NCBI GenBank assembly: GCA_022842165.1
Contig: JALHQC010000005.1
Span: 62,001-126,000 of the forward strand
DNA: 64,000 nt
Direction: 5' to 3'
Source of the DNA: a bacterium
Lineage (GTDB): Bacteria > Pseudomonadota > Alphaproteobacteria > Rhizobiales > Aestuariivirgaceae
The notes beneath the pieces are model-generated. The model searched no databases, was not told where the DNA came from, and saw only the letters and a program-made list of their open reading frames with translations. Shown here piece by piece: positions 1 to 64,000 of this stretch; the first letter of the stretch is position 1; each line of letters starts with the position of its first letter. Position numbers and translations under genes: made by a program.

Positions 1-366
1 CCTGATGCCGACAGATTTCTGTAGGTCGACGAACTTAAGGTCTTCGGGGGCGGAAAACTGCCAGTCTTCAACCGCCCGATCAATATTGTGACCGATATAA
101 GCAAGGCTAATGTTTGATCTGCATGCAATTCCATTCAGGTACCATAGCGTATCGCCGAACTCCTCGATGACGGTCTTCTGGTAGCCACTATAGGCGGTCT
201 TGTCCCGCTGCTTCTTCTTGACCTCGCTCAGTATGCTGCCAGCTTCTCCGAAAAGGCCCAGAAGGGGGAAAGACAGACGTCGGTCGGTCTTGAACATCTT
301 GTCCGTTTTATGGGCAGCCTTCTGGTAGAAATCTAGCGTCAAAGTTCCTGCGGAAAATTCGTTCAT
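1..366 (-). CDS. MazG-like NTP pyrophosphohydrolase (partial, C-terminus beyond window)
   Basis: The first 122 codons of an all-helical MazG-type nucleotide pyrophosphohydrolase are visible; the gene runs off the left edge. The metal-binding pattern is readable: E41 and E48 in a GEAGSILSE stretch, then E68/E69 and D72 in EEFGDTLWYL. Such enzymes hydrolyse (d)NTPs to NMPs and pyrophosphate. An AAGGTG Shine-Dalgarno lies about 8 nt before the ATG. The start is 18 nt after the Nmad2 stop, so it is the third gene of a TIR-Nmad2-MazG operon. It was translated directly from the sequence. The family call is good; the substrate is unknown. Confidence 0.8.
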   Translation of the reverse strand, partial: MNEFSAGTLTLDFYQKAAHKTDKMFKTDRRLSFPLLGLFGEAGSILSEVKKKQRDKTAYSGYQKTVIEEFGDTLWYLNGIACRSNISLAYIGHNIDRAVEDWQFSAPEDLKFVDLQKSVGIR

Positions 367-384
367 CCCGTGTTCACCTTTGTG

Positions 385-1035
385 CTAATCGACAACCTTA
401 TCCAAGCGCTTTGAGTAGCGCGAACTGCTCTTCATGAATTGATATGGATCGCCGATAACGGTGTTAGCGCGTCCCTTGTAATCGGAATGCAGCCAGTCCA
501 GGAACGGTTGAGCTCTTGCCTGTGTAAATTTTCTGTGGCCGATTCCATTGTGGAAACCAAGTTGACTGAGGATATCTCTTGGAACTGTGGAAGCCGCATT
601 GCCAAAATAGTAGAAATTGCGCGAGATCAATACCCGGTTAGCCTGGGTATCGTTTCTGATATTTGATGAGTCGGGGCTACCGTCAATCTGGCTGTGATGC
701 GAATCCTCCTGAACCCAGACCGTCGTTCCAGTTGGCCGATGGTAGATATTGTCGCCCATGATCGTCTTGCGACTGCCGTTGCGGACTGGCCGCTTGCAAG
801 CATAAACAGGGTCGTCCCAGTATGCGTCAAACGTGAGGGTGTCGGTCACCTGCATTGCGTAAATGCACCGGCCGACCGCTTTCAGCTGGGCTCCTCCCAT
901 GCCAATGATCCAGTCGCTGACTTGAGCTGTCTTTCGGATCTTGGGTTTGCAGGTCGCGAGCGTGCAAACGCCGTGAAACGGATTAGGGGCGAAGCCAAAA
1001 TCTCGTGCTACCACGTACATGTAGACGTTGGGCAT
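385..1035 (-). CDS. Nmad2 (nucleotide modification associated domain 2) family protein
   Basis: A 216-aa protein resembling the Nmad2 family, which Aravind and colleagues described from phage and bacterial nucleotide/base-modification contexts. The N-terminus MPNVYMYVVARDFGFAPNPF and the following DWIIGMGG segment are typical. No membrane segment or signal peptide is seen, so it should be cytoplasmic. An upstream in-frame extension exists but overlaps the TIR gene. The internal ATG at 1035 is preceded by GAAGG and is chosen. It starts 8 nt after the TIR stop codon and is followed 18 nt later by the MazG-like gene. The biochemical activity of the family is not established as far as I know. Confidence 0.72.
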   Translation of the reverse strand: MPNVYMYVVARDFGFAPNPFHGVCTLATCKPKIRKTAQVSDWIIGMGGAQLKAVGRCIYAMQVTDTLTFDAYWDDPVYACKRPVRNGSRKTIMGDNIYHRPTGTTVWVQEDSHHSQIDGSPDSSNIRNDTQANRVLISRNFYYFGNAASTVPRDILSQLGFHNGIGHRKFTQARAQPFLDWLHSDYKGRANTVIGDPYQFMKSSSRYSKRLDKVVD

Positions 1036-1042
1036 GGAACCT

Positions 1043-1534
1043 TCAACACCGCGAGGTTGACGTGGCATGAACGGGATCGCGCGGAGCACTGGTGCCAGGT
1101 TCCTCAAAGGGACTGTCTTTACCCTCAATGGCGTCGATGACACTCGCAGAGTTCCAGTTCACCAACGCGTTTCCATATTTCTCCAGTGCCGAGGGGATGT
1201 CGGCCTTTGTTCCTCCATGCGTGAACACGCCCACGATGCGCTTTCCTAGTTCATTTGCCTTTCTGATTTCCCAATCCACCCATGGGCGGCGATGCGTCTC
1301 CTTGCCGATCAACACGATGACGGTGGATGCCCAGGACATCTTCATCCGCAGTAGCCGCTTAAGCGTCTTCTCCGGAATCTCACCAGCATCTAACCGGGCT
1401 TGGTTCGCAGGCTTCGCACGGATCGAACTATTGCGGATCTCAAAGCCTTTGCGGCCGATCAAGTTGGTCAGATTTGTTACGTGTTCATCATCAGCATGGT
1501 GATGGCTGATGAACACGTTCCGAAGCTTCGACAT
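1043..1534 (-). CDS. TIR-like (MTH538/ThsB-type) domain protein
   Basis: A 163-aa single-domain protein of the MTH538-type TIR-like family (PF08937, the family of Thoeris ThsB). Residues 5-20 (RNVFISHHHADDEHVT) form the first beta-strand and loop. A VIVLIG strand and a PWVDWEI segment carrying the conserved Trp-Glu follow, then GKRIVGVFTHG. TIR enzymes of this type process NAD and signal to an effector. It is the first gene of a leftward operon with Nmad2 and MazG and lies 121 bp from a divergent patatin gene. No ThsA partner is visible, though one could lie left of the window. Family confident; defence role inferred. Confidence 0.8.
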   Translation of the reverse strand: MSKLRNVFISHHHADDEHVTNLTNLIGRKGFEIRNSSIRAKPANQARLDAGEIPEKTLKRLLRMKMSWASTVIVLIGKETHRRPWVDWEIRKANELGKRIVGVFTHGGTKADIPSALEKYGNALVNWNSASVIDAIEGKDSPFEEPGTSAPRDPVHATSTSRC

Positions 1535-1595
1535 CTTTTACACTCCTAGAGAGTCCTGCGAACTCGCTCTAACTGTGCCACATTGTGTTACGAGT

Positions 1596-1607
1596 CGTTT
1601 GCAAACG
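1596..1607. promoter_or_regulatory. Perfect 12-bp palindrome in the TIR/patatin divergent promoter
   Basis: CGTTTGCAAACG is perfectly self-complementary. It lies in the 121-bp space between the TIR gene start (1534) and the patatin start (1656), about 50 bp before the latter. This is where a dimeric regulator could control both transcription units. No matching regulator gene is visible in the window. Confidence 0.35.
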
Positions 1608-1655
1608 CTAGCATTTCTGACGTGGCGGCAGTAAATTTCCGAATTCGGCAGTTTG

Positions 1656-4274
1656 ATGGGGAGAGTAACAGCCTTGGCAGCCAACATCCTGGAAACTTGG
1701 GAACAGACCATACACTCCGCGATTTCAATAAGTTCGGTATTTGAGGGGTCGTTTTTCGAAGCCTATGGTCACAAGAAGTGGGCGCCCAACGATGCCGACC
1801 AACGCGCCGCGCAATCGCTTCACATCGAACTTATTTCCCGGGTGGCTACCCAGCGTCTCGACTATAGCCAAGGTGTCGAGGAAGCTGCCCTTAGTAGCAT
1901 TTTCCAGTTGTTTGAAAAGGCCCGATCCTTTTGTGCGTCTAATCTCGGCTGTAGCACCTTTGAAATTGTCGCCTGGCATGTTTTGAACACTAGGGTGCGC
2001 CCGTTCACAGCCCGCTGGCACTCTATCAGCCGGGCAGGTGGACTCCGCGCGTTAGACACAATTGACGAGTTCCGGTCAGAGCTGGAGGTCGTGCGACTTG
2101 CCTTGCTCGACCTGGACAAGGCAGTGCAGTTAATTGCCGGATATGAAGGCTACTTTGCACCTCAAGATGCGGACCACCAGCTTGCGGCCGTTGATGCAGA
2201 GATGCAGCTAGCTCCGGTGTGGCGCCCCATGGGTATTCGCAATGACGCCGATAAATTGGCGACGCAGGAGCGAAGTCTTGTTCTGGCCAGACGATGCCAG
2301 TATTCAATAGATCCGGAGCGGAGTTGGGCCGCGGGGGTGGCGCTTTCCGGTGGAGGCATAAGAAGCGCAACATTTGCAATCGGCGTGCTGGCAGCTCTTG
2401 CACGCAGAAATCTTTTGCCGCAGTTTGATTACATCTCTAGTGTTTCCGGCGGCGGATTTGCAGCAGGGTTCCTAACGCAGCTTCTCGGCGGACCGGACAA
2501 TGACCCCCGATTCGGGCTGGATGCAGGCAAGCAGCCGTTCGAAAGGGAAGAAGCCGAGTCGCTCATCCTCAGAAGAGTTCGTCACGGCGCCAGCTACCTT
2601 TCGGGTTCGTTTCTTGAACGCTTGGCGCTCGGTACGATCCAGGCACACGGCATTTTCATAAACCTCCTCGTTGTTACACTGTTTATCGCCATCTTTGCGT
2701 TTGGAGAATTTGTTATCGGCAGCTTCATTCCCGGAAGCACGACGGACATCTTCGTGGCTTTTTTGCCAATTGCTGCTGTGAGCGGTATTCTGATCATTCC
2801 TTTAGCAAGCGAGACGTTCTACCATAAGAACAAGCCATCCCTTTTGATGACCCTTTTTGGAGTTCTATTTCTCTTACCGCTGGCCGTTTTCGTCCTACAT
2901 GTGTTTCACGCTGCCGTGCGCTACCTTAGTGGTCTTTTCGTGGTAGGCACGCAAACGGGCGTCACTTATGCTCCGGTCACACTGGGGGCTATTCTGACAT
3001 GGCTCGCACTGACTATCTCTGGTTTGGTCGCGGCAGCAGCGATAATCTCGCAGTTCAATCAGCTACGTCCGGCATTCCTGACAGCATTCTCGGTATTGTT
3101 TCTGCTGACTACGGAGTCTCTTTTTTACACGTTTTTTGTCGATGGTGGTCCATGGACTGCCGGCATCTCTGCAGGGTTGGCTGCAATCATCCTCCTTTTC
3201 CTGTGGAGATTTCTCGACATTAATGTCGCGTCTCTACATCACTATTATCGTGCCAAGCTCTGCGATGCGTTCCTGATCCGCCCTTCGGGTGAGATCGCAG
3301 ACCCGATGAATCTGAGCGCATTCGATGGGCGTCGTGCACTCTTCCCCATTATCAACTGTGCAGTTAATGTTCCGAATTCAAAAGATCCGGTCATGCGTGG
3401 GCGGCGATCTGATGTCTTCGCGATAACGCCTGTTTCAGCGGGTGCCGGTGTCCTCGGCTATCTCGAAACTTCCGGCTGGGAAAACTCCAACTCCAACCTC
3501 GATCTGGGATCTACGATCGCATTGTCCGGGGCGGCGGTCTCACCTCAAATGGGTTTGCGGACAAAACGCTACGCCAGCTTTTGGCTCGCGGCGCTTAATC
3601 TTCGATTGGGCATTTGGCTCAAAAAACCAGGGAATACGTCACGAGGGCCGGGCCTTTTGCATCTGGTCAAAGAAATGACCGCCACGGCGGACGAGCATGG
3701 CGCATTTCTGAATATCTCCGACGGCGGCCATATCGAGAACCTTGGTGTGTACGAGCTATTAAAGCGTAGGTGCCGCTTTATCTTGGCTGTAGACGGCGAA
3801 AACGACCCGACTATGACGTTCCACGGGCTGACAAACCTGCAACGACTCGCCTACATCGACTTCGGGATCGTCCTTGATCTAAACCTAGACGATCTCAGAC
3901 TCGGAGAGTCGGGCTATAGTCGGTCGCACTTTCAGCTCTTCCGAATATTCTACCCAAAGGGACTTGGCCAAGCGTCGCGGGAAATTGGCTACCTACTTTA
4001 TACGAAGCTTTCCTTGACCGGGAACGAGGGAGAGTATCTCAGACGCTACAAACTCGATGAACCGGCCTTTCCACACCATTCAACCGCTGATCAGTTCTTC
4101 TCCGAAACTCAGTTCGAGGCGTATCGATCTCTTGGGGAACACGTGGGTGAAAAGATGTTCTTACCGGCGATCGTAGGTCCGCTTGTCCAAAAGGACATCC
4201 TGCTAGAGGAGTGGTTTCGTCGCCTTGGGTCTAGTCTATTGCGGCCAACATCCAATAATCAGTACACTGATTGA
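1656..4274 (+). CDS. Patatin-like phospholipase with multiple membrane segments
   Basis: A large (872 aa) patatin-type lipid acyl hydrolase. The oxyanion-hole motif SGGGIRSATF lies near residues 231-240, the nucleophile region SSVSGGGFAAG near 262-271, and the catalytic Asp motif SDGGHIENLG near 685-695. Between nucleophile and Asp are about six hydrophobic segments (roughly 330-520), which should anchor the enzyme in the inner membrane. About 220 N-terminal residues have no recognised domain. A TTG three bases upstream is an alternative start; no strong Shine-Dalgarno is visible. It is divergent from the TIR-Nmad2-MazG operon. Patatins are common membrane-damaging effectors in anti-phage systems (CapV of CBASS); that role here is inference. 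Confidence 0.85.
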   Translation: MGRVTALAANILETWEQTIHSAISISSVFEGSFFEAYGHKKWAPNDADQRAAQSLHIELISRVATQRLDYSQGVEEAALSSIFQLFEKARSFCASNLGCSTFEIVAWHVLNTRVRPFTARWHSISRAGGLRALDTIDEFRSELEVVRLALLDLDKAVQLIAGYEGYFAPQDADHQLAAVDAEMQLAPVWRPMGIRNDADKLATQERSLVLARRCQYSIDPERSWAAGVALSGGGIRSATFAIGVLAALARRNLLPQFDYISSVSGGGFAAGFLTQLLGGPDNDPRFGLDAGKQPFEREEAESLILRRVRHGASYLSGSFLERLALGTIQAHGIFINLLVVTLFIAIFAFGEFVIGSFIPGSTTDIFVAFLPIAAVSGILIIPLASETFYHKNKPSLLMTLFGVLFLLPLAVFVLHVFHAAVRYLSGLFVVGTQTGVTYAPVTLGAILTWLALTISGLVAAAAIISQFNQLRPAFLTAFSVLFLLTTESLFYTFFVDGGPWTAGISAGLAAIILLFLWRFLDINVASLHHYYRAKLCDAFLIRPSGEIADPMNLSAFDGRRALFPIINCAVNVPNSKDPVMRGRRSDVFAITPVSAGAGVLGYLETSGWENSNSNLDLGSTIALSGAAVSPQMGLRTKRYASFWLAALNLRLGIWLKKPGNTSRGPGLLHLVKEMTATADEHGAFLNISDGGHIENLGVYELLKRRCRFILAVDGENDPTMTFHGLTNLQRLAYIDFGIVLDLNLDDLRLGESGYSRSHFQLFRIFYPKGLGQASREIGYLLYTKLSLTGNEGEYLRRYKLDEPAFPHHSTADQFFSETQFEAYRSLGEHVGEKMFLPAIVGPLVQKDILLEEWFRRLGSSLLRPTSNNQYTD

Positions 4275-4714
4275 GCCAATCTGTTGCGTGCAGCCAGATT
4301 AGCGCAAGTACCCGAGTACCATTCGCATAACGGGGGTTATGGAATGCAGCATGGTTTTCCATCATTCTTAGAAGGTTTCTCAGTTATTGGCTCCGTGAAC
4401 TTATGCTCGAGCTTGATCAATTTAGGTTGACGCGTATCCGGCAATGATGAGGTAATATGCGGATTCCTCGTTCGATAAGGTTAGTACGGATTGGCGATGG
4501 CTTGGGACACCATCCTGACGGACCTGCCTTGGGCACTTCGGATAAGGTGTTTGAGGTATGCGGCCGAGGAGCTACTGGCCCTTCAGCGACCAGCCGTGCA
4601 ATAGCGCATATTGGTTTTGATCCATCAAGACCAGCGAGCGAACAGAAGGCTTCGACGATTCTGAGCTGCGTCTACTTGAAAGCGTTTCTGCTCGGTCGTT
4701 CATACCCTGGCACG
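4275..4714. other. Intergenic region, 440 bp, no supported gene
   Basis: The space between the convergent patatin and EamA-type genes. The one plus-strand ORF here (4457-4774) overlaps the EamA gene and has no recognisable domain or convincing ribosome binding site. I see no tRNA, IS end or strong hairpin. Confidence 0.5.
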
Positions 4715-5149
4715 TTACTTGACAGCCACCAAGACGGCCCCGGCAGCAATCAGGCCAACTCCGAGCCAGTTTGATCCAGAGAGCCGTTCGCCAAGGAAAA
4801 TACTGGCAAAGATCGCCACCAGTACCACACTCAGTTTGTCGATCGGAGCAACTCGCGCTGCATCGCCGAGCTTGAGGGCGCGGAAGTAACAAAGCCACGA
4901 GGCTCCGGTCGCAGTACCCGACAGGATCAGAAAGGCATAAGTGCGGCCCGAGATAGTCAAGGGCGATTGCCATTGCCCGGTCATGGCAAGCAGAGCCGCC
5001 AGCACGCCCAGAATAACGATTGTTCGAATGAAGGTGGCAAAGTCGGAGTTGATGTTCTCTATTCCGACTTTGGCGAATATGGCTGTCAGGGCAGCGAAGC
5101 CGGCTGAGAGCAGCGCCCATACTTGCCACGACTGAAGCAGTGCTTTCAT
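4715..5149 (-). CDS. Single-domain EamA/DMT family transporter
   Basis: A 144-aa membrane protein with one EamA repeat. It has about five hydrophobic helices, ending in the typical PIDKLSVVLVAIFASIFLGE and a final helix GVGLIAAGAVLVAV. Half-size EamA proteins usually act as dimers; the substrate cannot be told. The start is set at the second ATG, which has GTGAG upstream; an ATG five codons earlier has no Shine-Dalgarno. It stands alone, convergent with the patatin gene. Confidence 0.8.
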   Translation of the reverse strand: MKALLQSWQVWALLSAGFAALTAIFAKVGIENINSDFATFIRTIVILGVLAALLAMTGQWQSPLTISGRTYAFLILSGTATGASWLCYFRALKLGDAARVAPIDKLSVVLVAIFASIFLGERLSGSNWLGVGLIAAGAVLVAVK

Positions 5150-5156
5150 TTTTAGC

Positions 5157-5635
5157 TCACGCAAATTGCAGGGGGAAGAAATGGTCCACGATGAGGCCTC
5201 CGACTGATAGCACCATGGCGCGAGCGCGGTAAGCCAGCATACCGCTCGCGTCGTTTCGCGTCTCGCACTGTGCCAACTCGAGCGAGAAGGTCAAGCAATT
5301 GGTGAAACTGCCGCCCGCACTGGGGGTGAGGATTAGCCGCCAATATCACGATGCTCTAGCCCTCCGCCCCGAGGGTAGCGACCTGTGCGATCAGTCACGC
5401 ATGTGTAGCGGGCCATCTCGGCAATGGTGAAACCATGTGACGCCGGCAATCTCTGGTCATTCCGCTTGAAGGCAACAGCGGTTGGACTTATTTCGGTCAC
5501 GAAGCCCGGCTGATTGGCGCCGGCGGACAGAATCGGCACAGGCGCATCGCAGGTGAAACAATCTGAACGGTTGATGTACTTTTGACGGCACCTAAACCGT
5601 TTTGCCGTTATTGCTGCGCCGCAATTGGCTGTCAC
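5157..5635 (-). pseudogene. Probable degraded small secreted-protein gene
   Basis: Protein-like sequence is split between two frames. One frame (5333-5635) starts with a hydrophobic FLVTANCGAAITA segment and several Cys. Near 5340 coding character seems to continue in another frame down to a stop at 5157. Upstream of 5635 the hydrophobic stretch extends towards the divergent DedA gene but lacks a normal start codon. I do not recognise the family. A lost start plus a frameshift is the simplest reading; it may also be non-coding. Confidence 0.25.
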
Positions 5636-5651
5636 GAGGAAAAGCAGACGT

Positions 5652-7685
5652 ATGACAACCTGGGTGCAACCGATCCTCGATTATCTGAGCCAGCACCCGA
5701 CAATGTCATGGGCGATCATCTTCCTGGTTTCGATGGGAGAGGCTCTTTTCGTCGTCGGTCTGGTGGTGCCGAGCACGGCGGTGCTGGTCGGTGCCGGGAC
5801 TCTGGTCGGCCTTGGCAAGCTGCAGTTTTGGCCGGTCTTCTTGATGACCATATTGGGCGCCATTGTCGGCGATGCGATTTCCTATTGGTTCGGCCACATC
5901 TACAAGGACCGCATCAAAACCATGTGGCCCTTCTCGAAATACCCCGATGCAATCGAGAGGGGAGTGGTGTTCATGCGAAAGCATGGCGGCAAGAGTATTT
6001 TTATTGGCCGCTTTGTGCCGGGCGTCAAAGCCGTCGTGCCGGGACTGGCCGGTATGATGGGCATGGACGCCTGGTACTTCACCTGGATCAATGTCGTTTC
6101 TGCCGTGGCCTGGGCAGGCGCCCATCTGCTTCCTGCGATTGCCGCAGGCGCGGCCCTTTCGGTTCTTGGTGCAATGTCTCAACGCCTCATGATCCTGGCG
6201 GCATCGCTCATCGTGCTCTTGCTGGTCCTGGGATGGATCGTCAAATGGTCGGTGCTTTGGCTGTCCCCCAAATTGACGGTTCTCCGGGCGCGCGGTTCAG
6301 AGGCCGCCCTCTCCCACACGAGCGGGATGGTGCGTTGGATAGGCCGCACCTTTAGCCCGGATCATCCGCGGCCTGCCTTGATGCTGTTGGCGGCTGCCGT
6401 CATCGCGGCAGCGCTGCCCGTCGTCATGGCCATAGCAAGCGAGCTTGGCGCAAACGAGCCAATGGTGCTGGCAGACAATGCCATTGGCAACCTCGTGTCC
6501 AGCTTGCGGACCAATGCTGTAGACCAAGTCATGATCGCGGTCACAATGCTCGGAGATGGCATTGTGTTGACCTCCGTCGTCCTTGTTGTATCTGCATGGC
6601 TGGCGCTGCGAAGGGCATGGGTGCCCCTGGCTGGCCTTGCCGGCGCAACCGCTTCCGCCGCCTTGTTCGTACCCGCTGTCAAGATGCTGGTTCATCGCGC
6701 AAGACCGATGGATATCTATGCTGGCGTGAGCAGCCTGAGTTTTCCCAGCGGGCACGCCACAACGAACACGGTTTTCTATGCGATCCTTGGATACTTGATT
6801 GCACACCTGCTTCCGCGTTGGGGGCAGGTCTTGGTCTATGCGGCAACTCTGCTGGTCATCACGGCCATCGGATTCTCGCGCATTTATCTTGGGGCCCACT
6901 GGCCAACGGATGTTGCCGCGGGATTGCTTCTGGGCGCTGCCTTGTGTTCAGCCTATGTCCTGATCTTAGGTGGCCGCGATGAACGTGAGGGCGGGTTGAA
7001 GCTCGGGGCCGTCGCTCTTGCGGCCCTTGTGGTCGTCGGCGGCCTGCATGTGGCAACCGGCTGGAAAAGGACAATTGCGTTCTACGCGCCGCAACACCCG
7101 GTGACCACCATCAGTTTGAGCGATTGGGTCGGCGGAAGGTGGCAGGAGCTGCCGTCCCGCCGTATCGATCTTGGGGGCGAAAACGAAGAGCCACTGACCA
7201 TTCAAGTCGCCGGCCCGCAGCAGGCTGTCTCGTCCGGTCTGCAGAGGGCTGGCTGGCTTGAGCAGCCGACCTTCAGATTGCGGAGTTTGTCATCGTTCCT
7301 GGCGGCGCAGGCCGACATTTCCCAATTACCCGTTCTTCCGGTGCTCAACGACGGATTTGCACCAGTGGTCACATTCACCAAGCCCGCGAATACGGCAGGC
7401 AGTCAGAGCAGGCTGACACTGCGGCTGTGGCAGACATCGATCATTATCGAAAGTGGCACTGGCCCCCAACCGCTGTTCGTGGGCTCGGTCGTGGAAGAAA
7501 TCGTCTCTGCGCCCTTAGGTGCTTTTGCAGTCACCAGGGCCGCAGACAATTATCTGCCCGGTGCAAGCGATCTGAAGTCCAGTTTTCCCTCTGGAACGCT
7601 GGTTCAGCGGGCGTTGAGCGACGTAACCGGTCGATTGGTTGTTCCGGTAATCCTGGCTGCGAAGCTTCAACCTGCAGGACCGTGA
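5652..7685 (+). CDS. DedA (VTT) - PAP2 phosphatase - LssY C-terminal fusion protein
   Basis: A 677-aa inner-membrane protein with three parts. Residues 1-200 are a DedA/VTT domain (GEALFVVGLVVPSTAVLVGA, then GRFVPGVKAVVPGLAGMMG). Residues 260-450 are a PAP2 phosphatase with all three catalytic motifs (KMLVHRARP, SFPSGHATT, SRIYLGAHWPTD). Residues 470-677 match an LssY-type C-terminal domain. DedA proteins recycle or flip lipid carriers and PAP2 enzymes dephosphorylate lipid pyrophosphates, so undecaprenyl or phospholipid phosphate recycling is likely. The ATG at 5652 has GAGGAA upstream and is preferred over an extension to 5625. It is monocistronic. Confidence 0.9.
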   Translation: MTTWVQPILDYLSQHPTMSWAIIFLVSMGEALFVVGLVVPSTAVLVGAGTLVGLGKLQFWPVFLMTILGAIVGDAISYWFGHIYKDRIKTMWPFSKYPDAIERGVVFMRKHGGKSIFIGRFVPGVKAVVPGLAGMMGMDAWYFTWINVVSAVAWAGAHLLPAIAAGAALSVLGAMSQRLMILAASLIVLLLVLGWIVKWSVLWLSPKLTVLRARGSEAALSHTSGMVRWIGRTFSPDHPRPALMLLAAAVIAAALPVVMAIASELGANEPMVLADNAIGNLVSSLRTNAVDQVMIAVTMLGDGIVLTSVVLVVSAWLALRRAWVPLAGLAGATASAALFVPAVKMLVHRARPMDIYAGVSSLSFPSGHATTNTVFYAILGYLIAHLLPRWGQVLVYAATLLVITAIGFSRIYLGAHWPTDVAAGLLLGAALCSAYVLILGGRDEREGGLKLGAVALAALVVVGGLHVATGWKRTIAFYAPQHPVTTISLSDWVGGRWQELPSRRIDLGGENEEPLTIQVAGPQQAVSSGLQRAGWLEQPTFRLRSLSSFLAAQADISQLPVLPVLNDGFAPVVTFTKPANTAGSQSRLTLRLWQTSIIIESGTGPQPLFVGSVVEEIVSAPLGAFAVTRAADNYLPGASDLKSSFPSGTLVQRALSDVTGRLVVPVILAAKLQPAGP

Positions 7686-7765
7686 ATTCCGCGTCCGCCG
7701 GGTCAAACGGCCAGACATTTGAAAACTTTTCCAACCGCTTGAACAGGTGTGTGGCCTTTCGTCAA

Positions 7766-7788
7766 ATGCGGCATTGATGATGCCGCAT
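7766..7788 (+). terminator. Hairpin after the DedA-PAP2 gene
   Basis: Perfect 9-bp inverted repeat (ATGCGGCAT / ATGCCGCAT) with a 5-nt loop in the gap before the ABC operon. There is no T-tract, so it may be a weak terminator or RNA stabiliser. Confidence 0.4.
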
Positions 7789-7881
7789 CCGAGCTTACAA
7801 AACAGTAATGCGCGAGACAATCAGCGGACAGGTCGATGATGCCAAGAGTGTGGTTCAACCGCAACAAGGACACACCTGGCC

Positions 7882-8616
7882 ATGACACCCGTTATCCGCA
7901 TCAAGGAGCTTACCAAGTCCTATGGCGCCTTCACCGCGCTGGACCGGCTGACGCTTGACATTGCAAAAGGCGAGGTTTTTGGATTCCTGGGGCATAATGG
8001 CGCCGGCAAGACCACAACCATCCACATTTTGACGTCACTGCTTCGGCCCACGACGGGTAGTGCAGATATCATGGGAGCCGATGTTGTTACAGGCAGCATG
8101 GTGTCCCGTGGCCATATTGGCTATGTGCCGGAAAACGTGAGGCTCTATGAGACGCTGACGGCCAGGGAAAACCTGATCTTCTTCGGAGAGCTGTCTGGCG
8201 TTCAGGAAGCCGGTTCGCGTGCGTTGGAAGTCCTCGAGCTTCTGGAATGCCCAGATCTCGAGCGCAAGAAAATCTTCGAGATGTCAAAGGGTCAACGCCA
8301 GCGCATTGGCCTTGCACAGGCAATTCTTCACAAGCCTTCGGTGCTGTTTCTCGATGAACCCACATCAGGGCTCGATCCGCTCGGCATCCGCCAGTTGCGC
8401 AATCTGATCACCAAACTGAATCAGCAGCAAGACATGACGATCTTCATGAACACGCATCTGATCAGCGAAGTCTCCAAGACCTGCACCTCGATCGGTGTTC
8501 TGAACCGTGGCAAGCTTGTCTATCAGGCCGGCATCGACGAGGTGATGATGCGGTTCGGCAACGACCGCGCACTGGAAGATTTTTACCTGTCCGTAGTCCC
8601 CGGCAAGGCAGCCTGA
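7882..8616 (+). CDS. ABC-2 type transporter ATP-binding protein
   Basis: A 244-aa ABC ATPase with Walker A GHNGAGKTT (about residues 35-43), signature MSKGQRQRIGLAQ, Walker B VLFLDEP and a switch His in NTHL. It resembles the CcmA/NosF class that drives ABC-2 exporters. It is the first gene of a tight four-gene operon with two permeases (1-nt gap, then an 8-nt overlap) and a secreted calcium-binding-repeat protein. The substrate is unknown. Confidence 0.92.
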   Translation: MTPVIRIKELTKSYGAFTALDRLTLDIAKGEVFGFLGHNGAGKTTTIHILTSLLRPTTGSADIMGADVVTGSMVSRGHIGYVPENVRLYETLTARENLIFFGELSGVQEAGSRALEVLELLECPDLERKKIFEMSKGQRQRIGLAQAILHKPSVLFLDEPTSGLDPLGIRQLRNLITKLNQQQDMTIFMNTHLISEVSKTCTSIGVLNRGKLVYQAGIDEVMMRFGNDRALEDFYLSVVPGKAA

Positions 8617-8617
8617 T

Positions 8618-9568
8618 ATGGGATCAGTCTCCTTTGCCTCCGCCGCGCGGAAGAGCGCGGCCTTGTCGCTCAAGCTCACCTATCGCGACCGCACGGTTGT
8701 GCTTCTGGTTGCCTTCTTTCTCGTCATGGTTCTCGTCGCGGCCTATCTCGGCTGGTCGGCCACCAATACAGTGAACGCAATATACGAAAAGGCACTGCCA
8801 GTTCTGCAGGCGCAGGGAAAAACGGTTCCTGCCAATCCGGTTGGCGATACTCCGCCGCTCAGTCTCTTTCGCAACATGGTGACATATGTCGCGCTGCTTG
8901 GCGGACTTGCCTCACTCGTACTTGGTTATCAGACCGTCTCAGTCGACCGCAAACAGGGTGTCGTGCCGTTGACGGCATCAAGGCCAGTGTCCGTCAAGGC
9001 GCTAGCGGCCGGAAAGATTGCAGCACTGAGCTTCATCATCATTGCGGTGCTGGGCATATCGGCGTCGATCAATGTTCTGACGCTGCTTATGCTGCCCGGC
9101 ATATCGTTCCCGGCGTCTGACCTTGGCGGGCTCGCCACATTCTATGGTGGGTCAGCGCTCTATATGTTGGGCTTTGCGTTGCTTGGCGCCTGGAGCGCCG
9201 CCAGGTTCGAATCCGAATCTCTGGCGCTTCTCGTGCCGGTTACAGCCTGGCTCACCATGACTTTCATCGTACCTCAGGTCACCGCCAACATCGGGCCAAT
9301 GGCGGCACTCAATCCTATGAGCGCCAACATTGTCCCGCCCCAATCCGCATTCTTTGACTTTACATCAGCCGTCCTGGGGCCGCTTTCAATTGCCGAAGCT
9401 TACCGCTTTTTGGCGGCGAGCAGCCTCCAGGTGATGACGGGCGCCGGCACATCGACCACCTCGGCAAGCGCTCTGTTCACCCTCGTTGCGGCCTGCCTTG
9501 TCACCGGCGCCCTCTACCTGCGCGCTGCAACCACACTGGATAAATCCCGGAGCGCCTATCGTGACTAA
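8618..9568 (+). CDS. ABC-2 type permease (NosY-like), first subunit
   Basis: A 316-aa membrane protein with an N-terminal helix, a periplasmic loop, then five helices, the usual layout of NosY-like ABC-2 permeases. The cytoplasmic segment VDRKQGVVPLTASRPVSVKAL matches the conserved region after TM2 of this family. It begins 1 nt after the ATPase gene and overlaps the second permease by 8 nt, so the pair probably forms a heterodimeric exporter. Confidence 0.85.
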   Translation: MGSVSFASAARKSAALSLKLTYRDRTVVLLVAFFLVMVLVAAYLGWSATNTVNAIYEKALPVLQAQGKTVPANPVGDTPPLSLFRNMVTYVALLGGLASLVLGYQTVSVDRKQGVVPLTASRPVSVKALAAGKIAALSFIIIAVLGISASINVLTLLMLPGISFPASDLGGLATFYGGSALYMLGFALLGAWSAARFESESLALLVPVTAWLTMTFIVPQVTANIGPMAALNPMSANIVPPQSAFFDFTSAVLGPLSIAEAYRFLAASSLQVMTGAGTSTTSASALFTLVAACLVTGALYLRAATTLDKSRSAYRD

Positions 9569-10547
9569 TCAATTGAAGCCGGTGTGGATCCTCGCCGCAA
9601 AGGATCTCGCCGATGCGCGCCGCACGAAAATCTTGCTCGTCTTGTCAGGCTTTCTGACCCTTGCCGGCCTGGTTTCGCTTGCGGTTGCCGCCGCGGCTCA
9701 GAAGGCCGACTACCTGACCTACATTGAAGCGCGCGATCTGCTGGTTTCGCTTGGCAAGCCGATAGCGGACCTGGTGGAGCCGATGTTCTTCCCGCTCAAG
9801 TTGCTGCGCGGCTTCATCGAGCATATCGAGATCATTGGCGGCATCATCGGTATCGTGCTGGGTTATCGCGCGGCGGCGGTGGAACGAGGCAATGCGACGC
9901 TGCAGCTGGTGCTGACGCGGCCGCTGAGCGATGCCCAGTTCATCCTTGGCAAGCTGCTTGGCAACGGCATCGTGATTGCGGCCGGGCTGTCGGCCACTTT
10001 CCTGATTGCCAGCCTGGCGCTCTATGCCATTGGCGGAATCGGACTTGGCTTCGACAGCTATGGGCGGCTTGGCATCACGCTGATGGCGGCCACACTGTAT
10101 GTGGGCATCTTCTTCATGCTGGGCCTGTTGTTTGCCCTGACGTTCCGGAAGTTGCCCTCGGCCCTTCTTGCCGCGTTCGCAGTCTGGCTGGCGCTGGTGC
10201 TCGTCGCACCGCAGATCGGCGACACGCTCGATCCGGACAACCAGGTTGCCGGTGGCATATTCCGCACCTTGAACATCGCCAAACCTCAGGAAATCGAAAT
10301 ACTCAAGACCTTCGCGACATACGAGACTGTGCGTGATGGCATTGAACAAGCTTCGCCGGCAAAGCACTTCGAACGGCTGAGCTTCGCGATCCTGGGCATC
10401 AAGGACACCTATCTCGGCATGCCGATTGCCCAGATTATGCAGGAGCGCATCCACGATCTGTGGTGGCTCATCGGCGTCTTTACCGCATTGGCAGGCATTC
10501 TGCTGCTGCGTCCCCTGAACCCCACCCGTCTGATCAAGGAGAATTAA
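9561..10547 (+). CDS. ABC-2 type permease (NosY-like), second subunit
   Basis: A 328-aa membrane protein paralogous to the upstream permease: an N-terminal helix (ILLVLSGFLTLAGLVSLAVA), a conserved YRAAAVERGNATLQLVLTRP segment and a C-terminal helix. The GTG start at 9561 lies inside the end of the previous gene; the in-frame extension to 9486 is not needed. Positions 9710-9841 recur as a decayed fragment at 17671-17802, so this gene was once partly duplicated. Confidence 0.85.
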   Translation: MTNQLKPVWILAAKDLADARRTKILLVLSGFLTLAGLVSLAVAAAAQKADYLTYIEARDLLVSLGKPIADLVEPMFFPLKLLRGFIEHIEIIGGIIGIVLGYRAAAVERGNATLQLVLTRPLSDAQFILGKLLGNGIVIAAGLSATFLIASLALYAIGGIGLGFDSYGRLGITLMAATLYVGIFFMLGLLFALTFRKLPSALLAAFAVWLALVLVAPQIGDTLDPDNQVAGGIFRTLNIAKPQEIEILKTFATYETVRDGIEQASPAKHFERLSFAILGIKDTYLGMPIAQIMQERIHDLWWLIGVFTALAGILLLRPLNPTRLIKEN

Positions 10548-10548
10548 C

Positions 10549-11169
10549 ATGAAGAAGATTTCCAAGCTTACGGTTGCAGCGTTTGTGCTTGCAACTTCAT
10601 TGCATGCCCTGCCGGCCTATGCTGCAACCGACACCGATGGTGACGGTGTGCCCGACAAGGCCGAGCCGGTACTTGGCACCGACGCGATGAACCCCGACAC
10701 CGATGGAGACGGCGCCAACGACCTCGCGGACAAGGCCCCCGTCAATGCCGACAATTCCATTGCACAGAGTGGCAAGCCCAATGGATTCACATTTACCGCC
10801 AAGGTCGAGGACAATTTTGATCCGGCAACAAAAAAGGACGTTTCTGATCATCTCGAACTCGAGGTGAAGAATACCGCAGGCGAAGACTTAAAGAGCCTGA
10901 AGCTGTTCTACACGATCAACGACAGCGGCACGGGCAAGTCCGAAGCCTACTACAAGCCCCTTAAAGGACTTGTGATCAAGAAGGGCGAAACCGTCGCAGT
11001 GAATCTCGACGAGTCCGGAAGTCCCGGGCATTTTCGTGAGAATCCCAATTCTATTTACCGCACCTCGCAGAATGCAAAGCTCTTCACGATTCAACTCGCG
11101 GCCGAAGGCTACGCCCCGGTCCAGATCGAGTTGAAGAAGGACAAGGGCGGTGCCGAGCAAGCCGATTGA
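10549..11169 (+). CDS. Secreted thrombospondin type 3-repeat-like calcium-binding protein
   Basis: A 206-aa protein with a clear Sec signal peptide ending near PAYA. Two aspartate-rich loops follow (DTDGDGVPDKAEP and DTDGDGANDLADKAP, residues 26-65), of the thrombospondin type 3 / EF-hand-like calcium-binding kind. The rest looks like a small beta domain. It starts 1 nt after the second permease stop, so it should be co-expressed with the ABC exporter and act in the periplasm or outside the cell. It may be an accessory protein or the cargo; neither can be decided from sequence. Confidence 0.8.
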   Translation: MKKISKLTVAAFVLATSLHALPAYAATDTDGDGVPDKAEPVLGTDAMNPDTDGDGANDLADKAPVNADNSIAQSGKPNGFTFTAKVEDNFDPATKKDVSDHLELEVKNTAGEDLKSLKLFYTINDSGTGKSEAYYKPLKGLVIKKGETVAVNLDESGSPGHFRENPNSIYRTSQNAKLFTIQLAAEGYAPVQIELKKDKGGAEQAD

Positions 11170-11184
11170 TGGATTGCTGCTTTG

Positions 11185-11212
11185 GCCCAGCGCTATTCCG
11201 AACGCGCTGGGC
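11185..11212 (+). terminator. Hairpin at the end of the ABC/TSP3 operon
   Basis: Perfect 9-bp inverted repeat (GCCCAGCGC / GCGCTGGGC) with a 10-nt loop, starting 15 nt after the stop of the TSP3-like gene. There is no T-run; it is probably an operon end. Confidence 0.55.
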
Positions 11213-11369
11213 TGAGCCCTTGTCCTTCGCAATCCGCCGGAGCTGACGGCGGGAGCGAAAGCGCCGAAGTTCGCCACGGCAAGGCAATTCGCCTTGTCCG
11301 TGGCGATTCTCCGTCCGGCTGTCTCGCGCTTGGCTGTGGGGCAAGGCGGTGCGGCACCTTCATCCGAGC

Positions 11370-11403
11370 AAAAAAAGCCAGGCAGACTGTCGGCCTGCCT
11401 GGC
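11370..11403 (-). terminator. Rho-independent terminator of the acidic repeat protein gene
   Basis: Read on the minus strand, a 9-bp stem (GCCAGGCAG / CTGCCTGGC) with a 9-nt loop is followed by seven T. It sits 25 bp after the stop of the minus-strand gene 11428-11769, a textbook intrinsic terminator. Confidence 0.85.
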
Positions 11404-11427
11404 TCAATGGTGTCAAGTCAATCGGGT

Positions 11428-11769
11428 TCAGTTTTCGCCGTTCTCTTCCCCTTGGTTTTCGTGTTCGGAGTTGGCGCCTCCTTTGTCCGGGCCATCGTTC
11501 CCGGACTCGACATTGCCTTCGTCCTGGGTGCCATCATTCGATTCGACAGTGCCCTCGTCCTGAGCACCATCATTCGATTCGACTTTCCCTTCGTCCTGGA
11601 CGCCATCCTGGGTTTCGGCATCTTTGCCGTTGTTCTGGCCGTTTTCCGCGACCTTGAGGACACCGTGCGGGATTGCCAACTGGGGGCTTCCAGCGACGGC
11701 CACTCCGGCCAAGCCAAGGCCCAGCGGTAGCAGAATGAGACTGGCCAGAACGAATTTGCGATGTGTCAT
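11428..11769 (-). CDS. Secreted acidic low-complexity repeat protein
   Basis: A 113-aa protein with a signal peptide (hydrophobic residues 7-26, cleavage near AVAG). The mature chain is dominated by Asp, Glu, Asn, Gly and Gln. Residues 55-90 are three 12-residue repeats of the form DGxQDEGxVESN. Such a chain should be disordered, strongly negative, and able to bind cations. It has its own terminator and converges on the ABC/TSP3 operon, whose secreted product is also acidic and calcium-binding. Not recognised as a named family. Confidence 0.7.
   Translation of the reverse strand: MTHRKFVLASLILLPLGLGLAGVAVAGSPQLAIPHGVLKVAENGQNNGKDAETQDGVQDEGKVESNDGAQDEGTVESNDGTQDEGNVESGNDGPDKGGANSEHENQGEENGEN
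11500..11607 (-). repeat. Three in-frame 36-bp tandem repeats
   Basis: They encode three copies of a 12-residue acidic unit inside the gene 11428-11769. The copies differ at a few positions. An in-frame repeat like this can expand or contract without disrupting the protein. Confidence 0.75.
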
Positions 11770-12081
11770 GTCGATCTCCTTGATCAGCGCAAAGGCATCA
11801 TGCCCTTGTGCGTATCTTGAAGATGTTGCCCGATTGGGACCTGGTGGCGGCTCCCGAGTTACAATTTCGTATGCTCTGCCGGACCTTACCGTTTGTTAAA
11901 CGGGCGGTAAGCGTGCCGAGAGTTGGCGCGTGGCAATCTGCAGGCCATGACCAAGCAGACAAGAACAGTTGACAAGATGACCCCGCCCGATGTCAGAGAT
12001 CACCCGACCGAACCGGATTCCGCCGGACGGCCGCTCCACGTCACGAATTCGGGTATCGAGAAGGCAAGAATACCGGCAGGC
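11770..12081. other. Divergent intergenic region, 312 bp, with nested inverted repeat
   Basis: It separates the acidic repeat protein (minus) from the response regulator (plus). Apart from the inverted repeat at 11885-11911, no gene is seen. An in-frame extension of the response regulator back to 11923 looks non-native. Confidence 0.5.
11885..11911. promoter_or_regulatory. Nested inverted repeat upstream of the two-component genes
   Basis: Outer arms CTTACC / GGTAAG enclose inner arms CCGTTT / AAACGG. It lies about 170 bp before the response regulator start. The CTTAC/GTAAG half-site also forms the CTTACA-AAGA-TGTAAG palindromes at 15880 and 17858, so these could be sites for the same regulator. 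Inference only. Confidence 0.35.
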
Positions 12082-12756
12082 ATGAAGATACTCATCATAG
12101 AAGATGATGCCCGCATGGCGGATTATGTGGTGCGGGGTCTGAAGGAACACGGTCACGTGGTCGATCACGCTGCCAATGGCAAGGACGGCCTGTTTCTCGC
12201 CGCAGGAGAACGATACGATGCCCTCATCGTGGACAGGATGCTGCCTGGTGTCGATGGGCTGACAATTGTCAAAATGCTGCGTGCCACCGGCAATCAGTCT
12301 CCCGTCATCTTCCTCACGACAATGGGGGGAATTGACGATAGGGTCGAAGGCCTGAATGCCGGCGCCGACGACTATCTCGTCAAGCCGTTTGCCTTCTCCG
12401 AACTTCTGGCCCGGCTCGGTGCGGTGCTTCGGCGGCCGCCGATCAGCCAAACGAAAACAGTTCTGCGGGTTGGTGACTTGGAGATGGATCTGCTTAAGCG
12501 AGCTGTTACACGATCCGGGAAGGCGATCGACCTTCAACCTCAGGAGTTCAAGCTGCTTGAATATCTCATGCGCAGCGAAGGCCGGGTGGTGACGCGTACC
12601 ATGTTGCTGGAGACTGTCTGGGATTTCCACTTCGATCCGCAAACAAGCATCGTTGAAACCCACATCAGCCGCCTGCGCGCCAAGATCGACAAAGGTTTCG
12701 GCAAGGAACTCCTGAAGACGCTGCGCGGTGTTGGATACACGCTCCGTGCTGAATAG
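12082..12756 (+). CDS. OmpR/PhoB-family response regulator
   Basis: A 224-aa regulator: receiver domain from MKILIIEDDARMADYV with acidic residues at the N-terminus, phosphoacceptor D51 (VDRMLPG) and Lys in the KPF motif. A C-terminal winged helix follows, ending in ETHISRLRAKID. It is of the CusR/QseB type. The ATG at 12082 has GGCAGG upstream; an in-frame extension to 11923 adds 53 residues with no family match. It overlaps the sensor kinase gene by 11 nt. Nearby candidate targets share CTTAC/GTAAG palindromes. Confidence 0.92.
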   Translation: MKILIIEDDARMADYVVRGLKEHGHVVDHAANGKDGLFLAAGERYDALIVDRMLPGVDGLTIVKMLRATGNQSPVIFLTTMGGIDDRVEGLNAGADDYLVKPFAFSELLARLGAVLRRPPISQTKTVLRVGDLEMDLLKRAVTRSGKAIDLQPQEFKLLEYLMRSEGRVVTRTMLLETVWDFHFDPQTSIVETHISRLRAKIDKGFGKELLKTLRGVGYTLRAE

Positions 12757-14122
12757 CCGCATCTTTCGGACGATCAGCTTTCAGCTGACGGCTCTGTTTT
12801 GCCTGATCTTCGCGGCTTGTCTGGTAGCGTTGCTTTTCACAACATATCTCACAACCTATGCGGCGTTGCGCACCCAGATGCAGACAGATGTCCGGAGCCA
12901 GCTCAATATGCTCGCGGAAGAGGCTAATTCGGACGGCGTCGACACCATTATACAGGACATCAAGGAGCGAACCGCCAGCGCCAAGAATTCGGGCTTCTAC
13001 TTCCTTGGCGACTCTTCGGGCCAAAAACTGGCTGGCAACATAGACAGTGTGGTTCCGGTTGACGGCTGGTCCGAAGGCACCGTTGGCGAAGCTGCAATGG
13101 CCAAGATCGAGATATTGCCCGATGAAGATCACGAAATCTGGGGGGAGGGCATACACCTGTCGGATGGATACTTTCTTTATGTGGGTGAGGATTCTTACCG
13201 GTTGCGGGCGGCGCAAGAGGCTATCGTTGACAGCTTCTTGTGGTCAGCTGCGCTGGCATTTGTTCTGGCGGTTGCTGCAGGATATCTCGCGAGCCGGGGA
13301 TTCCTGCAGCGCATAGACGATATCAATACCACCAGCCTTGCCATCATGGACGGCAAGCTGAAGCAGCGCATTCCCGTGCGTGGCACAGCCGACGAAATTG
13401 ACCGGCTGTCCGCCAACCTCAATCGCCTGTTCGAGAGCAATCAGTCCCTGCTCGAAAGCCTGAAACAGGTCAGCTCGAACATTGCCCATGATCTCAGGTC
13501 ACCCCTGACCCGCTTGCGTCAGGGCCTGGAGGAAGCAAAGGCAAGGCCCGCTAGCAATGCCTCCTATTCAGCAGCTATCGACAATGCTATCGCGGAGTCT
13601 GACCAGTTGCTGGCAACCTTTGCAGCACTTCTGCGCATCGCCCAGATCGAGTCCGGATCACGCAAGGCAGGATTCAAGGATGTGGATCTGTCAGGCCTTT
13701 TCGAGCGGGTCGCCGACGCCTATCAGGCCGTTGCCGAGGATCAGGCGAAGGCCCTCGAAGTATCCGTCCCGGATAGCATTCACTATTTTGGCGATGGCGA
13801 ATTATTGTTGCAGATGATCGTGAATCTTGTCGAAAACGCCATTCGTCATACGGCAGCAGGCACGCGAGTTTCATTGAGCCTCAGCAACTCTGAGGCTGGC
13901 CCCCGCGCGACGATTGTCGACAACGGTCCCGGCATCCCTGCCGAGCAACGCGGCAAGGTATTCGAACATTTCTATAGGCTTGACTCCTCCAGAACTTCGG
14001 CAGGCAATGGGCTTGGATTGGCGCTGGTTTCAGCCATTGCCACACTGCACGGCATTAAACTGACACTGGAGGACAATTGCCCTGGCCTGCGCGTTGTGAT
14101 GGCGTTTCCACCACAGAGATGA
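12746..14122 (+). CDS. Sensor histidine kinase (EnvZ/CusS type)
   Basis: A 458-aa inner-membrane kinase. TM1 is near residues 10-35, followed by a periplasmic domain of about 130 residues, TM2 and HAMP. The HisKA domain has phospho-accepting H248 (NIAHDLRSPLTRLRQ). The HATPase domain has N-box NLVENAIRH, DNGPGIP and GNGLGLALV. The GTG start at 12746 overlaps the response regulator stop, giving translational coupling. The periplasmic domain is not recognised, so the signal is unknown. Confidence 0.9.
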   Translation: MLNSRIFRTISFQLTALFCLIFAACLVALLFTTYLTTYAALRTQMQTDVRSQLNMLAEEANSDGVDTIIQDIKERTASAKNSGFYFLGDSSGQKLAGNIDSVVPVDGWSEGTVGEAAMAKIEILPDEDHEIWGEGIHLSDGYFLYVGEDSYRLRAAQEAIVDSFLWSAALAFVLAVAAGYLASRGFLQRIDDINTTSLAIMDGKLKQRIPVRGTADEIDRLSANLNRLFESNQSLLESLKQVSSNIAHDLRSPLTRLRQGLEEAKARPASNASYSAAIDNAIAESDQLLATFAALLRIAQIESGSRKAGFKDVDLSGLFERVADAYQAVAEDQAKALEVSVPDSIHYFGDGELLLQMIVNLVENAIRHTAAGTRVSLSLSNSEAGPRATIVDNGPGIPAEQRGKVFEHFYRLDSSRTSAGNGLGLALVSAIATLHGIKLTLEDNCPGLRVVMAFPPQR

Positions 14123-14124
14123 AA

Positions 14125-14152
14125 GCCACCTTGTTCAAAATCACAAGGTGGC
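14125..14152 (+). terminator. Hairpin after the two-component operon
   Basis: Perfect 10-bp stem (GCCACCTTGT / ACAAGGTGGC) with an 8-nt loop, 2 nt after the kinase stop and between convergent genes. There is no clear T-tract. Confidence 0.6.
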
Positions 14153-14175
14153 CAAGGTGAATGAGGTTCCGGCGC

Positions 14176-14556
14176 TTACAGGCTTGGATTATCCAAGACC
14201 GCGATGAGGTCGGACAAGTCCTTTTTCATTTCATCAGGGGTGGCTGACGGATAGCGCACAGTTGAGAGAGCCACATCGGATGCGTCATCAATCTTCCGCC
14301 AGGTTTCCGTGTCGAGCTTGCGAAGCTTCTTCGCACTTTGGTCCCACGCTGTTTCATAGTCGTTGATGCGCTTCACAGCATCTTGCGTCTTGCCGGCCTC
14401 GACCAGGGCGAGTGTATCAGCGACGATCTTGCGCATGCCGGAAAGGTCTCCCAGTTTCGAAAGTGTCGTTGCCGCCATGGCCGGTTGAACCTGGATGATG
14501 GCGGGCGCGGCGATAGATGAGGTCAAGAGTCCCATTGCCATAAGAAGTCTCTTCAA
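14176..14556 (-). CDS. Small secreted helical protein of unknown function
   Basis: A 126-aa protein with a Sec signal peptide (LLMAMGLLTSSIAAPAI to PAMA) and a helical mature part rich in Lys, Asp and Trp. The start is a TTG at 14556, chosen because a perfect AGGAGG lies 5 nt upstream; the in-frame ATG at 14601 has no such site. It lies between the two-component genes and the outer-membrane protein and reads in the same direction as the latter. Family not recognised; role may be periplasmic sensing or stress. Confidence 0.65.
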   Translation of the reverse strand: MKRLLMAMGLLTSSIAAPAIIQVQPAMAATTLSKLGDLSGMRKIVADTLALVEAGKTQDAVKRINDYETAWDQSAKKLRKLDTETWRKIDDASDVALSTVRYPSATPDEMKKDLSDLIAVLDNPSL

Positions 14557-14671
14557 AACGTCCTCCTGAAGTGAGCGGGAACGATTTCCCGCATAGTGCA
14601 AATCTACAGATCAAACATCACGGGAACTGGGCTGCGCACTTACTTGTCTGTAAACCGTGGGTGGCGCGCGA

Positions 14672-15817
14672 TCAGTGTGAAAAGGGGACGCTCGCACCAA
14701 ATTCCGTCGCAAGCTTGATTCCGACGGTCTGCACGTCTTCGCCATCCACCGTGGAGAAACTGTATCCCGCTCCCACCGACCATTTTTCGCCCGCGAGAGA
14801 GACTGTGTCGCCAAGATCATACATGGCCGTGGCGTCAAAGAGATGCGCGGTCGCATCAGCGCCGCCGGACACCAGCGTCCTTTGCTGGGAATAGGCTATC
14901 GAATATGTCATCGAACCCATTTCCAATGCGCCGGAACCCGTCAAGACCATGGCATTGTCGGCCGTACCGTCAAAATTCCTGAGAAATGCCGCCTCCCCGA
15001 ACAGGCGCAACGTTGCTTCATCCGTAAGGGAGATGGACTTGTTGATGCTGCCCAGAAAGCCGAGTTCATTGCCATCGCTGCCGTCCCCTCCCTTTTGATA
15101 GCGGGCGGCGAGCTGGTATCCGAAATCGCCTTCATCATAGCAGACATCGGTCTCGGCACCCATGCAGCCATCGAGCGCCACGGCGAAGGACGAGACCCCG
15201 GCGGTATTGCCCGCAACGCCGTCTGCCAAAGACGTGCGGCCACGGTTGCTGAAAAGCGACGCGCTCAAAAACGTCCGGTCGATGGTGAAGGCGCTGGCCT
15301 GCAACGTGTTGGCCATGCCGCCCGCATCAAAACTGACACTGGCGCCGCCGCCAATCCGCTCTGCGAGGTCATACCCGTCAGCCAGATCGGTGCCATGGAG
15401 GCCGGGGGTCACATCCCATGCACGGCCGAAGACCGGATGGATTTTTCCACCCCAGATGCTGACATTTTCGAAGTCATATTGGGCCTGCAGCACATCGGCA
15501 TACAGCCCCAGCCCCGAGAATATCATGTCGTCACCGGGATTGGGATCAATCACTTTTTCTGTAACGATATTGGCGATGAATGACAACGAGTCGGTCGCCT
15601 TCATTGTGAAGTTGTTCTCGGAGGTCGGCAGCAGCAGGTAACTGTTGCCGATGGCAGAATCACTGGGGTGAAGCCATTCGCCTGTCAGATCCGCTGTTCC
15701 TTCGTAGACCAGGCAGGGACTGGTGCAGTCCTCTGGTGCAGTTGCATCTGCAGCAAATGCCGAACTGTTTGGAATGGCGGCAGCAACCAAAAGGACGAGC
15801 GTAGAGACCGAGCGCAT
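14672..15817 (-). CDS. Outer-membrane beta-barrel (porin-like) protein
   Basis: A 381-aa protein with a signal peptide ending in AFAA. Alternating amphipathic strands run throughout, with many Gly and aromatic residues and a terminal strand of the TVGIKLATEFG type. A Cys pair lies near the N-terminus (CTSPC). The length and pattern fit a barrel of porin type. Its promoter region lies inside the duplicated block shared with 17803-18133 and contains a CTTACA/TGTAAG palindrome, suggesting co-regulation with the small secreted proteins. Specificity unknown. Confidence 0.7.
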   Translation of the reverse strand: MRSVSTLVLLVAAAIPNSSAFAADATAPEDCTSPCLVYEGTADLTGEWLHPSDSAIGNSYLLLPTSENNFTMKATDSLSFIANIVTEKVIDPNPGDDMIFSGLGLYADVLQAQYDFENVSIWGGKIHPVFGRAWDVTPGLHGTDLADGYDLAERIGGGASVSFDAGGMANTLQASAFTIDRTFLSASLFSNRGRTSLADGVAGNTAGVSSFAVALDGCMGAETDVCYDEGDFGYQLAARYQKGGDGSDGNELGFLGSINKSISLTDEATLRLFGEAAFLRNFDGTADNAMVLTGSGALEMGSMTYSIAYSQQRTLVSGGADATAHLFDATAMYDLGDTVSLAGEKWSVGAGYSFSTVDGEDVQTVGIKLATEFGASVPFSH

Positions 15818-15879
15818 GGGAACTCCTGAAAGGGAACTCCCGCATTAGTGAGGGCACCTTACGCAAATGCGGCGCCGCA

Positions 15880-15895
15880 CTTACAAAGATGTAAG
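15880..15895. promoter_or_regulatory. CTTACA-AAGA-TGTAAG palindrome, copy 1
   Basis: Perfect 6-bp arms around AAGA, located between the divergent outer-membrane barrel gene and the small secreted-protein gene. It is identical in copy 2. Candidate operator for the neighbouring OmpR-type regulator (inference). Confidence 0.4.
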
Positions 15896-15967
15896 CTTGC
15901 ATTCAAAGCCCTGTAAGCCCCGGTTTGGCAAAACCCATGGCGCTGGAGGCAGGCCAATTGCCATGAG

Positions 15968-15987
15968 ACCTCCTGGATTTTGGAGGT
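15968..15987 (+). promoter_or_regulatory. Hairpin masking the Shine-Dalgarno, copy 1
   Basis: ACCTCC (15968-15973) can pair with GGAGGT (15982-15987), which contains the Shine-Dalgarno of the gene starting at 15993. The loop is 8 nt. The same arms with a different loop sequence occur in copy 2, so the pairing is retained while the loop has changed. Confidence 0.4.
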
Positions 15988-15992
15988 ATCCC

Positions 15993-16205
15993 ATGAAGAA
16001 GTTCCTGCTCGTGTCCTCGCTGATTGCAGTGACCACGGTTTCCGGTTTCAGCACACTCGCCAACGCGGCTGCTGCCGTTCCCTGCGAAGATGTTCTTGCT
16101 ACCCTGAACGATGGCTTGACCAAGGCCAAGCTGAGTGATGCCGACGCGAAAGCCGAGCACCATGAGTGCCTTCGGCCGGGCTCGAACCCCGCCTCCTCGA
16201 GCTGA
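15993..16205 (+). pseudogene. Truncated copy of small secreted protein (first duplicate)
   Basis: Residues 1-54 match the intact paralogue at 17971-18234: signal peptide MKKFLLVSSLIAVTTV and the mature PCEDVLATLNDGLTKAKLS. After AKA the sequence diverges into a short unrelated tail ending at 16205, losing the second conserved Cys. The breakpoint at 16155 marks the edge of inserted DNA carrying a GT61 glycosyltransferase. It could still be translated, but the C-terminal third is gone. Confidence 0.75.
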
Positions 16206-16217
16206 GCGCCACAACCC

Positions 16218-17390
16218 ATGGAATTAGCAGTCAGATCGGTCGATCATCTGTTGTCGGGCCGCGAGCTTGCAGCTGGCGAGACCCATGAGATCGCGCCCAA
16301 CTTGCTGTTTCGGCCGCAGGGCCGGATACGGTTCATGCCGGATGCGCGTAATGTGTTTGGCAAGGGTGGTCTAAATGACAAGGCGCGCGCCTTTCTGGCG
16401 GCCCCTCACCCGCCAGACCCCGACCTTCCAACCGGTGTCTTCGAACTTCGGGATGTGGTCTTGGCACCTCCCGTCGGCCTGATCCTCGATTTGAATAACC
16501 GCACCTGCTGGACCGGCAGCATGCTCGGCTGGAGCGAGCGGGAATTGCGGAAATTCGAAAAGCCTTTGGGCCTCACCATCGTCGACGGCACCGTGCTGCT
16601 CGATGCGGCGGCGGCCAGCCGGATGACGGAACTCGATGCAGCGGTCCTGAATCTGGCGCCCCATTACGACAATTACGGCCACTGGATTCTGGAGTTCCTG
16701 ACCCGCATCGACATGGCTGTGGCATTCGGCCATGGCGATCTGCCGTTCTTCTGCCAATCGGGGCAGTCGTGGAGCGAAGTGATGGCGCACACTATCGCAC
16801 CAGTGAAATTCCTGTCGCCAAGATCGGTCAGCTCGGGCTTCGTGCGCGTCAGGCGGTTGATCGTGCCCAGCATCGCCCGGATCCTGAATAGCGGCGACGA
16901 CGCAGCCCTTCGGGCCACCTGGATGAAGCTGAGTGAGGGTCTGGCGAAGTCAGCTTCCGATTCTGCAAGGCCCCGGTCGCGAAAGATTGCCATCTCCCGG
17001 CGCGATTGGACGAACTCGATAAACCTTCGCCGGCTCGTTAATGCGGACCGCATCGAGGGGTTGCTGGAGAAGAACGGTTTCGAAGTCGTCGCACCCCATA
17101 AGCTACCGCTGGCCGAGCAGCGGGATATCTTCCACCACGCCGATGTCGTGGTTGGCGAAGATGGATCGGCCATGCACAATACGATCTTCTGCCGGCCGGG
17201 TACCCGCATCGGCCTGACGTCGATGGATCGGATCAACTACCTTCATCTGCTGACGGCGAAGGTCTTCGACCATCGCGTGACCTTCATCGAGACCGAGCCT
17301 GTCGAGAACCATGCCGCCAGCAAGCTCCTGAGGCTGCGGCGTTTGAGCCGCCGAGAACTTAATTTTGCCCTGTCGGAACTGCTGCAGTAG
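16218..17390 (+). CDS. Glycosyltransferase family 61 (DUF563) protein
   Basis: A 390-aa cytoplasmic protein. Residues around 150-165 (APHYDNYGHWILEFLTR) and the C-terminal VVGEDGSAMHNTIFCRPG are typical of GT61 enzymes, which build capsular, exopolysaccharide or LPS glycans. It lies in a segment that interrupts a duplicated small gene, between 16155 and 17802, with relic fragments behind it, so it probably came with a recombination event. No glycan neighbours are present, and the acceptor is unknown. Confidence 0.8.
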   Translation: MELAVRSVDHLLSGRELAAGETHEIAPNLLFRPQGRIRFMPDARNVFGKGGLNDKARAFLAAPHPPDPDLPTGVFELRDVVLAPPVGLILDLNNRTCWTGSMLGWSERELRKFEKPLGLTIVDGTVLLDAAAASRMTELDAAVLNLAPHYDNYGHWILEFLTRIDMAVAFGHGDLPFFCQSGQSWSEVMAHTIAPVKFLSPRSVSSGFVRVRRLIVPSIARILNSGDDAALRATWMKLSEGLAKSASDSARPRSRKIAISRRDWTNSINLRRLVNADRIEGLLEKNGFEVVAPHKLPLAEQRDIFHHADVVVGEDGSAMHNTIFCRPGTRIGLTSMDRINYLHLLTAKVFDHRVTFIETEPVENHAASKLLRLRRLSRRELNFALSELLQ

Positions 17391-17503
17391 GAGGCCGCGA
17401 TCTCACCCCCGATGATTATGTTGTTGATTTCCCCGCCGAACTTAACCGGGTTGCCATCCTTAAAGATACGGACGGCACATATACGAGAACGCCTTCAACG
17501 CCA
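17391..17503 (-). pseudogene. Short coding-like relic, minus strand
   Basis: Read on the minus strand, about 27 codons (17391-17475) give a protein-like segment with KDGNPVKFGGEINNIIIGGE. No start or continuation is visible. The family is not recognised; it is probably a fragment left by recombination behind the GT61 gene. Confidence 0.2.
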
Positions 17504-17670
17504 TTGAAAAGTCCCTTCGCGTGGAAGAGGGCATTGCCACAGGCAGGTAGTGTAGCGCTGAGCGTTATGGCTCTAGCGCCTGCTGCTGAGGCAAAGACCA
17601 GCTACAGTGTTCATCTCGGTGTCCCCTTCTATGGGCATTAGGTCGAAACAGACTGGGACTATTACGACGG
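17504..17670 (+). pseudogene. Decayed secreted-protein fragment
   Basis: One frame shows a signal-peptide-like stretch (ALSVMALAPAAEA), then KTSYSVHLGVPFYGH, an in-frame stop, and a short YYDGYPT tail before another stop. The order and composition fit a small exported protein that has lost its reading frame. It runs directly into a fragment of the ABC permease. Confidence 0.4.
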
Positions 17671-17802
17671 CTACCCGACCTAAATTGAAGCGCGCGATTT
17701 GCTGGTTTCGCTTGGCAAGCCGATAGCGGACCTGGTGGAGCCGAAGTTATTGGCGCTCAAGTTGCTGCGCGGCTTCATCGAGCATTTCGAGATCATTGGC
17801 GG
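17671..17802 (+). pseudogene. Duplicated fragment of the ABC-2 permease gene
   Basis: Matches 9710-9841 of the second ABC-2 permease base by base without indels. It encodes IEARDLLVSLGKPIADLVEP and the GFIEH region, with a few substitutions and a stop at its start. It ends exactly where the 331-bp duplication copy 2 begins. It is a recombination scar. Confidence 0.85.
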
Positions 17803-17857
17803 CCTGAAATGGAACTTCCGCATTAGTGAGGGCACCTTACGCAAATGCGGCGCCGCA

Positions 17858-17873
17858 CTTACAAAGATGTAAG
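17858..17873. promoter_or_regulatory. CTTACA-AAGA-TGTAAG palindrome, copy 2
   Basis: Identical to the element at 15880, about 100 bp upstream of the intact secreted-protein gene. Candidate response regulator site. Confidence 0.4.
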
Positions 17874-17945
17874 CTTGCATTCAAAGCCCTGTAAGGCGCG
17901 ATTTGGCAAAACCCATGACACTGGAGGCAGGCCAATTGCCACGAG

Positions 17946-17965
17946 ACCTCCTGAATTCTGGAGGT
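17946..17965 (+). promoter_or_regulatory. Hairpin masking the Shine-Dalgarno, copy 2
   Basis: ACCTCC (17946-17951) pairs with GGAGGT (17960-17965), the Shine-Dalgarno of the gene at 17971. The 6-bp stem has an 8-nt loop. It may limit translation until the hairpin melts or is displaced. Confidence 0.4.
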
Positions 17966-17970
17966 ATCCC

Positions 17971-18234
17971 ATGAAGAAGTTCCTGCTCGTGTCGTCGATG
18001 ATTGCTATTGCCACGGTTGGCGGTTTCAGCTCGCTCGCCAACGCGGCTGCTGCTGTTCCTTGCGAAGATGTCCTTGCCACCCTCAATGATGCCCTGGCCA
18101 AGGCCAAGCTGAGTGAAGCCGACGCAAAAGCCGTGGCTGACCTCAAGGCCAAGGGCGAAGAGCGCTGCACAGCCGAAGATGACCGCCGTGCTGACGGCTT
18201 CTTCAATGATGCTCTTGCCATCGTGACCAAATAA
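17971..18234 (+). CDS. Small secreted protein with two cysteines, unknown function
   Basis: An 87-aa protein: signal peptide MKKFLLVSSMIAIATV to ANAA, then a short helical, charged mature part of about 60 residues with Cys in VPCEDVL and ERCTAEDD that could form one disulfide. The ATG follows GGAGG by 7 nt; the in-frame extension to 17845 is untranslated leader. It precedes the COG4705 membrane protein, cytochrome b561 and PAP2 genes. A truncated duplicate is at 15993. Family not recognised. Confidence 0.75.
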   Translation: MKKFLLVSSMIAIATVGGFSSLANAAAAVPCEDVLATLNDALAKAKLSEADAKAVADLKAKGEERCTAEDDRRADGFFNDALAIVTK

Positions 18235-18275
18235 TCATCATCCGGCCGTCACCTGAAAGTTCGAGGAGAAGCGTC

Positions 18276-19067
18276 ATGCCAGAACTGGCAACCCAAACCC
18301 CTGCAAATATCTACAATCGCGTGCCAAAGGTCACCGTTGATTTCTGGCTGATCAAGCTCATGGCGGTCACCATGGGCGAGACGGCTGCCGACTATCTGGC
18401 CGTAAGCCTGGGCCTCGGCCTCACGGCGACGGCAGCACTGATGAGCGCCGTGCTGGCCGTCGCACTGTTTTTCCAGTTCGCGCAGAAGAAATATATTCCC
18501 CCCTACTATTGGGCGGCCGTTGTCCTGATCAGCGTCGTCGGCACCTTGATCACCGACTGCCTCATCGACATCTTCGGCGTACCCCTGACAACGACGACAA
18601 TCACATTCACCCTTGCCTTGGCGGCGACGTTCGCTGCCTGGTATGCATCTGAGAAGACCTTGTCGATCCACACGATCTTCACCACGCGGCGCGAGGCCTT
18701 CTATTGGCTCGCCATTCTCTTCACATTCGCGCTGGGCACCGCCGCTGGCGACCTTGTGGCCGAGCAATACGAGCTTGGCTATCTGACAACCGGCCTGCTG
18801 TTCTGCGCCATCATCGCCTCGTTCTACATCGGCTATGCCGTCTTCAAGCTCAACGCCATCTTGATGTTCTGGCTGGCCTATATTTTCACCAGGCCACTCG
18901 GCGCGTCCTTTGGCGATCTCCTGTCTCAGCCAACGGAATACGGCGGCTTGGGTTATGGCACGGTTATCACCAGTGCCATGTTCCTCTCGGCCATTGTGGC
19001 AATCGTCATCTACATGTCGGTCACCCATGACGGTGATGAAAAACTCGTCACTGGTTCAGCGGCCTGA
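18276..19067 (+). CDS. COG4705-type repeat membrane protein
   Basis: A 263-aa polytopic protein. It begins with the typical NRVPKVTVDFWLIKLMAVTM, then GETAADYL. Four related units can be seen, each with an aromatic-W-x-x segment, T or G-T and a G-D/T-D-x-L end: near residues 24-45, 78-100, 147-170 and 197-220. This suggests a fourfold internal repeat, each unit with two helices. No function is established for the family to my knowledge. It is followed by cytochrome b561 and PAP2 on the same strand. Confidence 0.8.
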   Translation: MPELATQTPANIYNRVPKVTVDFWLIKLMAVTMGETAADYLAVSLGLGLTATAALMSAVLAVALFFQFAQKKYIPPYYWAAVVLISVVGTLITDCLIDIFGVPLTTTTITFTLALAATFAAWYASEKTLSIHTIFTTRREAFYWLAILFTFALGTAAGDLVAEQYELGYLTTGLLFCAIIASFYIGYAVFKLNAILMFWLAYIFTRPLGASFGDLLSQPTEYGGLGYGTVITSAMFLSAIVAIVIYMSVTHDGDEKLVTGSAA

Positions 19068-19136
19068 AAATAGAACTGCGGAGGCGGGACTGCGTTGGCC
19101 CTGCCTCTTCGCCTCAAATGTATATTGGAAATAATC

Positions 19137-19661
19137 ATGACCACCCTTGATGCTACCTTTACCAGCGATGCCAAGCCGGCTGGATACTCCCTTCTGCAGA
19201 TTTCCCTGCACTGGATCATCGCCGCCTTGGTCATATTTCAACTGTTCTTCGGTGAAAGCATGACGCACGCCGTTGATGCCGTTGCCGAAGGCACCGTTCT
19301 GGCAGCGTCTGATGCGTGGCTGGCCTGGTTTCACTACTGGTTCGGCATCGCAATTCTGGCGCTTGTGGCCTTAAGGCTTGCCGTGCGTCTGACGCGCGGC
19401 AAGCCTCCGGCCCATTCCGAACAACCCTATTGGACAGACATGATGGCACGGCTAGCGCACGGATTGTTCTACGTGCTTCTGGTGGCCGTCCCCGTCACCG
19501 GTCTCCTGGGTTATTACGTCGAGGGCCCCTTTGGCGACATTCACGCCTGGGCCAAACCGGTGTTCATCGGTCTCATCGCTGTGCATGCCGCTGCAGCGCT
19601 TTATCACCAGTTCATGAAGAAGGACGGCACACTCATCCGCATGTTGCGTCCCACCGCATGA
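19137..19661 (+). CDS. Cytochrome b561 family protein
   Basis: A 174-aa inner-membrane di-heme cytochrome b561 with four helices. Conserved His occur in SLLQISLHW, WFHYWFG, LAHGLFY and VHAAAALYHQF. Such proteins move electrons between quinol and periplasmic or oxidant acceptors. The start at MTTLDATF (19137) is preferred to an upstream ATG at 19095. It overlaps the PAP2 gene by ATGA. Confidence 0.88.
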   Translation: MTTLDATFTSDAKPAGYSLLQISLHWIIAALVIFQLFFGESMTHAVDAVAEGTVLAASDAWLAWFHYWFGIAILALVALRLAVRLTRGKPPAHSEQPYWTDMMARLAHGLFYVLLVAVPVTGLLGYYVEGPFGDIHAWAKPVFIGLIAVHAAAALYHQFMKKDGTLIRMLRPTA

Positions 19662-20227
19662 CCAGCGAACTGCCTTTGTTCTGGTTCATTGATGCCTGGC
19701 TCACTTATTCCGTCAACAGCTTCGCAGGGCATGTCGCGTTGGCGGATAGTTTGATGAGACTGGTATCGCTGACTGGCGTTCCGGTTATGGTCGTAACGGT
19801 AGCAGGACAATGGTGGTCAAAGTCCGGCCGCTATCAGACGCGCCACGTGCTGGTAACAGCTGGGCTGTCATTCCTGCTCGGACTGGCACTTAATCAGGCG
19901 CTATTGCAATTTGTGCAAAGAGTGCGGCCCTACGACGACGGTGTGACGCGGTTGCTTGTTGAGGCTAGTCTTGACCCTTCATTTCCATCCGATCATGCCA
20001 CTGCCGCTTTCGCCGTTGCCTTGACAATGATAGTCTTCCACCATCGCGGCAAATGGCTCTATCTCTTAGGCGCAATCCTGATTTCGATCTCGCGCGTCTA
20101 TTTGGGCATGCACTACGTCTCCGACGTCGCGGGGGGTGCCATTACAGGGATTGTGGCCGTCGGATTGGTCCGGCAATTTTATCAGAGGAGCTCCCGCGCC
20201 GACCGCTTCCTCACCGGGATCCTGTAG
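19658..20227 (+). CDS. PAP2 superfamily phosphatase
   Basis: A 189-aa membrane phosphatase with VQRVRPYDD (motif 1), FPSDHATAA (motif 2, Asp replacing the common Gly) and SRVYLGMHYVSDVAGG (motif 3). Likely substrates are undecaprenyl or other lipid pyrophosphates. The ATG overlaps the cytochrome b561 stop. A long frame-shifted upstream extension (from 19316) is a shadow of cytochrome b561. Confidence 0.88.
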   Translation: MTSELPLFWFIDAWLTYSVNSFAGHVALADSLMRLVSLTGVPVMVVTVAGQWWSKSGRYQTRHVLVTAGLSFLLGLALNQALLQFVQRVRPYDDGVTRLLVEASLDPSFPSDHATAAFAVALTMIVFHHRGKWLYLLGAILISISRVYLGMHYVSDVAGGAITGIVAVGLVRQFYQRSSRADRFLTGIL

Positions 20228-20368
20228 AGGAGGCGGTGAGCAATCGCACAGACGGGCAGTCGACTCTGTCGCAGGAGATCGCCTTTCTGAATGGCAACAC
20301 AAATTGATTTGCACTACTGCTGGTGGTCGATAGACTCGTTTGCGCCATTGATATTCGAGGAAGCGTCC

Positions 20369-20851
20369 ATGACAGAGACAAAATTCGCCCAGCCCATTCT
20401 TTCGCGCCGTAGCCTCGTATTGGCAGGCGGGGCACTGCTGTTCTTGTCAGGACGCATGAGCCTTTCCGCTGCAGCGGCGCTTCCAGCTGTTGAAGCCTTT
20501 CGCAACCCTGGCTGTGGCTGCTGTGAAATCTGGGCCGCACATATGCGGCGGGCCGGATTCTCCGTCACCATGTTGGATGATCCTGAACTAGCGTCGCGCC
20601 GCACAGGACTGGGTGTGCCGGAGGAAATTTCCGGATGCCACACGGCTGTCGTTGGAGATTACGTGATCGAGGGCCACGTGCCGCCGGAGGATATCCTCTC
20701 CTTCCTCGCAGCGAAGCCGGATGCGCGCGGCCTAGCTGTGCCGGGCATGCCGATGGGCTCGCCGGGGATGGAGATGGGTGGGACAGCCGACCCCTACGAC
20801 GTGTTGATCTTCACGACAGATGGCGCATCGAAAGTCTATGCAAGTCACTAA
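20369..20851 (+). CDS. DUF411 metal-binding periplasmic protein
   Basis: A 160-aa protein with a Tat-like leader (LSRRSLVLAGGALLF) and the DUF411 core RNPGCGCCEIWAAHMRRAGF. CHTAV, the EGHVP motif, a Met-rich VPGMPMGSPGMEMG loop and a final YASH follow. DUF411 proteins accompany copper-resistance genes and probably bind copper through Cys and Met. The ATG has GAGGAAG upstream. A second copy is at 59455. Confidence 0.88.
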   Translation: MTETKFAQPILSRRSLVLAGGALLFLSGRMSLSAAAALPAVEAFRNPGCGCCEIWAAHMRRAGFSVTMLDDPELASRRTGLGVPEEISGCHTAVVGDYVIEGHVPPEDILSFLAAKPDARGLAVPGMPMGSPGMEMGGTADPYDVLIFTTDGASKVYASH

Positions 20852-21155
20852 CTGCCGCGCGCCGCTCATCGTTCTTGCTGCTGCAGGCTTATTTGGGATG
20901 TCAACGCCACTGGCCAAGCTGCTCATCGGTGACATCAGCTCGTGGCTGCTCGCCGGTCTGCTCTATCTCGGCTCGGGTAGCGGGTTGACGATACTATGCC
21001 TCTTGCGGAGATCTTCGGCAGGTGACTCGGGTGAAGCCAGCCTGACGCGTGCTGATTTGCCGTGGTTGGCCGGAACTGTGTTGTTCGGGGGAATGCTGGG
21101 GGCTCTGATCGCTTGGTTGTTTGTTGGAGGTGATTCAAGACAACTTGAGTCATGA
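20838..21155 (+). pseudogene. EamA/DMT transporter with internal deletion and frameshift
   Basis: The start (APLIVLAAAGLFGMSTPLAKLL) and first three helices are normal for a two-repeat EamA transporter of about 300 aa. After FGGMLG the sequence jumps to ALIAWLFV, which in relatives lies about 30 residues further on. It then loses frame and stops at 21155. The start overlaps the end of DUF411. Confidence 0.7.
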
Positions 21156-21172
21156 ACAATGGGTTGGCGCAA

Positions 21173-22480
21173 TCAAGATGCGCGCGGCCAACGGCGATGT
21201 AGATCGTCGATCACATATACGTGGACATGGTGTGGGCCACGCTCAGCCAAATGTGGATGGTCTGGGGTCAAATCCGGATGGTCGTGAGGCAGGTCAATTG
21301 CATCCTGTACAGGCCACAGCCGCAGGACGGCAACCAGCCCAAGCCCCCCGATCCCTGCCAGAACCAAAGCTGCGACACTCAGCCCAGCGCCCGCACCGAT
21401 CCAGCCCGCCAGCGGATATGTCACCAGCCAGCAGGCATGGGAGAGGGCAAACTGGGCGGCAAAGACCGCGGCACGGTCAGCCTCACGGGCTGAACGGTTG
21501 ATGATCCGTCCGATCGGAGTCTGCGTCAGGGAAAATCCAAAGCCGATTGCGGCCCAAAGCGCGATGAGCGAAGTTAAATCGCCCACAAGCGGCACAACTG
21601 CTACGCCCGCCACCATCAGCGCGGCGCCGCCAATCATCACGGGGCGGTCTTCCAGCCGTTCAAGCACGCGCGGGAGCAGGAATGCCGCCAGCATCGACCC
21701 CGCGCCGAAACCTGCGAATGCCAGTGCAACAGATTCTTCACCCAGACCCAATCTCGCTTGCACCAGCACTACTGTATTCACATAGACCATTGCGCCAGCC
21801 GCCGCGACCGCGGCCTCCATCACCATCAGCGCGCGCAGGCGGGGTGTGGCAATGTAGATGTGGATGCCCTTGGTCACATCGGCCCAGAAATGGCTGGCTT
21901 CTCCCCGTGCCCGATCTGGAAGACGCGCGGTGACAACGAGCAGGGCCGAGGCCACGAACCCTACGACTGTGCCCGCGAATAGCACCGGAAAGCTGACCAC
22001 CGTCAAAAGCAGGGCAGCGATCATGGGCGAGGCGAGCTGTTCCAGGTCTTCGGCCAGACGGAGCAGAGACAGGGCGTTGGTATATTCATCTTCATTTTTC
22101 AGAACGTCTGGGATTACTGCCTGAAACGCAGGGGTAAACCCGGCAGAAGCCGCCTGCAGCAAGAAGATCAGCACATAGACCTGCCAGACCTGATCAACGA
22201 AAGGCAGGCAGGCGATCACGCCTGCACGGATCAGATCCAGTGCGACGAGGAAGGCCCGGCGCGGCAGGCGCTCGGCCACGGCGGCCGCCAGCGGAGCAAG
22301 CGTGACATAGGCCACCATTTTGATTGCCAGAGCCATTCCAAGCACAGCGCCGGCATTATCTCCCGCCAACTGCCAGGCAAGGAGCCCCAGTGCGACCGTC
22401 GCAAGGCCCGTCCCGACCAGTGCCACGATCTGCGCGGCGAAAAGGTGGCGGAAGGTCGGGTTCTTCAGGGTTGCAAGCAT
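21173..22480 (-). CDS. MFS transporter with histidine-rich C-terminal tail
   Basis: A 435-aa protein with 12 predicted helices and an MFS layout of the enterobactin-exporter/DUF894 type (NPTFRHLFAAQIVALVGTGL at the start; RIINRSAREADRAAVFAAQF in the second half). The last 40 residues carry many His (LPHDHPDLTPDHPHL, GPHHVHVYVIDDLHRR), suggesting metal binding on the cytoplasmic side. The ATG at 22480 follows an in-frame TTG. In this metal-rich setting a metal or metallophore efflux role is plausible but unproven. Confidence 0.85.
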   Translation of the reverse strand: MLATLKNPTFRHLFAAQIVALVGTGLATVALGLLAWQLAGDNAGAVLGMALAIKMVAYVTLAPLAAAVAERLPRRAFLVALDLIRAGVIACLPFVDQVWQVYVLIFLLQAASAGFTPAFQAVIPDVLKNEDEYTNALSLLRLAEDLEQLASPMIAALLLTVVSFPVLFAGTVVGFVASALLVVTARLPDRARGEASHFWADVTKGIHIYIATPRLRALMVMEAAVAAAGAMVYVNTVVLVQARLGLGEESVALAFAGFGAGSMLAAFLLPRVLERLEDRPVMIGGAALMVAGVAVVPLVGDLTSLIALWAAIGFGFSLTQTPIGRIINRSAREADRAAVFAAQFALSHACWLVTYPLAGWIGAGAGLSVAALVLAGIGGLGLVAVLRLWPVQDAIDLPHDHPDLTPDHPHLAERGPHHVHVYVIDDLHRRWPRAS

Positions 22481-22581
22481 CAAGGTTGCCTTCAGCAGTG
22501 ATGGCCCGCCCGCTCCCTACGCGAAAACGGTGGCATAGTAACGACTGATGTTGACCTTATTGCATCTCAGGGTCCACCTGA

Positions 22582-23145
22582 TCAGAACTCCATGTCGCCA
22601 AAATCGGAACTGTCGCCTGCGCCTGCATCATCGACTTGAGGCTCCTCGGCAGCCGCTTCCGCCGCTTGAGCTTCGCTTCCGCCGCCGAACATGCCGCCAA
22701 GCGCATTGCCGAGCAGCACGCCGCCTGCAACGCCTAAGGCAGTCTGGGCGGCACCTGCAAGGAAGCCTCCGCCGCCACGCTGTGCCTGGGCGGCTGCCGG
22801 GATCGGCTGCAGCACCGTGGATCCGCCTGGACGCCCGATTTGCGGCACGGAGCTGGATCGGGCAGGGGGACGATTGTCACCAAACAGCCCACCGAAAAAT
22901 CCGCCGGACGGGCGCGGGCTCTCGGACGTCTCTAATTCGAGCTCTTCGATGCGTGCCTGGGCCGCTTCCAGCGCCTGCTGCTGTACAACAATGGTCTGCG
23001 CCATGTAGTAGGGCGCGCCCGGCTGGCGTGCGATGCGCTCGCGGATGAAGGCTTCGGATTCGGCATCCCGCGGCGCTGACTGTTTTTCCACCTCGGCGAG
23101 TTTCCCGAAGAGGCCTTCAATGGCCTGCTGGTCGTTCTTGTCCAT
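22582..23145 (-). CDS. DUF2076 domain protein
   Basis: A 187-aa protein covering the whole DUF2076 family: helical N-terminus MDKNDQQAIEGLFGKL with a coiled coil at about 50-70, a Gly/Pro linker, the hydrophobic GGGFLAGAAQTALGVAGG with LLGNALGGMFGG, and an acidic Ala-rich tail ending SSDFGDMEF. Function is unknown; these are often periplasmic ligand-binding or stress proteins. Confidence 0.85.
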   Translation of the reverse strand: MDKNDQQAIEGLFGKLAEVEKQSAPRDAESEAFIRERIARQPGAPYYMAQTIVVQQQALEAAQARIEELELETSESPRPSGGFFGGLFGDNRPPARSSSVPQIGRPGGSTVLQPIPAAAQAQRGGGGFLAGAAQTALGVAGGVLLGNALGGMFGGGSEAQAAEAAAEEPQVDDAGAGDSSDFGDMEF

Positions 23146-23183
23146 GATCCGATCCTACTTGTTGTCTGTTGACGCCGCTGCTG

Positions 23184-23262
23184 GCTATTCAATCCTGCCC
23201 GTGAAGTCGCGCAGCTACCAGAACATCGTGATGAAATTCAGGTAGAGCGAAAAGGATCCCAC
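23184..23262 (-). pseudogene. C-terminal relic of a Bax inhibitor-1/YccA family gene
   Basis: On the minus strand, about 25 codons read GSFSLYLNFITMFW, a stop, LRDFTGRIE and a stop. SLYLNFITMF followed by LLR is the hallmark C-terminus of bacterial Bax-inhibitor-1-like membrane proteins. The rest is missing, replaced by the end of the methyltransferase gene. Confidence 0.6.
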
Positions 23263-23271
23263 ACAGATCTT

Positions 23272-24159
23272 TTATTCCGGATTACTGGTTGATGCTCTCT
23301 GCATATGACTGGCCTGCGTGTCCTTCTTTCTACGATAGACGCAGTAGTGAATTGTTCGGACTGCATCCCAGAAAAGCGGCATCGGTTGTGTGGGGCATTG
23401 CTCAAACAAATCTGTTTCGGCCAGCAGCGGTTCGAACCATGTCAATGTGGCGGCGTTCGAACTTCCATAGATGACATAGCAATCATCTGCGCAGGACGAG
23501 AGGTGAGTTGCAAGATTTTGGATCACCTGGCCCATAACTTCGGGCCCAAACGGATTGTACAGGTAAACAACGAGCGGTCCGCGTGGATAGTCGAATAGCG
23601 AAGCATCCCGATGAACAACCGATGCGCCGCCAGGAAAATCCCGATTGATGGTGACCAGGTTTCTCTGGGCAATTTCCACCAATTCGAGGGCAAATTCGAC
23701 GCCTATCGCGCGGTAAAAGCCATAACCGCGGGACAAGAGCAAGGTACGGCCCTTGCCGCAACCAATGTCTACAAAAGTGTAATCTGAGAGTGGCCCGGGG
23801 AGATTCTTCAACATCCAGTCGAAGGACTTCGAGGACGTCGAAACGGCCTCAGTGCCATGGCTGGCATTTGGGCTTTCAATTGTCAGATATTCCAGCTGCA
23901 GTGATCCCGCAGTATCAACGCCCAGCGCTCGATCAAAGCGCTTGGAGGCATTCGCCGCGATAGAATGACGGATGTTCCGGCCGATAAAACTGATGCTGGC
24001 TTTCAGTCCCTGCTTTCGCACCCGGTTCACGATCTCCAGAACGCCGTGTTCCCTCAGAAGCAACAGAGCCCGCTTGAGACGAGAAGCGGAATGATCTTTG
24101 AAGCCTTCCTGATCAAGTATTGAACTGACGCCTCGGTCTTTCGCCTTTTCCAGTTCCAA
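23272..24159 (-). CDS. Class I SAM-dependent methyltransferase
   Basis: A 295-aa protein. The helical N-terminal region (residues 20-55, LKRALLLLREHGVLEIVNRV) is followed by a Rossmann fold with motif I FVDIGCGKGRTLLLS and GVEF, then a YLYNPFGPEVM segment. The start is set at TTG 24159, preceded by GGGGAGG; an in-frame ATG lies at 24264. The substrate is unknown. A short fragment resembling its N-terminal region is at 51377-51577. Confidence 0.75.
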   Translation of the reverse strand: MELEKAKDRGVSSILDQEGFKDHSASRLKRALLLLREHGVLEIVNRVRKQGLKASISFIGRNIRHSIAANASKRFDRALGVDTAGSLQLEYLTIESPNASHGTEAVSTSSKSFDWMLKNLPGPLSDYTFVDIGCGKGRTLLLSRGYGFYRAIGVEFALELVEIAQRNLVTINRDFPGGASVVHRDASLFDYPRGPLVVYLYNPFGPEVMGQVIQNLATHLSSCADDCYVIYGSSNAATLTWFEPLLAETDLFEQCPTQPMPLFWDAVRTIHYCVYRRKKDTQASHMQRASTSNPE

Positions 24160-24291
24160 AATCGGTGTCCTCCCCTCTGTTGCGACCGTTGATGATTGGT
24201 GACGCTCACTCGGACAATGCAGCGACTGCTGTCGAACAGATTGGCACGGGGTGAGGCGTTGCATTGGTTCAACTGGGCTAAACCCTGCGGA

Positions 24292-24319
24292 CTGCCTGCT
24301 GGTGTGTCCCAGCAGGCAG
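24292..24319 (-). terminator. Strong hairpin after the HupE/anchor-protein operon
   Basis: Perfect 11-bp stem (CTGCCTGCTGG / CCAGCAGGCAG), loop 6 nt, 20 bp after the stop of the minus-strand gene 24340-24990. No T-run follows on the minus strand. Confidence 0.6.
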
Positions 24320-24339
24320 CATCGAAGGTCTGGTTACAC

Positions 24340-24990
24340 TTACATCATGCGCTTGATGTCGGTGTAGGCGCCTTCCGTCTTGAGCGTGAGGGTTACATCC
24401 GCCTTACCGCGGTTGCGCCAGAACCAGCCATGATTGCCATCAAAACCGGCTGTGAGCGTGCCCTCGGCACCGGGCACGGCGCGGCCTTTCTCGTAACTGA
24501 TTTCATTGCCGCCGCCGTCGCCATGGAGATCGAAGTTGACGACACCGCCTTCGACGGCCCACGTGAAGTTCACCTGGGCGCCCTTTACCATGGTGAGCTT
24601 CACTTCCGTGCCTTCGCCCGGTTTCAGCGTGATGGACATGGTGTCCGAACGGGTTGCCGGAGCCTCCTGCGCATGGGCCGAGCTGATGAACAGGCCGGAA
24701 AAGATCTGGCCGAGCAGGCTGGACTGCTGATCAGGTGCGGGTGTAGCGGGCTGCGGTTGCTCGTCCATCAGCCGGTCGCGCTCCGCTTCTTCCGCGAGCT
24801 GCTGCTTGATTTCACCCATTTCGGCAAGCCCGAACGCCTTGCCGAGCCCCGTAGGATCGATGTTGTATTCGGCGGGGAGAACGACCGTCACCAGAATGGC
24901 GGCGGCCGAGACGATGGCGATGCCGGTGGAGCGCAGCAGCTGCTTCGTGGTCGGCAGTTCGGCGCGGGTGGGGATGTCGGAGTTATACAT
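24340..24990 (-). CDS. Membrane-anchored periplasmic protein ("transmembrane anchor protein")
   Basis: A 216-aa protein with one N-terminal membrane helix (STGIAIVSAAAILVTVVLPA, residues 21-40), a Gln/Pro-rich linker and a beta-rich C-terminal domain (TMSITLKPGEGTEVKLTM to FDGNHGWFWRNRG). Homologues known to me are annotated transmembrane anchor protein and lie beside HupE/UreJ-like genes, as here (25 bp downstream of one). It probably forms a complex with that membrane protein; the function is unknown. Confidence 0.75.
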   Translation of the reverse strand: MYNSDIPTRAELPTTKQLLRSTGIAIVSAAAILVTVVLPAEYNIDPTGLGKAFGLAEMGEIKQQLAEEAERDRLMDEQPQPATPAPDQQSSLLGQIFSGLFISSAHAQEAPATRSDTMSITLKPGEGTEVKLTMVKGAQVNFTWAVEGGVVNFDLHGDGGGNEISYEKGRAVPGAEGTLTAGFDGNHGWFWRNRGKADVTLTLKTEGAYTDIKRMM

Positions 24991-25015
24991 TTGTGTGTTC
25001 CTTCGCGATTGGGAG

Positions 25016-25741
25016 TTAGGAGATGACGTAGCCGGTGAGGTGATAGCCGATGAGCACGAAGCCTGCGGACATCATCACCGTGTTGGCGGTGTAGGCATGC
25101 CGCCAGAAGCTGTCGCTCCGGCGCCAGTAGCCCATGATGATGAGGATCGCCGCGAGTGCCAAAAGCTGACCCACTTCCACGCCCACGTTGAAAGCGAGGA
25201 GGTTTGGCACGAGGCCATCGGGGGCGATGTTGTACTCCAGGATCTTCGACGACAGGCCGAAGCCGTGGCAGAGACCGAAAATCAGCGTCGCCGCCTTGGT
25301 GTTGGGCTGGAAGCCGAACCAGCGCTGGTAGGCGCCCATGTTGTCCAGCGCCTTGTAGACCACCGAAAGCCCGATGATGGCATCGATGATGAAGCTGTTG
25401 ATGCCGATGTTGAAATAGACACCGAGCAGCATCGTAGTGGAATGCCCGATGGCGAAGAGGGTGACGTAGAGCCCGATGTGCTTCAGCTTGTAGAGAAAGA
25501 AGATGACGCCGAACAGGAACAGGATGTGGTCATATCCTGTGACCATGTGCTTGGCGCCGAGATAGACGAAGGGCAGGATGTTGATGCCTGATATTTCCTG
25601 AATGTATCCCTTGTCACCCTCAGCTACGGCATGTGCCATTGCACTGAGTGACAGGACGGGCAGGATTAAGAGCAGCGCTAGCGCATGCTTCGTGACTGCA
25701 GCCCCAAATGGAGAGTGCAGCGACTTTCCGAGAGTCGTCAT
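25016..25741 (-). CDS. HupE/UreJ family membrane protein
   Basis: A 241-aa protein with a signal-like first helix (LALLLILPVLSLSAMAHA) and about six more helices. The HupE/UreJ_2 signature GYDHILFLFG, FAIGHSTTMLLG and GLCHGFGLSSK holds His residues that probably bind metal. HupE and UreJ proteins transport nickel or cobalt. It is co-directional with a His-rich secreted protein upstream and the anchor protein downstream, making a three-gene unit. Confidence 0.85.
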   Translation of the reverse strand: MTTLGKSLHSPFGAAVTKHALALLLILPVLSLSAMAHAVAEGDKGYIQEISGINILPFVYLGAKHMVTGYDHILFLFGVIFFLYKLKHIGLYVTLFAIGHSTTMLLGVYFNIGINSFIIDAIIGLSVVYKALDNMGAYQRWFGFQPNTKAATLIFGLCHGFGLSSKILEYNIAPDGLVPNLLAFNVGVEVGQLLALAAILIIMGYWRRSDSFWRHAYTANTVMMSAGFVLIGYHLTGYVIS

Positions 25742-25795
25742 GTTTGAATCCAGTAATTGTGGAAAGCAGATGGCCGCTGATACGCGGCCGTTATG

Positions 25796-26173
25796 TCAGT
25801 CGCGGGTGTAGAGCCTTGGGGGTCTTTCCAGCGGCGGCTGATTGAAAGCCTTTGACGCTTTCAATGTTCTTCCTGATTTCACAGGAGAAAAAGATATCGT
25901 GGTGTGCTGGTGTTCTGGCAACAGATTGCCTGGAACGTGGTCGCTCGCGTCATGGCCTTTACCATGACCGTCCTTCGGCGCGTTGCCGTTGGGCATCTCG
26001 ACGTCGCTCAGCTCGTCAAAATCATGGTCATGACCGTGGTCGTGGCCATGGTCCAGTGCGGTCGCACCATGTGAAACGGCGACCGCAAATCCACCAGCGA
26101 CCGGCGAGGCCATCAAGGCCGCCAGCACCAGAATTAGAATGATCTGCAGTCGCTTGACCATCGCGATTCTCAT
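25796..26173 (-). CDS. Small secreted histidine-rich protein
   Basis: A 125-aa protein: signal peptide (IILILVLAALMASPVAGG), then DHGHDHGHDHDFDE and further His clusters (GHGKGHDASDH, LLPEHQHT). It is likely a periplasmic metal buffer or chaperone (Ni, Co, Zn or Cu). The start is uncertain: the ATG at 26173 or the one four codons later. It is first in the HupE/anchor-protein unit, with 54 bp before HupE. Confidence 0.65.
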   Translation of the reverse strand: MRIAMVKRLQIILILVLAALMASPVAGGFAVAVSHGATALDHGHDHGHDHDFDELSDVEMPNGNAPKDGHGKGHDASDHVPGNLLPEHQHTTISFSPVKSGRTLKASKAFNQPPLERPPRLYTRD

Positions 26174-26273
26174 GTACGACGTCGGTTAACAAAGGCTTTA
26201 TGTCGAAATTGGGTCGCATGGCACGTTTCTATGCTCCGAAACATGCTGCCTCTTGCAAATGCCCCAAGCGTCA

Positions 26274-27023
26274 TCAAGCACCTGAAATCAAAGCGCGTCC
26301 GGAAGGATCGAAACGGGCGACCAGATCGAAGGCATCGCCGCGGATTGTCTGTTTGGCAATGGTGACAGTTTCAGTACCGCGCCAAGTACGCCGTTCAAGA
26401 TAGAGGCAAGGTGCTCCTGAAGTGAGGCCTAACTCCTTTGCTGCTACTCCTTCGGCGGACACAGCACTGATGCGGTGCTCCGCTTCGGTCCACGGCACAT
26501 GACCAAGCAGCCAGGTTCCAGGTGGTTCGGACGTGAGGTCTGCCAATTCGATTTCGGGAACCGCGTCGAGAAAAATGTGCCGCTCCTCAAGCACCAGTGG
26601 CCTTCCATCCGCCAGATGAAGGCAGCGCACAAAACGGCTCGACCCGAGATGGTGCCCTTCAGTACCGAGGTGGACACAACAGGCGGAACGCCGTTCGTCA
26701 GATAGAAGCTTATACTCGTAGCGGAGTCCACGCTGCTCAATCTCGGCTCGGATGTCGGGAATACGCAGGATGGCAGCGCGCATGCGTGGCTGAGCGACCA
26801 CCGTGCCAGCGCGCCGGTTACGCGCGACAAGACCTTCAACCGCCAGAGCCGCCACGGCCTTGTTGACCGTCATGCGTGAACAGCCCCAGGTCTGCATCAA
26901 TGTGGTTTCGGGTGGAATGCGGTGTCCAGGAGGCCATTCGCCAGACAATATGTGTGCTTCGATATCGGCACGAATGCGGGCGTGCAGACTGTCTGGACGA
27001 CCTAGCGGCGCCTTACCATGCAT
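26274..27023 (-). CDS. GntR-family regulator, HutC subfamily (UTRA domain)
   Basis: A 249-aa repressor-type protein. Winged helix at 12-75 (ILSGEWPPGHRIPPETTLMQ, WGCSRMTVNKAVAALAVEG) and a UTRA ligand-binding domain from about 95 (GLRYEYKL to VTIAKQTIRGDAFDLVARF). The ATG shares a base with the stop of the last ABC gene (TAATG), so the regulator is the final gene of the importer operon. The likely operator is in the operon promoter at 32483. UTRA ligands are often histidine-pathway or sugar molecules; here possibly the transported compound. Confidence 0.88.
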   Translation of the reverse strand: MHGKAPLGRPDSLHARIRADIEAHILSGEWPPGHRIPPETTLMQTWGCSRMTVNKAVAALAVEGLVARNRRAGTVVAQPRMRAAILRIPDIRAEIEQRGLRYEYKLLSDERRSACCVHLGTEGHHLGSSRFVRCLHLADGRPLVLEERHIFLDAVPEIELADLTSEPPGTWLLGHVPWTEAEHRISAVSAEGVAAKELGLTSGAPCLYLERRTWRGTETVTIAKQTIRGDAFDLVARFDPSGRALISGA

Positions 27024-28000
27024 TACAGCACCGGATGAGTGCCAGAGTCGGCAAGATGGCAAGCGGCTTGGCCGGTGTGCGGCACGAGACGCAATGCAGG
27101 CTCCGCTGTCCGGCACTGTACAACCGCCACCGGGCAGCGTGTCGAAAACCGGCAGCCGGTGGGTGGATTGAGCGGCGATGGTGGGTCGCCTTCCAAGAGG
27201 ATTCGCGACCTTGACGCCTCGATTCGGGGATCAGGCGAAGGCACGGCGGAAAGTAGAGCCTGCGTGTAGGGATGAGCCGGATCGGCAAAGAGAGGCTTAG
27301 ATACCCCTTCCTCTGCAGTCTTGCCGAGATACATCACGGTTACCGCCGAACAGACCTCGCGTACGATTGCGAGATCGTGTGCGACAATAACAATGGTCAG
27401 TCCAAGCTGGGCTTGAAGGCGTGCGAAGAGATTGACGATTTGTGCTCTGACCGAAACATCGAGCGCTGAGAGCGGCTCGTCGCACACCAGTATCTGCGGG
27501 TTTAGCGCAAGTGCCCGCGCGATTGAAACGCGCTGCCGCTGTCCCCCCGACAATGATCGCGGCAGCCTATCGAGGACGGTTGAGGGAATTGCGACAAGAT
27601 CGAGAAGCTCGGATACCTTCTTCCGGCGTTCCGTGGCAGACCCGAGGCGGTGAATTTGCAAGGGCTCTTCCAGTGTCTGGCCGACCGTCTGGCGGCGGCT
27701 CATGGAGCCCAAGGGATCCTGGAATATGAACTGGACGGTGCGGGCGAACTCCTTGCGGTCATCCCTTTGCCAGGTGGTACGGTCGCGACCAAGAATGCGG
27801 ACGCTGCCTGCTGTGGCCGTCTGGAGCCCGACGATGGCGCGGGCCAAGGTCGTCTTGCCACAACCCGATTCCCCAACGATGCCATGAAACGCGCCACGGG
27901 CAACTGTCAGGTCGATACCATCAACAGCGCGGACCAGGCCACTGGCTGTCTTGAAATGAATAGCCAAACCACTGGTTTCGATTGCAGGCGAAGTGGTCAT
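27023..28000 (-). CDS. Peptide/nickel-type ABC transporter ATP-binding protein (DppF/NikE-like)
   Basis: A 325-aa ATPase: Walker A GESGCGKTT, Q-loop IFQDPLGSMSRRQTV, signature LSGGQRQRVSIARAL, Walker B ILVCDEP and a C-terminal oligopeptide-type extension with Cys in GCRFSTRCPV (a 4Fe-4S-like Cys pattern common in this class). The start at 28000 overlaps the preceding gene by ATGA. Confidence 0.9.
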   Translation of the reverse strand: MTTSPAIETSGLAIHFKTASGLVRAVDGIDLTVARGAFHGIVGESGCGKTTLARAIVGLQTATAGSVRILGRDRTTWQRDDRKEFARTVQFIFQDPLGSMSRRQTVGQTLEEPLQIHRLGSATERRKKVSELLDLVAIPSTVLDRLPRSLSGGQRQRVSIARALALNPQILVCDEPLSALDVSVRAQIVNLFARLQAQLGLTIVIVAHDLAIVREVCSAVTVMYLGKTAEEGVSKPLFADPAHPYTQALLSAVPSPDPRIEASRSRILLEGDPPSPLNPPTGCRFSTRCPVAVVQCRTAEPALRLVPHTGQAACHLADSGTHPVL

Positions 28001-29001
28001 TGGTGAGCCACTCCTTGAGCATTCAACACCACCGGGCAAGCGGCACGGTGAAGCACGCTGCCATCGCCCACCGGTAAAAGCGTTGGACGACGTGCCAGGC
28101 AGGATGGCTGCGCAATGGAACAGCGCTCGGCAAAACGGCAGCCCGGTTCGACCTTGGTCTGGTTGGGTGGCAGGCCGGGAATCTCGCGTGTGCCGCTGGA
28201 TATCTCAGACCGGAAGTCAGGCACAGACGCCAGAAGTCCCTTCGTATAAGGGTGAACAGGCCTCGTCAGCACATCGATGGCGCTGCCTTCTTCGGCAATT
28301 TGCCCGGCGTAGAGCACGATCACCCGATCGGCCAGCACCGACACGGCGCCAATATCGTGGGTAATCAGCACCACGGCGATCCCGTCTTCCTTCTGGATCT
28401 GCCTGATCAGCGCGAGAATTTGTGCCTGTACTGTAGCGTCGAGCGCTGTTGTCGGTTCATCTGCAATCAGCACGCGGGGCTTTGCGGCGAGCGCCAGCGC
28501 GATCATCGCTCGCTGCAGCATGCCGCCGGATAGTTCGTGGGGGTAACGGTCGTAGCGATCTGCGGGATCAGGAATGCCGGTCCGTGCCAAAAGCGACACG
28601 GCTTCCTTGCGGGCATCCGCTGCAGATAGTCCAGCATGGCGCCGCGCCTGTTCGGCAAGCTGCGGCCCGATCTTCAGCATTGGATTGAGAGCGCTCATCG
28701 GATCCTGGAAGATGACGCCGAACTCACCCCCGCGCATGGCTGACAGTTCGCTCTGGCTCATGGCAACCAGATCACGGCCATCCGCACGGGCAGTGCCGCG
28801 CATGTCGATTGCAACACCTTCCGGCAACAGGCCAAGAGGACCAAGCGTCATCACCGTTTTGCCAGAACCGCTTTCGCCGACAATCGCAAGAGTTTCGCCG
28901 GGATGAATCTCGAAACTTGCCCCATCGACGGCGCGCACCGAGACGGTGGGCGTATAGAGGTCAATGATCAGGTTCTCGACAGCATAGACGGGAGTGGTCA
29001 T
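27997..29001 (-). CDS. Peptide/nickel-type ABC transporter ATP-binding protein (DppD/NikD-like)
   Basis: A 334-aa ATPase: Walker [22 protein letters not shown], signature [15 protein letters not shown], Walker B VLIADEP, and a C-terminal extension with [15 protein letters not shown]. The ATG at 29001 overlaps the permease stop. An in-frame extension to 29226 is a shadow of the permease. Partner of the ATPase encoded next. Confidence 0.9.
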
Positions 29002-29903
29002 GCACCAGCCTCTACCCTGCGGCGTGCTTCGTCTTCCGCCGCGCGCTCCGCCTTCTTGCGTCGTAGGAGGCTGCCGCGAATTGCCTTGGGCACTTTCTGA
29101 AGCGCGAAAGCCTCGCCCAGCAGATTGAAGCTCACAACAACGGCGGTCAGCGCCAGACCGGGAATAATGACGAGGCTTGGATACTCCTCGATATAGCTCA
29201 TGCCATCGACCAGCATCTGCCCCCATTCCGGCACCGGTGGCGCGACGCCGAGGCCAAGGAACGAAAGGGTCGCTATGGCGAGCACCAAGGCACCCGCGTC
29301 AGCACTTGCATAGACCACGACCAGGCCCAAGACGTGAGGCAGGATGTGGCGCACGAAGATCCATATATGTGAAGCGCCCATCACGCGTGCAGCTTCGATG
29401 TAGGGCTGCTGAAGTTCAGAAACCACGACGGCGCGGCTCATCCGCGCGTAGTTGGCCCACCACGCGAGTGTGAGTGCCAGGATCATCTTCCAATAGTCGG
29501 ACATCCAAGTGAAGTTTTCGCCTGAGAAGACACCCATCAGAGCAAGCGCGATTACCAGAGACGGCAATGCCAGCATGATGTCGATCACCGAGATCAGTGC
29601 CATCTCTGTGATGCCGCCGATGTAACCCGCCAGCGAGCCAATCACGACGCCAATCACCAGCGCCGCCGCCAGCACGAAGACCATGGCAACGAGCGATGTC
29701 CGTGCACCGCCTATAATACGGCTCCACATGTCGCGGCCAAGATAGTCGGTGCCAAGCCAGTGGGAGGCCGAAGGTCCTTGCAGAAGTGCCCCATAGTCCT
29801 GCTGGGCTGTGTCGTGAGTCATCAGCAGCGGCGCAAAGATACCTATGAGGACGAAAGTAATGGCGGGTGACAGAATGGCCCAGGGAAGCCGTCCGAGTTT
29901 CAT
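28998..29903 (-). CDS. Peptide/nickel-type ABC permease (DppC/NikC-like)
   Basis: A 301-aa inner-membrane permease with an N-terminal helix (LSPAITFVLIGIFAPLL), the HWLGTDYLGRDMWSRIIGG motif typical of DppC-type permeases, and the EAA-like loop EAARVMGASHIWIFVRHILP. The start at MKLGRLPW (29903) immediately follows the first permease. Confidence 0.9.
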   Translation of the reverse strand: MKLGRLPWAILSPAITFVLIGIFAPLLMTHDTAQQDYGALLQGPSASHWLGTDYLGRDMWSRIIGGARTSLVAMVFVLAAALVIGVVIGSLAGYIGGITEMALISVIDIMLALPSLVIALALMGVFSGENFTWMSDYWKMILALTLAWWANYARMSRAVVVSELQQPYIEAARVMGASHIWIFVRHILPHVLGLVVVYASADAGALVLAIATLSFLGLGVAPPVPEWGQMLVDGMSYIEEYPSLVIIPGLALTAVVVSFNLLGEAFALQKVPKAIRGSLLRRKKAERAAEDEARRRVEAGA

Positions 29904-29904
29904 C

Positions 29905-30846
29905 TCATGCTCTCCTCGCGCGCCGAAGGCGCGGATCAGCGAACATGGCGATGAGGTCAACAAACAAGTTAACTGATACGAAAAACACCACAAAAAGGGT
30001 AAGCACGGCCTGCATGCCCACGAAATCGCGGAAGCGGATCGCTTCAATGAAGAAAGCACCGACCCCATTAAGGCCGAACACCCGCTCGACCACGATGGCG
30101 CCGATAATCATCAGGGTGAACTGGGCACCAAAAGTGGTGATGAAGGGAACGGCAATGTTGGGCAGCGCTTCGCGGAGGAGAACTCCGCGGCGGCTCAGGC
30201 CCTTGGCGAAACCGGTCGTGGCGAACGGTCGCGACATCGCCTCTTGCAGGTTCACGCGCACCACGCGTGCCAGCACCGAGGCCGGAAAAAGTGCTATGGT
30301 GAACCAGGGTAAAAGCCAAGACGTGGCCCCCGAAGCACCGAAGCTCGGAACCCAACCGAGGCCAACCGCAAAGACGATAACCAACATCGCCGCCACGAAG
30401 AAGTTTGGTGTAGACGCGCCGATCAATGCGGCGCCGTGGAGCAAACGGTCAACAACCCCACCGTTCGAGACCGCTCCCCAGAGTCCAAGGCCAATCGACA
30501 AGACCAGGGCAATGACGCCGCCGCCAAACAGGAGGAGCGCTGTCACAGGGATACGCTCGGCAAATTCGTCCATCATCGGCTTGCCGGTGCGCAGGCTTTC
30601 GCCAAGGTCTCCGGCGACAGCCTTCCCTAGCCAGTGCACATAGCGCACTGGCAAGGGATCGTTGAGCCCTAGTTCATCGGCGATGCGCTTGATCATTTCG
30701 CCATCAGCACCGGCACCCGCCGCCCGCTCGGCAATCAAGGCCGCAACATTGCCGGGTGCCGCCGTCACAATCGCAAATGTCAGCGCTGTGGCGGCGAGCA
30801 TCAGAAAAAGGGCAAGGCCAGCCCTTCGCAGGAACATGCGCCGCAT
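29905..30846 (-). CDS. Peptide/nickel-type ABC permease (DppB/NikB-like)
   Basis: A 313-aa permease with an N-terminal TM and periplasmic segment (DELGLNDPLPVRYVHWL, GDLGESLRTGKPMMDEF), then five helices and the loop RPFATTGFAKGLSRRGVLLREALPN. It is translated 23 nt after the binding protein. Confidence 0.9.
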   Translation of the reverse strand: MRRMFLRRAGLALFLMLAATALTFAIVTAAPGNVAALIAERAAGAGADGEMIKRIADELGLNDPLPVRYVHWLGKAVAGDLGESLRTGKPMMDEFAERIPVTALLLFGGGVIALVLSIGLGLWGAVSNGGVVDRLLHGAALIGASTPNFFVAAMLVIVFAVGLGWVPSFGASGATSWLLPWFTIALFPASVLARVVRVNLQEAMSRPFATTGFAKGLSRRGVLLREALPNIAVPFITTFGAQFTLMIIGAIVVERVFGLNGVGAFFIEAIRFRDFVGMQAVLTLFVVFFVSVNLFVDLIAMFADPRLRRARRA

Positions 30847-30869
30847 GGGTCTTTCCCCTGGGACCGGCG

Positions 30870-32429
30870 TCAGCCGAGCGTAATGCCCTTGAACGGCAGG
30901 TCATAGTCGGTGGCTGGCAGGCTGAAACCCTTGACCCGTGGATTGACCGCCCACAGGCGCTTGGTGACGACCAGCGGGCATGCCGTGACATTCGTGGCGA
31001 GCCAGTCATAGACGGCCTGCATCGCGGCCTCGCGTGCATCGCCACCTGTCTCCAGCGCCTTTTGGACAAGTGGGTCCAGTTCGTCCGATATGTAGATCTT
31101 GCCATCAGGACCCGTATCGGAAGCTGTCACGAACGACGCGCCCAGCGAGCCATGCGGATCATACGGTGCGCCATAGGTTGCGAAGAAGGTCAGGTCGTAC
31201 TGGAAGGCCGGGCGGCGTTCATGCATCGTGGCATTGTCCACCGAAGAAATGTTCACCTTGAGACCGACCTCCGTCAGCATGCCCTGGATCATTTCGGCGA
31301 TGCGGCGCGAACCGGGGAACGATTCTTCTGAAACCAGGAAGTCGATTTCCAGCGCTTTGCCGTCCTTGGTCCATCCGCCACCGCCACCGGTCCAACCGGC
31401 TGCGGTGAGTGCGGCCTGTGCAGCTGCTACATCGCGCGCAGGAATCTCGTGTCGGGTACCGGCGGTTGGAACCGTGGTTGGGAAGATATCAACGGTCGGA
31501 TCGGCAAAACCCTCAAACAGCACGGTTGCAATCGCAGCACGGTCGATGCCACGGAAAATTGCCTCGCGCACCGCTTTGTCCTGCATGACCGGCGACTTTG
31601 GCGAATAGCCGAGAATTGTGGTTGCAGTGCCCGGCTCGGCGACAATCACCATACCCTCGCCTTCGAGTGCCTTGGCGCGCCGCGGCGAAAGCGGAGCGAC
31701 CCAGTCGCCACCGATCACGTCCAGTTCGCCCGCACGCAGCGCATTGGCGCGCGCCAACTCATCAGGAACGACCTTCAGTTCCATGCGGCTGAAGGCAGGT
31801 TTTTCGCCCCAGTACTTGTCATTGCGCACAAGGATCGTCTCAGTGCTGGAATACTTCTCGACAATCCACGGACCAGTACCAATCGGTGCCGTCTGCTTGC
31901 CACTCCCATCGACAGCCTTGGGCGAAAGGAAGCGTACCGGACGCACAATCGTGAGCTCCAGCAACGCTGCGGGAACCGGGCGCTTGAGCTTTATGGTGAT
32001 CTTGTTCGGCGCATCCTTCACAATGCTTTCGTAGGCGTCTGCAATGCCGATCCACGAGAAGTCGGCCACGCCCATCCAGCGCTTGAGATTCCACTCGGCC
32101 GCATCGGCATCGAACGGCGTCCCGTCAGAAAAAGTAACACCTTCGCGGAGATCGAAGCTGATAGATTTGCCATCACCGGCAATATTCCAGGCTGTCGCAA
32201 GCCCCGGTTCTAGTTTCCCACCGGGCCCATAATGGATCAGGGCATCGAAAACTACCGTGTAGGATGAGAGCGTTGATACATTCTGCAAGAGATCCAGATC
32301 GCCGGTTTCCCCGCCGATGCCGACGCGCAGCGTTTCGTGCTCAGCAGCGAGTGCCACGCGCGGAATTGATGCAATAAAGGCAAATGCGGCAGATGTTGCC
32401 AGGAGCTGACGTCGATCAAACTTTATCAT
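30870..32429 (-). CDS. Extracellular solute-binding protein, family 5 (peptide/nickel type)
   Basis: A 519-aa periplasmic binding protein: leader with DRRQLLATSAAFAF, then SBP_bac_5 features (TFSDGTPFDADAAEWNLKRW, APIGTGPWIVEKY, DKYWGEKP). The segment ATYGAPYDPHGS resembles NikA-type nickel-binding proteins more than peptide binders, so a nikABCDE-like nickel importer is possible. Having HupE/UreJ close by supports metal uptake. First gene of the six-gene operon that ends with a HutC-type repressor. Confidence 0.85.
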   Translation of the reverse strand: MIKFDRRQLLATSAAFAFIASIPRVALAAEHETLRVGIGGETGDLDLLQNVSTLSSYTVVFDALIHYGPGGKLEPGLATAWNIAGDGKSISFDLREGVTFSDGTPFDADAAEWNLKRWMGVADFSWIGIADAYESIVKDAPNKITIKLKRPVPAALLELTIVRPVRFLSPKAVDGSGKQTAPIGTGPWIVEKYSSTETILVRNDKYWGEKPAFSRMELKVVPDELARANALRAGELDVIGGDWVAPLSPRRAKALEGEGMVIVAEPGTATTILGYSPKSPVMQDKAVREAIFRGIDRAAIATVLFEGFADPTVDIFPTTVPTAGTRHEIPARDVAAAQAALTAAGWTGGGGGWTKDGKALEIDFLVSEESFPGSRRIAEMIQGMLTEVGLKVNISSVDNATMHERRPAFQYDLTFFATYGAPYDPHGSLGASFVTASDTGPDGKIYISDELDPLVQKALETGGDAREAAMQAVYDWLATNVTACPLVVTKRLWAVNPRVKGFSLPATDYDLPFKGITLG

Positions 32430-32482
32430 TGAAAGTTCCTCTGCCGTTTGTTGTTTTCCTGATGCTACACAAATCCAGAATA

Positions 32483-32494
32483 TTGTATAGACTT
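32483..32494. promoter_or_regulatory. Candidate HutC-type operator in the importer promoter
   Basis: TTGTATAGACTT resembles the GTATAGAC-type half-sites bound by HutC-subfamily GntR repressors. It is 54 bp before the binding-protein start and overlaps an AT-rich stretch suited to a -10 element. It would give product or autorepression through the last gene of the operon. Confidence 0.4.
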
Positions 32495-32544
32495 TAATGG
32501 AAGCGTGGCGTTGGCGTGAGGTCCGTCTGGAAGCTTGGTTGGCT

Positions 32545-32985
32545 CTAAGTCAGCCAATTCTGTTGAAGGGCGACAATTATCAGGTATCGCCCAACCTTGG
32601 CGATGGAGACCAGAATGAGGAATACCGGAAAGGGCTCACGCAGCGCCCCGGCCACGACCGTCAATGGATCACCGATGATCGGTACCCAGCTCAGGAGCAG
32701 AGTCCATCGGCCATAACGGTGATACCAGGTCTCGGCCTTTTTGAGGCTCTCGCGCTTCAAGGGGAACCAGCGTCGTCCCTCGAAGCGGGACAGTCCCATG
32801 CCCAGCAGCCAGTTGACGCACGATCCCAGTACGTTGCCGGTGCTGGCTACCAGCAACAGGAGCCAGGCCGGATAGGCGCCGGTCATCAAGAGCCCGAACA
32901 GTACGGCTTCAGATTGAGCTGGAACAAGCGTGGCTGCCAGAAAGGATGCTCCGAAGAGGCCGAGATAAACAGTGAAGGGCTCCAT
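32545..32985 (-). CDS. YqaA-like (VTT/DedA-related) membrane protein
   Basis: A 146-aa protein with four to five helices. The conserved NVLGSCVNWLLGMGL, the amphipathic SLKKAETWYHRYGRW and the SWVPIIGDPLTVVAGALR loop define the short YqaA family. The function of this subfamily is not established. Confidence 0.85.
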   Translation of the reverse strand: MEPFTVYLGLFGASFLAATLVPAQSEAVLFGLLMTGAYPAWLLLLVASTGNVLGSCVNWLLGMGLSRFEGRRWFPLKRESLKKAETWYHRYGRWTLLLSWVPIIGDPLTVVAGALREPFPVFLILVSIAKVGRYLIIVALQQNWLT

Positions 32986-33063
32986 ACATGCAATCTAGCA
33001 GACTTTGCATTCCGGTGGTGCAGCGCCGATCTACCAGGTCATGTTCTGTGGTAGACACGTGCC

Positions 33064-33222
33064 ATGGCTGACACGCCTTCGCCTACCCATTGGAAGACCA
33101 TCGCGCGGGAAATCGGTACCAGCCCCGAAGCTCTCTACCGCGAAATCGCCCGGCGGCGGGTCGGTGAAACGCGTTCCAACGGCATTCCCGCTTTGCCATT
33201 GTCGGTATTCCTGAACTGTTGA
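33064..33222 (+). pseudogene. C-terminal relic of a Crp/Fnr-type helix-turn-helix regulator
   Basis: A 52-codon frame contains HWKTIAREIGTSPEALYREIARRR, resembling the recognition helix region of Crp/Fnr-like regulators. No cyclic-nucleotide domain is present. The tail is unrelated to the family. Family call uncertain. Confidence 0.4.
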
Positions 33223-33273
33223 ACGCTGCACGGCAGCATGGTTGTGGCTTAAGAAAAAGCTGGATAGGGCGAA

Positions 33274-35490
33274 TTACGGTTTAACATCAAAGACGAAGAG
33301 GCCGCCGCTCATTGCCGGTCCATCTTCGTCGGGCGCAGCACTGGCACCGCGCGTCGCATTGCCTTCAACAGCTCCAAGCAAGGTTGCCAATTTGCTTTTC
33401 TGACCGCGCGTTGCTGCAACTTCAGCCCCCCGTGTCTGTTGCATCGCCGCAAGGGTTGGCTGCGTGAGGGCACAGAGACGTGGCGGAGCGCCGGTCTTGT
33501 CTTTCGGGATGGCAAGCACCACGAAATTCTCAGCACCGATGGTCGACGGCTTTCCTGTCTTCTCATCCCAGGTATCAATCCAGAACTTGAAAGACAGCGC
33601 CTTGCCCGTTCCGGCAGGCAGGGGCCGCACGCAACCAGTCCGTGATACGCTGGAAGGAATGGCCGCAACGCCGCCCAGCGCATCCACATAGAACCCGGCA
33701 ACATAGTAATCCTGGTCGCTGTCGTTCGTTGCCTCGATGGATACGAAATCGCAGTTTCCTGCGGCGGCCGGCAGCTGCGGATCGAAGGGTGATGCCTGGG
33801 CGGCAGCAGGAGCCGACTTCGTATCGCAAGCGGCCTTGGCGTTTCGCGAAGGTGAACGCGCCATGCTTGCCTTAATGGAAATTCCTTTGTCATCCGCTGC
33901 CGACGCACCTAACGCCGAGGCAACGCGGACCAGCTTAGCAGCCCGCGCCAGACTCCACACCGCGTTCTTGATTTCGGCGCTGAGCTTGTCAGGGTTTTTG
34001 TTGAGGTCAATGCTGGGAGTTTCGTTATAAGCCCCGGCGGTGGTCGTCCAGGGTTTGTCAGGTCTGATAATCCAGATGCGGCTATCCTTCACCCGCAACA
34101 GTACGTCGGCATCGGGATTACCAGGCTCGCCTAGTTCGATTCCGATGGTATCGGCGCCATCTTTGAAAACGTCGCCGAGACGGCTGGCGACAAGTTCGTT
34201 GCTGGCAGCATCGGCAAAGTCGCTGACCGGCGGTGGTGAGACGATAAAGCGAAAACTGATGGCAGGCTCGATGACGACCGCCGCGAGCGTGCCGCGATCG
34301 AGCGCCTTGGCGCCTTCTGCCCAGGCGATATTTTCGGCCACGCTGGTGACAGCGGTCGCGTTTGTCACCTCGGCATGGGCAACGGGCTTATCAAGCGTGC
34401 CGACTGCATAGAGCGCCAGTTTAGCGCCAACATCGTAGCCATGCAGTGAGCCAACCGGAAGCGTAAGCTGGCCAGCGGCCAGAAGTCCGTTAGCCGAGTT
34501 CGGCAAACGATCTGCACCGCTACCTGGAATCGGGTTGTCCAGTTCTCCATCAAACACCGGGGGAGGCACCTTGCCGCCTGTGTGGTCCATATTCAACTCG
34601 GACATGATCTCTTGGGCCAGGTCGCGGTAGGTAGACGCCGTGTTACGAGTTAGTGCCCTGTGCAGGAGATAGGTGAATACCCCCATCCGTTGGTCGGCGG
34701 CTTCACCGACCATGGGAAGATTATAGCCGGGGAAGGGACGTTCAATCGCTTGATCATAGGACTCGACCGCATAAAAGCCAACGAGACCACCATCGCCGAC
34801 GACCGATTTGACCTTCATGGTACCTTCGCGCGTGGCACTGCGTGAGGCTTGGGCTGGCGCTGCAGCAGGAATGCCGAGGCTGGCGGGATCGACCGAGCGG
34901 GTGATGGTATCACCGCGTGTCACGGTGCCAGAATGGCAGGCATCGATCACGGCCCACACGAAAGCACCCTTAGCGCGGATCACCGAAATCTTGCGGCCTA
35001 GAACGTCATCGATGATGGCGTTCTTCAAGGTCATCTTAATGGGATCATAAGCTCCCACGTCAGTAGGTAGAATGACCTGGTCCATGCCATCGGCTTCCGG
35101 CTCGTCTTCGGGCTCTGCAGGATTATCCGGCTGGCGAACCCCATGGCCGGAATAGTAGAACAAGACGGTATCGCCCTTCTGGGCTATTTCAGTAAGGCGA
35201 TCAAACTCAGCCAGGATATTAGCGCTTTCAGCCAATCCCTTGGCGACAGGGAAATCGGCACTTAAAGGAAGCTTGTCAGTGAGAACAGTAATGTCCTCTT
35301 GCTTGACATCGCGCGCCCTTAAAGCGCGCCAAAGGATCGACACGTCGTTGCGCGGACCCAGCAGATCGGTAATCCCCGATTCCGCGTTGTAGTCAGCGGC
35401 GCCAACAAGCAGAGCCATGGTCTTGGCCTCGGCGACTGACTGAAAGGCAAGTAACGCGGTTGTGAGAACGATCCACTTCAGGCGATTCAT
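33274..35490 (-). CDS. Exported caspase-like (peptidase C14) protein
   Basis: A 738-aa protein. Signal peptide 1-22 (WIVLTTALLAFQSVAEA), then a caspase/metacaspase fold with catalytic H116 (FYYSGHGV) and C185 (VIDACHSGT), preceded by MALLVGAADYN. About 450 residues follow without a recognised domain, including a probable beta-rich region with Cys near the end. The start at 35490 (MNRLKWIV) puts the signal peptide first; the upstream extension is discarded. Targets may be periplasmic. It stands alone; its promoter has a 12-bp palindrome at 35514-35525. Confidence 0.85.
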   Translation of the reverse strand: MNRLKWIVLTTALLAFQSVAEAKTMALLVGAADYNAESGITDLLGPRNDVSILWRALRARDVKQEDITVLTDKLPLSADFPVAKGLAESANILAEFDRLTEIAQKGDTVLFYYSGHGVRQPDNPAEPEDEPEADGMDQVILPTDVGAYDPIKMTLKNAIIDDVLGRKISVIRAKGAFVWAVIDACHSGTVTRGDTITRSVDPASLGIPAAAPAQASRSATREGTMKVKSVVGDGGLVGFYAVESYDQAIERPFPGYNLPMVGEAADQRMGVFTYLLHRALTRNTASTYRDLAQEIMSELNMDHTGGKVPPPVFDGELDNPIPGSGADRLPNSANGLLAAGQLTLPVGSLHGYDVGAKLALYAVGTLDKPVAHAEVTNATAVTSVAENIAWAEGAKALDRGTLAAVVIEPAISFRFIVSPPPVSDFADAASNELVASRLGDVFKDGADTIGIELGEPGNPDADVLLRVKDSRIWIIRPDKPWTTTAGAYNETPSIDLNKNPDKLSAEIKNAVWSLARAAKLVRVASALGASAADDKGISIKASMARSPSRNAKAACDTKSAPAAAQASPFDPQLPAAAGNCDFVSIEATNDSDQDYYVAGFYVDALGGVAAIPSSVSRTGCVRPLPAGTGKALSFKFWIDTWDEKTGKPSTIGAENFVVLAIPKDKTGAPPRLCALTQPTLAAMQQTRGAEVAATRGQKSKLATLLGAVEGNATRGASAAPDEDGPAMSGGLFVFDVKP

Positions 35491-35812
35491 AGTCAGTCTT
35501 TCTAGGCTGCAGCGTGCAATTGCACTTCCTATAAAATCACAATTTAGGAACTGCGCAATGGTGAAAATCGATAACGGATCCCGGCACCAACTAGAAACCT
35601 TGCCTTGCATCTGCACATCTGGATTGTCGTGTAGTTCTGATGAACAATTCTGCTGCATAAACATTGACGAGATCCAGTATCATAGCCGGCAAGCCTGCAA
35701 GTCTGTCAGATCGGGCCGATCTATGCTCTTCTTGCGAAAACGACTTTGCAAATGCCGATGCATTTGATAGCGGCTTGGACAGCAATTCGTCAGGTTGAAT
35801 ATGCACCTGAGT
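35491..35812. other. Intergenic region, 322 bp, with a perfect palindrome
   Basis: Lies upstream of the caspase-like gene and downstream of the MerR gene. It holds GTGCAATTGCAC (35514-35525), a perfect 12-bp palindrome 24 bp before the caspase-like start codon. No gene is supported. Confidence 0.5.
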
Positions 35813-36232
35813 TCAATGATCAGAGACGCAGTAACGATGATTACTTAGGACTTGGATAACTCTGCACTGACTGACGCGTCCGTGGCCACATTCACCGATC
35901 ATCCGCTTCAGCTCCTGCTTTAGCGCTGCAAGTTTCGTAATGCGGATTTCCACCTGTTCCAGGTGTGACCGAGCAATGGCATCGGCAGCTGAGCAGTCAG
36001 TCTCGGGGTTGTCGGACAGCTGTAGCAACTCGCGAATTTCCTCGATGCCAAAACCGAGTTCGCGGGCATGGCGAATGAACTTTAATCGCTGTACGTGCTT
36101 AAGCTCGTAAAGTCGGTGGCCACCCTCTGTCCTCATAAATGGCTGAATGAGGTCAATTTGTTCATAATATCGGATTGTTTGCACCTTCGTTGAGGCCAGT
36201 TCGGCGAGCCGCCCAATTGCAATGCTGTTCAT
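35813..36232 (-). CDS. MerR-family metal-responsive regulator (ZntR/CadR/PbrR-like)
   Basis: A 139-aa activator: winged helix (IGRLAELASTKVQTIRYYEQ), the GHRLYE wing, a dimer helix, and metal-ligand cysteines C80, C115 (ECGHG) and C123 with C135 near the end. This is the ZntR-type arrangement for Zn, Cd or Pb. PbrR's C14 is absent. A matching promoter (TTGAAG, CTCTAG-TGG-CTAGAG, 19-bp spacer) is at 37061, in front of the dsbA-ATPase operon. Confidence 0.85.
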   Translation of the reverse strand: MNSIAIGRLAELASTKVQTIRYYEQIDLIQPFMRTEGGHRLYELKHVQRLKFIRHARELGFGIEEIRELLQLSDNPETDCSAADAIARSHLEQVEIRITKLAALKQELKRMIGECGHGRVSQCRVIQVLSNHRYCVSDH

Positions 36233-36302
36233 CGATCTTACTCCAGTAGTGCCACTCTGTAATGTTGACGCACTCGGATTTTGTATGAGTGACTAAGCGC
36301 TG

Positions 36303-37043
36303 TCAGCCGATTCGCTGCAGGATAGGAAAGGCTTCCAGAAGCCAATACGAAAATCGTTGGAGCTGTCCGGTCATCATAGCGACCCCCATGAGTACCATGA
36401 TGCCTCCCGTTAAAGCCTTCATGACCCGACCAAAGCCCTTCCACCGGGATAACCGCTGGCCAATATCGTCAGCGAACCAGGCTGACAGAATGAACGGAAT
36501 ACCTAGTCCAAGAGAGTAGGCGAGTAGAAGGATGGCACCGCCTCCGGCTGTTTCGCTTGCTGAGCTCAGTGTGAGGATGGTTCCGAGAACCGGACCGATA
36601 CAGGGAGTCCACCCAAACCCGAATGCAATGCCGAGTATAAATGCCCCGCTTTCGTGGCCTCCGGTTCCCAAACGATGGAACCGAAGGTCGCGCTGAAGTA
36701 GTGGCAATTGCAGTATGCCGGCCGTAAACAGCCCGAACACAATGATCAACAAACCGCCGATGACCGCGGTTTGAGTGCGATACTGCAATAACAGTGAGCT
36801 GAGGAGGGTTGTGCTAGCGCCTAGCGTTACGAAGACCAACGAGAAGCCCGCGACAAAACATATGCTCAAAAGCAGCGTTTTAAACCTGCTACTCTTTGTA
36901 GCATCGGAATTTCCGGCGATAAAAGACACATAGCCGGGGACGAGTGGCAAAACGCAGGGAGATAGGAAAGACACTGCCCCAGCGGCACCGGCTGCCACGA
37001 ATCCTACATTCTCAAAAGCCAACTGATGAACCCTGTATTTCAA
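36303..37043 (-). CDS. ccdA: CcdA-type thiol-disulfide transmembrane protein
   Basis: A 246-aa protein with six helices. The two redox cysteines are in FLSPCVLPLVPGY (TM1) and FGWTPCIGPVLG (TM4), each in the helix context of CcdA/DsbD-beta. It passes reducing power from cytoplasmic thioredoxin to periplasmic thiols. It faces away from the DsbA gene across the MerR-type promoter, so both redox arms flank the same control region. Confidence 0.92.
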   Translation of the reverse strand: MKYRVHQLAFENVGFVAAGAAGAVSFLSPCVLPLVPGYVSFIAGNSDATKSSRFKTLLLSICFVAGFSLVFVTLGASTTLLSSLLLQYRTQTAVIGGLLIIVFGLFTAGILQLPLLQRDLRFHRLGTGGHESGAFILGIAFGFGWTPCIGPVLGTILTLSSASETAGGGAILLLAYSLGLGIPFILSAWFADDIGQRLSRWKGFGRVMKALTGGIMVLMGVAMMTGQLQRFSYWLLEAFPILQRIG

Positions 37044-37060
37044 TCTGAATGATTTTTCAC

Positions 37061-37091
37061 TTGAAGCTCTAGTGGCTAGAGGTTCTAGCAG
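37061..37091 (+). promoter_or_regulatory. MerR-type promoter/operator for the dsbA-ATPase operon
   Basis: A TTGAAG -35-like hexamer is followed by the palindrome CTCTAG-TGG-CTAGAG and a 19-bp spacer to a TAGCAG -10-like hexamer. The overlong spacer with a central CTnTAG/CTAGAG dyad is the hallmark of ZntR/CadR/PbrR promoters. It lies 37 bp before the TTG start of the DsbA gene. Confidence 0.7.
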
Positions 37092-37127
37092 AATGTATTA
37101 GGTGTTCAATTCACTGGAGTGTGACCG

Positions 37128-37790
37128 TTGTCCGATTCATCAAGGTTCTTCTCGCCGAGCCGCAGGCAGCTCCTCTTAGCAACCGGAGCTCTGGTAACTG
37201 CAACGACGCTGTTTTCTGGTCTCCCGGCATATTCTCAAGAAATGGCGAAGAAGCTTTTAGATGCTGCGTCTCCGCTCGGTGATCGTGCCATTGGTGATCC
37301 GAATGCGCCAGTGGTAATGATCGAATATGCCTCCGCGACCTGTCCGCACTGTGCAGAGTTTCATGAAAAACTGCTGCCACAAATCAAGACCGAATACATC
37401 GACACCGGCAAGGTCCGCTTTATTTTCCGGGAGTTCCCGTTGGACCAGCTGGCCCTGGGGGCGTTCATGCTTGCCCGCTGTTTGCCGGAAGACAAATATT
37501 TTCCCGTGATTGACCTTATGTTCAGGCGCCAGCGCACCTGGACCCAAGCCAAGAATCCAGCAGACGATCTTTTCAAGATCACCCAGATGGCCGGCATGAC
37601 TCAGGCTGAATTCGAGGCCTGCGTCAGCCGGAAAGATCTCGCGAAAGCCATTTCGGAGACGGCAAAAAAGGCTGCGACCGATTTTGCCATCAAGGGCACG
37701 CCTGCAATCTTCGTCAATGGACAGTTCGTCGATGCGCATGAGGATATGCCTTCCGTCAAAGCCGCGCTCGATAAAGCAATCAATCAATAA
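37128..37790 (+). CDS. DsbA-family thiol:disulfide oxidoreductase
   Basis: A 220-aa exported thioredoxin-fold protein: Tat-like leader (SRRQLLLATGALVTATTLF), active site C72-P-H-C75 and cis-Pro loop GTPAIFVNG. DsbA/BdbD-like. The TTG start has GGAG upstream. First gene of a rightward operon with L,D-transpeptidase, P-type ATPase, LspA, PCu(A)C, SCO and UppP; it may oxidise or reduce cysteines in those exported metal proteins. Confidence 0.88.
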   Translation: MSDSSRFFSPSRRQLLLATGALVTATTLFSGLPAYSQEMAKKLLDAASPLGDRAIGDPNAPVVMIEYASATCPHCAEFHEKLLPQIKTEYIDTGKVRFIFREFPLDQLALGAFMLARCLPEDKYFPVIDLMFRRQRTWTQAKNPADDLFKITQMAGMTQAEFEACVSRKDLAKAISETAKKAATDFAIKGTPAIFVNGQFVDAHEDMPSVKAALDKAINQ

Positions 37791-37832
37791 TATCGCACGC
37801 CGTTTTGTACGTGCGAGGATGAGCCGGAGACC

Positions 37833-38489
37833 ATGATGAAGAGAAGAGACCTGATTGTTGGTGCCATAACGTCGGTGATTGTCAGCATTGGAGGGGCTGG
37901 CACGGCTTTAGCGGAGAAATACCCGATCTCACGAGCCGATATCCAGAAGGTGCCGCCAAAGTACCGCCGGAAGCGGGTACGGTTCTTCTCCGACTATCCT
38001 CCCGGAACCATCGTGGTCGATACGCGGAAGAAATATCTCTATCTCGTGCAACCCGCCGGGAAGGCCATCCGCTACGGCATTGGCGTTGGACGACAGGGTT
38101 TTTCGTGGTCGGGCGCGGCGGTGATCAAGCGCAAGGCCAAATGGCCGACCTGGACGCCACCGGAATCAATGGTTGCGCGGGATGAGTTCGCCGCTCAATG
38201 GGCGGGCGGCATGCCTGGGGGACCAAAGAACCCACTTGGGGCGCGTGCTTTGTATTTGTTTCAAGGCAATGTCGACACACTCTACAGAATACATGGGACT
38301 TTTGCGCCATCGTCCATTGGCAAAGCCGTATCCTCAGGTTGCATCCGAATGATCAACGCCGATGTCGCCGATCTCTACGAGCGTGTTCCAACAGGAACCA
38401 GGGTTGTCGTTCTGCAAGGGCGCTCGCCCGAAGTCAGTGAAGATGGCATGCCAACAAAACGGCGCCGGCTGCTATCGATATTCGAGTGA
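37833..38489 (+). CDS. L,D-transpeptidase (YkuD family), first copy
   Basis: A 218-aa exported enzyme: leader with [19 protein letters not shown]; YkuD core from [15 protein letters not shown]; active site H154 (RIHGT) and C170 (SSGCIRM). It forms 3-3 peptidoglycan cross-links or attaches proteins to peptidoglycan. It lies 42 bp after DsbA and 14 bp before the P-type ATPase start. A paralogue with the same core is at 52181. Confidence 0.9.
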
Positions 38490-38503
38490 TAGAAGGTAAG
38501 GCC

Positions 38504-40657
38504 ATGACAGCAGGAGCTGCAAAATTCAGCATCAAGGGCATGGATTGTGCGTCTTGTGCCACGAAGATCGAGACTGCGGTCAAACGTATCGACGGCGTCA
38601 GCAATATCAAAGTCGGTCTGCAAAGCGAAACTCTCACCGTGACTCTCGACAAAGCAGATACGGGGGAGAAGGTCGAGCAGGCGGTTCGCGCTCTGGGCTA
38701 CGAAGTCTCACCAGTCGGCAGTGCCAGACGAAAGTCAGAGACAGCGTCTTCCGAAACGGGAGGCGTTGCGGATCATGATGATCATTCCGATCATGCTCAG
38801 CCTATCGACGGGCCCTGGTGGGAATCGAGCAAAGGGATTCTTGTCATCATAACCGCCGTGATGATTGGATTGGCCTATCTTGAAAAGAACCTTCTTCCAT
38901 ACGGGTCACAATATGTCTTCCTGGCAGCTGCGGCGATAGGAACGTTTCCTGTCGCAAAGAGGGCGATCTCAGCGCTGCGTGCTGGCTCCGTCTTTACGAT
39001 TGAAATGCTGATGACCATTGCGGTTATCGGCGCCGTTATCATTGGTGCCACAGAGGAAGCAGCTGTTGTTGTGGTGCTGTTCGCTATCGGAGAGCTGCTG
39101 GAAGGCATAGCGGCAGGGCGCGCGAGGTCGGGTATTAGGGCGCTGGCACAGATTGCTCCCAAGACGGCAATGTTGGAAACGCCAGATGGACTGGTTGAAA
39201 CCGCAATTGATAAAATTGCGGTAGGTTCAATTGTTGTAGTTCGGCCAGGAGACCGGGTTCCCGCGGATGGCATTGTCATTTCCGGAACGTCCTCTGTCGA
39301 TGAGTCTGCGTTGACAGGCGAATCTATGCCAAAGGCGAAAGACGAGGGTGACATCGTCCTGGCAAGCTCGATCAACACCGAAGCTGTTTTGCGGGTACGT
39401 GTTGATAAGCCGGCGGAAGATACACTGATCGCTCGGGTCGTAAAGTTGGTCGAGGAGGCTGCCGACGCCAAGGCTCCGTCCGAACGCTTTATCGACCAGT
39501 TCGCGCGTTGGTATATGCCAGCCATCTGTCTCATTGCCATAGCCGTCGCTATTGGCCCGCCACTGCTTTGGCAGGAACCATGGAACACGTGGATTTATCG
39601 TGCCTTGGCTCTGTTGCTGATTGGCTGCCCCTGCGCCTTGGTCATATCGACACCTGCAACGATCGCTTCGGCACTCGCCGCCGGTGCACGACATGGTCTG
39701 CTGGTTAAGGGAGGCGGCATTCTCGAAGCCATCGGTAAGGTCAAACACATCGCCTTTGACAAGACGGGCACATTGACGGAAGGAAAGCCCAAGGTTACGG
39801 ACGTCGAGGTATTTGGCAAGCTGAGCCGCGAAGAGCTGCTTCGCATTGCTGCTGCAGCTGAGTCTGGATCATCACATCCTCTGGCAGTGGCGATCGTAAA
39901 TTATGCCAAGTCGGAGAACATCGCATTTACGCCAGTCGAGTCCCAGGCCATCCCAGGAAAGGGACTATCCGCCAGTGTTGATGGCAAGCCAGTTATTATC
40001 GGTGCTGCGGTTCGGCTTGGCGTCTCCGACACTTCACTCCTCGCACGGGCTGCCGCAATGGAAGCTGAAGGCAAAAGCGTTTCTGTCGTGATCGTAAATC
40101 TCAAGCCGGAAGGTTTGATAGCCCTTCGTGATGAGCCGCGGGCGGATGCCATCGCGGGGATTCGAGATATCAAGTCACTCGGCGTCACACCAATCATGCT
40201 GACAGGTGATAACCGTGCCAACGCCGAAGCCGTTGGCAAGATCGTCGGCATGGAAGTTCGAGCCGAACTTCTGCCTGAGAACAAGCTTGAGATCATCAAG
40301 CAACTGAGCGGAACATCGGGAGGGATTGCAAAGGTCGGTGACGGCATCAATGACGCACCAGCTCTCGCTGCCGCCACTGTCGGTATCGCCATGGGCTCTG
40401 GCACGGACGTCGCACTCGAGGCCGCTGATGCGGCGGTCCTCAACAACAGGATCACGGATGTTGCAGATCTGATCCGGCTGTCTCGCCGCACGATGGTGGT
40501 GATCCGACAGAACGTAGCGATTGCACTTGGGCTTAAAGTCGTGTTCCTGGTCACAACTGTAATCGGTGCTACCGGGCTATGGATTGCGATCCTCGCAGAC
40601 ACTGGTGCGACGGTATTGGTCACGCTGAACGCCCTGAGGTTGCTGAAGAAAATATGA
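38504..40657 (+). CDS. Zn/Cd/Pb-type heavy-metal P-type ATPase
   Basis: A 717-aa P1B ATPase: HMA domain with C15-A-S-C18 (GMDCASC), a His-rich linker (HDDHSDHAQ), eight helices, membrane metal site C375-P-C377, phosphorylation D419 (DKTGT), HP motif (SSHPLA) and GDGIND. This is the ZntA/CadA/PbrA class exporting Zn, Cd or Pb. The ATG at 38504 has AGGTAAGG upstream; a GTG six codons earlier overlaps the transpeptidase stop. The ATGA overlap with lspA, and uppP downstream, mirror pbrABC lead-resistance loci. Confidence 0.92.
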   Translation: MTAGAAKFSIKGMDCASCATKIETAVKRIDGVSNIKVGLQSETLTVTLDKADTGEKVEQAVRALGYEVSPVGSARRKSETASSETGGVADHDDHSDHAQPIDGPWWESSKGILVIITAVMIGLAYLEKNLLPYGSQYVFLAAAAIGTFPVAKRAISALRAGSVFTIEMLMTIAVIGAVIIGATEEAAVVVVLFAIGELLEGIAAGRARSGIRALAQIAPKTAMLETPDGLVETAIDKIAVGSIVVVRPGDRVPADGIVISGTSSVDESALTGESMPKAKDEGDIVLASSINTEAVLRVRVDKPAEDTLIARVVKLVEEAADAKAPSERFIDQFARWYMPAICLIAIAVAIGPPLLWQEPWNTWIYRALALLLIGCPCALVISTPATIASALAAGARHGLLVKGGGILEAIGKVKHIAFDKTGTLTEGKPKVTDVEVFGKLSREELLRIAAAAESGSSHPLAVAIVNYAKSENIAFTPVESQAIPGKGLSASVDGKPVIIGAAVRLGVSDTSLLARAAAMEAEGKSVSVVIVNLKPEGLIALRDEPRADAIAGIRDIKSLGVTPIMLTGDNRANAEAVGKIVGMEVRAELLPENKLEIIKQLSGTSGGIAKVGDGINDAPALAAATVGIAMGSGTDVALEAADAAVLNNRITDVADLIRLSRRTMVVIRQNVAIALGLKVVFLVTTVIGATGLWIAILADTGATVLVTLNALRLLKKI

Positions 40658-41142
40658 ACGGGTGTCGGGTCGGATGGGCAGTCTGTGGTTTTACCGCGCT
40701 GGGCGTCATCTTGGATCTCAGCGTCAAGGCATTTGCTCGCGGGTGGTTGACCCCTCATAATCCCGTGGCAATCATACCGGGACTGAACCTTAACCTTGGA
40801 TTTAATACGGGGGTTGCTTTCGGGTTGTTCGCGGACGATGCGGCTCTCACCTTTAGTCTAATGGTACTGGTGCAAGTCGGACTTATTACGGTTTTGATTG
40901 TCATGCTTTTTCGTACCACTGGTGTGGCACGATACTACTACGCGGCAATTGTGTCTGGCGCCTTGGGCAATCTCGTAGACCGGCTCACATCAGGGGCAGT
41001 GACCGACTACATCGATGTCTATGCCGGAACTTGGCATTGGCCGACGTTTAATCTCGCTGATATTTTTATTAGTCTGGGTGTCGCGGGGCTCATATCGCAT
41101 GAGCTGTTTTTTGACGGATCCCGCACTGCCGTTCAGGAGTGA
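40654..41142 (+). CDS. lspA: Lipoprotein signal peptidase (signal peptidase II)
   Basis: A 162-aa membrane aspartyl protease with four helices. Catalytic Asp are in GALGNLVDRL and FNLADIFISLG. It overlaps the ATPase gene by ATGA. In lead-resistance operons a LspA-type protein (PbrC) accompanies the ATPase; as a second, non-housekeeping copy it is likely dedicated to this operon. Confidence 0.92.
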   Translation: MNGCRVGWAVCGFTALGVILDLSVKAFARGWLTPHNPVAIIPGLNLNLGFNTGVAFGLFADDAALTFSLMVLVQVGLITVLIVMLFRTTGVARYYYAAIVSGALGNLVDRLTSGAVTDYIDVYAGTWHWPTFNLADIFISLGVAGLISHELFFDGSRTAVQE

Positions 41143-41146
41143 CCAC

Positions 41147-41671
41147 TTGCAGTATAAGAGAGCACACTTTGTTGGGTTGGCGGCGCTCATGGTAGCCACT
41201 ATCGGAACTGTGACATGTTACGCAGCTCAGACTACGACGTCCGGCCCGTGGAAATTGGGCAATATCACTGTCGAACAGGCTTGGGGTCGCGTCACGCCAG
41301 GTGGTTCGAGAACCGGCGCTATCTATCTGATCATCCACAACACCTCTCCAAACGATGATCTTCTGCTGGCAGTGGACAGCAGTGCCGCGCAAACAACCGC
41401 CGTTCATGAAAGCCGCATTGTCGACGGCGTTGCCAGTATGGAAGCGCTGCCAGTGGGAATTCCGATGCCGAGCCATGGCGAAGTCGTCATGCAACCGGGT
41501 GGCATTCACATCATGCTAACAGGACTTTCAAAAGCACTGATTGTCGGGAGTACAATTCCGGTGAAATTGGTGTTTCAAGAAGCCGGCTCGCTGGACTTCG
41601 AAGTTCCTATCCTGCCGCTCGGCACAGCTGACCCTACGGTGACGCATGCAGGTCATGGAACTAATCCATGA
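41147..41671 (+). CDS. PCu(A)C-type periplasmic copper chaperone
   Basis: A 174-aa exported protein with the PCu(A)C ligand set H87, M98, H121 and M123 (H-x10-M, then HIM). Such proteins deliver Cu(I) to cytochrome oxidase together with SCO. The TTG start at 41147 is chosen because AGGAG lies 7 nt upstream, 4 nt after the lspA stop. It overlaps the SCO gene by ATGA. Confidence 0.88.
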   Translation: MQYKRAHFVGLAALMVATIGTVTCYAAQTTTSGPWKLGNITVEQAWGRVTPGGSRTGAIYLIIHNTSPNDDLLLAVDSSAAQTTAVHESRIVDGVASMEALPVGIPMPSHGEVVMQPGGIHIMLTGLSKALIVGSTIPVKLVFQEAGSLDFEVPILPLGTADPTVTHAGHGTNP

Positions 41672-42258
41672 AGAGTATTCGCATTGTCGCCTGGGTGCTT
41701 GTCGCAATGGCCGTTGTCTTTCTTGGGCGACCGTTGATCTCGCAGGTGTTTCACGAGGAAGAAGAGGTAAAGGCGTTTACCGTAGGCGGCCCGTTTACGA
41801 TGACGGACCACAATGGCCGCGCTGTGACAGAAAAAGACTTTTCAGGAAAAGCCATGGCGATGTTTGCCGGTTTTACTTATTGTCCCGATGTGTGTCCAAC
41901 AACATTGGTGCGACTGTCGGGTTTGATGGATAAACTCGGACCTTATGCTGACAAATTGCAGGTGGTACTTGTTAGTGTAGATCCCGAACGCGATTCAGCG
42001 GACGTCCTCAAGACATATTTGAGCGCATTTGATTCGCGATTTGTGGGTCTTACAGGCACACCAGCTCAGCTGACAGCTCTTGCCAAGAGTTTCCGCATTT
42101 TCTACGAGAAAGTTCCCGTATCCAACGGCGGATATACGATGAACCATTCGGCAGGTGTATTTCTGTTCAAGAAATCGGGCGAGTTCCAAGGAACTATTGA
42201 TCTGGAAGAGTCAGACAATGTAGCGCTCGAAAAACTCAGAATGGTTGTGGACCGCTGA
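41668..42258 (+). CDS. SCO1/SenC-family copper chaperone
   Basis: A 196-aa protein with an N-terminal anchor (IVAWVLVAMAVVFLG), thioredoxin fold, metal/redox C72-P-D-V-C76 and H160 (TMNHSAG). It inserts or reduces Cu at the CuA site of cytochrome oxidase. Translationally coupled to the PCu(A)C gene, its usual partner. Confidence 0.9.
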   Translation: MKSIRIVAWVLVAMAVVFLGRPLISQVFHEEEEVKAFTVGGPFTMTDHNGRAVTEKDFSGKAMAMFAGFTYCPDVCPTTLVRLSGLMDKLGPYADKLQVVLVSVDPERDSADVLKTYLSAFDSRFVGLTGTPAQLTALAKSFRIFYEKVPVSNGGYTMNHSAGVFLFKKSGEFQGTIDLEESDNVALEKLRMVVDR

Positions 42259-42265
42259 TTGTCTT

Positions 42266-43069
42266 ATGGCCATTCCGGACATCTTAACAGCGGCTCTGTT
42301 GGGAGTGGTTGAGGGCATAACGGAGTTCCTGCCAATTTCATCGACAGGGCATCTCATTCTCCTTGTTGATCTCCTGGGGTTCAAGGGGCCTCCGGGGAGG
42401 GTCTTCGAAGTCGTGATCCAGCTTGGCGCTATCCTGGGTGTCTGCTGGGTCTATCGAGAGAGGCTTGTGCATCTGATCTACAATCCAACGTCACAGGGCA
42501 GCATGCGGCTCTTGATGATCATCGGTATTGGTTTTCTTCCATCCGCCGCTATCGGGTTCCTGGCCCACGGATTCATCAAGTCTGTGTTGTTTAGTCCGCT
42601 GATTGTGAGCTTCTCGCTCGTCGCTGGAGGGGTGGCCATCATCTTTATCGAAAGACTTGGGCTAAAAAGCCATGTCCACCACATGGAGCGGATCACGGCC
42701 GCCCAAGCATTGAAGATTGGTCTATGCCAAGCGCTGGCAATGATTCCTGGCACGTCGCGGTCGGGTGCCACCATCATGGGTGGGCTTGTCTTCGGCCTTG
42801 ATCGCAGGACAGCAGCGGAGTTTTCCTTTCTGCTTGCCATTCCGACCATGTTTGCAGCGTCCGGCTACGATCTCTATCGCAATGTTGGACATTTGAACGG
42901 CGAGGATGCTGCCTTACTCGTTGTCGGCTTCGGTACAGCACTCGTTTCGTCGGTCCTAAGTGTCGGTTGGCTTGTATCGTTTGTGTCCCGGCATCAATTC
43001 ACACCCTTTGGGTGGTACAGAATTATCTTAGGTATCGGCATGGCAGCGTTGCTGTTGACGGCAGGCTAG
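42266..43069 (+). CDS. uppP: Undecaprenyl-diphosphatase
   Basis: A 267-aa BacA/UppP membrane phosphatase: the EGITEFLPISSTGHL and PGTSRSGATIMGG motifs carry the active site. It releases phosphate while recycling the peptidoglycan lipid carrier. In lead operons PbrB, a C55-PP phosphatase, supplies phosphate to precipitate exported Pb; this copy could play that role. The start at 42266 lies 7 nt after the SCO stop. Confidence 0.93.
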   Translation: MAIPDILTAALLGVVEGITEFLPISSTGHLILLVDLLGFKGPPGRVFEVVIQLGAILGVCWVYRERLVHLIYNPTSQGSMRLLMIIGIGFLPSAAIGFLAHGFIKSVLFSPLIVSFSLVAGGVAIIFIERLGLKSHVHHMERITAAQALKIGLCQALAMIPGTSRSGATIMGGLVFGLDRRTAAEFSFLLAIPTMFAASGYDLYRNVGHLNGEDAALLVVGFGTALVSSVLSVGWLVSFVSRHQFTPFGWYRIILGIGMAALLLTAG

Positions 43070-43134
43070 TTTTCAGCGCGGTTCTATGGGCGTGATCTTG
43101 AGCGCTGTGATCCGATACAGGACGAAGAATTGAG

Positions 43135-44316
43135 CTAGATTTTGATCAGCGCTGCGGTCGCATACATGAATGCGAGTCCGACAAGAAATCCCGCAAGGAC
43201 GGCAGGAGAAAACAGCACTGACTGCTGGTCACTTTTCTGCCGCATCAGGTAGCTGCCGACCTCGACCATGACCTGCAATATTGCGCCGGCCCCAACCGCC
43301 AGCGCAAATGCCGACCATTGCGGCGCATAGGCAAGGCTTCCAACCCACATACCGAAGATAGCGGGTCCGCCGGCCAATAGGGTCAGGGCAGCGAATGTCC
43401 AGAGCGGTGGGCGGACGCGCAGTATCGGTGCCGCAATGCCGATCCCCTCGGTCACGTTATGGAGAGCAAAGCCCAGCACGAGGAACGTCCCAAGTCCAGC
43501 TGATCCAGCGGCAAATGCACCACCGACCGCCAGCCCCTCGCCGAAATTGTGCAGCCCGATACCCAATGCTATGTAAAATGCAAGCGCTAGCCCTTCCGGT
43601 CGGCCATGCCATCGGCCGATAGCCATGAGTAACAGGAAGCTCGCCAAGGCAGCCAGCCAAACCATGGCGGATCCTTGAAACAATGCGGCAGCGCTGGCTG
43701 CAAGCTCTTGCGCCTCGGTCATCATGTCGATGAGCAAGAAAGCCAGGAGGCCGACAGTCAGTGCGAGAAGGAAGTTCATTCCGGCTTTCCCGACACTGCG
43801 CATTGCCGGATAGAACATCAGGCCGAGCGCCACTGGCAGTATACCAACGATCGCTCCGACAAGTGCTAAAGTGTAAAATTGAGACGCGGTAGCCTTTGGG
43901 GTTGGAACAGCCACGGCGATTTCATGTTCAAATGCTGTGCCGGTATTGGACAGTAGATTAACGAGGTGCGCCTCGCCCAGAACCCAAGGATACGGAATCC
44001 GAACCCACACGGCGTTCCCTCGGGCGATTGGTCCGGGCGGATCCTGGGTAAAGCTCCAGAATGCATCGTCTACCGCCACCTGGGCAATCACCATGGCTTC
44101 CGATCCGCCGGCACGTACCAAAAGCCCCATCCCGTTCTCGTCCAAAATGGTGCGCTCGACGGTGAGCGCCTCGAGCGGCGGCGCGCCGTTGTTGAAACTG
44201 CGCAATGGATCGAGCGACGCGATCCAGACGAAGGCTATAAGCATCGCCGCAAGTGGCACAAACACCAGCAACAGACGGGTTAGGGCAGGTCTAGGCGATT
44301 GAGCATCAAAACTCAT
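43135..44316 (-). CDS. ZIP-family metal transporter with N-terminal periplasmic domain
   Basis: A 393-aa membrane protein. After one helix (LLLVFVPLAAMLIAFVWIA) comes an unrecognised domain of about 110 residues, predicted periplasmic, then eight ZIP helices with metal motifs HNFGEGLAVG and HNVTEGIGIA. ZIP proteins move Zn, Mn or Fe inward. The extra domain is unusual for bacterial ZIPs (usual length about 260-310 aa). It overlaps the multicopper oxidase gene by ATGA, so the two are made together. Confidence 0.85.
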   Translation of the reverse strand: MSFDAQSPRPALTRLLLVFVPLAAMLIAFVWIASLDPLRSFNNGAPPLEALTVERTILDENGMGLLVRAGGSEAMVIAQVAVDDAFWSFTQDPPGPIARGNAVWVRIPYPWVLGEAHLVNLLSNTGTAFEHEIAVAVPTPKATASQFYTLALVGAIVGILPVALGLMFYPAMRSVGKAGMNFLLALTVGLLAFLLIDMMTEAQELAASAAALFQGSAMVWLAALASFLLLMAIGRWHGRPEGLALAFYIALGIGLHNFGEGLAVGGAFAAGSAGLGTFLVLGFALHNVTEGIGIAAPILRVRPPLWTFAALTLLAGGPAIFGMWVGSLAYAPQWSAFALAVGAGAILQVMVEVGSYLMRQKSDQQSVLFSPAVLAGFLVGLAFMYATAALIKI

Positions 44317-45518
44317 GCCGCAGGCTCCTGCACATCGAACATGCCGACCCAGCCGAGTTCAGTAAACTCGGATTGATGCGCATGAAACATGTACATCCCT
44401 GGCTCGTGATCGGCAAAGGTGAACTCGAGAATCCCGCGCTGCGCCTGGCACTGCATGATCAGATCAACAGTACGCAACGTCGGCGTCAGCGTAGTTCCGG
44501 TATCATAGTAGTCAAAGAAGTTCGCGTGCAGATGGAATGAATTGATTGGATCGAACTCGGTTACATTCACGAGGTAAATGCGCACAGGGCGCGACTTGTC
44601 GATGCGGATGGGCACATTCATGTAGGCTTGGCCTACGGTATTTGCGGCATAGACTTCGTTGGCCCCATCAAAATTCGTGTCGAAGGCATTCATGACCATC
44701 GCCAGCTCCTGCCATTTGGCATTTTCGGAGCTACCGAGCACGCGAGAAGCTGCAGCGGCAGCGTTCTCGGGATGACGAGCGGGATCCGGATCTATCACGA
44801 AGAGGCCATACATGCCTTTGTGCATATGCCGCTTCAGCGGCAGTGCGTGACAGTGGTAAAGGTGGCAACCAAAAGGCTTTGCATCGAACTCATAGATGAA
44901 CTCTTCACCAGGGCCGATCAATCCTGCTCCGGGAACGCCGTCCATCCGGGCCGCATGGATGCCGTGGAAATGCATAGAATGTGGGTGTGAGCCATGATTA
45001 CGGAAAATGATCCGCAGCCTCTCACCCTCCTTTGCCCTTAACGCGGGTCCAGGCACGCGACCGTTGAAGGTCCAAGCGGGAAAGAAGATGCCCGGAGCAA
45101 TTTCGATTTCTCGATCTACGGCTTCGACTTCGAAGGTACGCAGTGTCCGGCCGTCAGGTAATAATTGTGTCTGGCCTGTCTCCCAGTCTGTCAGCATCGC
45201 CGTGGGGTTAAAGCCATTACGATCGTGGTCGACTCGACCAACCGTTGTCATGGTACCGTGAGCCATGCCAAGCATAGGTGGCGCATATGGATCATGCGCC
45301 ATGGTAGACGTATCGTGACCCGCCGTGGTGCCAGGTACTGTCTGGGACCGTGCGAAACCGGCTGTGATACCTGACCCTGTTGCAGCGATGAGCCCTCCAA
45401 CCAGCAATGACCGCCGAGATGTGTCAACCGGTCCTGAGATGTTATGGGGCAGGGAATTGGGATGGGACACTTCCGAAACCGGCGCATCCGGTTCGTGTTT
45501 ACGGATGTTGGCTGGCAT
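44313..45518 (-). CDS. Tat-exported multicopper oxidase, coupled to a ZIP transporter
   Basis: A 401-aa enzyme with a Tat signal (TSRRSLLVGGLIAATG). Copper motifs are HFHGIH, CHLYHCHALPLKRHM, HLHANFFDYY and HAHQSEFTELG, so type 1 and trinuclear ligands are present. The size fits a two-domain oxidase; the candidate substrate is a metal ion such as Mn(II) or Fe(II). The start at 45518 gives the Tat motif. Followed by ZIP with an ATGA overlap and divergent from mntR across an MntR-like operator. Confidence 0.88.
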   Translation of the reverse strand: MPANIRKHEPDAPVSEVSHPNSLPHNISGPVDTSRRSLLVGGLIAATGSGITAGFARSQTVPGTTAGHDTSTMAHDPYAPPMLGMAHGTMTTVGRVDHDRNGFNPTAMLTDWETGQTQLLPDGRTLRTFEVEAVDREIEIAPGIFFPAWTFNGRVPGPALRAKEGERLRIIFRNHGSHPHSMHFHGIHAARMDGVPGAGLIGPGEEFIYEFDAKPFGCHLYHCHALPLKRHMHKGMYGLFVIDPDPARHPENAAAAASRVLGSSENAKWQELAMVMNAFDTNFDGANEVYAANTVGQAYMNVPIRIDKSRPVRIYLVNVTEFDPINSFHLHANFFDYYDTGTTLTPTLRTVDLIMQCQAQRGILEFTFADHEPGMYMFHAHQSEFTELGWVGMFDVQEPAA

Positions 45519-45564
45519 GGCGTAGTGCTTCCATTGCAAAAGACAGACTAGAGGCGAGGCGCCC

Positions 45565-45586
45565 AAAGTTAGACAGTGCTAACAAT
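45565..45586. promoter_or_regulatory. Candidate MntR operator
   Basis: AAAGTTAG - six bases - CTAACAAT, with arms GTTAG/CTAAC. The 8-6-8 layout and the TAG-N6-CTA core match the E. coli MntR box. It lies between the divergent multicopper oxidase and mntR starts, so manganese could repress the oxidase-ZIP pair. Confidence 0.6.
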
Positions 45587-45634
45587 CTGCGCCAAGCCTT
45601 TACTTGTCAATAGAGTTCGTGCAAACCTAAGTCG

Positions 45635-46093
45635 GTGGTGAAAGATGATCATAGGCAAGTAGTGGCTGCGGACCAGGATGGACGCCCTCCCGACCCGCGC
45701 GCGGATGCGTTTCAGGGCGTACGTGACGCACGGCGTAACGAACTTGCCGAGGACTATGTCGAGTTGATCGCTGACCTGATCCACGAACACGGAGAGGCTC
45801 GCCCAGTCGACATCGCCGCCAGGCTTGGCGTTCGGGCTCCCACCGTAACGAAAACGCTTGACCGTCTTGCCCGCGAAGGCCTGATCACCCGCGCCAAGTA
45901 TCGTTCGGTCTTTTTGACAGACGAAGGCAGAGGACTTGCTCGCGAATGCCGCCGTCGGCACGACATTGTGTTGCGCTTCCTACTTAGTCTTGGGCTGGAC
46001 TCTGAAACAGCCGAACGAGATGCTGAAGGCATAGAGCATCACGTAAGCGCGCGAACACTCGCCTTGTTCGCGGCCTTTGTTGACCGCACCTGA
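45635..46093 (+). CDS. mntR: Manganese-responsive regulator MntR (DtxR family)
   Basis: A 152-aa regulator that closely follows enterobacterial MntR: EDYVELIADLIHEHGEARPVDIAARLGV, PTVTKTLDRLAREGLI, the wing VFLTDEGRGLA, and metal ligands in the C-terminal DAEGIEHHVS. The start is GTG 45635 (a second GTG follows). Divergent from the oxidase-ZIP operon. Confidence 0.9.
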   Translation: MVKDDHRQVVAADQDGRPPDPRADAFQGVRDARRNELAEDYVELIADLIHEHGEARPVDIAARLGVRAPTVTKTLDRLAREGLITRAKYRSVFLTDEGRGLARECRRRHDIVLRFLLSLGLDSETAERDAEGIEHHVSARTLALFAAFVDRT

Positions 46094-46191
46094 GTGGCCG
46101 TTAGGCGTTCTCCATGACGAAGCAGATATTGGGGACCAGGCTTTCGGCACAAGTGGGATAAAAACTGTCCTCGTAGTCACCAACTTGAATC

Positions 46192-46220
46192 GAGTGCCAC
46201 TCTTTGCGAAAGTGGCACTC
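46192..46220. terminator. Hairpin between convergent mntR and DUF305 relic
   Basis: Perfect 10-bp arms (GAGTGCCACT / AGTGGCACTC) with a 9-nt loop. It may terminate both genes. An AGTGCCACTCT copy also occurs near 36247, so a protein-binding role is an alternative. Confidence 0.45.
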
Positions 46221-46282
46221 CGTCCTTCAATAGTTTGCAAACCCATTCAGCATACGAGGAGGTGATGACAATCTACGGCCAC

Positions 46283-46643
46283 CTACTTCTTACCGTGTTC
46301 CGTGACCCACTTTGTCATTTCCTCTACCTCTTTAGTTTGATTGTCGATGGTCTTCTGAGCCATTTTTTTGGCGTCCTCATCCTTGCCAAATTGAAGCTGA
46401 ACTTTTGACATAGCAATTGCCCCCTTGTGATGGGCAATCATTGAGCAATTAAATGCGACATCCGGGTCGGCGGCCATTGCCCCTTGCATCATTGGCGCAT
46501 GCATAGACATCATAGCCTACATGTTGTCCCTCGTGGATTCTCCCATATTTTCGCCCATGGATTTTTGCATGTTTTCCATCTTCGTCTTCAATGTCAATCG
46601 ACGAGTCCTGAGCCCAGCATAGAGATGAGCAGTACACCGACAT
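46283..46643 (-). pseudogene. DUF305 protein gene broken by an in-frame stop
   Basis: The C-terminal 76 codons (from 46513) are a good DUF305 domain: DVAFNCSMIAHHKGAIAM and QTKEVEEMTKWV. Upstream in the same frame, ENMQKSMGENMGES continues the Met-rich family N-terminus but is cut by a TAG just before MMSMHAP, and no signal peptide remains in frame. The intact relative is at 54945. A shortened protein from the internal ATG at 46513 is possible but would stay cytoplasmic. Confidence 0.65.
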
Positions 46644-46794
46644 GATGTAAGAGGTACACGTCGTAACGTTCTATTAACCAGTTTGTTGTTGCCTCATTGT
46701 TGCCATAGTCGCGCACGAGCGTCTTGAAATTCGTCGCGGAACGGTAACGCAAATATCAGTTGCGAAGCAGAACGGGGTTCGCTAGCAGGGGGCG

Positions 46795-47205
46795 ATGGTA
46801 TTCAGCGCGACAAAATGGCTGATAATGATGCGACTGGTGCTCACCTTCGCATTCATCTGCTCGTCGCTGTCCTATTCCATGCCGACAGCAATGGCATCTA
46901 GTAAATCCATTGGCTCCGCTTTCACACTGGAACACTCTCACTCTGCAGGGAGTGAACATGGCGCAGCCCATGCTGAATCTTCAGCTTCAGAAGTAGACAA
47001 AAAAGAATGTGGTTCGGATGGACCAGCTCATAGCGGGCATAGCAAAGCCGATTCAGACTGCTGTGCAGCTGCCTGTACTGATCTGACCATACTGTCAGCT
47101 GTGGGATACAGGGAGGCTATGTTGTCTCCAACCCTCTCGATCGAAATTCCCCAGTCCGTTCTTGCAGTTGGGCCTAATCAGTTTTTGCGCCCTCCACGCC
47201 GCTGA
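46795..47205 (+). CDS. Small secreted Cys/His-rich protein
   Basis: A 136-aa protein: signal peptide (LVLTFAFICSSLSYSMPTAMA), then His- and Ser-rich mature sequence (LEHSHSAGSEHGAAH) and a Cys cluster (KKECGSD, SDCCAAACTD). It probably binds copper. It heads a row with a small lipoprotein, TolC, multicopper oxidase, cupredoxin and CusF. The ATG at 46795 has GGGGG upstream. A similar protein at 56989 precedes another multicopper oxidase. No named family recognised. Confidence 0.65.
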   Translation: MVFSATKWLIMMRLVLTFAFICSSLSYSMPTAMASSKSIGSAFTLEHSHSAGSEHGAAHAESSASEVDKKECGSDGPAHSGHSKADSDCCAAACTDLTILSAVGYREAMLSPTLSIEIPQSVLAVGPNQFLRPPRR

Positions 47206-47282
47206 GTTCATCGATTTACCAGTTCAATCTGGTGGCTAGCCGCAAACGTGCGGCCCTCTGAACTCAACTTCGGATATTCATC

Positions 47283-47519
47283 ATGTACCGTTTCGTCGCT
47301 GTGGCTCTGCTGCCACTATTCATTTCTGCGTGCACGTCTACGACGAGCCCTCCTGAAGTTGCGGGGTACCGATCTCCTGCAGATGCAAGCGCTGGCATTC
47401 GCAATACGCACCATCATACGCCGGTCACCGGATATACGCATCGGAACCCAGTAGAACCTAAATCCTGGCGATGTGTGAATAATCCTGATGCTGGTTGCGA
47501 GGAGGGATCGGGATCATGA
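47283..47519 (+). CDS. Small His-containing lipoprotein
   Basis: A 78-aa protein with a lipobox (LFISAC, lipidated C17) and a mature chain with RNTHHHTPVTGYTH and a CxxxxxxxC pair (CVNNPDAGC). It overlaps the TolC gene by 4 nt (ATGA). Likely anchored in the outer membrane beside TolC; function unknown. Confidence 0.7.
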   Translation: MYRFVAVALLPLFISACTSTTSPPEVAGYRSPADASAGIRNTHHHTPVTGYTHRNPVEPKSWRCVNNPDAGCEEGSGS

Positions 47520-49033
47520 AGTTGCGCCCGAAATTAAAGATGTCGGCGGTCATCTCCGCTGTATCAGTTCTTCTGACGGGTTGTGTGACTGCCGAGCAGA
47601 CGGCGCTCTATTCTGATCGCGAGGCCGGGTTTTCCACGGTTTCAGCACGGGCTTCGGTCGCTACCAAGGGCAAACAGTCGGTTTGGATACAGAACCAGGA
47701 ACAGGCCCAGCAAAATGCGAGTCGTGTTCACGCCCTCATTCACAAGAAGAAGATCTCTGCGGATACCGCTGTCCAGATCGCACTTCTCAACAACAAGGGA
47801 CTGCAGGCAGCCTACGCTGAACTGGGACTGAGCGCGGCTGATGCCTGGCAACAGACAATGCTACAGAACCCGACCGTCTCAGTCGGCGTGCTTGGAATTG
47901 GAGCTCCAGGACTTGGTCTGTTCAGGGCGATTGAGGGCATGATTGCCAATAACCTCTTGTCCCTGGCAACGCAGAAGCGGCGTGTGGCATTAGCCGATAC
48001 GCGCTTCCGCCAGGCTCAGATGCGTGCCGTAGTCGAGACACTAAAGCTTGCAAGCGAAACACGCAGAGCTTGGATTACCGCAGTGTCGTCATTTGAGACG
48101 GTGACTTACTTGAAGCAGGCGCAGGCAACTGCAGATGCGGCGTCAGAACTTGCGCGCAAGCTCGGAGAGACGGGCGCAATTCCAAAAGCTGAACAGGCAA
48201 GAGAGCAAGCCTTTTACGCAGAACTGACAGGACAGCTGGCCGAAGCAAGACTTGCCGCGAAACTCTCGAAGGAAGAATTGACCCGGCTGATGGGACTGTG
48301 GGGGACAGACGTTGACTACCTTGTGCCAGACCGCCTGCCCACGCTCCCTGCTCGGCTTGCAAGAAAAGACCGCATTGAGGCTGAAGCCTTAAGGCAGCGC
48401 GTCGATTTGAAGGTTGCGAAGCTGGAGCTGGAAGCGGTCGCGCAGAGCTACGGCTTAACAGAAGCAACACGCTATGTCACCGACCTGGAACTGATTGTTG
48501 GCTTCGAGGCAGAGCGGGAGATCGAGACAGAATACGAGTTGGAAGACGGCGAACTAGTAGAGACGTCGACCAAGGAAACCACCATAACACCACAAATCGA
48601 ACTTGAGTTTGTAATACCAATCTTTGACTCCGGAAAGGCCCGGATGCGCAAAGCGGAACTGTCCTACATGCAAGCTGCAAATCGTCTGGCCGAAAAAGCA
48701 GTGAACATCCGGTCGGAGGCGCGTTCTGCCTATACGGCCTACCGCTCGACATACGACATTGCCCTTCATTACAGAAATGCCGTTGTTCCTCTGCGTTCGA
48801 AAATTGAACAGGAATCACTACTGACTTACAACGGTATGATCACCAACACCTTCGAGCTGCTCGCTGACACCCGGGCCAAGACCAACGCTGTTCTTCTGGC
48901 CTCCAACGCAAAGCGCGAGTTCTGGCTGGCTGAGGCCAATTTGTCCGCGTCGATTTTCGGCGGGGGAGGATCGGCTGGCGGATCAAGCGAGAGCACAGCA
49001 ACAGTCGCCGATTCCGGCGGCGCAGGACACTGA
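47516..49033 (+). CDS. TolC-family outer-membrane lipoprotein
   Basis: A 505-aa outer-membrane factor: lipobox LLTGC (C23), two OEP repeats with long helices (AVQIALLNNKGLQAAYAELG; QATADAASELARKLGETG) and a Gly/Ser tail. It resembles CusC/NodT-type channels for metal efflux. The ATG at 47516 has GAGGAGGG upstream. No RND pump or membrane-fusion gene is adjacent, so it may work with a multicopper oxidase set or a distant pump. Confidence 0.88.
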   Translation: MKLRPKLKMSAVISAVSVLLTGCVTAEQTALYSDREAGFSTVSARASVATKGKQSVWIQNQEQAQQNASRVHALIHKKKISADTAVQIALLNNKGLQAAYAELGLSAADAWQQTMLQNPTVSVGVLGIGAPGLGLFRAIEGMIANNLLSLATQKRRVALADTRFRQAQMRAVVETLKLASETRRAWITAVSSFETVTYLKQAQATADAASELARKLGETGAIPKAEQAREQAFYAELTGQLAEARLAAKLSKEELTRLMGLWGTDVDYLVPDRLPTLPARLARKDRIEAEALRQRVDLKVAKLELEAVAQSYGLTEATRYVTDLELIVGFEAEREIETEYELEDGELVETSTKETTITPQIELEFVIPIFDSGKARMRKAELSYMQAANRLAEKAVNIRSEARSAYTAYRSTYDIALHYRNAVVPLRSKIEQESLLTYNGMITNTFELLADTRAKTNAVLLASNAKREFWLAEANLSASIFGGGGSAGGSSESTATVADSGGAGH

Positions 49034-49047
49034 CATAGGAGATATCC

Positions 49048-50409
49048 ATGTTTAACAGACGTCATCTGCTTAGCGCCGGCGCGGCGCTTGTATCGACAAG
49101 TGCTTGGGCCCAGACCTCCAACATGGGCTTGCCTGAGGCTGCAGTTATGGAAAATGCTGCAACCCAGCCGCCTCAACAGCCGACAACAGGTCCAGACTAT
49201 AACCCGGTTGTAACACTAAACGGCTGGTCGGCTCCGTTTCGCATGAACAACGGCATCAAAGAGTTCCATCTCGTCGCAGAGCCGGTCGAGCGTGAGATGG
49301 CCGAGGGCATGACGGCACGGCTGTGGGGTTACAATGGCCAGTCGCCTGGCCCCACCATCGAAGCTGTGGAGGGTGACAGGGTCCGGATCTTCGTCACCAA
49401 CAAGCTACCCGAGCATACGACAATCCATTGGCACGGAATGATTCTGCCCTCAGGCATGGATGGCGTCGGCGGCCTTTCTCAACCCCATATTCCGGTCGGG
49501 AAGACTTTCATCTATGAGTTCGATCTCGTCAAATCTGGTACCTTTATGTACCACCCGCATTCCGATGAAATGGTGCAAATGGCCATGGGCATGATGGGTT
49601 TCTTCGTGGTTCATCCGAAGGACCCAAAGTTCATGCGCGCCGACAGGGACTTCGTGTTCCTCCTCAATGCCTATGACATCAACCCAGGCTCATATGTGCC
49701 GAAAATCATGACCATGACAGACTTTAATCTGTGGTCATGGAATAGCCGAATCTTCCCCGGCATCGATCCGCTTGTTGTCTCGAAGGATGACCGCGTGCGG
49801 GTAAGGGTTGGCAATCTCACGATGACCAATCACCCGATCCATATGCACGGTTACGACTTCGAGGTGACTTGCACTGACGGTGGCTGGGTCAGACCCGAAG
49901 CGAGATGGCCGGAAGTCAGTATTGACATACCCGTCGGGGCAATGCGGGCCTATGAGTTTGATGCCAAATATGTAGGTGACTGGGCAATTCACTGCCACAA
50001 GTCCCACCACACCATGAATGCCATGGGGCACGATGTCCCGACCTTCATCGGCGTTGATAAATCGAATCTCACAAAGAAGATCCGGCGGTTTCAGCCTGAG
50101 TACATGCCTATGGGCACGAAGGGTATGGCCGACATGGGCGAAATGGAGATGCCGCTGCCGGACAACACCGTACCTATGATGACTGGATGGGGTCCGCACG
50201 GTCCAATCGAAATGGGAGGTATGTTCTCTGTCGTAAAAGTGCGGCAGGGGATCAGCGCCGGCGACTACAAGGACCCAGGTTGGTACGAGAATCCTCCGGG
50301 TACGCAGGCCTATGAGTGGACGGGTGAAATCCCCGACTTCACAAAGGCCACTGATGCCAAGACGAAGATAACACCGCCGCCGTCCTCTGAGCAGGGCGAC
50401 AACGGTTAA
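49048..50409 (+). CDS. Multicopper oxidase, copper-resistance type
   Basis: A 453-aa exported oxidase: leader MFNRRHLLSAGAALVSTSAWA; copper motifs TIHWHGM, FMYHPHSDEM, NHPIHMHGYDFE and AIHCHKSHHTMNAM; a Met-rich segment near the C-terminus (MGTKGMADMGEMEMP). Likely oxidises Cu(I) in the periplasm. 14 nt after TolC and 41 nt before a cupredoxin. Confidence 0.9.
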   Translation: MFNRRHLLSAGAALVSTSAWAQTSNMGLPEAAVMENAATQPPQQPTTGPDYNPVVTLNGWSAPFRMNNGIKEFHLVAEPVEREMAEGMTARLWGYNGQSPGPTIEAVEGDRVRIFVTNKLPEHTTIHWHGMILPSGMDGVGGLSQPHIPVGKTFIYEFDLVKSGTFMYHPHSDEMVQMAMGMMGFFVVHPKDPKFMRADRDFVFLLNAYDINPGSYVPKIMTMTDFNLWSWNSRIFPGIDPLVVSKDDRVRVRVGNLTMTNHPIHMHGYDFEVTCTDGGWVRPEARWPEVSIDIPVGAMRAYEFDAKYVGDWAIHCHKSHHTMNAMGHDVPTFIGVDKSNLTKKIRRFQPEYMPMGTKGMADMGEMEMPLPDNTVPMMTGWGPHGPIEMGGMFSVVKVRQGISAGDYKDPGWYENPPGTQAYEWTGEIPDFTKATDAKTKITPPPSSEQGDNG

Positions 50410-50450
50410 ACCGAAGACAATGTCAAAGTAGACAGCTGAAGAGGGAACTT

Positions 50451-50903
50451 ATGAAGAAAATTGTAGCGATCCTGACGTGCTTGCTCTTAGGCGCAGGGAC
50501 AGCCCATGCAGGCGGTAAAACGACTGCAGGTAAACCAGGAAAGAAGTCTGAGGTGACCCGTGTTATCAAGGTCACAATGAGTGAGACCGAAGATGGAGCG
50601 ATGGTGTTCTCACCCAAGCAATTCAAGATCAAGAAGGGCGAGACCATACGCTTCGCAATCGCAAATATAGGCGCGACCGATCACGAGTTTGTTCTGGACG
50701 ACCATCAGAACATGACGAAGCATAAGGCCTTGATGGAGAAGTTCCCTGAAATGGAACACGCTGATGCTAATTCTATCCGTCTTGAACCGGGTGCCAAAGG
50801 CGAAATTATCTGGAAATTCTCAACTACAGGAGAGTTCCAGTTTGCTTGCCTGATCCCAGGTCATATGGAAGCCGGCATGCAAGGCCCGGTCCTGGTTAAC
50901 TGA
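50451..50903 (+). CDS. Cupredoxin (plastocyanin-like) periplasmic protein
   Basis: A 150-aa protein with a signal peptide ending THAG and a cupredoxin fold: FSPKQFKIKKGETIRF, first His ligand in ATDHEFV, and the C-H-M loop CLIPGHMEAGM. An electron or copper carrier, probably for the preceding oxidase. Confidence 0.88.
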   Translation: MKKIVAILTCLLLGAGTAHAGGKTTAGKPGKKSEVTRVIKVTMSETEDGAMVFSPKQFKIKKGETIRFAIANIGATDHEFVLDDHQNMTKHKALMEKFPEMEHADANSIRLEPGAKGEIIWKFSTTGEFQFACLIPGHMEAGMQGPVLVN

Positions 50904-50933
50904 ACTTAAACCTTCAAACAAAGGACAATATCA

Positions 50934-51215
50934 ATGAACGTTACAAAGTACATACTCGCCGCAACAACAGTGTCGCTTATGGTAACAGGTGCGTGGGCCG
51001 CAGAGTTCACCAAGGGCGTGGTGAAGAAGGTCGATGTGAAGGCCAAAAAGGTCACAGTCATCCATGAAGAGCTCAAGAGCCTCGAAATGCCAGCGATGAC
51101 CATGGTGTTCCGGACAGCAAACGACGAAATGCTGGCGTCCCTTAAAGATGGCCAGAAGATCGAATTCGTTGCGGACCGGGTGAATGGCAAGCTGACCATC
51201 ACTGAGCTCAAGTAA
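50934..51215 (+). CDS. CusF-like periplasmic copper-binding protein
   Basis: A 93-aa protein: signal peptide to GAWA, OB-fold with H44 and the Met motif EMPAMTMVFR (M52, M55, M57). CusF uses His, two Met and a Trp; here Met replaces the Trp before PAMTM. Binds Cu(I)/Ag(I) for handover. Last gene of the TolC-oxidase-cupredoxin row. Confidence 0.9.
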   Translation: MNVTKYILAATTVSLMVTGAWAAEFTKGVVKKVDVKAKKVTVIHEELKSLEMPAMTMVFRTANDEMLASLKDGQKIEFVADRVNGKLTITELK

Positions 51216-51228
51216 GCCAACTGACTGT

Positions 51229-51263
51229 CGACGCCGACGGAGGGTTGGAGTCTGCCGGCGTCG
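51229..51263 (+). terminator. Hairpin after the CusF-like gene
   Basis: 8-bp arms (CGACGCCG / CGGCGTCG) with a 19-nt loop, 13 nt after the stop. No T-tract. Confidence 0.4.
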
Positions 51264-51376
51264 CCTAGTCAAGAAGGATGTGCTGGTACACGACCTGCGA
51301 GACTTTGCTGAGGATCCGTTGATTTTTGCAACTTGTTCTTACGCAGCCGAAACACTTACCGCACAAGACGACATTC

Positions 51377-51577
51377 ATGAAGGCGGTGATCAAAAAAGGC
51401 AACTTAGATATGGCTCGAGCTGATCGACTTGGCATCAAGGATCATTCCTCCTCCCGCACTAAGCGAGCCATGCTCTTCGTCCGTGAGTACGGGTTACTGG
51501 AGGTCTTGAAACGCAGCCGCCAATATCATCATCAATATCGTAGAGATTGTGACCTGGAGGCGGTGCAGTCGCGATAA
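51377..51577 (+). pseudogene. N-terminal relic of the 23272-type methyltransferase
   Basis: Residues DRLGIKDHSSSRTKRAML and FVREYGLLEVLKR align with residues near the start of the methyltransferase at 23272-24159 (GFKDHSASRLKRALL, LREHGVLEI). The Rossmann domain is absent and the tail is unrelated. The gap 51264-51663 holds nothing else I can support. Confidence 0.6.
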
Positions 51578-51663
51578 TCTGGCCCGCGGAGTGTCGGGAT
51601 CTGCCGACGTTACCTACTGATAGAGAGTGGAGCTGGGGTTCGCCACGAAAGGAATAGCCGATA

Positions 51664-52146
51664 GTGACCGAAAAACTCATCGACACGCTGAAGGTGATGT
51701 TCTCCAGTGTCTCGTGGAGAAGCGCTGCTGGAATGCTCGCGGTCTTTGGTGGGCTTAATCTCCTATGGGAAGTCGCACAGCTTCCACTCTATGATATCTG
51801 GTACGAAGCATCTTCGGGTGAAATCGCTTTTGCGGTGTTGCACTGTACCGCTGGTGATCTCCTGATTGGGATCAACAGCGCGATAGTGGCGCTGTTGTTG
51901 GCGGCTGTACTCTATCGATCGACGCACCTGTCGGTTTGGGCAATAGGTCTGATATTCGTGCTGATTGCCACCGCCTACACGATTTACAGTGAGTGGCTCA
52001 ATGTTTTTATGCGGAAGAGTTGGAGCTACAGTGAGCTGATGCCAACAATTCCACCCCTCGAGACAGGTCTTTCGCCGCTGTTGCAGTGGATCATCGTGCC
52101 CGTCATCACCATCTGGATTGTTGAACTGAGGCGACACCAGCTTTGA
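51664..52146 (+). CDS. Conserved membrane protein, WE-x2-QLPLY family, copy 1
   Basis: A 160-aa protein with about four helices. Conserved features shared with the copy at 60237 are LWEVAQLPLYDIW, a GDLLI segment, YTIYSEWLN, and the C-terminal YSELMP with GLSPLLQWIIVP. The GTG start has AAGGAAT upstream. It follows the copper genes and precedes an L,D-transpeptidase. No characterised family recognised. Confidence 0.75.
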   Translation: MTEKLIDTLKVMFSSVSWRSAAGMLAVFGGLNLLWEVAQLPLYDIWYEASSGEIAFAVLHCTAGDLLIGINSAIVALLLAAVLYRSTHLSVWAIGLIFVLIATAYTIYSEWLNVFMRKSWSYSELMPTIPPLETGLSPLLQWIIVPVITIWIVELRRHQL

Positions 52147-52180
52147 TATCGCATTGCCTCGTCAGAAAGTGAAAGTACAC

Positions 52181-52903
52181 ATGGCTGTCTCGTTGAAACG
52201 ACGTAACTTCCTCACTGCTGCGGCGGTACTCTTGGTGCTTGGATACACCAGACATGCCTCTGCCAACGCACTCTATGGCGGGGACGATGAGGAATACTTT
52301 GATCCATCACTGTTGCCGCCGGCGGAGTCTGAGGTTGATTTTCCGATCGAACAAGTGAATCCGCGGTTGATCAAAAAGCGCTTTCGCCGCCAGATCGTTG
52401 ATTTCGAGGGGGCAGAGGTACTCGGGACCATCATTATCGATCCCGACAATCGTTTTCTGTATTACGTCATTGAGCAGGGGCAGGCAATTCGATACGGCGT
52501 GGGTGTTGGTCGCGCGGGATTTGCATGGGCTGGCAGTGCAATTGTCGGCATGAAACGCCGCTGGCCGCGTTGGGTGCCGCCCCGCAGCATGGTGGATCGG
52601 GATCCCAATGCGCTCCGCTGGGTCAACGGCCAACCCGGTGGACCAGACAACCCGCTGGGCGCCCGCGCTCTGTACTTGTTCGCGAATGGCGCCGATACTC
52701 TATATCGAATACACGGAACGAATGAGCCCCAGTCGATAGGCAAGGCCGTATCATCCGGTTGCATACGGCTGTTGAATGAAGATATCTCGCACCTTTTCGA
52801 TCTCGTCGAAATTGGTACACCCGTCGTGGTGCGGGCCTCTCATGAACAAGCTCGAGAGGTTGATCCCCACGTCAGCAATGGTCACAGCCGGCCTGCATTC
52901 TGA
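52181..52903 (+). CDS. L,D-transpeptidase (YkuD family), second copy
   Basis: A 240-aa exported enzyme: leader RRNFLTAAAVLLVLGYTRHASA, YkuD core from GTIIIDPDNRFLYYV, active site RIHGTNEP and SSGCIRLL. Very similar core to 37833, with an extra acidic N-terminal segment. The start at 52181 is 34 nt after the membrane protein stop. Confidence 0.9.
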   Translation: MAVSLKRRNFLTAAAVLLVLGYTRHASANALYGGDDEEYFDPSLLPPAESEVDFPIEQVNPRLIKKRFRRQIVDFEGAEVLGTIIIDPDNRFLYYVIEQGQAIRYGVGVGRAGFAWAGSAIVGMKRRWPRWVPPRSMVDRDPNALRWVNGQPGGPDNPLGARALYLFANGADTLYRIHGTNEPQSIGKAVSSGCIRLLNEDISHLFDLVEIGTPVVVRASHEQAREVDPHVSNGHSRPAF

Positions 52904-53084
52904 TCTTCGTGGCGCCGTGGTGAGCTGGCTCGTCAAGGTCTTGCGAGTTCCATGTTCACGACTATTCATGCGATGGAATTAGAAGTAGCATGCTGGACTG
53001 TGAGCATGACTTGCCCCGACACGGCGAAGCCTCCGGCTCACGGAATTGGACTTCTGTAGGACTTATGTATTCCTGGGATACAGC

Positions 53085-53102
53085 CCCTTCGCCGGTGAAG
53101 GG
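53085..53102. promoter_or_regulatory. Short inverted repeat upstream of the BNR-repeat gene
   Basis: CCCTTC / GAAGGG with a 6-nt spacer, about 80 bp before the start at 53184. Could be an operator or the terminator of the transpeptidase gene. Confidence 0.25.
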
Positions 53103-53183
53103 ATCTTGAAGGAATTATACGCCATTCTGTATCTTCCATGACTGGGCTATTCAAATTCGCTACTCAAAGGCGAGGAAAGCGCA

Positions 53184-54083
53184 ATGACAAACTCCGAACG
53201 CAGAAGAACCAGACAGCACATGCAGGTTATTCTCGTATTGCTGGTATCTTCTCTGGTCGCAATCACGATGCTTCCTGCTCACGCAGAAAGTCTTCAGGAG
53301 ATCGCCGAACATACGCACTTCCATGGAGTTTCGTTTAATCGTGCCGGTGGCGATGCGGAGCTTCTGATCGCGACCCACCACGGCATGTTTGCGGTAATGA
53401 AGGATGGTTCCACGGCGCAGATTTCAACAACGCAGGACTTTATGGGGTTCTCGGCCGATCCGTCTGATCCCATGAGATATTTCGGAAGTGGTCATCCTGC
53501 TGGTGGTGGGAATTCAGGCTTCCTTGAAACCCGGGATGGGGGAGCCACGTGGTCGCGATTGTCGGACGGGGTCAATGGTCCGGTCGACTTTCACAGCCTT
53601 TCCGTCAGTGCGGCCAATCCGAAGGTCATCTATGGGGTCTTCAACGGCATTCAAATGAGTGCAGATGGAGGTCTGAGCTGGCAAGTCACCGGAGGTATTC
53701 CGGATGGCCTGGTACAATTTGCTGCCTCGTCGAGAGACCCTCTCCGAATTGTTGCTGCAACCAAGACTGGTTTGGTGGTGAGCGATGATTCAGGAAAGTC
53801 ATGGCGAAACGCTGCGTTCGACGGAGAAATCGTGAGTGCCATCCGGATTGAATCTGATGGAATAGCTTATGCATTTGTGCTCGGTCACGGATTTCTCACG
53901 AGCAACGAGTCAAGCTTCGCCGAATGGGTGCCACTTTCCAATTCTTTCGGTCAGGCAATTCCACTTCACATTGCGTCGAACTCCAAGGATCCGAACCATC
54001 TCATCATTTCCACGCAGACCAGCGAGTTGCTAGAGTCTCTTGACGGCGGCAAAAACTGGAAATCTTTTGGTCAACGGCAGTGA
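53184..54083 (+). CDS. Exported BNR-repeat (sialidase-fold/F510_1955-type) beta-propeller protein
   Basis: A 299-aa protein with a signal peptide ending PAHA, a His motif at the mature N-terminus (EHTHFHGVSF) and several BNR/Asp-box repeats (ETRDGGATWSRL, SADGGLSWQV, SDDSGKSWRN, SLDGGKNWKS). This is a beta-propeller annotated in related genomes as F510_1955-family glycosylhydrolase; enzymatic activity is doubtful. It overlaps the cytochrome c gene (GTGA). Confidence 0.8.
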   Translation: MTNSERRRTRQHMQVILVLLVSSLVAITMLPAHAESLQEIAEHTHFHGVSFNRAGGDAELLIATHHGMFAVMKDGSTAQISTTQDFMGFSADPSDPMRYFGSGHPAGGGNSGFLETRDGGATWSRLSDGVNGPVDFHSLSVSAANPKVIYGVFNGIQMSADGGLSWQVTGGIPDGLVQFAASSRDPLRIVAATKTGLVVSDDSGKSWRNAAFDGEIVSAIRIESDGIAYAFVLGHGFLTSNESSFAEWVPLSNSFGQAIPLHIASNSKDPNHLIISTQTSELLESLDGGKNWKSFGQRQ

Positions 54084-54583
54084 TAACATGGCGCCGGGCA
54101 GGAATGCCTGTCTTTTCAATTGGAGTGCTGATCCTGGGAGTGCTGGCCGTATACCTCATGCGATCCGCTTCAAATGATGGTGGCGGATTGGAGGGCGCGA
54201 TGTCTGCTGCCACGATGACACGTGGCAAAATGGCGTATGGACGATACTGTGCGAGTTGCCATGGAAAGCAGCTTCAAGGGCAAGCCGATTGGAAGAACCC
54301 TCTCCCAAACGGCCGCTTGCCCGCGCCACCCCATGATGCCAGCGGACATACCTGGCATCATCCCGACGCTGTTCTGACCGGTATCACCCGGCGTGGGCTG
54401 AAGCCGTATGTGAACCAGGAATATGAGAGTGATATGCCGGCTTTCGAGGGCATCCTTACTGAAAAACAAATTGGCGATATTCTGAGCTACATCAAGAGCA
54501 CGTGGCCAGAACGGGAGCGTGACTATCAAAGGCAGATGACGGATCGGACGCCTGCAGACCCAGTGAAACCCGATGTCAAATAG
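54080..54583 (+). CDS. Membrane-anchored class I c-type cytochrome
   Basis: A 167-aa protein: N-terminal anchor (VFSIGVLILGVLAVYLM), heme site CASCH, axial Met in DMPAFEGILTEKQIGDILSYIK. Translationally coupled to the propeller protein. Electron carrier, probably linked to copper oxidation or the nearby cytochrome b. Confidence 0.88.
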   Translation: MITWRRAGMPVFSIGVLILGVLAVYLMRSASNDGGGLEGAMSAATMTRGKMAYGRYCASCHGKQLQGQADWKNPLPNGRLPAPPHDASGHTWHHPDAVLTGITRRGLKPYVNQEYESDMPAFEGILTEKQIGDILSYIKSTWPERERDYQRQMTDRTPADPVKPDVK

Positions 54584-54944
54584 CTGTCTCTCAGTCGCGC
54601 GTTCTGAGGAATCCGGTCGATGAAATCCGCAGGTCCAGTGACTCATAGTCATTTCTGATTGCGCATGAACAGAGCTGGCTGAAGGGCAGAAGATGGTCGG
54701 TAGAGCTCCGGGTCCGGTTGAGTTGGGTGTTAAGGGTGCTGTACAGATCACATTGCCGGATGGCGGTGTCATTCAGGCAAAATTCAGAGGATCTTCGATC
54801 CGGCCAGAAATCAGTCGGCAGCAGAGCAACTTTTGCTCTGGGCATCTATTGTATGTTTTGCCTGACTGTTCGGAAGGTGTATCTTTTTAATCCGAAGTGC
54901 ATGGCTATCTTGTTGGCTGCACTTGTAACGTTAAAGGAGAAATT
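54584..54944. other. Intergenic region, 361 bp, possible DUF2167-like scrap
   Basis: One frame near 54693-54800 reads VELGVKGAVQITLPDGGV, vaguely like the N-terminal domain of DUF2167 proteins, but it is short and soon loses coherence. No other gene seen. Confidence 0.25.
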
Positions 54945-55358
54945 ATGAAGTATAGTGTTTGTCTCATGTTGGCTGGAGTAAGCCTCACGGTTTTCGCTAT
55001 CCCGTCTCGCGCTCAACAAGATGCATATCCAGCGGTCTGTCAGAGCGAGATGAAAATGCCCGCACCAACTCACTCCAGTGACATGATGAATGGCATGATG
55101 AAAGACCATCAAAAGGCGGCGATGGCGGGCATGATGAAAATGGACAGTGACATGATGCAAGGCATGATGAAGGACGATGCCGATGTTGCTTTTGTCTGTG
55201 GTATGATTGCTCATCATCAAGGCGCAATCGACATGGCCAACGTTGAATTGCAGCATGGGGACAATGCCTGGGCCAAAGAGATGGCTCAGAAGGTCATTGA
55301 TGCTCAGACCAAGGAAATTGCTGAAATGACGAGCTGGCTGAAGGACAACGCGAAATGA
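54945..55358 (+). CDS. DUF305 (CopM-like) secreted protein
   Basis: A 137-aa protein with a signal peptide to SRAQ, a Met/His-rich stretch (MMNGMMKDHQKAAMAGMMK) and the DUF305 core CGMIAHHQGAIDMANVEL with AEMTSWL. Such proteins bind Cu or Ag in the periplasm. The ATG has AAAGGAG 5 nt upstream. The broken homologue is at 46283. Confidence 0.88.
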   Translation: MKYSVCLMLAGVSLTVFAIPSRAQQDAYPAVCQSEMKMPAPTHSSDMMNGMMKDHQKAAMAGMMKMDSDMMQGMMKDDADVAFVCGMIAHHQGAIDMANVELQHGDNAWAKEMAQKVIDAQTKEIAEMTSWLKDNAK

Positions 55359-55470
55359 AACTGAGTGATTAAGATTTCACAGCTGTTGAAGAAATCGTGC
55401 TGGCGATGTCCGAATTGGCCATCGCCAGTAGTGCTACTCCTGTGGAGTTGAGTTCCACTTGGAGCCCTCA

Positions 55471-55980
55471 ATGCTCACCTGGCTGCTGCATTGGGTTTCT
55501 GCCATTCTGGCCTTGTTTCTGTTGTTGACCTCGCTGGGATCTGCTTTCGCACTGCTTCCGCGTCCATTCGGTTCAATATGGATGGAGTTGCATCTGTCGA
55601 CGGGAACACTGCTGTTGATCATAACAGCGTTAAGGATTGCGCTTGGCACTGTTCATGGCCAGTTCGCAATTCTACATGGCTGGATAACACGGTCTGTTGC
55701 ACTCAGAAACTTCTTGCTGATCCTCGCGTTTGCGACCGCCATCGTCGGACTGCTGCTGTATCAAAAGCCACCTCTCGGCAAAGTCAGCTACTTCTTTGTC
55801 ATTGTTCCGATGCCGACTTTGATACGGCTCGATCACGATTGGCATAATTTTGCAATCGGCTTCCATACTGGTCTCGCGTGCTTGCTTCTGGTTCTGATAA
55901 TCTTGCACGCAGCGGCCGGCATCAAGCAAAAGACAGTGACTGGAAAAGTGCGGCTCTCGGAGATGATCTGGCCGTGGTAG
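55471..55980 (+). CDS. Cytochrome b561-like membrane protein
   Basis: A 169-aa protein with four helices and conserved His in LLHWVSA, MELHLSTG, WHNFAIGFHTG and ILHAAAG. Cytochrome b/b561 type. The ATG at 55471 has GGAG upstream. Second b561-like gene of the window; possible electron partner of the cytochrome c. Confidence 0.8.
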   Translation: MLTWLLHWVSAILALFLLLTSLGSAFALLPRPFGSIWMELHLSTGTLLLIITALRIALGTVHGQFAILHGWITRSVALRNFLLILAFATAIVGLLLYQKPPLGKVSYFFVIVPMPTLIRLDHDWHNFAIGFHTGLACLLLVLIILHAAAGIKQKTVTGKVRLSEMIWPW

Positions 55981-56241
55981 TTCTGGGGTTTTATAAACCA
56001 AACGAGCAGACCCTGACATCCCCGCAGCCCATTTGAGCCGACATGTTTCCAAAGTAGTGTCGCCAGCTGTTGTACGACGTACTTCAAGACGTGACTTAGT
56101 GCCCTCATTACCCACGACAACATTTCAATCGCGCGCGAAGATACGGATGATGGCACGTCAACCGAGAGTAAGCAGTCCCCCGTGAACTATTCCCAACCCA
56201 TTGATTTTTGTGTCTGACTGCGGGCTTCAGAGATTTCGAAT

Positions 56242-56481
56242 TTGCAGTTCTCCTGGATATTCTCGCCCCTCGGACGCTGGCTGTCACTGGTGGGTGCTGT
56301 TTTTGCCATGCTCGGCGTCGCCTGGCTCAAGGGCCGTGCCGACGGCAAGGCAGCTTGGCAAGAAAAACGTCGCGCAGCGCGCGAAAAGGCCATGCAGCAA
56401 TCATCGGAGATTCGACATGACGTACAGAATGACAGCGATGCTGCTCTTGATCGCCGTCTCGGTCGCTGGATGCGCGACTGA
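56242..56481 (+). CDS. Phage-type i-spanin (Rz-like) protein
   Basis: A 79-aa protein with one N-terminal membrane helix (GRWLSLVGAVFAMLGVAWL) and a charged helical periplasmic part (KAAWQEKRRAAREKAMQQ) ending ALDRRLGRWMRD, as in rhizobial phage i-spanins. The only start is TTG. The o-spanin gene overlaps its 3' half in another frame, the classic Rz/Rz1 layout. No other phage gene is nearby. Confidence 0.7.
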   Translation: MQFSWIFSPLGRWLSLVGAVFAMLGVAWLKGRADGKAAWQEKRRAAREKAMQQSSEIRHDVQNDSDAALDRRLGRWMRD

Positions 56482-56617
56482 CCCGCTCACCCGCAGCGAC
56501 TGTGATTGGGCGCAGCCGATCAAGCTTTCGCGCGAGGATGTGCTGACGCGGCAGACGAAGGAGCAGATCGCAGCGCATAATGAGATTGGAAGCCTACTTT
56601 GTCGTTGGAAGTCATAA
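56417..56617 (+). CDS. Phage-type o-spanin (Rz1-like) lipoprotein
   Basis: A 66-aa lipoprotein: lipobox SVAGC (C19), then DCDWAQPIKLSREDVLTRQT and KEQIAAHNEIG, typical of Rz1-like spanins. It starts inside the Rz-like gene in a +1 frame and extends past it. Together the pair would span the periplasm and fuse the two membranes during lysis. Confidence 0.72.
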   Translation: MTYRMTAMLLLIAVSVAGCATDPLTRSDCDWAQPIKLSREDVLTRQTKEQIAAHNEIGSLLCRWKS

Positions 56618-56988
56618 CAGTCAAGGCACCGGGGCATTGTGTCGCCAAGGATCTAAGCACCTCAGATCAAGCCTGTAGTAGCCGAATTTCCTTGCAAATT
56701 ATTGCTGCCCGGTTCGTTGTCTTCGCCGCCTGGCAGGAGATTGCCGGCACCGATCTATGTTATTGGCGTGACAATCTGGTTGAAACGCGATTTTTCGCGA
56801 TAGATATAGCGCTTGGCCACACCGGCCAATACACCAGTGGCGGCCTCAACACTGCCTCCGGTCATTGCCGCCGCCATGGCGCTGAGCTCGGTAAGCGTCG
56901 TTGGCAATGCGCTTCGTCTCAGAGTAATAAAGGTGCGGGGATTGATACGGATCAAGGACGGCCGTGTCCCGTGGTAGGAAATGACACC
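56618..56988. other. Intergenic region, 371 bp, with an unassigned minus-strand coding-like stretch
   Basis: On the minus strand the end of an ORF stopping at 56755 reads LTELSAMAAAMTGGSVEAATGV in a protein-like manner, but no start or family is evident. It may be a phage relic next to the spanins. Confidence 0.25.
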
Positions 56989-57360
56989 ATGGTCTTGTTC
57001 CGAGGCATATTCCTTCTTCTTCTCCTGATCGGCCTGTTCATGGCCGCTGCCGGGGAAAAATCCTTTGCTTCGACGCCGATACCTGCGATGCAGCACTCTG
57101 CTGAAAATCATGATGCAATCAAGCTGACCACGTCGAACTATTGCAAGTTAGTCAAAGATTCCAGTAGACACGGTTCAAGCCATGACGGGTGTTGCCGTGA
57201 CATAAACTGCGGGAGCTGCGCTCAGCCTGACATTGCTGCACTTACGTCAATCGACGTGCCGACCCTGCGGCTTGACGAGCACGCGAACGCGACTGCCATT
57301 ACGCCAATGGTAGGCAGAAACATCGCCCCTGAAGGCGACCCTCCAAAACACTTCGCCTGA
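56989..57360 (+). CDS. Small secreted Cys/His-rich protein, second type
   Basis: A 123-aa protein with a signal peptide (GIFLLLLLIGLFMAAAG) and a Cys/His cluster (NYCKLVKDSSRHGSSHDGCC, then NCGSC). Same design as 46795: leader, His/Ser stretch, CC and C pairs. It is followed by a multicopper oxidase 103 bp downstream. Probable copper-binding protein. Confidence 0.65.
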   Translation: MVLFRGIFLLLLLIGLFMAAAGEKSFASTPIPAMQHSAENHDAIKLTTSNYCKLVKDSSRHGSSHDGCCRDINCGSCAQPDIAALTSIDVPTLRLDEHANATAITPMVGRNIAPEGDPPKHFA

Positions 57361-57463
57361 AATCGAACTGGGCCATTGCAGAGTCCAGTTGTTCTGTCGC
57401 GTCTGTGGCGCGGCAACTGATCCGGCGCCGGCCCACTTCCGGAAATATCAAAGGAACTTGAAC

Positions 57464-58936
57464 ATGAATCGCCGTCATTTTTCCAAGGCTCTCCTTGCAG
57501 GGAGCATTAGTCTTCCATTCGTCAACCGCGCATTTGCACCGGCCATCGCGGCGAATGCCCCGACCTCGTCCCTGAAGCTCGCTGCGGTATCGCGCACCAT
57601 AGATATCAATGGCCGCGCCGCATCGGTATTCGGTCTGACCACACCCGATGGCAAACCAGGTCTGAACCTCAATGCTGGTGAGACGGTTGGCGTTGATCTC
57701 ACCAACACGCTCGCTGAAGACACAATGATTCACTGGCATGGACTGTTGCCGCAGTGGGGTCATGACGGCGTTCCCGACTCGCCCATGCCGCTTCTCAAGG
57801 CTGGCGAAGTGCGCGGCTATGAGCTTCCCAGCGGCAAGCCAGGTACCCATTGGATGCATGCGCACACCCTCCAGGAGCAGAGCCTTCTCGCGGCCCCATT
57901 GATTGTTCGCAGCAAGGATGACCTGGTCCGTGACGAGCAGGATGTGGTGGTGCTTCTCCACGACTTCTCCTTCACGCCCGCAACCGAACTCCTGGGCAGA
58001 CTCAAGTCGGGTAATGGCATGGGTACGATGAATGGCACGAACATGCAGGGCATGGATCATTCCAAGATGCCCGGCATGAAGATGGATGACATGTCGAAGA
58101 TGGCCGGGAATATGATGGGCTCCGGCATGATGGGTATGGACATCAACGACATTGAATATGATGCCTATCTCGCCAATGACCGCACGCTCAATGATCCTGA
58201 AGTCGTGACGGTGGAGAAGGGAGGGCGCGTTCGCCTGCGCATCATCAACGGAGCGACTGCCACTGCCTTCACCATCGACACGGGTGCACTTGACGGCGAG
58301 GTGATTGCCGTCGATGGGCAAGACATCGTCCCCTTCAAGACGCAGCAATTCCCACTAGCCATGGGCCAGCGCGTGGACCTGCGACTGTCCGTTCCGAAAG
58401 AAGGCGGCGCCTTTCCGGTTCTGGCGTTGCGCGAGGGTGGCGTTCAGCGCACCGGCGTCATTCTCGCCAGCAAGGGCGCAACAGTCTCCAAGATCGCGGA
58501 TGCGGGCGAAGCAGCCGGTCCAGTACTGTCACTGGCCGCCGAGATGGGCCTTGTAGCGGCAATGCCACTCTTGCCGAAGGAGTCGGACGGAAGATTTACC
58601 GTCAATCTCTTTGGCAACATGCAGGACTATAGCTGGGGCATGCAGTCAAACGCACCGCTCACTGTCGCCGAAGGCAATCGTGTGCTTGTCGAAATGCGCA
58701 ACATGTCGATGATGACCCATCCCATGCATCTTCATGGTCATCACTTCCAGATCGTCGGCATCAATGGACAATCCTTCACCGGCGCGGTTCGTGACACCGT
58801 GATCGTGCCTCACATGACCAGCGTTACTTTCGCCTTCGACGCGATCAACCCAGGCAAGGCGTGGGCCTTCCATTGCCACCATCTCTACCACATGGCGACC
58901 GGCATGATGGCGACCATTGGCTATGAAGGAGCATGA
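57464..58936 (+). CDS. CopA-type multicopper oxidase with Met-rich insert
   Basis: A 490-aa oxidase: Tat-like leader MNRRHFSKALLAGSISLPF; copper motifs MIHWHGLLPQ, HWMHAHTLQEQ, HPMHLHGHHFQ and AFHCHHLYHMATGMM. A long Met-rich insert at about residues 185-225 (MGTMNGTNMQGMDHSKM and following) is the Cu(I)-binding feature of CueO/CopA enzymes. The ATG has AAAGGAA upstream. Confidence 0.92.
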   Translation: MNRRHFSKALLAGSISLPFVNRAFAPAIAANAPTSSLKLAAVSRTIDINGRAASVFGLTTPDGKPGLNLNAGETVGVDLTNTLAEDTMIHWHGLLPQWGHDGVPDSPMPLLKAGEVRGYELPSGKPGTHWMHAHTLQEQSLLAAPLIVRSKDDLVRDEQDVVVLLHDFSFTPATELLGRLKSGNGMGTMNGTNMQGMDHSKMPGMKMDDMSKMAGNMMGSGMMGMDINDIEYDAYLANDRTLNDPEVVTVEKGGRVRLRIINGATATAFTIDTGALDGEVIAVDGQDIVPFKTQQFPLAMGQRVDLRLSVPKEGGAFPVLALREGGVQRTGVILASKGATVSKIADAGEAAGPVLSLAAEMGLVAAMPLLPKESDGRFTVNLFGNMQDYSWGMQSNAPLTVAEGNRVLVEMRNMSMMTHPMHLHGHHFQIVGINGQSFTGAVRDTVIVPHMTSVTFAFDAINPGKAWAFHCHHLYHMATGMMATIGYEGA

Positions 58937-58940
58937 CGCG

Positions 58941-59192
58941 ATGTTCAAATGCTTCGTGTCCTATCGGGGCTAGGCGGTTCTGGTCGCCACAATTGCCATT
59001 GGCGGCTATCTGGCGATCTGGCACGGCACCCACGTCGCAGTCGCTTTGCCGTTCCTCGTGATCCTGGCATGCCCGTTGATGCACATGTTCATGCACGGTG
59101 GGCACGGCCATCACCATGGGCACGGTACGAAGGAACCAAGCCCGCCCGCCCCAGGCTCGAATCCGCCTCAGACACCGGAAAAAGGAGCATGA
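58941..59192 (+). pseudogene. DUF2933 protein gene with in-frame TAG
   Basis: From ATG 58941 the frame is interrupted at 58971-58973 by TAG, then continues for 72 codons as a DUF2933 protein: one helix, the PFLVILACPLMHMFMHGG motif and a His-rich GHGHHHGHG tail. No alternative ATG/GTG/TTG lies just after the stop. It sits between the oxidase and the DUF5676 gene, a usual copper-cluster position. Confidence 0.7.
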
Positions 59193-59193
59193 A

Positions 59194-59451
59194 ATGGAAA
59201 AGTCAAAGCTTGAGCTCCAAGCTTTTGGTTGGGCTTTTTCAGGCGCATTAGTTGTCTTATTAGTTCTTTGCGAGGCCGCAGCCGTCATTTTGCCGGGCTG
59301 GCAGCTTGCCCACAATTGGCTGACGCTGTTCTCGGCGGCGAAAGTCGGCAGCTTGCGCAACTTCATCGAAGGCGTCGTCGCCAGCGTGATCTTCGGCTGG
59401 ATCATAGCTGCCGTCCTCGTCACCATCAACAATCGTCTTCTCAGGAGATAA
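59194..59451 (+). CDS. DUF5676-like small membrane protein
   Basis: An 85-aa protein with two helices (GWAFSGALVVLLVLCEAAAV; NFIEGVVASVIFGWIIAAVL) and a terminal INNRLLRR. Fits DUF5676, found next to copper genes. RBS AAAAGGAG. It ends 3 nt before the DUF411 gene. Confidence 0.75.
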   Translation: MEKSKLELQAFGWAFSGALVVLLVLCEAAAVILPGWQLAHNWLTLFSAAKVGSLRNFIEGVVASVIFGWIIAAVLVTINNRLLRR

Positions 59452-59454
59452 CAC

Positions 59455-59910
59455 ATGAACCGTCGAACAGTTCTAATCGGAATCCTCGCTGCAACATCAC
59501 TTGTGGTACTGCCGAACGCGTCCAGTGCGTCCAAGCTCCCGAAGCTCGCCGTCTATCGCAATCCGGGCTGCGGGTGTTGCGAAGGTTGGGTGCAACACAT
59601 GAGGGCAAATGGATTCGAGGTGACAATCGAGGACGATCCCAATCTTGACGCTCGCCGCGCAAGCCTTGGAATTCCCGCCGAGCTGGCGAGTTGTCACATT
59701 GCACTTGCCGATGGCTATGCCTTCGAGGGCCATATCCCAGCGGCTGACATCTTGAAATTCCTCCATGAGCGGCCCGCCAGTGCCATTGGTCTCGTGGTTC
59801 CCGGTATGCCTGCGGGTTCGCCTGGCATGGGCCCCGAAGGCAGCGGAGGGCCCTATGATGTTCTGCTCCTGGCGACCAATGCGGTCCCCACCGTCTACGC
59901 CACACATTGA
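59455..59910 (+). CDS. DUF411 metal-binding periplasmic protein, second copy
   Basis: A 151-aa protein with a leader (TVLIGILAATSLVVLP), RNPGCGCCEGWVQHMRANGF, SCHIAL, EGHIP, VPGMPAGSPGMG and a final YATH. Same family and layout as 20369. Probable copper binder. Confidence 0.88.
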   Translation: MNRRTVLIGILAATSLVVLPNASSASKLPKLAVYRNPGCGCCEGWVQHMRANGFEVTIEDDPNLDARRASLGIPAELASCHIALADGYAFEGHIPAADILKFLHERPASAIGLVVPGMPAGSPGMGPEGSGGPYDVLLLATNAVPTVYATH

Positions 59911-59924
59911 TTGGGAGGCATATC

Positions 59925-60035
59925 ATGATGCAAGGATATGGCGGCATGGGATGGGGCATGGGGTTGGTCAGCGTGATCGTTCTGGTTCTGCTCGTTCTGG
60001 GAGTCGCGGCACTGGTCAAATATCTGAAGACCTGA
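59925..60035 (+). CDS. 36-aa membrane microprotein
   Basis: Too short for usual ORF cut-offs. A Gly/Met-rich start (MMQGYGGMGWGMG) is followed by one helix (LVSVIVLVLLVLGVAALV) and KYLKT. A GGGAGG Shine-Dalgarno lies 6 nt before the ATG and the gene follows DUF411 by 14 nt. Similar Met/Gly single-helix peptides occur in copper clusters. Confidence 0.65.
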   Translation: MMQGYGGMGWGMGLVSVIVLVLLVLGVAALVKYLKT

Positions 60036-60236
60036 GCAGTAGTCCCGCCTATCCTCGAAGTTTGGATCGTGGCGGACTTGGAACCTCATCGGCGGAGAGA
60101 GCTTCTGATATTGACGGGACGAAGACGCAATCGAAAAGCATGGCCGGCTTCGCGTTGATGGGAGGCAAATGAGCATTGCAATGGGGGATGAGCGCACGGC
60201 TCGCATTGGCTGCAGTCCACAAGGATTTTTCTCGGA

Positions 60237-60644
60237 GTGTCCGCCGTCGGGCATCTCATTTGGGAGATTCTGCAATTGCCGCTCTACGTTATTTGGACCA
60301 CCGGGACGAGCCGCGAAATCACCTTCGCCATCATTCATTGCGTCGTGGGCGATTTGATCATCGCGACGCTTTCGCTGGTTGCGGCGCTCGTATGTTTCGG
60401 CAACCCGGCGTGGCCACGCGAGCGGTTCATCCAGGTCATGGCGGCCACGCTCGCAATCGGCATCGGCTACACCGTTTTCAGCGAATGGCTGAACACCACC
60501 GTCCGCAAGACCTGGGCCTATTCGGAGTTGATGCCGACGCTCCCCATGCTCGGCACCGGACTGTCTCCGTTGCTGCAATGGCTCATCGTACCAATGTTCG
60601 GCTTGGCGGCGATGTGCCTCCGGCGCAGGCGGCCGCAACCATGA
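60237..60644 (+). CDS. Conserved membrane protein, WE-x2-QLPLY family, copy 2
   Basis: A 135-aa paralogue of 51664: LIWEILQLPLYVIW, VVGDLII, YTVFSEWLN, YSELMP, GLSPLLQWLIVP. The only in-frame start is GTG 60237. A better Shine-Dalgarno (GGGAGG) precedes ATGs at 60169 and 60188 in other frames, and the 60188 frame begins MSARLALAAV like a family N-terminus, so an N-terminal frameshift near 60225 is possible. It overlaps the next gene by ATGA. Confidence 0.7.
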   Translation: MSAVGHLIWEILQLPLYVIWTTGTSREITFAIIHCVVGDLIIATLSLVAALVCFGNPAWPRERFIQVMAATLAIGIGYTVFSEWLNTTVRKTWAYSELMPTLPMLGTGLSPLLQWLIVPMFGLAAMCLRRRRPQP

Positions 60645-61948
60645 CCAGGCAACCGGCTGAGGATGCCGAACTCGCGCAGTTGCAGCGCGAATCCTTCGCG
60701 TATTTCATCCACGAAGCGAACCCCGCAAACGGGTTGGTTATCGACAAGACGGCTTCGGGCTGGCCCGCCAGCATCGCCGCCACCGGGTTGGCGCTCGCCG
60801 CCTATCCGGTTGGCGTCGAGCGCGGATTTTGGGCGCGCAGCGCCGCCGTGGAACGCACGTTGACGACACTTCGCTTCTTCTGGAACAGTCCGCAGGGGCC
60901 GGAGCCTGACGCCACCGGCTACAAAGGCTTCTACTATCACTTCCTCGACATGCAGACCGGTCGGCGGGCGTGGGACTGCGAACTATCGACCATCGACAGC
61001 GCATTCCTGCTGGCTGGCGCCTTGGCAGCGGGCGCTTATTTTAACGCGGATACCAGCGAGGAGCGGGAAATCCGCACACTCGTCGATGCGCTCTATCGCC
61101 GGGCCGATTGGACGTGGGCGCAGGACGGAGAGGCTACGGTCACGCACGGCTGGCGGCCCGAAAGTGGGTTCATCAGCTACCGGTGGGAAGGCTATGACGA
61201 AGCCCTGTTGCTCTATATTCTGGGCCTTGGCTCCACCACCCATCCGCTTCCGCAAGAGAGTTATAAAGCGTGGCTGTCCACCTATCGATGGGAACACTGC
61301 TACGGCTATGACTACCTCTATGCGGGATCGCTGTTCACGCACCAGCTCTCTCACGTCTGGATCGATTTTCGCGGCATCCAGGACGCGTTCATGCACGGCA
61401 AGGGTATCGACTACTTCGAGAACAGCCGGCGCGCCACCTACGTGCAGCAGCGCTACGCAATCGAGAATCCGCGCAAGTTCGCGGGCTATGGAGAGCATTG
61501 CTGGGGAATCACCGCCAGCGAGGGGCCGGGGCCTGAAACACTCAAGCTCGAGGGCGTCGAACGCAGTTTTTTCGATTACCTCGGGCGCGGCGTTCCCTAT
61601 GGCCCCGACGACGGCACGCTGGCGCCGTGGGCTGTGGTAGCCTCCATACCCTTCGCCCCCGAGATTGTTCTGCCGGCGATCAGCTACTGCATTCATCAAG
61701 CCAAGCTGAAAGAATCCAACGCCTATGGTTTCAAGGCTGCGTTCAATCCGACACATCCGGGCGAACCTGGCAACCCTTTCGGTTGGTGGGTTTCGCCCTG
61801 GCACTTCGGGCTCAATATCGGTCCGACCGTATTGATGATCGAAAACCACCGTAGTGGCATGTTGTGGCGGTTGATGCGCGATTGTTCTTATGTACAGACG
61901 GGGTTGCGGCGGGCGGGATTCACCGGAGGATGGTTGGCCGGGGAGTAG
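60641..61948 (+). CDS. Glucoamylase-family (PF10091/GH144-like) glycoside hydrolase
   Basis: A 435-aa protein with an (alpha/alpha)6 barrel layout: LQRESFAYFIHEANPANGLV, the FYYHFLDMQTGRRAWDCELS and STIDSAFLLAGALAAG motifs, GWRPESGFISYRWEGYDEAL, and YGEHCWGITASEGP. Relatives act on cyclic or linear beta-1,2-glucans. No signal peptide is seen. Translationally coupled to the membrane protein upstream; a long in-frame extension to 60176 is a shadow of that gene. Confidence 0.85.
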   Translation: MTRQPAEDAELAQLQRESFAYFIHEANPANGLVIDKTASGWPASIAATGLALAAYPVGVERGFWARSAAVERTLTTLRFFWNSPQGPEPDATGYKGFYYHFLDMQTGRRAWDCELSTIDSAFLLAGALAAGAYFNADTSEEREIRTLVDALYRRADWTWAQDGEATVTHGWRPESGFISYRWEGYDEALLLYILGLGSTTHPLPQESYKAWLSTYRWEHCYGYDYLYAGSLFTHQLSHVWIDFRGIQDAFMHGKGIDYFENSRRATYVQQRYAIENPRKFAGYGEHCWGITASEGPGPETLKLEGVERSFFDYLGRGVPYGPDDGTLAPWAVVASIPFAPEIVLPAISYCIHQAKLKESNAYGFKAAFNPTHPGEPGNPFGWWVSPWHFGLNIGPTVLMIENHRSGMLWRLMRDCSYVQTGLRRAGFTGGWLAGE

Positions 61949-61962
61949 GCAAGAGGGGTAAC

Positions 61963-62397
61963 ATGAAAATACAACTCTTTGCATCAGGAGCGCTCGCCTT
62001 CGGCGGTGTGATCTTGATGGGCATGGGACTCTATTTCGCCTTTCTACGGCCGCCGATGCTCCCGGAGGATATCAGATACATGGGCGCGTCCCTCGCGCAG
62101 ATTCAAGCCGCCATGCCCGGATTGGGGCCATGGCTTGCCCGCGTGTTTGGCGTGCTCGGCGGCTACATGTTCGCAACAGGCCTGCTCACCTTTTATGTCG
62201 CGGTGACGGGCTTCAGGACCGGAAGGCTTGGGGCGATCACTGTGGTTTCGGTTTCGGGATTGGCGTCGATTGGCTGGATGGCGATCACCAACTTCGCCAT
62301 CGACTCTGATTTCAAATGGTTTCTGCTTGCATTTACGCTGCCCTGGTTGGCCGCGTTGATGCTCGCCCTACTGCGATCATGGAGAAAAACCACATAA
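61963..62397 (+). CDS. Small four-helix membrane protein, unknown
   Basis: A 144-aa protein with four helices (FASGALAFGGVILMGMGLYF; a PWLARVFGVLGGYMFATGLL segment; two more at the C-terminus). 14 nt after the glucoamylase-like gene, same strand. Family not recognised. Confidence 0.65.
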   Translation: MKIQLFASGALAFGGVILMGMGLYFAFLRPPMLPEDIRYMGASLAQIQAAMPGLGPWLARVFGVLGGYMFATGLLTFYVAVTGFRTGRLGAITVVSVSGLASIGWMAITNFAIDSDFKWFLLAFTLPWLAALMLALLRSWRKTT

Positions 62398-62521
62398 AGA
62401 TTGGCATCATCGCTTTGCGTCGCATGAGAGTTGGAATCGCACCCGCAATGCTGCTTTCACCTACGTCTGAGCTATGATGGGCACAACGAGCCAAAAGAGC
62501 CGCCCGTCGAATAATGAACAC

Positions 62522-63796
62522 TCAAATAATGAACACTGGCGCAAACCCGCCGCCCGGCGTTCTGAAATTCGTCGTTTGGCCCTGATAGAGCCGCGCCGCT
62601 GTGAGCAGAATCTGGCCCGCGTAAGTGTAGAGCCGGATATCCATCTTGCGCTGCACGGGCGCGCCATCGAGTTTGATCATCCTCTGGCCCGGCGCCGCGA
62701 AGGCCTGAGCAACATATCCGCCTTCAGCGATGCCGGCCCATACGCCCTTGGTCACTTTGTCGCCGCGATATACGGCTTTGCCGCCGTGGCCGGACAGTGG
62801 CTTGAAGAACAGGTTCTTACGGTCAGCCCACATCGCCATGGCATTTTCAGGGGTGACCAATGTGGTTTTCGGAATGCCTGCGAGCCGCATACGCATCTCT
62901 TCGGGCAGGCCAGCCGACTTCAGCCAATCCGGATCAGACAGCAAAGTCAGATTGCGTTTGGCTGCATGAATGGCGTGATTGTGCGGGTTTGGCGTGACTA
63001 CAGCCGCGCCGTCCAGGTAGGCCGCCGAGAGCGCCGCATGACTGGGGTGCGTCAACGAAAAGTCGACGAGCCGATTGTAGACCAGGTCGATCTCCTGCCC
63101 GTCCAGAAGGAGTTTGCCCGCCTTGTATTCGAGCGCCGATGCTTCGCCGATCACGGCATCAATGCCATTCTTGCGCAACAGCTGCCGCGCCAGAATGAAT
63201 TCGGCAAAGAGGTATTGCGCTTCCGGCCGGTCGTCGATAATCGCCACGCGGCGTGGCCGGTCTGCGCCACGCTGGAGCCGCCATTCCAAGATGAACACGT
63301 CCAGCGCCTGCGCATCGAAGTCTTCCGCCTGCATCTGGATGAGCCCGCGCTCGATTTCGCTGCAACAGGCCTTCTGGGCTTTGGCGAGCAGGGCGTTGAT
63401 GAAGGCGCCGCCGGCATTGGTGTTCACTTCGATCAGCCTCGGCCCGCTGTCATCGAGATGGAAATCATAGCCCATGAAAGCGCCAAGCGGGCCAAAATCC
63501 CGTTGCGCAGATTCCGGCGCCCAGGCGAGGACTGCGTTCCGGTAATCTGGCAATTTCGCTGTGGCCTCGATCGCGTCGACGATGCCGCGCAAGTGCGCGA
63601 TATCTTCCGAAGACAGGAAAACCAGAACGTTGGAGAGCAGGTTTGGACGGCTTTCGAGCTGTTCCACGCTGAAGGCCGGATCATCCGCGGCGTGGCCGAC
63701 GGTCTCCGCCAGCAGTTTGCGATCGAGGGTGATGCATAGGCAGCGCTGGTTCAGCCGGTGGGAAAGTGCATGTTGTTCGGCTACCGGCATGTTCAT
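62522..63796 (-). CDS. Circularly permuted ATP-grasp enzyme
   Basis: A 424-aa protein with ATP-grasp motifs in inverted order. The metal-binding RLIEVNTNAGG (E123, N125) comes first; the glycine-rich ATP loop FKPLSGHGGKAV (K332, G336-G339) and the MDIRLYTYAG and NFRTPGGGFAPV segments come last. ATP-grasp enzymes ligate carboxylates to amines or thiols; permuted forms include glutathionylspermidine-synthase-like proteins. The ATG overlaps the stop of a histidine phosphatase gene (ATGA). Substrate unknown. Confidence 0.75.
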   Translation of the reverse strand: MNMPVAEQHALSHRLNQRCLCITLDRKLLAETVGHAADDPAFSVEQLESRPNLLSNVLVFLSSEDIAHLRGIVDAIEATAKLPDYRNAVLAWAPESAQRDFGPLGAFMGYDFHLDDSGPRLIEVNTNAGGAFINALLAKAQKACCSEIERGLIQMQAEDFDAQALDVFILEWRLQRGADRPRRVAIIDDRPEAQYLFAEFILARQLLRKNGIDAVIGEASALEYKAGKLLLDGQEIDLVYNRLVDFSLTHPSHAALSAAYLDGAAVVTPNPHNHAIHAAKRNLTLLSDPDWLKSAGLPEEMRMRLAGIPKTTLVTPENAMAMWADRKNLFFKPLSGHGGKAVYRGDKVTKGVWAGIAEGGYVAQAFAAPGQRMIKLDGAPVQRKMDIRLYTYAGQILLTAARLYQGQTTNFRTPGGGFAPVFII

Positions 63797-64000
63797 GGCC
63801 CGGACATTTCTTCAGGTAGCGCATTCCATAAAATGATTGCGGGCTCGGTGACAAGCTTATGGTTGTGACCCAGAATGCTGAGTGACGCCGTGCCGAGTAG
63901 AAAATGCAGCGCCTGCTCGATCCCCAGTCCAATCCAGCGCGCAGCGAGGACGCGTCCGAAGTGGCCATGCGAGAAGATGGCTATGTCGCCCTCCAGGTTC
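63793..64000 (-). CDS. Histidine phosphatase family protein (partial, N-terminus beyond window)
   Basis: The last 68 codons of a phosphoglycerate-mutase-like protein: IFSHGHFGRVLAARWIGL holds the second catalytic His, followed by LGTASLSILGHNH. The start lies right of the window. Its TGA overlaps the ATG of the ATP-grasp gene, so the two are made together. Confidence 0.75.
   Translation of the reverse strand, partial: NLEGDIAIFSHGHFGRVLAARWIGLGIEQALHFLLGTASLSILGHNHKLVTEPAIILWNALPEEMSGP

Follow-up and report, generated by a model that had tools for sequence, protein, structure and literature searches.

A multicopper oxidase–ZIP transporter gene pair in many bacteria and some archaea suggests oxidase-assisted manganese uptake

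Zinc, cadmium and iron resemble manganese and often bind more tightly, and how cells nevertheless pick manganese is a long-debated question. The locus described here lies in a stretch of 64,000 nucleotides from an alphaproteobacterium (the window), in which a multicopper oxidase (MCO) gene runs into a ZIP-family transporter gene beside a divergent mntR, and it raises the question of whether an oxidase may take part in manganese uptake. The occurrence of this pair in many bacteria and some archaea, together with signs of control by manganese starvation, suggests that it does, and we see about an even chance that the pair is a manganese starvation-induced, oxidase-coupled ZIP importer at the cell surface.

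The two-gene unit and its proteins

The features of the locus are collected in Table 1. The ATGA overlap of the two genes, noted in a preliminary description of this DNA, is present and recurs elsewhere: among the 80 top-ranking of 427 loci, 71 show a 4-bp MCO/ZIP overlap, and this recurrence makes it more than a chance arrangement. The mechanically called MCO ORF starts upstream of the ATG adopted here, at TTG 45566. Also encoded near the pair are a cadmium-family P-type ATPase, lspA, PCuAC, SCO and more MCOs.

Table 1. Coordinates of the features of the MCO-ZIP locus within the window
Feature	Position	Strand	Size	Basis
MCO gene	44313..45518	-	401 aa from ATG	ORF call
ZIP-family transporter gene; protein has an added N-terminal helix and an external beta-sandwich domain	43135..44316	-	393 aa	ORF call
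Extra ZIP domain, predicted FlaF/FlaG-like beta-sandwich	43897..44190	-	residues 43-140	structure model and alignments
ATGA overlap, MCO stop/ZIP start	44313..44316	-		sequence
mntR, divergent regulator	45635..46093	+		ORF call, domain and equivalog matches
Probable MntR operator, between mntR and MCO gene	45565..45586			conservation, palindrome

The oxidase matches the domains Cu-oxidase_3 and Cu-oxidase_2, as well as 7rab (E 2.7e-163) and 3gdc (E 1.3e-98). It is a two-domain MCO with an RR (Tat-type) signal at residues 35-36, a type-1 Cu site in domain 1 and an eight-histidine trinuclear site, the single T1 Cys and the eight trinuclear His being spread across two cupredoxin domains. C223, H231, H183, H185, H222, H224, H329, H331, H379 and H381 are retained in 115/115 paired rows of the oxidase alignment and H178 in 113/115; their T1 and trinuclear roles are those which we take these residues to have. 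E384, N326, L388 and Q358 occur in 115/115 paired rows, versus 0/27 rows from unpaired cyanobacterial oxidases. The alignment was given 146 loci, and at three of them (L023, L132 and L199) an oxidase of 230 residues was not recovered. Its paired rows, the window among them, number 115 and represent 107 distinct sequences, as some loci are present in duplicate. Assignment as the copper nitrite reductase NirK is ruled out by an equivalog score of 79.3 bits (cut-off 296.3) and the presence of the full His set.

The transporter scores 32.7 bits with PF02535, slightly below the gathering cut-off of 35.1. In its structural model, an extra N-terminal helix (11-34) and a beta-sandwich (51-133) are followed by eight helices, which are predicted to fit BbZIP (Z 20.1, rmsd 5.6, 248 aligned), and bacterial ZIP chains top the structural ranking of the model (Z 16-20). 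The predicted eight-helix fold and the HN-x-x-EG motifs in two helices (HNFGEG/HNVTEG, compared with HNFPEG/HNIPEG in E. coli ZupT) are features shared with ZupT/BbZIP, from which the protein differs in its extra helix and domain. The extra domain had been put at about 110 residues, a figure that holds if the linker is counted, while the predicted folded domain alone has ∼95. Its residues E49, E54, D83, W87, W111 and H117 are found in 26/26 close rows; in a wide set W111 occurs in 15/15, E49 and E54 in 14/15, D83 and H117 in 11/15 and W87 in 9/15, leaving only W111 fully kept. Since the structural matches of the domain are generic beta-sandwiches, its function is not read from the fold; in the reading favoured below, it probably holds the oxidase.

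Co-occurrence, fusions and spread

Co-occurrence of the pair across genomes had been named as a check in the preliminary description, and the pair proves to be a conserved unit. Among 241 genomes of the window's class (E cut-offs of 1e-20 and 1e-60, chosen by us), the ZIP is present in 6 and the MCO in the identical 6, with the two genes adjacent. The MCO lies directly upstream of the ZIP in 80/80 loci of the genome-collection scan (the best 80 of 427), which include one cut by a contig end (L023) and one with the MCO split over two frames (L029). An automatic flag marked 67 of these 80 as pairs; judged from printed coordinates and the overlap survey, 12 of the remaining 13 failed only a distance rule on stop-to-stop ORFs, and the thirteenth is L023 with its cut contig end. 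In 194 genomes of the cyanobacterial phylum 4/4 such ZIPs have an adjacent MCO, and in a set of 398 genomes 4/5 ZIP matches are paired, the fifth being a deletion remnant. The same MCO-ZIP order is found in cyanobacteria, actinobacteria, Bacillota and haloarchaea. Domain-bearing ZIPs occurring mostly without the oxidase, named beforehand as the observation that would speak against the pairing, were looked for, and no intact ZIP of this kind lacking the oxidase was found among the loci examined. MCOs of the same subfamily occur without such a ZIP in 35/194 cyanobacteria.

Two single-ORF ZIP-MCO fusions were found (L152/L153 and WP_239052023.1), a rare arrangement represented by one of 112 genomes of its class and one plasmid. 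Because both fused ZIPs lack the extra domain, as does a haloarchaeal (Natronorubrum) ZIP without MCO, the domain tracks a separate oxidase. Two further domainless ZIPs, next to hemH (confirmed at L159, by similarity at L164), have no MCO among the ORFs listed there and were placed outside the family.

ZIP matches also occur in 149 plasmid records, where stretches were fetched from part only and the others judged by their listed labels. A metagenome-assembled genome labelled Verrucomicrobiaceae contains a complete pair with a ZIP 81% identical to the window's; this may be contamination, and it was left out of the breadth count. A scan of viral contigs confirmed the pair in 0 of 59 candidate stretches.

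Regulators, operator boxes and the metal

The divergent mntR and the palindromic box reported earlier are both present beside the pair. The regulator contains both DtxR-family domains, scores 197.9 bits with the NCBIfam MntR equivalog NF008273, above its cut-off of 153, and aligns with solved MntR across the metal-site residues, presumably those that bind Mn. The box, gttagACAGTGctaac at 45568-45583, has the palindrome GTTAG-N6-CTAAC, and a search allowing ≤2 mismatches finds the putative operator as the sole such site in the window's genome. The palindrome alone was dropped as proof of an operator: 39/100 shuffles contain a match with ≤1 mismatch, and the weight of the box derives from its conservation across loci instead of from one window. 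MntR-type boxes are found in 33/36 loci with mntR (none in 3/36) and another box in 28/44 loci without it (none in 15/44), counts made with patterns derived from the very same loci and with L029 and L034 scanned at the wrong place.

In the genomes searched, the second box has six further sites in five genomes, five of them at the 5' end of a sitA-like gene and one at that of an mntH gene, with 0 in a backward control; none of the sitA-like proteins downstream reaches a curated cut-off, and the best score of that at L180 is to the zinc protein AztC (213.5, versus 211.1 for EfaA). Pairs in genomes without a local mntR have a box in common with the sitABCD/mntH manganese-uptake regulon, whose ABC and NRAMP transporters, unlike the pair, include no oxidase. 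The manganese control proposed at the outset is strengthened by these two kinds of conserved box, and the window's MntR together with the box common to sitA-like and mntH genes points to manganese in alphaproteobacteria. At some of the cyanobacterial, Bacillota and fusion loci, ArsR genes and efflux pumps are close by, and a Mn regulator was not seen.

The neighbouring P-type ATPase, lspA, PCuAC, SCO and further MCO genes, and the efflux genes in 7/20 of the plasmid stretches fetched, would suit a resistance module of a heavy-metal island, with the oxidase detoxifying Cu(I) or Mn(II) in the periplasm and the ZIP serving as a bystander or exporter. We consider this very unlikely, as MntR and sitA/mntH-type repression would switch the unit off in excess Mn.

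Uptake of iron or copper, with the oxidised metal passing through the ZIP, has a precedent in ammonia-oxidizing archaea. There, according to PMC7785015, a two-domain MCO gene (MCO1) and a ZIP permease gene are neighbours (NVIE_000600/NVIE_000590), a Fet3-like system for copper is proposed, and limiting Cu brings a moderate rise in both MCO1 and its neighbouring permease (log2 0.81 and 1.33). As described, this pair resembles the present one in gene arrangement and differs in its proposed metal. DtxR-type regulators at actinobacterial and haloarchaeal loci, which may sense iron, and the copper genes adjoining the window's pair also fit such uptake; the manganese-type regulation in alphaproteobacteria speaks against it, and we judge it unlikely.

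The preliminary description had held that no comparable bacterial Mn or Fe system was on record, and none with an MCO and a ZIP was found in the portion of the open-licence PMC literature searched. The archaeal copper pair is nevertheless in print, as is an MntR-repressed ZIP of Corynebacterium glutamicum, seen as a title in the reference list of PMC12844094; it is likewise under Mn-responsive MntR, and that title mentions no oxidase.

A possible mechanism and its implications

Starting from the unit, its conservation, the retained copper ligands, the common boxes and the fusions, we infer docking, regulator binding, manganese as cargo and oxidation before entry. The oxidase would be exported via its RR signal and act beside the ZIP on the outside of the membrane, where the ZIP beta-sandwich probably holds it. 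With plentiful manganese the unit would be repressed by the local MntR, and in manganese starvation it would be turned on; where mntR is absent, repression would come from the regulator common to sitA and mntH, probably Mur. The oxidase and O2 would act on metal at the mouth of the ZIP, such that redox-active Mn(II) is selected for entry over redox-inert Zn(II) or Cd(II), and such selection would explain copies of the pair among metal-resistance genes.

ZIPs are taken as carriers of divalent ions, for which Mn(III) would be an unusual substrate. A pan-prokaryotic redox-gated Mn importer is put forward tentatively, as a possibility: its oxidase, docked on a purpose-built external domain of the ZIP or fused to the ZIP, would oxidise Mn(II) at the entrance of the pore, admitting the redox-active metal and excluding Zn(II) and Cd(II). 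It is established that MCOs can be Fe(II)/Cu(I) oxidases and that ZIPs are divalent carriers, which favours the oxidase acting as a guard: Fe(II) or Cu(I) competing at the mouth would be oxidised, and Mn(II) would enter through the ZIP like any other divalent ion. The same pairing and regulation evidence applies to this doubtful alternative, and it fits oxidation of the cargo equally well.

By analogy, the proposed oxidase-coupled importer would resemble yeast Fet3p-Ftr1p, in which an MCO and a plasma-membrane permease couple oxidation to uptake. It differs in its two-domain MCO, its ZIP fold and its Mn-type regulation. Ftr1 is not a ZIP, whereas the permease here is modelled with a ZIP fold, and Fet3p is larger than the MCO described here.

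If the redox-gated reading is true, cells would stay Mn-replete in metal-polluted places, and ZIP selectivity would rest on a partner enzyme. The conserved oxidase-importer unit, the fusions and the signs of Mn-starvation control offer a testable answer to the question of manganese selection, namely redox chemistry instead of binding affinity, which would extend the principle of the yeast iron oxidase-permease to prokaryotes and to a second family of transporters.

Conservation and origin of the oxidase-transporter pair

The pair consists of a multicopper oxidase (MCO) gene and the gene of a ZIP transporter with an extra domain. In the window the two genes share the ATGA overlap noted in the preliminary description. 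A scan of genome contigs with a ZIP alignment confirmed at least 427 stretches, the best 80 of which, nearly all from alphaproteobacteria, form the locus set. In 80 of 80 of these best loci the MCO gene lies immediately upstream of the ZIP gene on the same strand (L023 is at a contig end, and the MCO of L029 is split over two frames); 71 of the loci have a 4-bp overlap and 9 a different spacing. Since these loci are the best matches, evenly drawn genome samples weigh more. Co-occurrence across genomes had been proposed as a check, and in the sample of the window's class (241 genomes, by inference Alphaproteobacteria) ZIP (E <= 1e-20) and MCO (E <= 1e-60) are found in the same six genomes, including the window's, with the genes adjoining. 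Among genomes near the window's own, ZIP is present in 12 of 61 (window counted), 12/12 with MCO. In the window's phylum, the matches in 5 of 398 genomes are four intact pairs (window included) and the remnant L207. In the cyanobacterial phylum sample, ZIP is present in 4 of 194 genomes and adjoins MCO in all four (one ZIP is frameshifted and one match partial). It is near certain that the two genes form a unit.

The same gene order is found on plasmids of Sulfitobacter, Shinella, Pelagibacterium, Microvirga, Arthrobacter, Paenarthrobacter, two Rhodococcus, Rubrobacter, Cytobacillus, Peribacillus, Chroococcidiopsis, Pseudanabaena, Halomarina, Halomontanus and Salarchaeum. The plasmid stretches from Natronorubrum and Aquibium (a small ZIP fragment) show no pair; on a Paroceanicella plasmid the ZIP gene is split by a transposon. 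Efflux genes are present in 7 of 20 plasmid stretches.

The window ZIP shares 80-87% identity with ZIPs of Rhodobacterales and other alphaproteobacteria (best 80 of at least 427), versus 48-50% with those of its congeners, 5 of 36 of which have one; this suggests that the window copy (43135-45518) was acquired horizontally. A metagenome-assembled genome titled Verrucomicrobiaceae (L039) contains a ZIP with 81% identity to that of the window, from contamination or recent transfer. The metal island surrounding the pair (37128-58936) also encodes a DsbA-like protein, an L,D-transpeptidase, LspA, PCuAC, SCO1, UppP and a TolC-like protein, and additional copper genes lie there.

Features of the window and of other loci (L-numbers)
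Feature	Coordinates	Strand	Remarks
Multicopper oxidase, 401 residues	Window 44313-45518	minus	First gene of the pair
ZIP protein, 393 residues	Window 43135-44316	minus	Downstream of MCO, ATGA overlap
mntR	Window 45635-46093		Diverges from oxidase gene
Cadmium-family P-type ATPase	Window 38486-40657		TIGR01512 above cut-off
Two further multicopper oxidases	Window 49048-50409, 57389-58936		Metal island
DUF305 protein	Window 46283-46513		Covers only positions 85-150 of a 151-position profile; apparently a truncated or frameshifted gene
796-residue protein	Window 33274-35664		Caspase (Peptidase_C14) domain
Single-protein ZIP-MCO fusion	L152 412-2226		L152/L153, a single genome in the sample inferred to be Verrucomicrobiota
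Single-protein ZIP-MCO fusion	L173 3944-5755		Deinococcus plasmid, WP_239052023.1
Deletion remnant	L207 1367-2037		mntR piece beside second half of ZIP; MCO and domain lost
TniQ/TniB/transposase element	L022 3605-6910		Mariana Trench plasmid; interrupts the unit's ZIP gene

The oxidase and the extra domain of the transporter

The window MCO combines an RR signal motif with two cupredoxin domains, the first of which contains the type-1 site; among solved structures, 7rab (E 2.7e-163) and 3gdc (E 1.3e-98) match it best. Among 115 aligned ZIP-paired oxidases (107 distinct sequences), C223, H231 and eight histidines are present in 115/115 and H178 in 113/115, with Met (81) or Leu (34) at the axial position; we take these to be the type-1 copper ligands and, for the eight histidines, those of the trinuclear site.

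A weaker-scoring oxidase without such a ZIP is found in 35 of 194 cyanobacterial genomes, and the flanks of 27 of these (1.5 kb each side, some cut by contig ends) contain no ZIP. These 27 (L122-L149 minus L132) belong to the same oxidase subfamily, retain every copper ligand and form a single clade (support 1.0) nested inside the paired oxidases in a tree rooted on distant fusions. N326, Q358, E384 and L388 are each present in 115/115 paired and 0/27 unpaired sequences, and W390, present in 114/115 paired, is Cys in 27/27 unpaired.

The predicted ZIP model (mean pLDDT 83) comprises one extra helix, a beta-sandwich and eight helices. Its top matches are bacterial ZIP chains (Foldseek E 3.1e-6; Z 20.1, rmsd 5.6 over 248 residues). 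In the window ZIP, HNFGEG and HNVTEG stand where E. coli ZupT has the motifs HNFPEG and HNIPEG. The extra domain (residues 43-140) resembles archaellum FlaF/FlaG (Z 11.6, rmsd 1.8 over 88 residues); modelled separately (pLDDT 95), its best Foldseek match is 4p94 (E 1.5e-3), with zero matches below 1e-3. Its E49, E54, D83, W87, W111 and H117 are conserved in 26 of 26 mainly alphaproteobacterial sequences. In a wide 15-sequence set W111 is the sole invariant among the six, with E49 and E54 in 14, D83 and H117 in 11, and W87 in 9.

Fusions of ZIP and MCO (604 residues in L152/L153, 603 in the Deinococcus L173; 51.6% identity, 93% coverage) are rare, since one of 112 genomes of the L152/L153 class encodes one and L173 is the only plasmid record reaching 80% coverage. 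Their two-domain oxidases are of another type and carry the type-1 Cys in domain 2; in the Deinococcus fusion one of the trinuclear His positions aligns with Gln. Neither the extra helix nor the domain is present in the ZIP parts of these fusions. In Natronorubrum, the ZIP beside a DtxR-type gene retains the first helix without the domain, and no oxidase was seen in the 7.7 kb inspected. The domain thus accompanies a separate oxidase and is absent where the oxidase is fused or none was seen; it is read as the likely docking part for the oxidase. Domainless ZIP genes directly 3' of hemH (ferrochelatase) were seen at L159 and L164 (two genomes, one sampled class), and no oxidase was found at these loci.

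In some lineages, belonging to different phyla, genes for a Rieske protein (L014, L017, L018), plastocyanin (L016, L197) or TatA (L015, L195) follow 3' of the pair, which is consistent with a surface oxidase with electron or export partners.

Probable manganese-type operators

The window regulator scores above the cut-off of the MntR model, and its alignment with solved MntR extends across residues that we take to form the metal site. A Corynebacterium ZIP is reportedly repressed by MntR. Three candidate operator box types (TTAG, ATAGC and TGCAAAT) were derived from the same loci in which they were scored, namely 80 regions upstream of MCO (79 of the 80 loci, minus L023, and the window); L029 and L034, lacking the RR motif, were scanned at the wrong place and tallied as none. 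In the 36 regions that have an mntR-like gene no more than 1.5 kb away, TTAG is found in 22, ATAGC in 12 (one with both), TGCAAAT in 0 and no box in 3. With no such gene near (n=44), TGCAAAT is found in 28, ATAGC in 1, TTAG in 0 and none in 15. The frequencies of the three types in shuffled regions are 3.8%, 0.9% and 1.75%.

Searching the window genome and six others for TTAG (up to 2 mismatches) gave one site each, at the MCO-ZIP locus; since the backward control gave five matches over the seven genomes, this search by itself is not strict. The TGCAAAT box was found in 6 of 7 genomes searched, with 0 in the backward control. Six further sites, in five of the six box-positive genomes, all lie at gene 5' ends, five of sitA-like genes and one of mntH. 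The sitA-like proteins score best with EfaA (Mn/Fe protein) in 4 of 5 cases and with AztC (zinc) by two bits in L180; none of the five is above a curated cut-off, and ZnuA is far lower (63-81 bits). The MntH scores 627 bits with its own model, whose cut-off is 430. As Mur of R. leguminosarum mediates Mn-responsive control of sitABCD and mntH (PMC5575495), the TGCAAAT box is probably Mur's. Manganese control of the operon is likely in alphaproteobacteria.

Precedents and proposed function

The preliminary description knew of no account of such a bacterial Mn or Fe system. In ammonia-oxidizing archaea, MCO1 and a ZIP permease are neighbours, and a Fet3-like copper route was suggested (PMC7785015). 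This is the nearest printed case found. No Mn-controlled bacterial pair was found in the portions covered of the open-licence PMC literature (including PMC3852070, PMC12844094, PMC9240420, PMC2631029 and PMC11817551).

That two unrelated boxes are tied to Mn regulators speaks for an operon that serves Mn-short cells, and hence uptake. The favoured idea is that the oxidase would perform redox selection at the mouth of the ZIP pore, based on Mn(II) being oxidisable and Zn(II) and Cd(II) not; an oxidase that guards against Fe(II) fits as well. Redox selection would suit settings such as the window's metal island and the plasmid stretches with efflux genes, where Zn or Cd might obstruct ordinary Mn importers.
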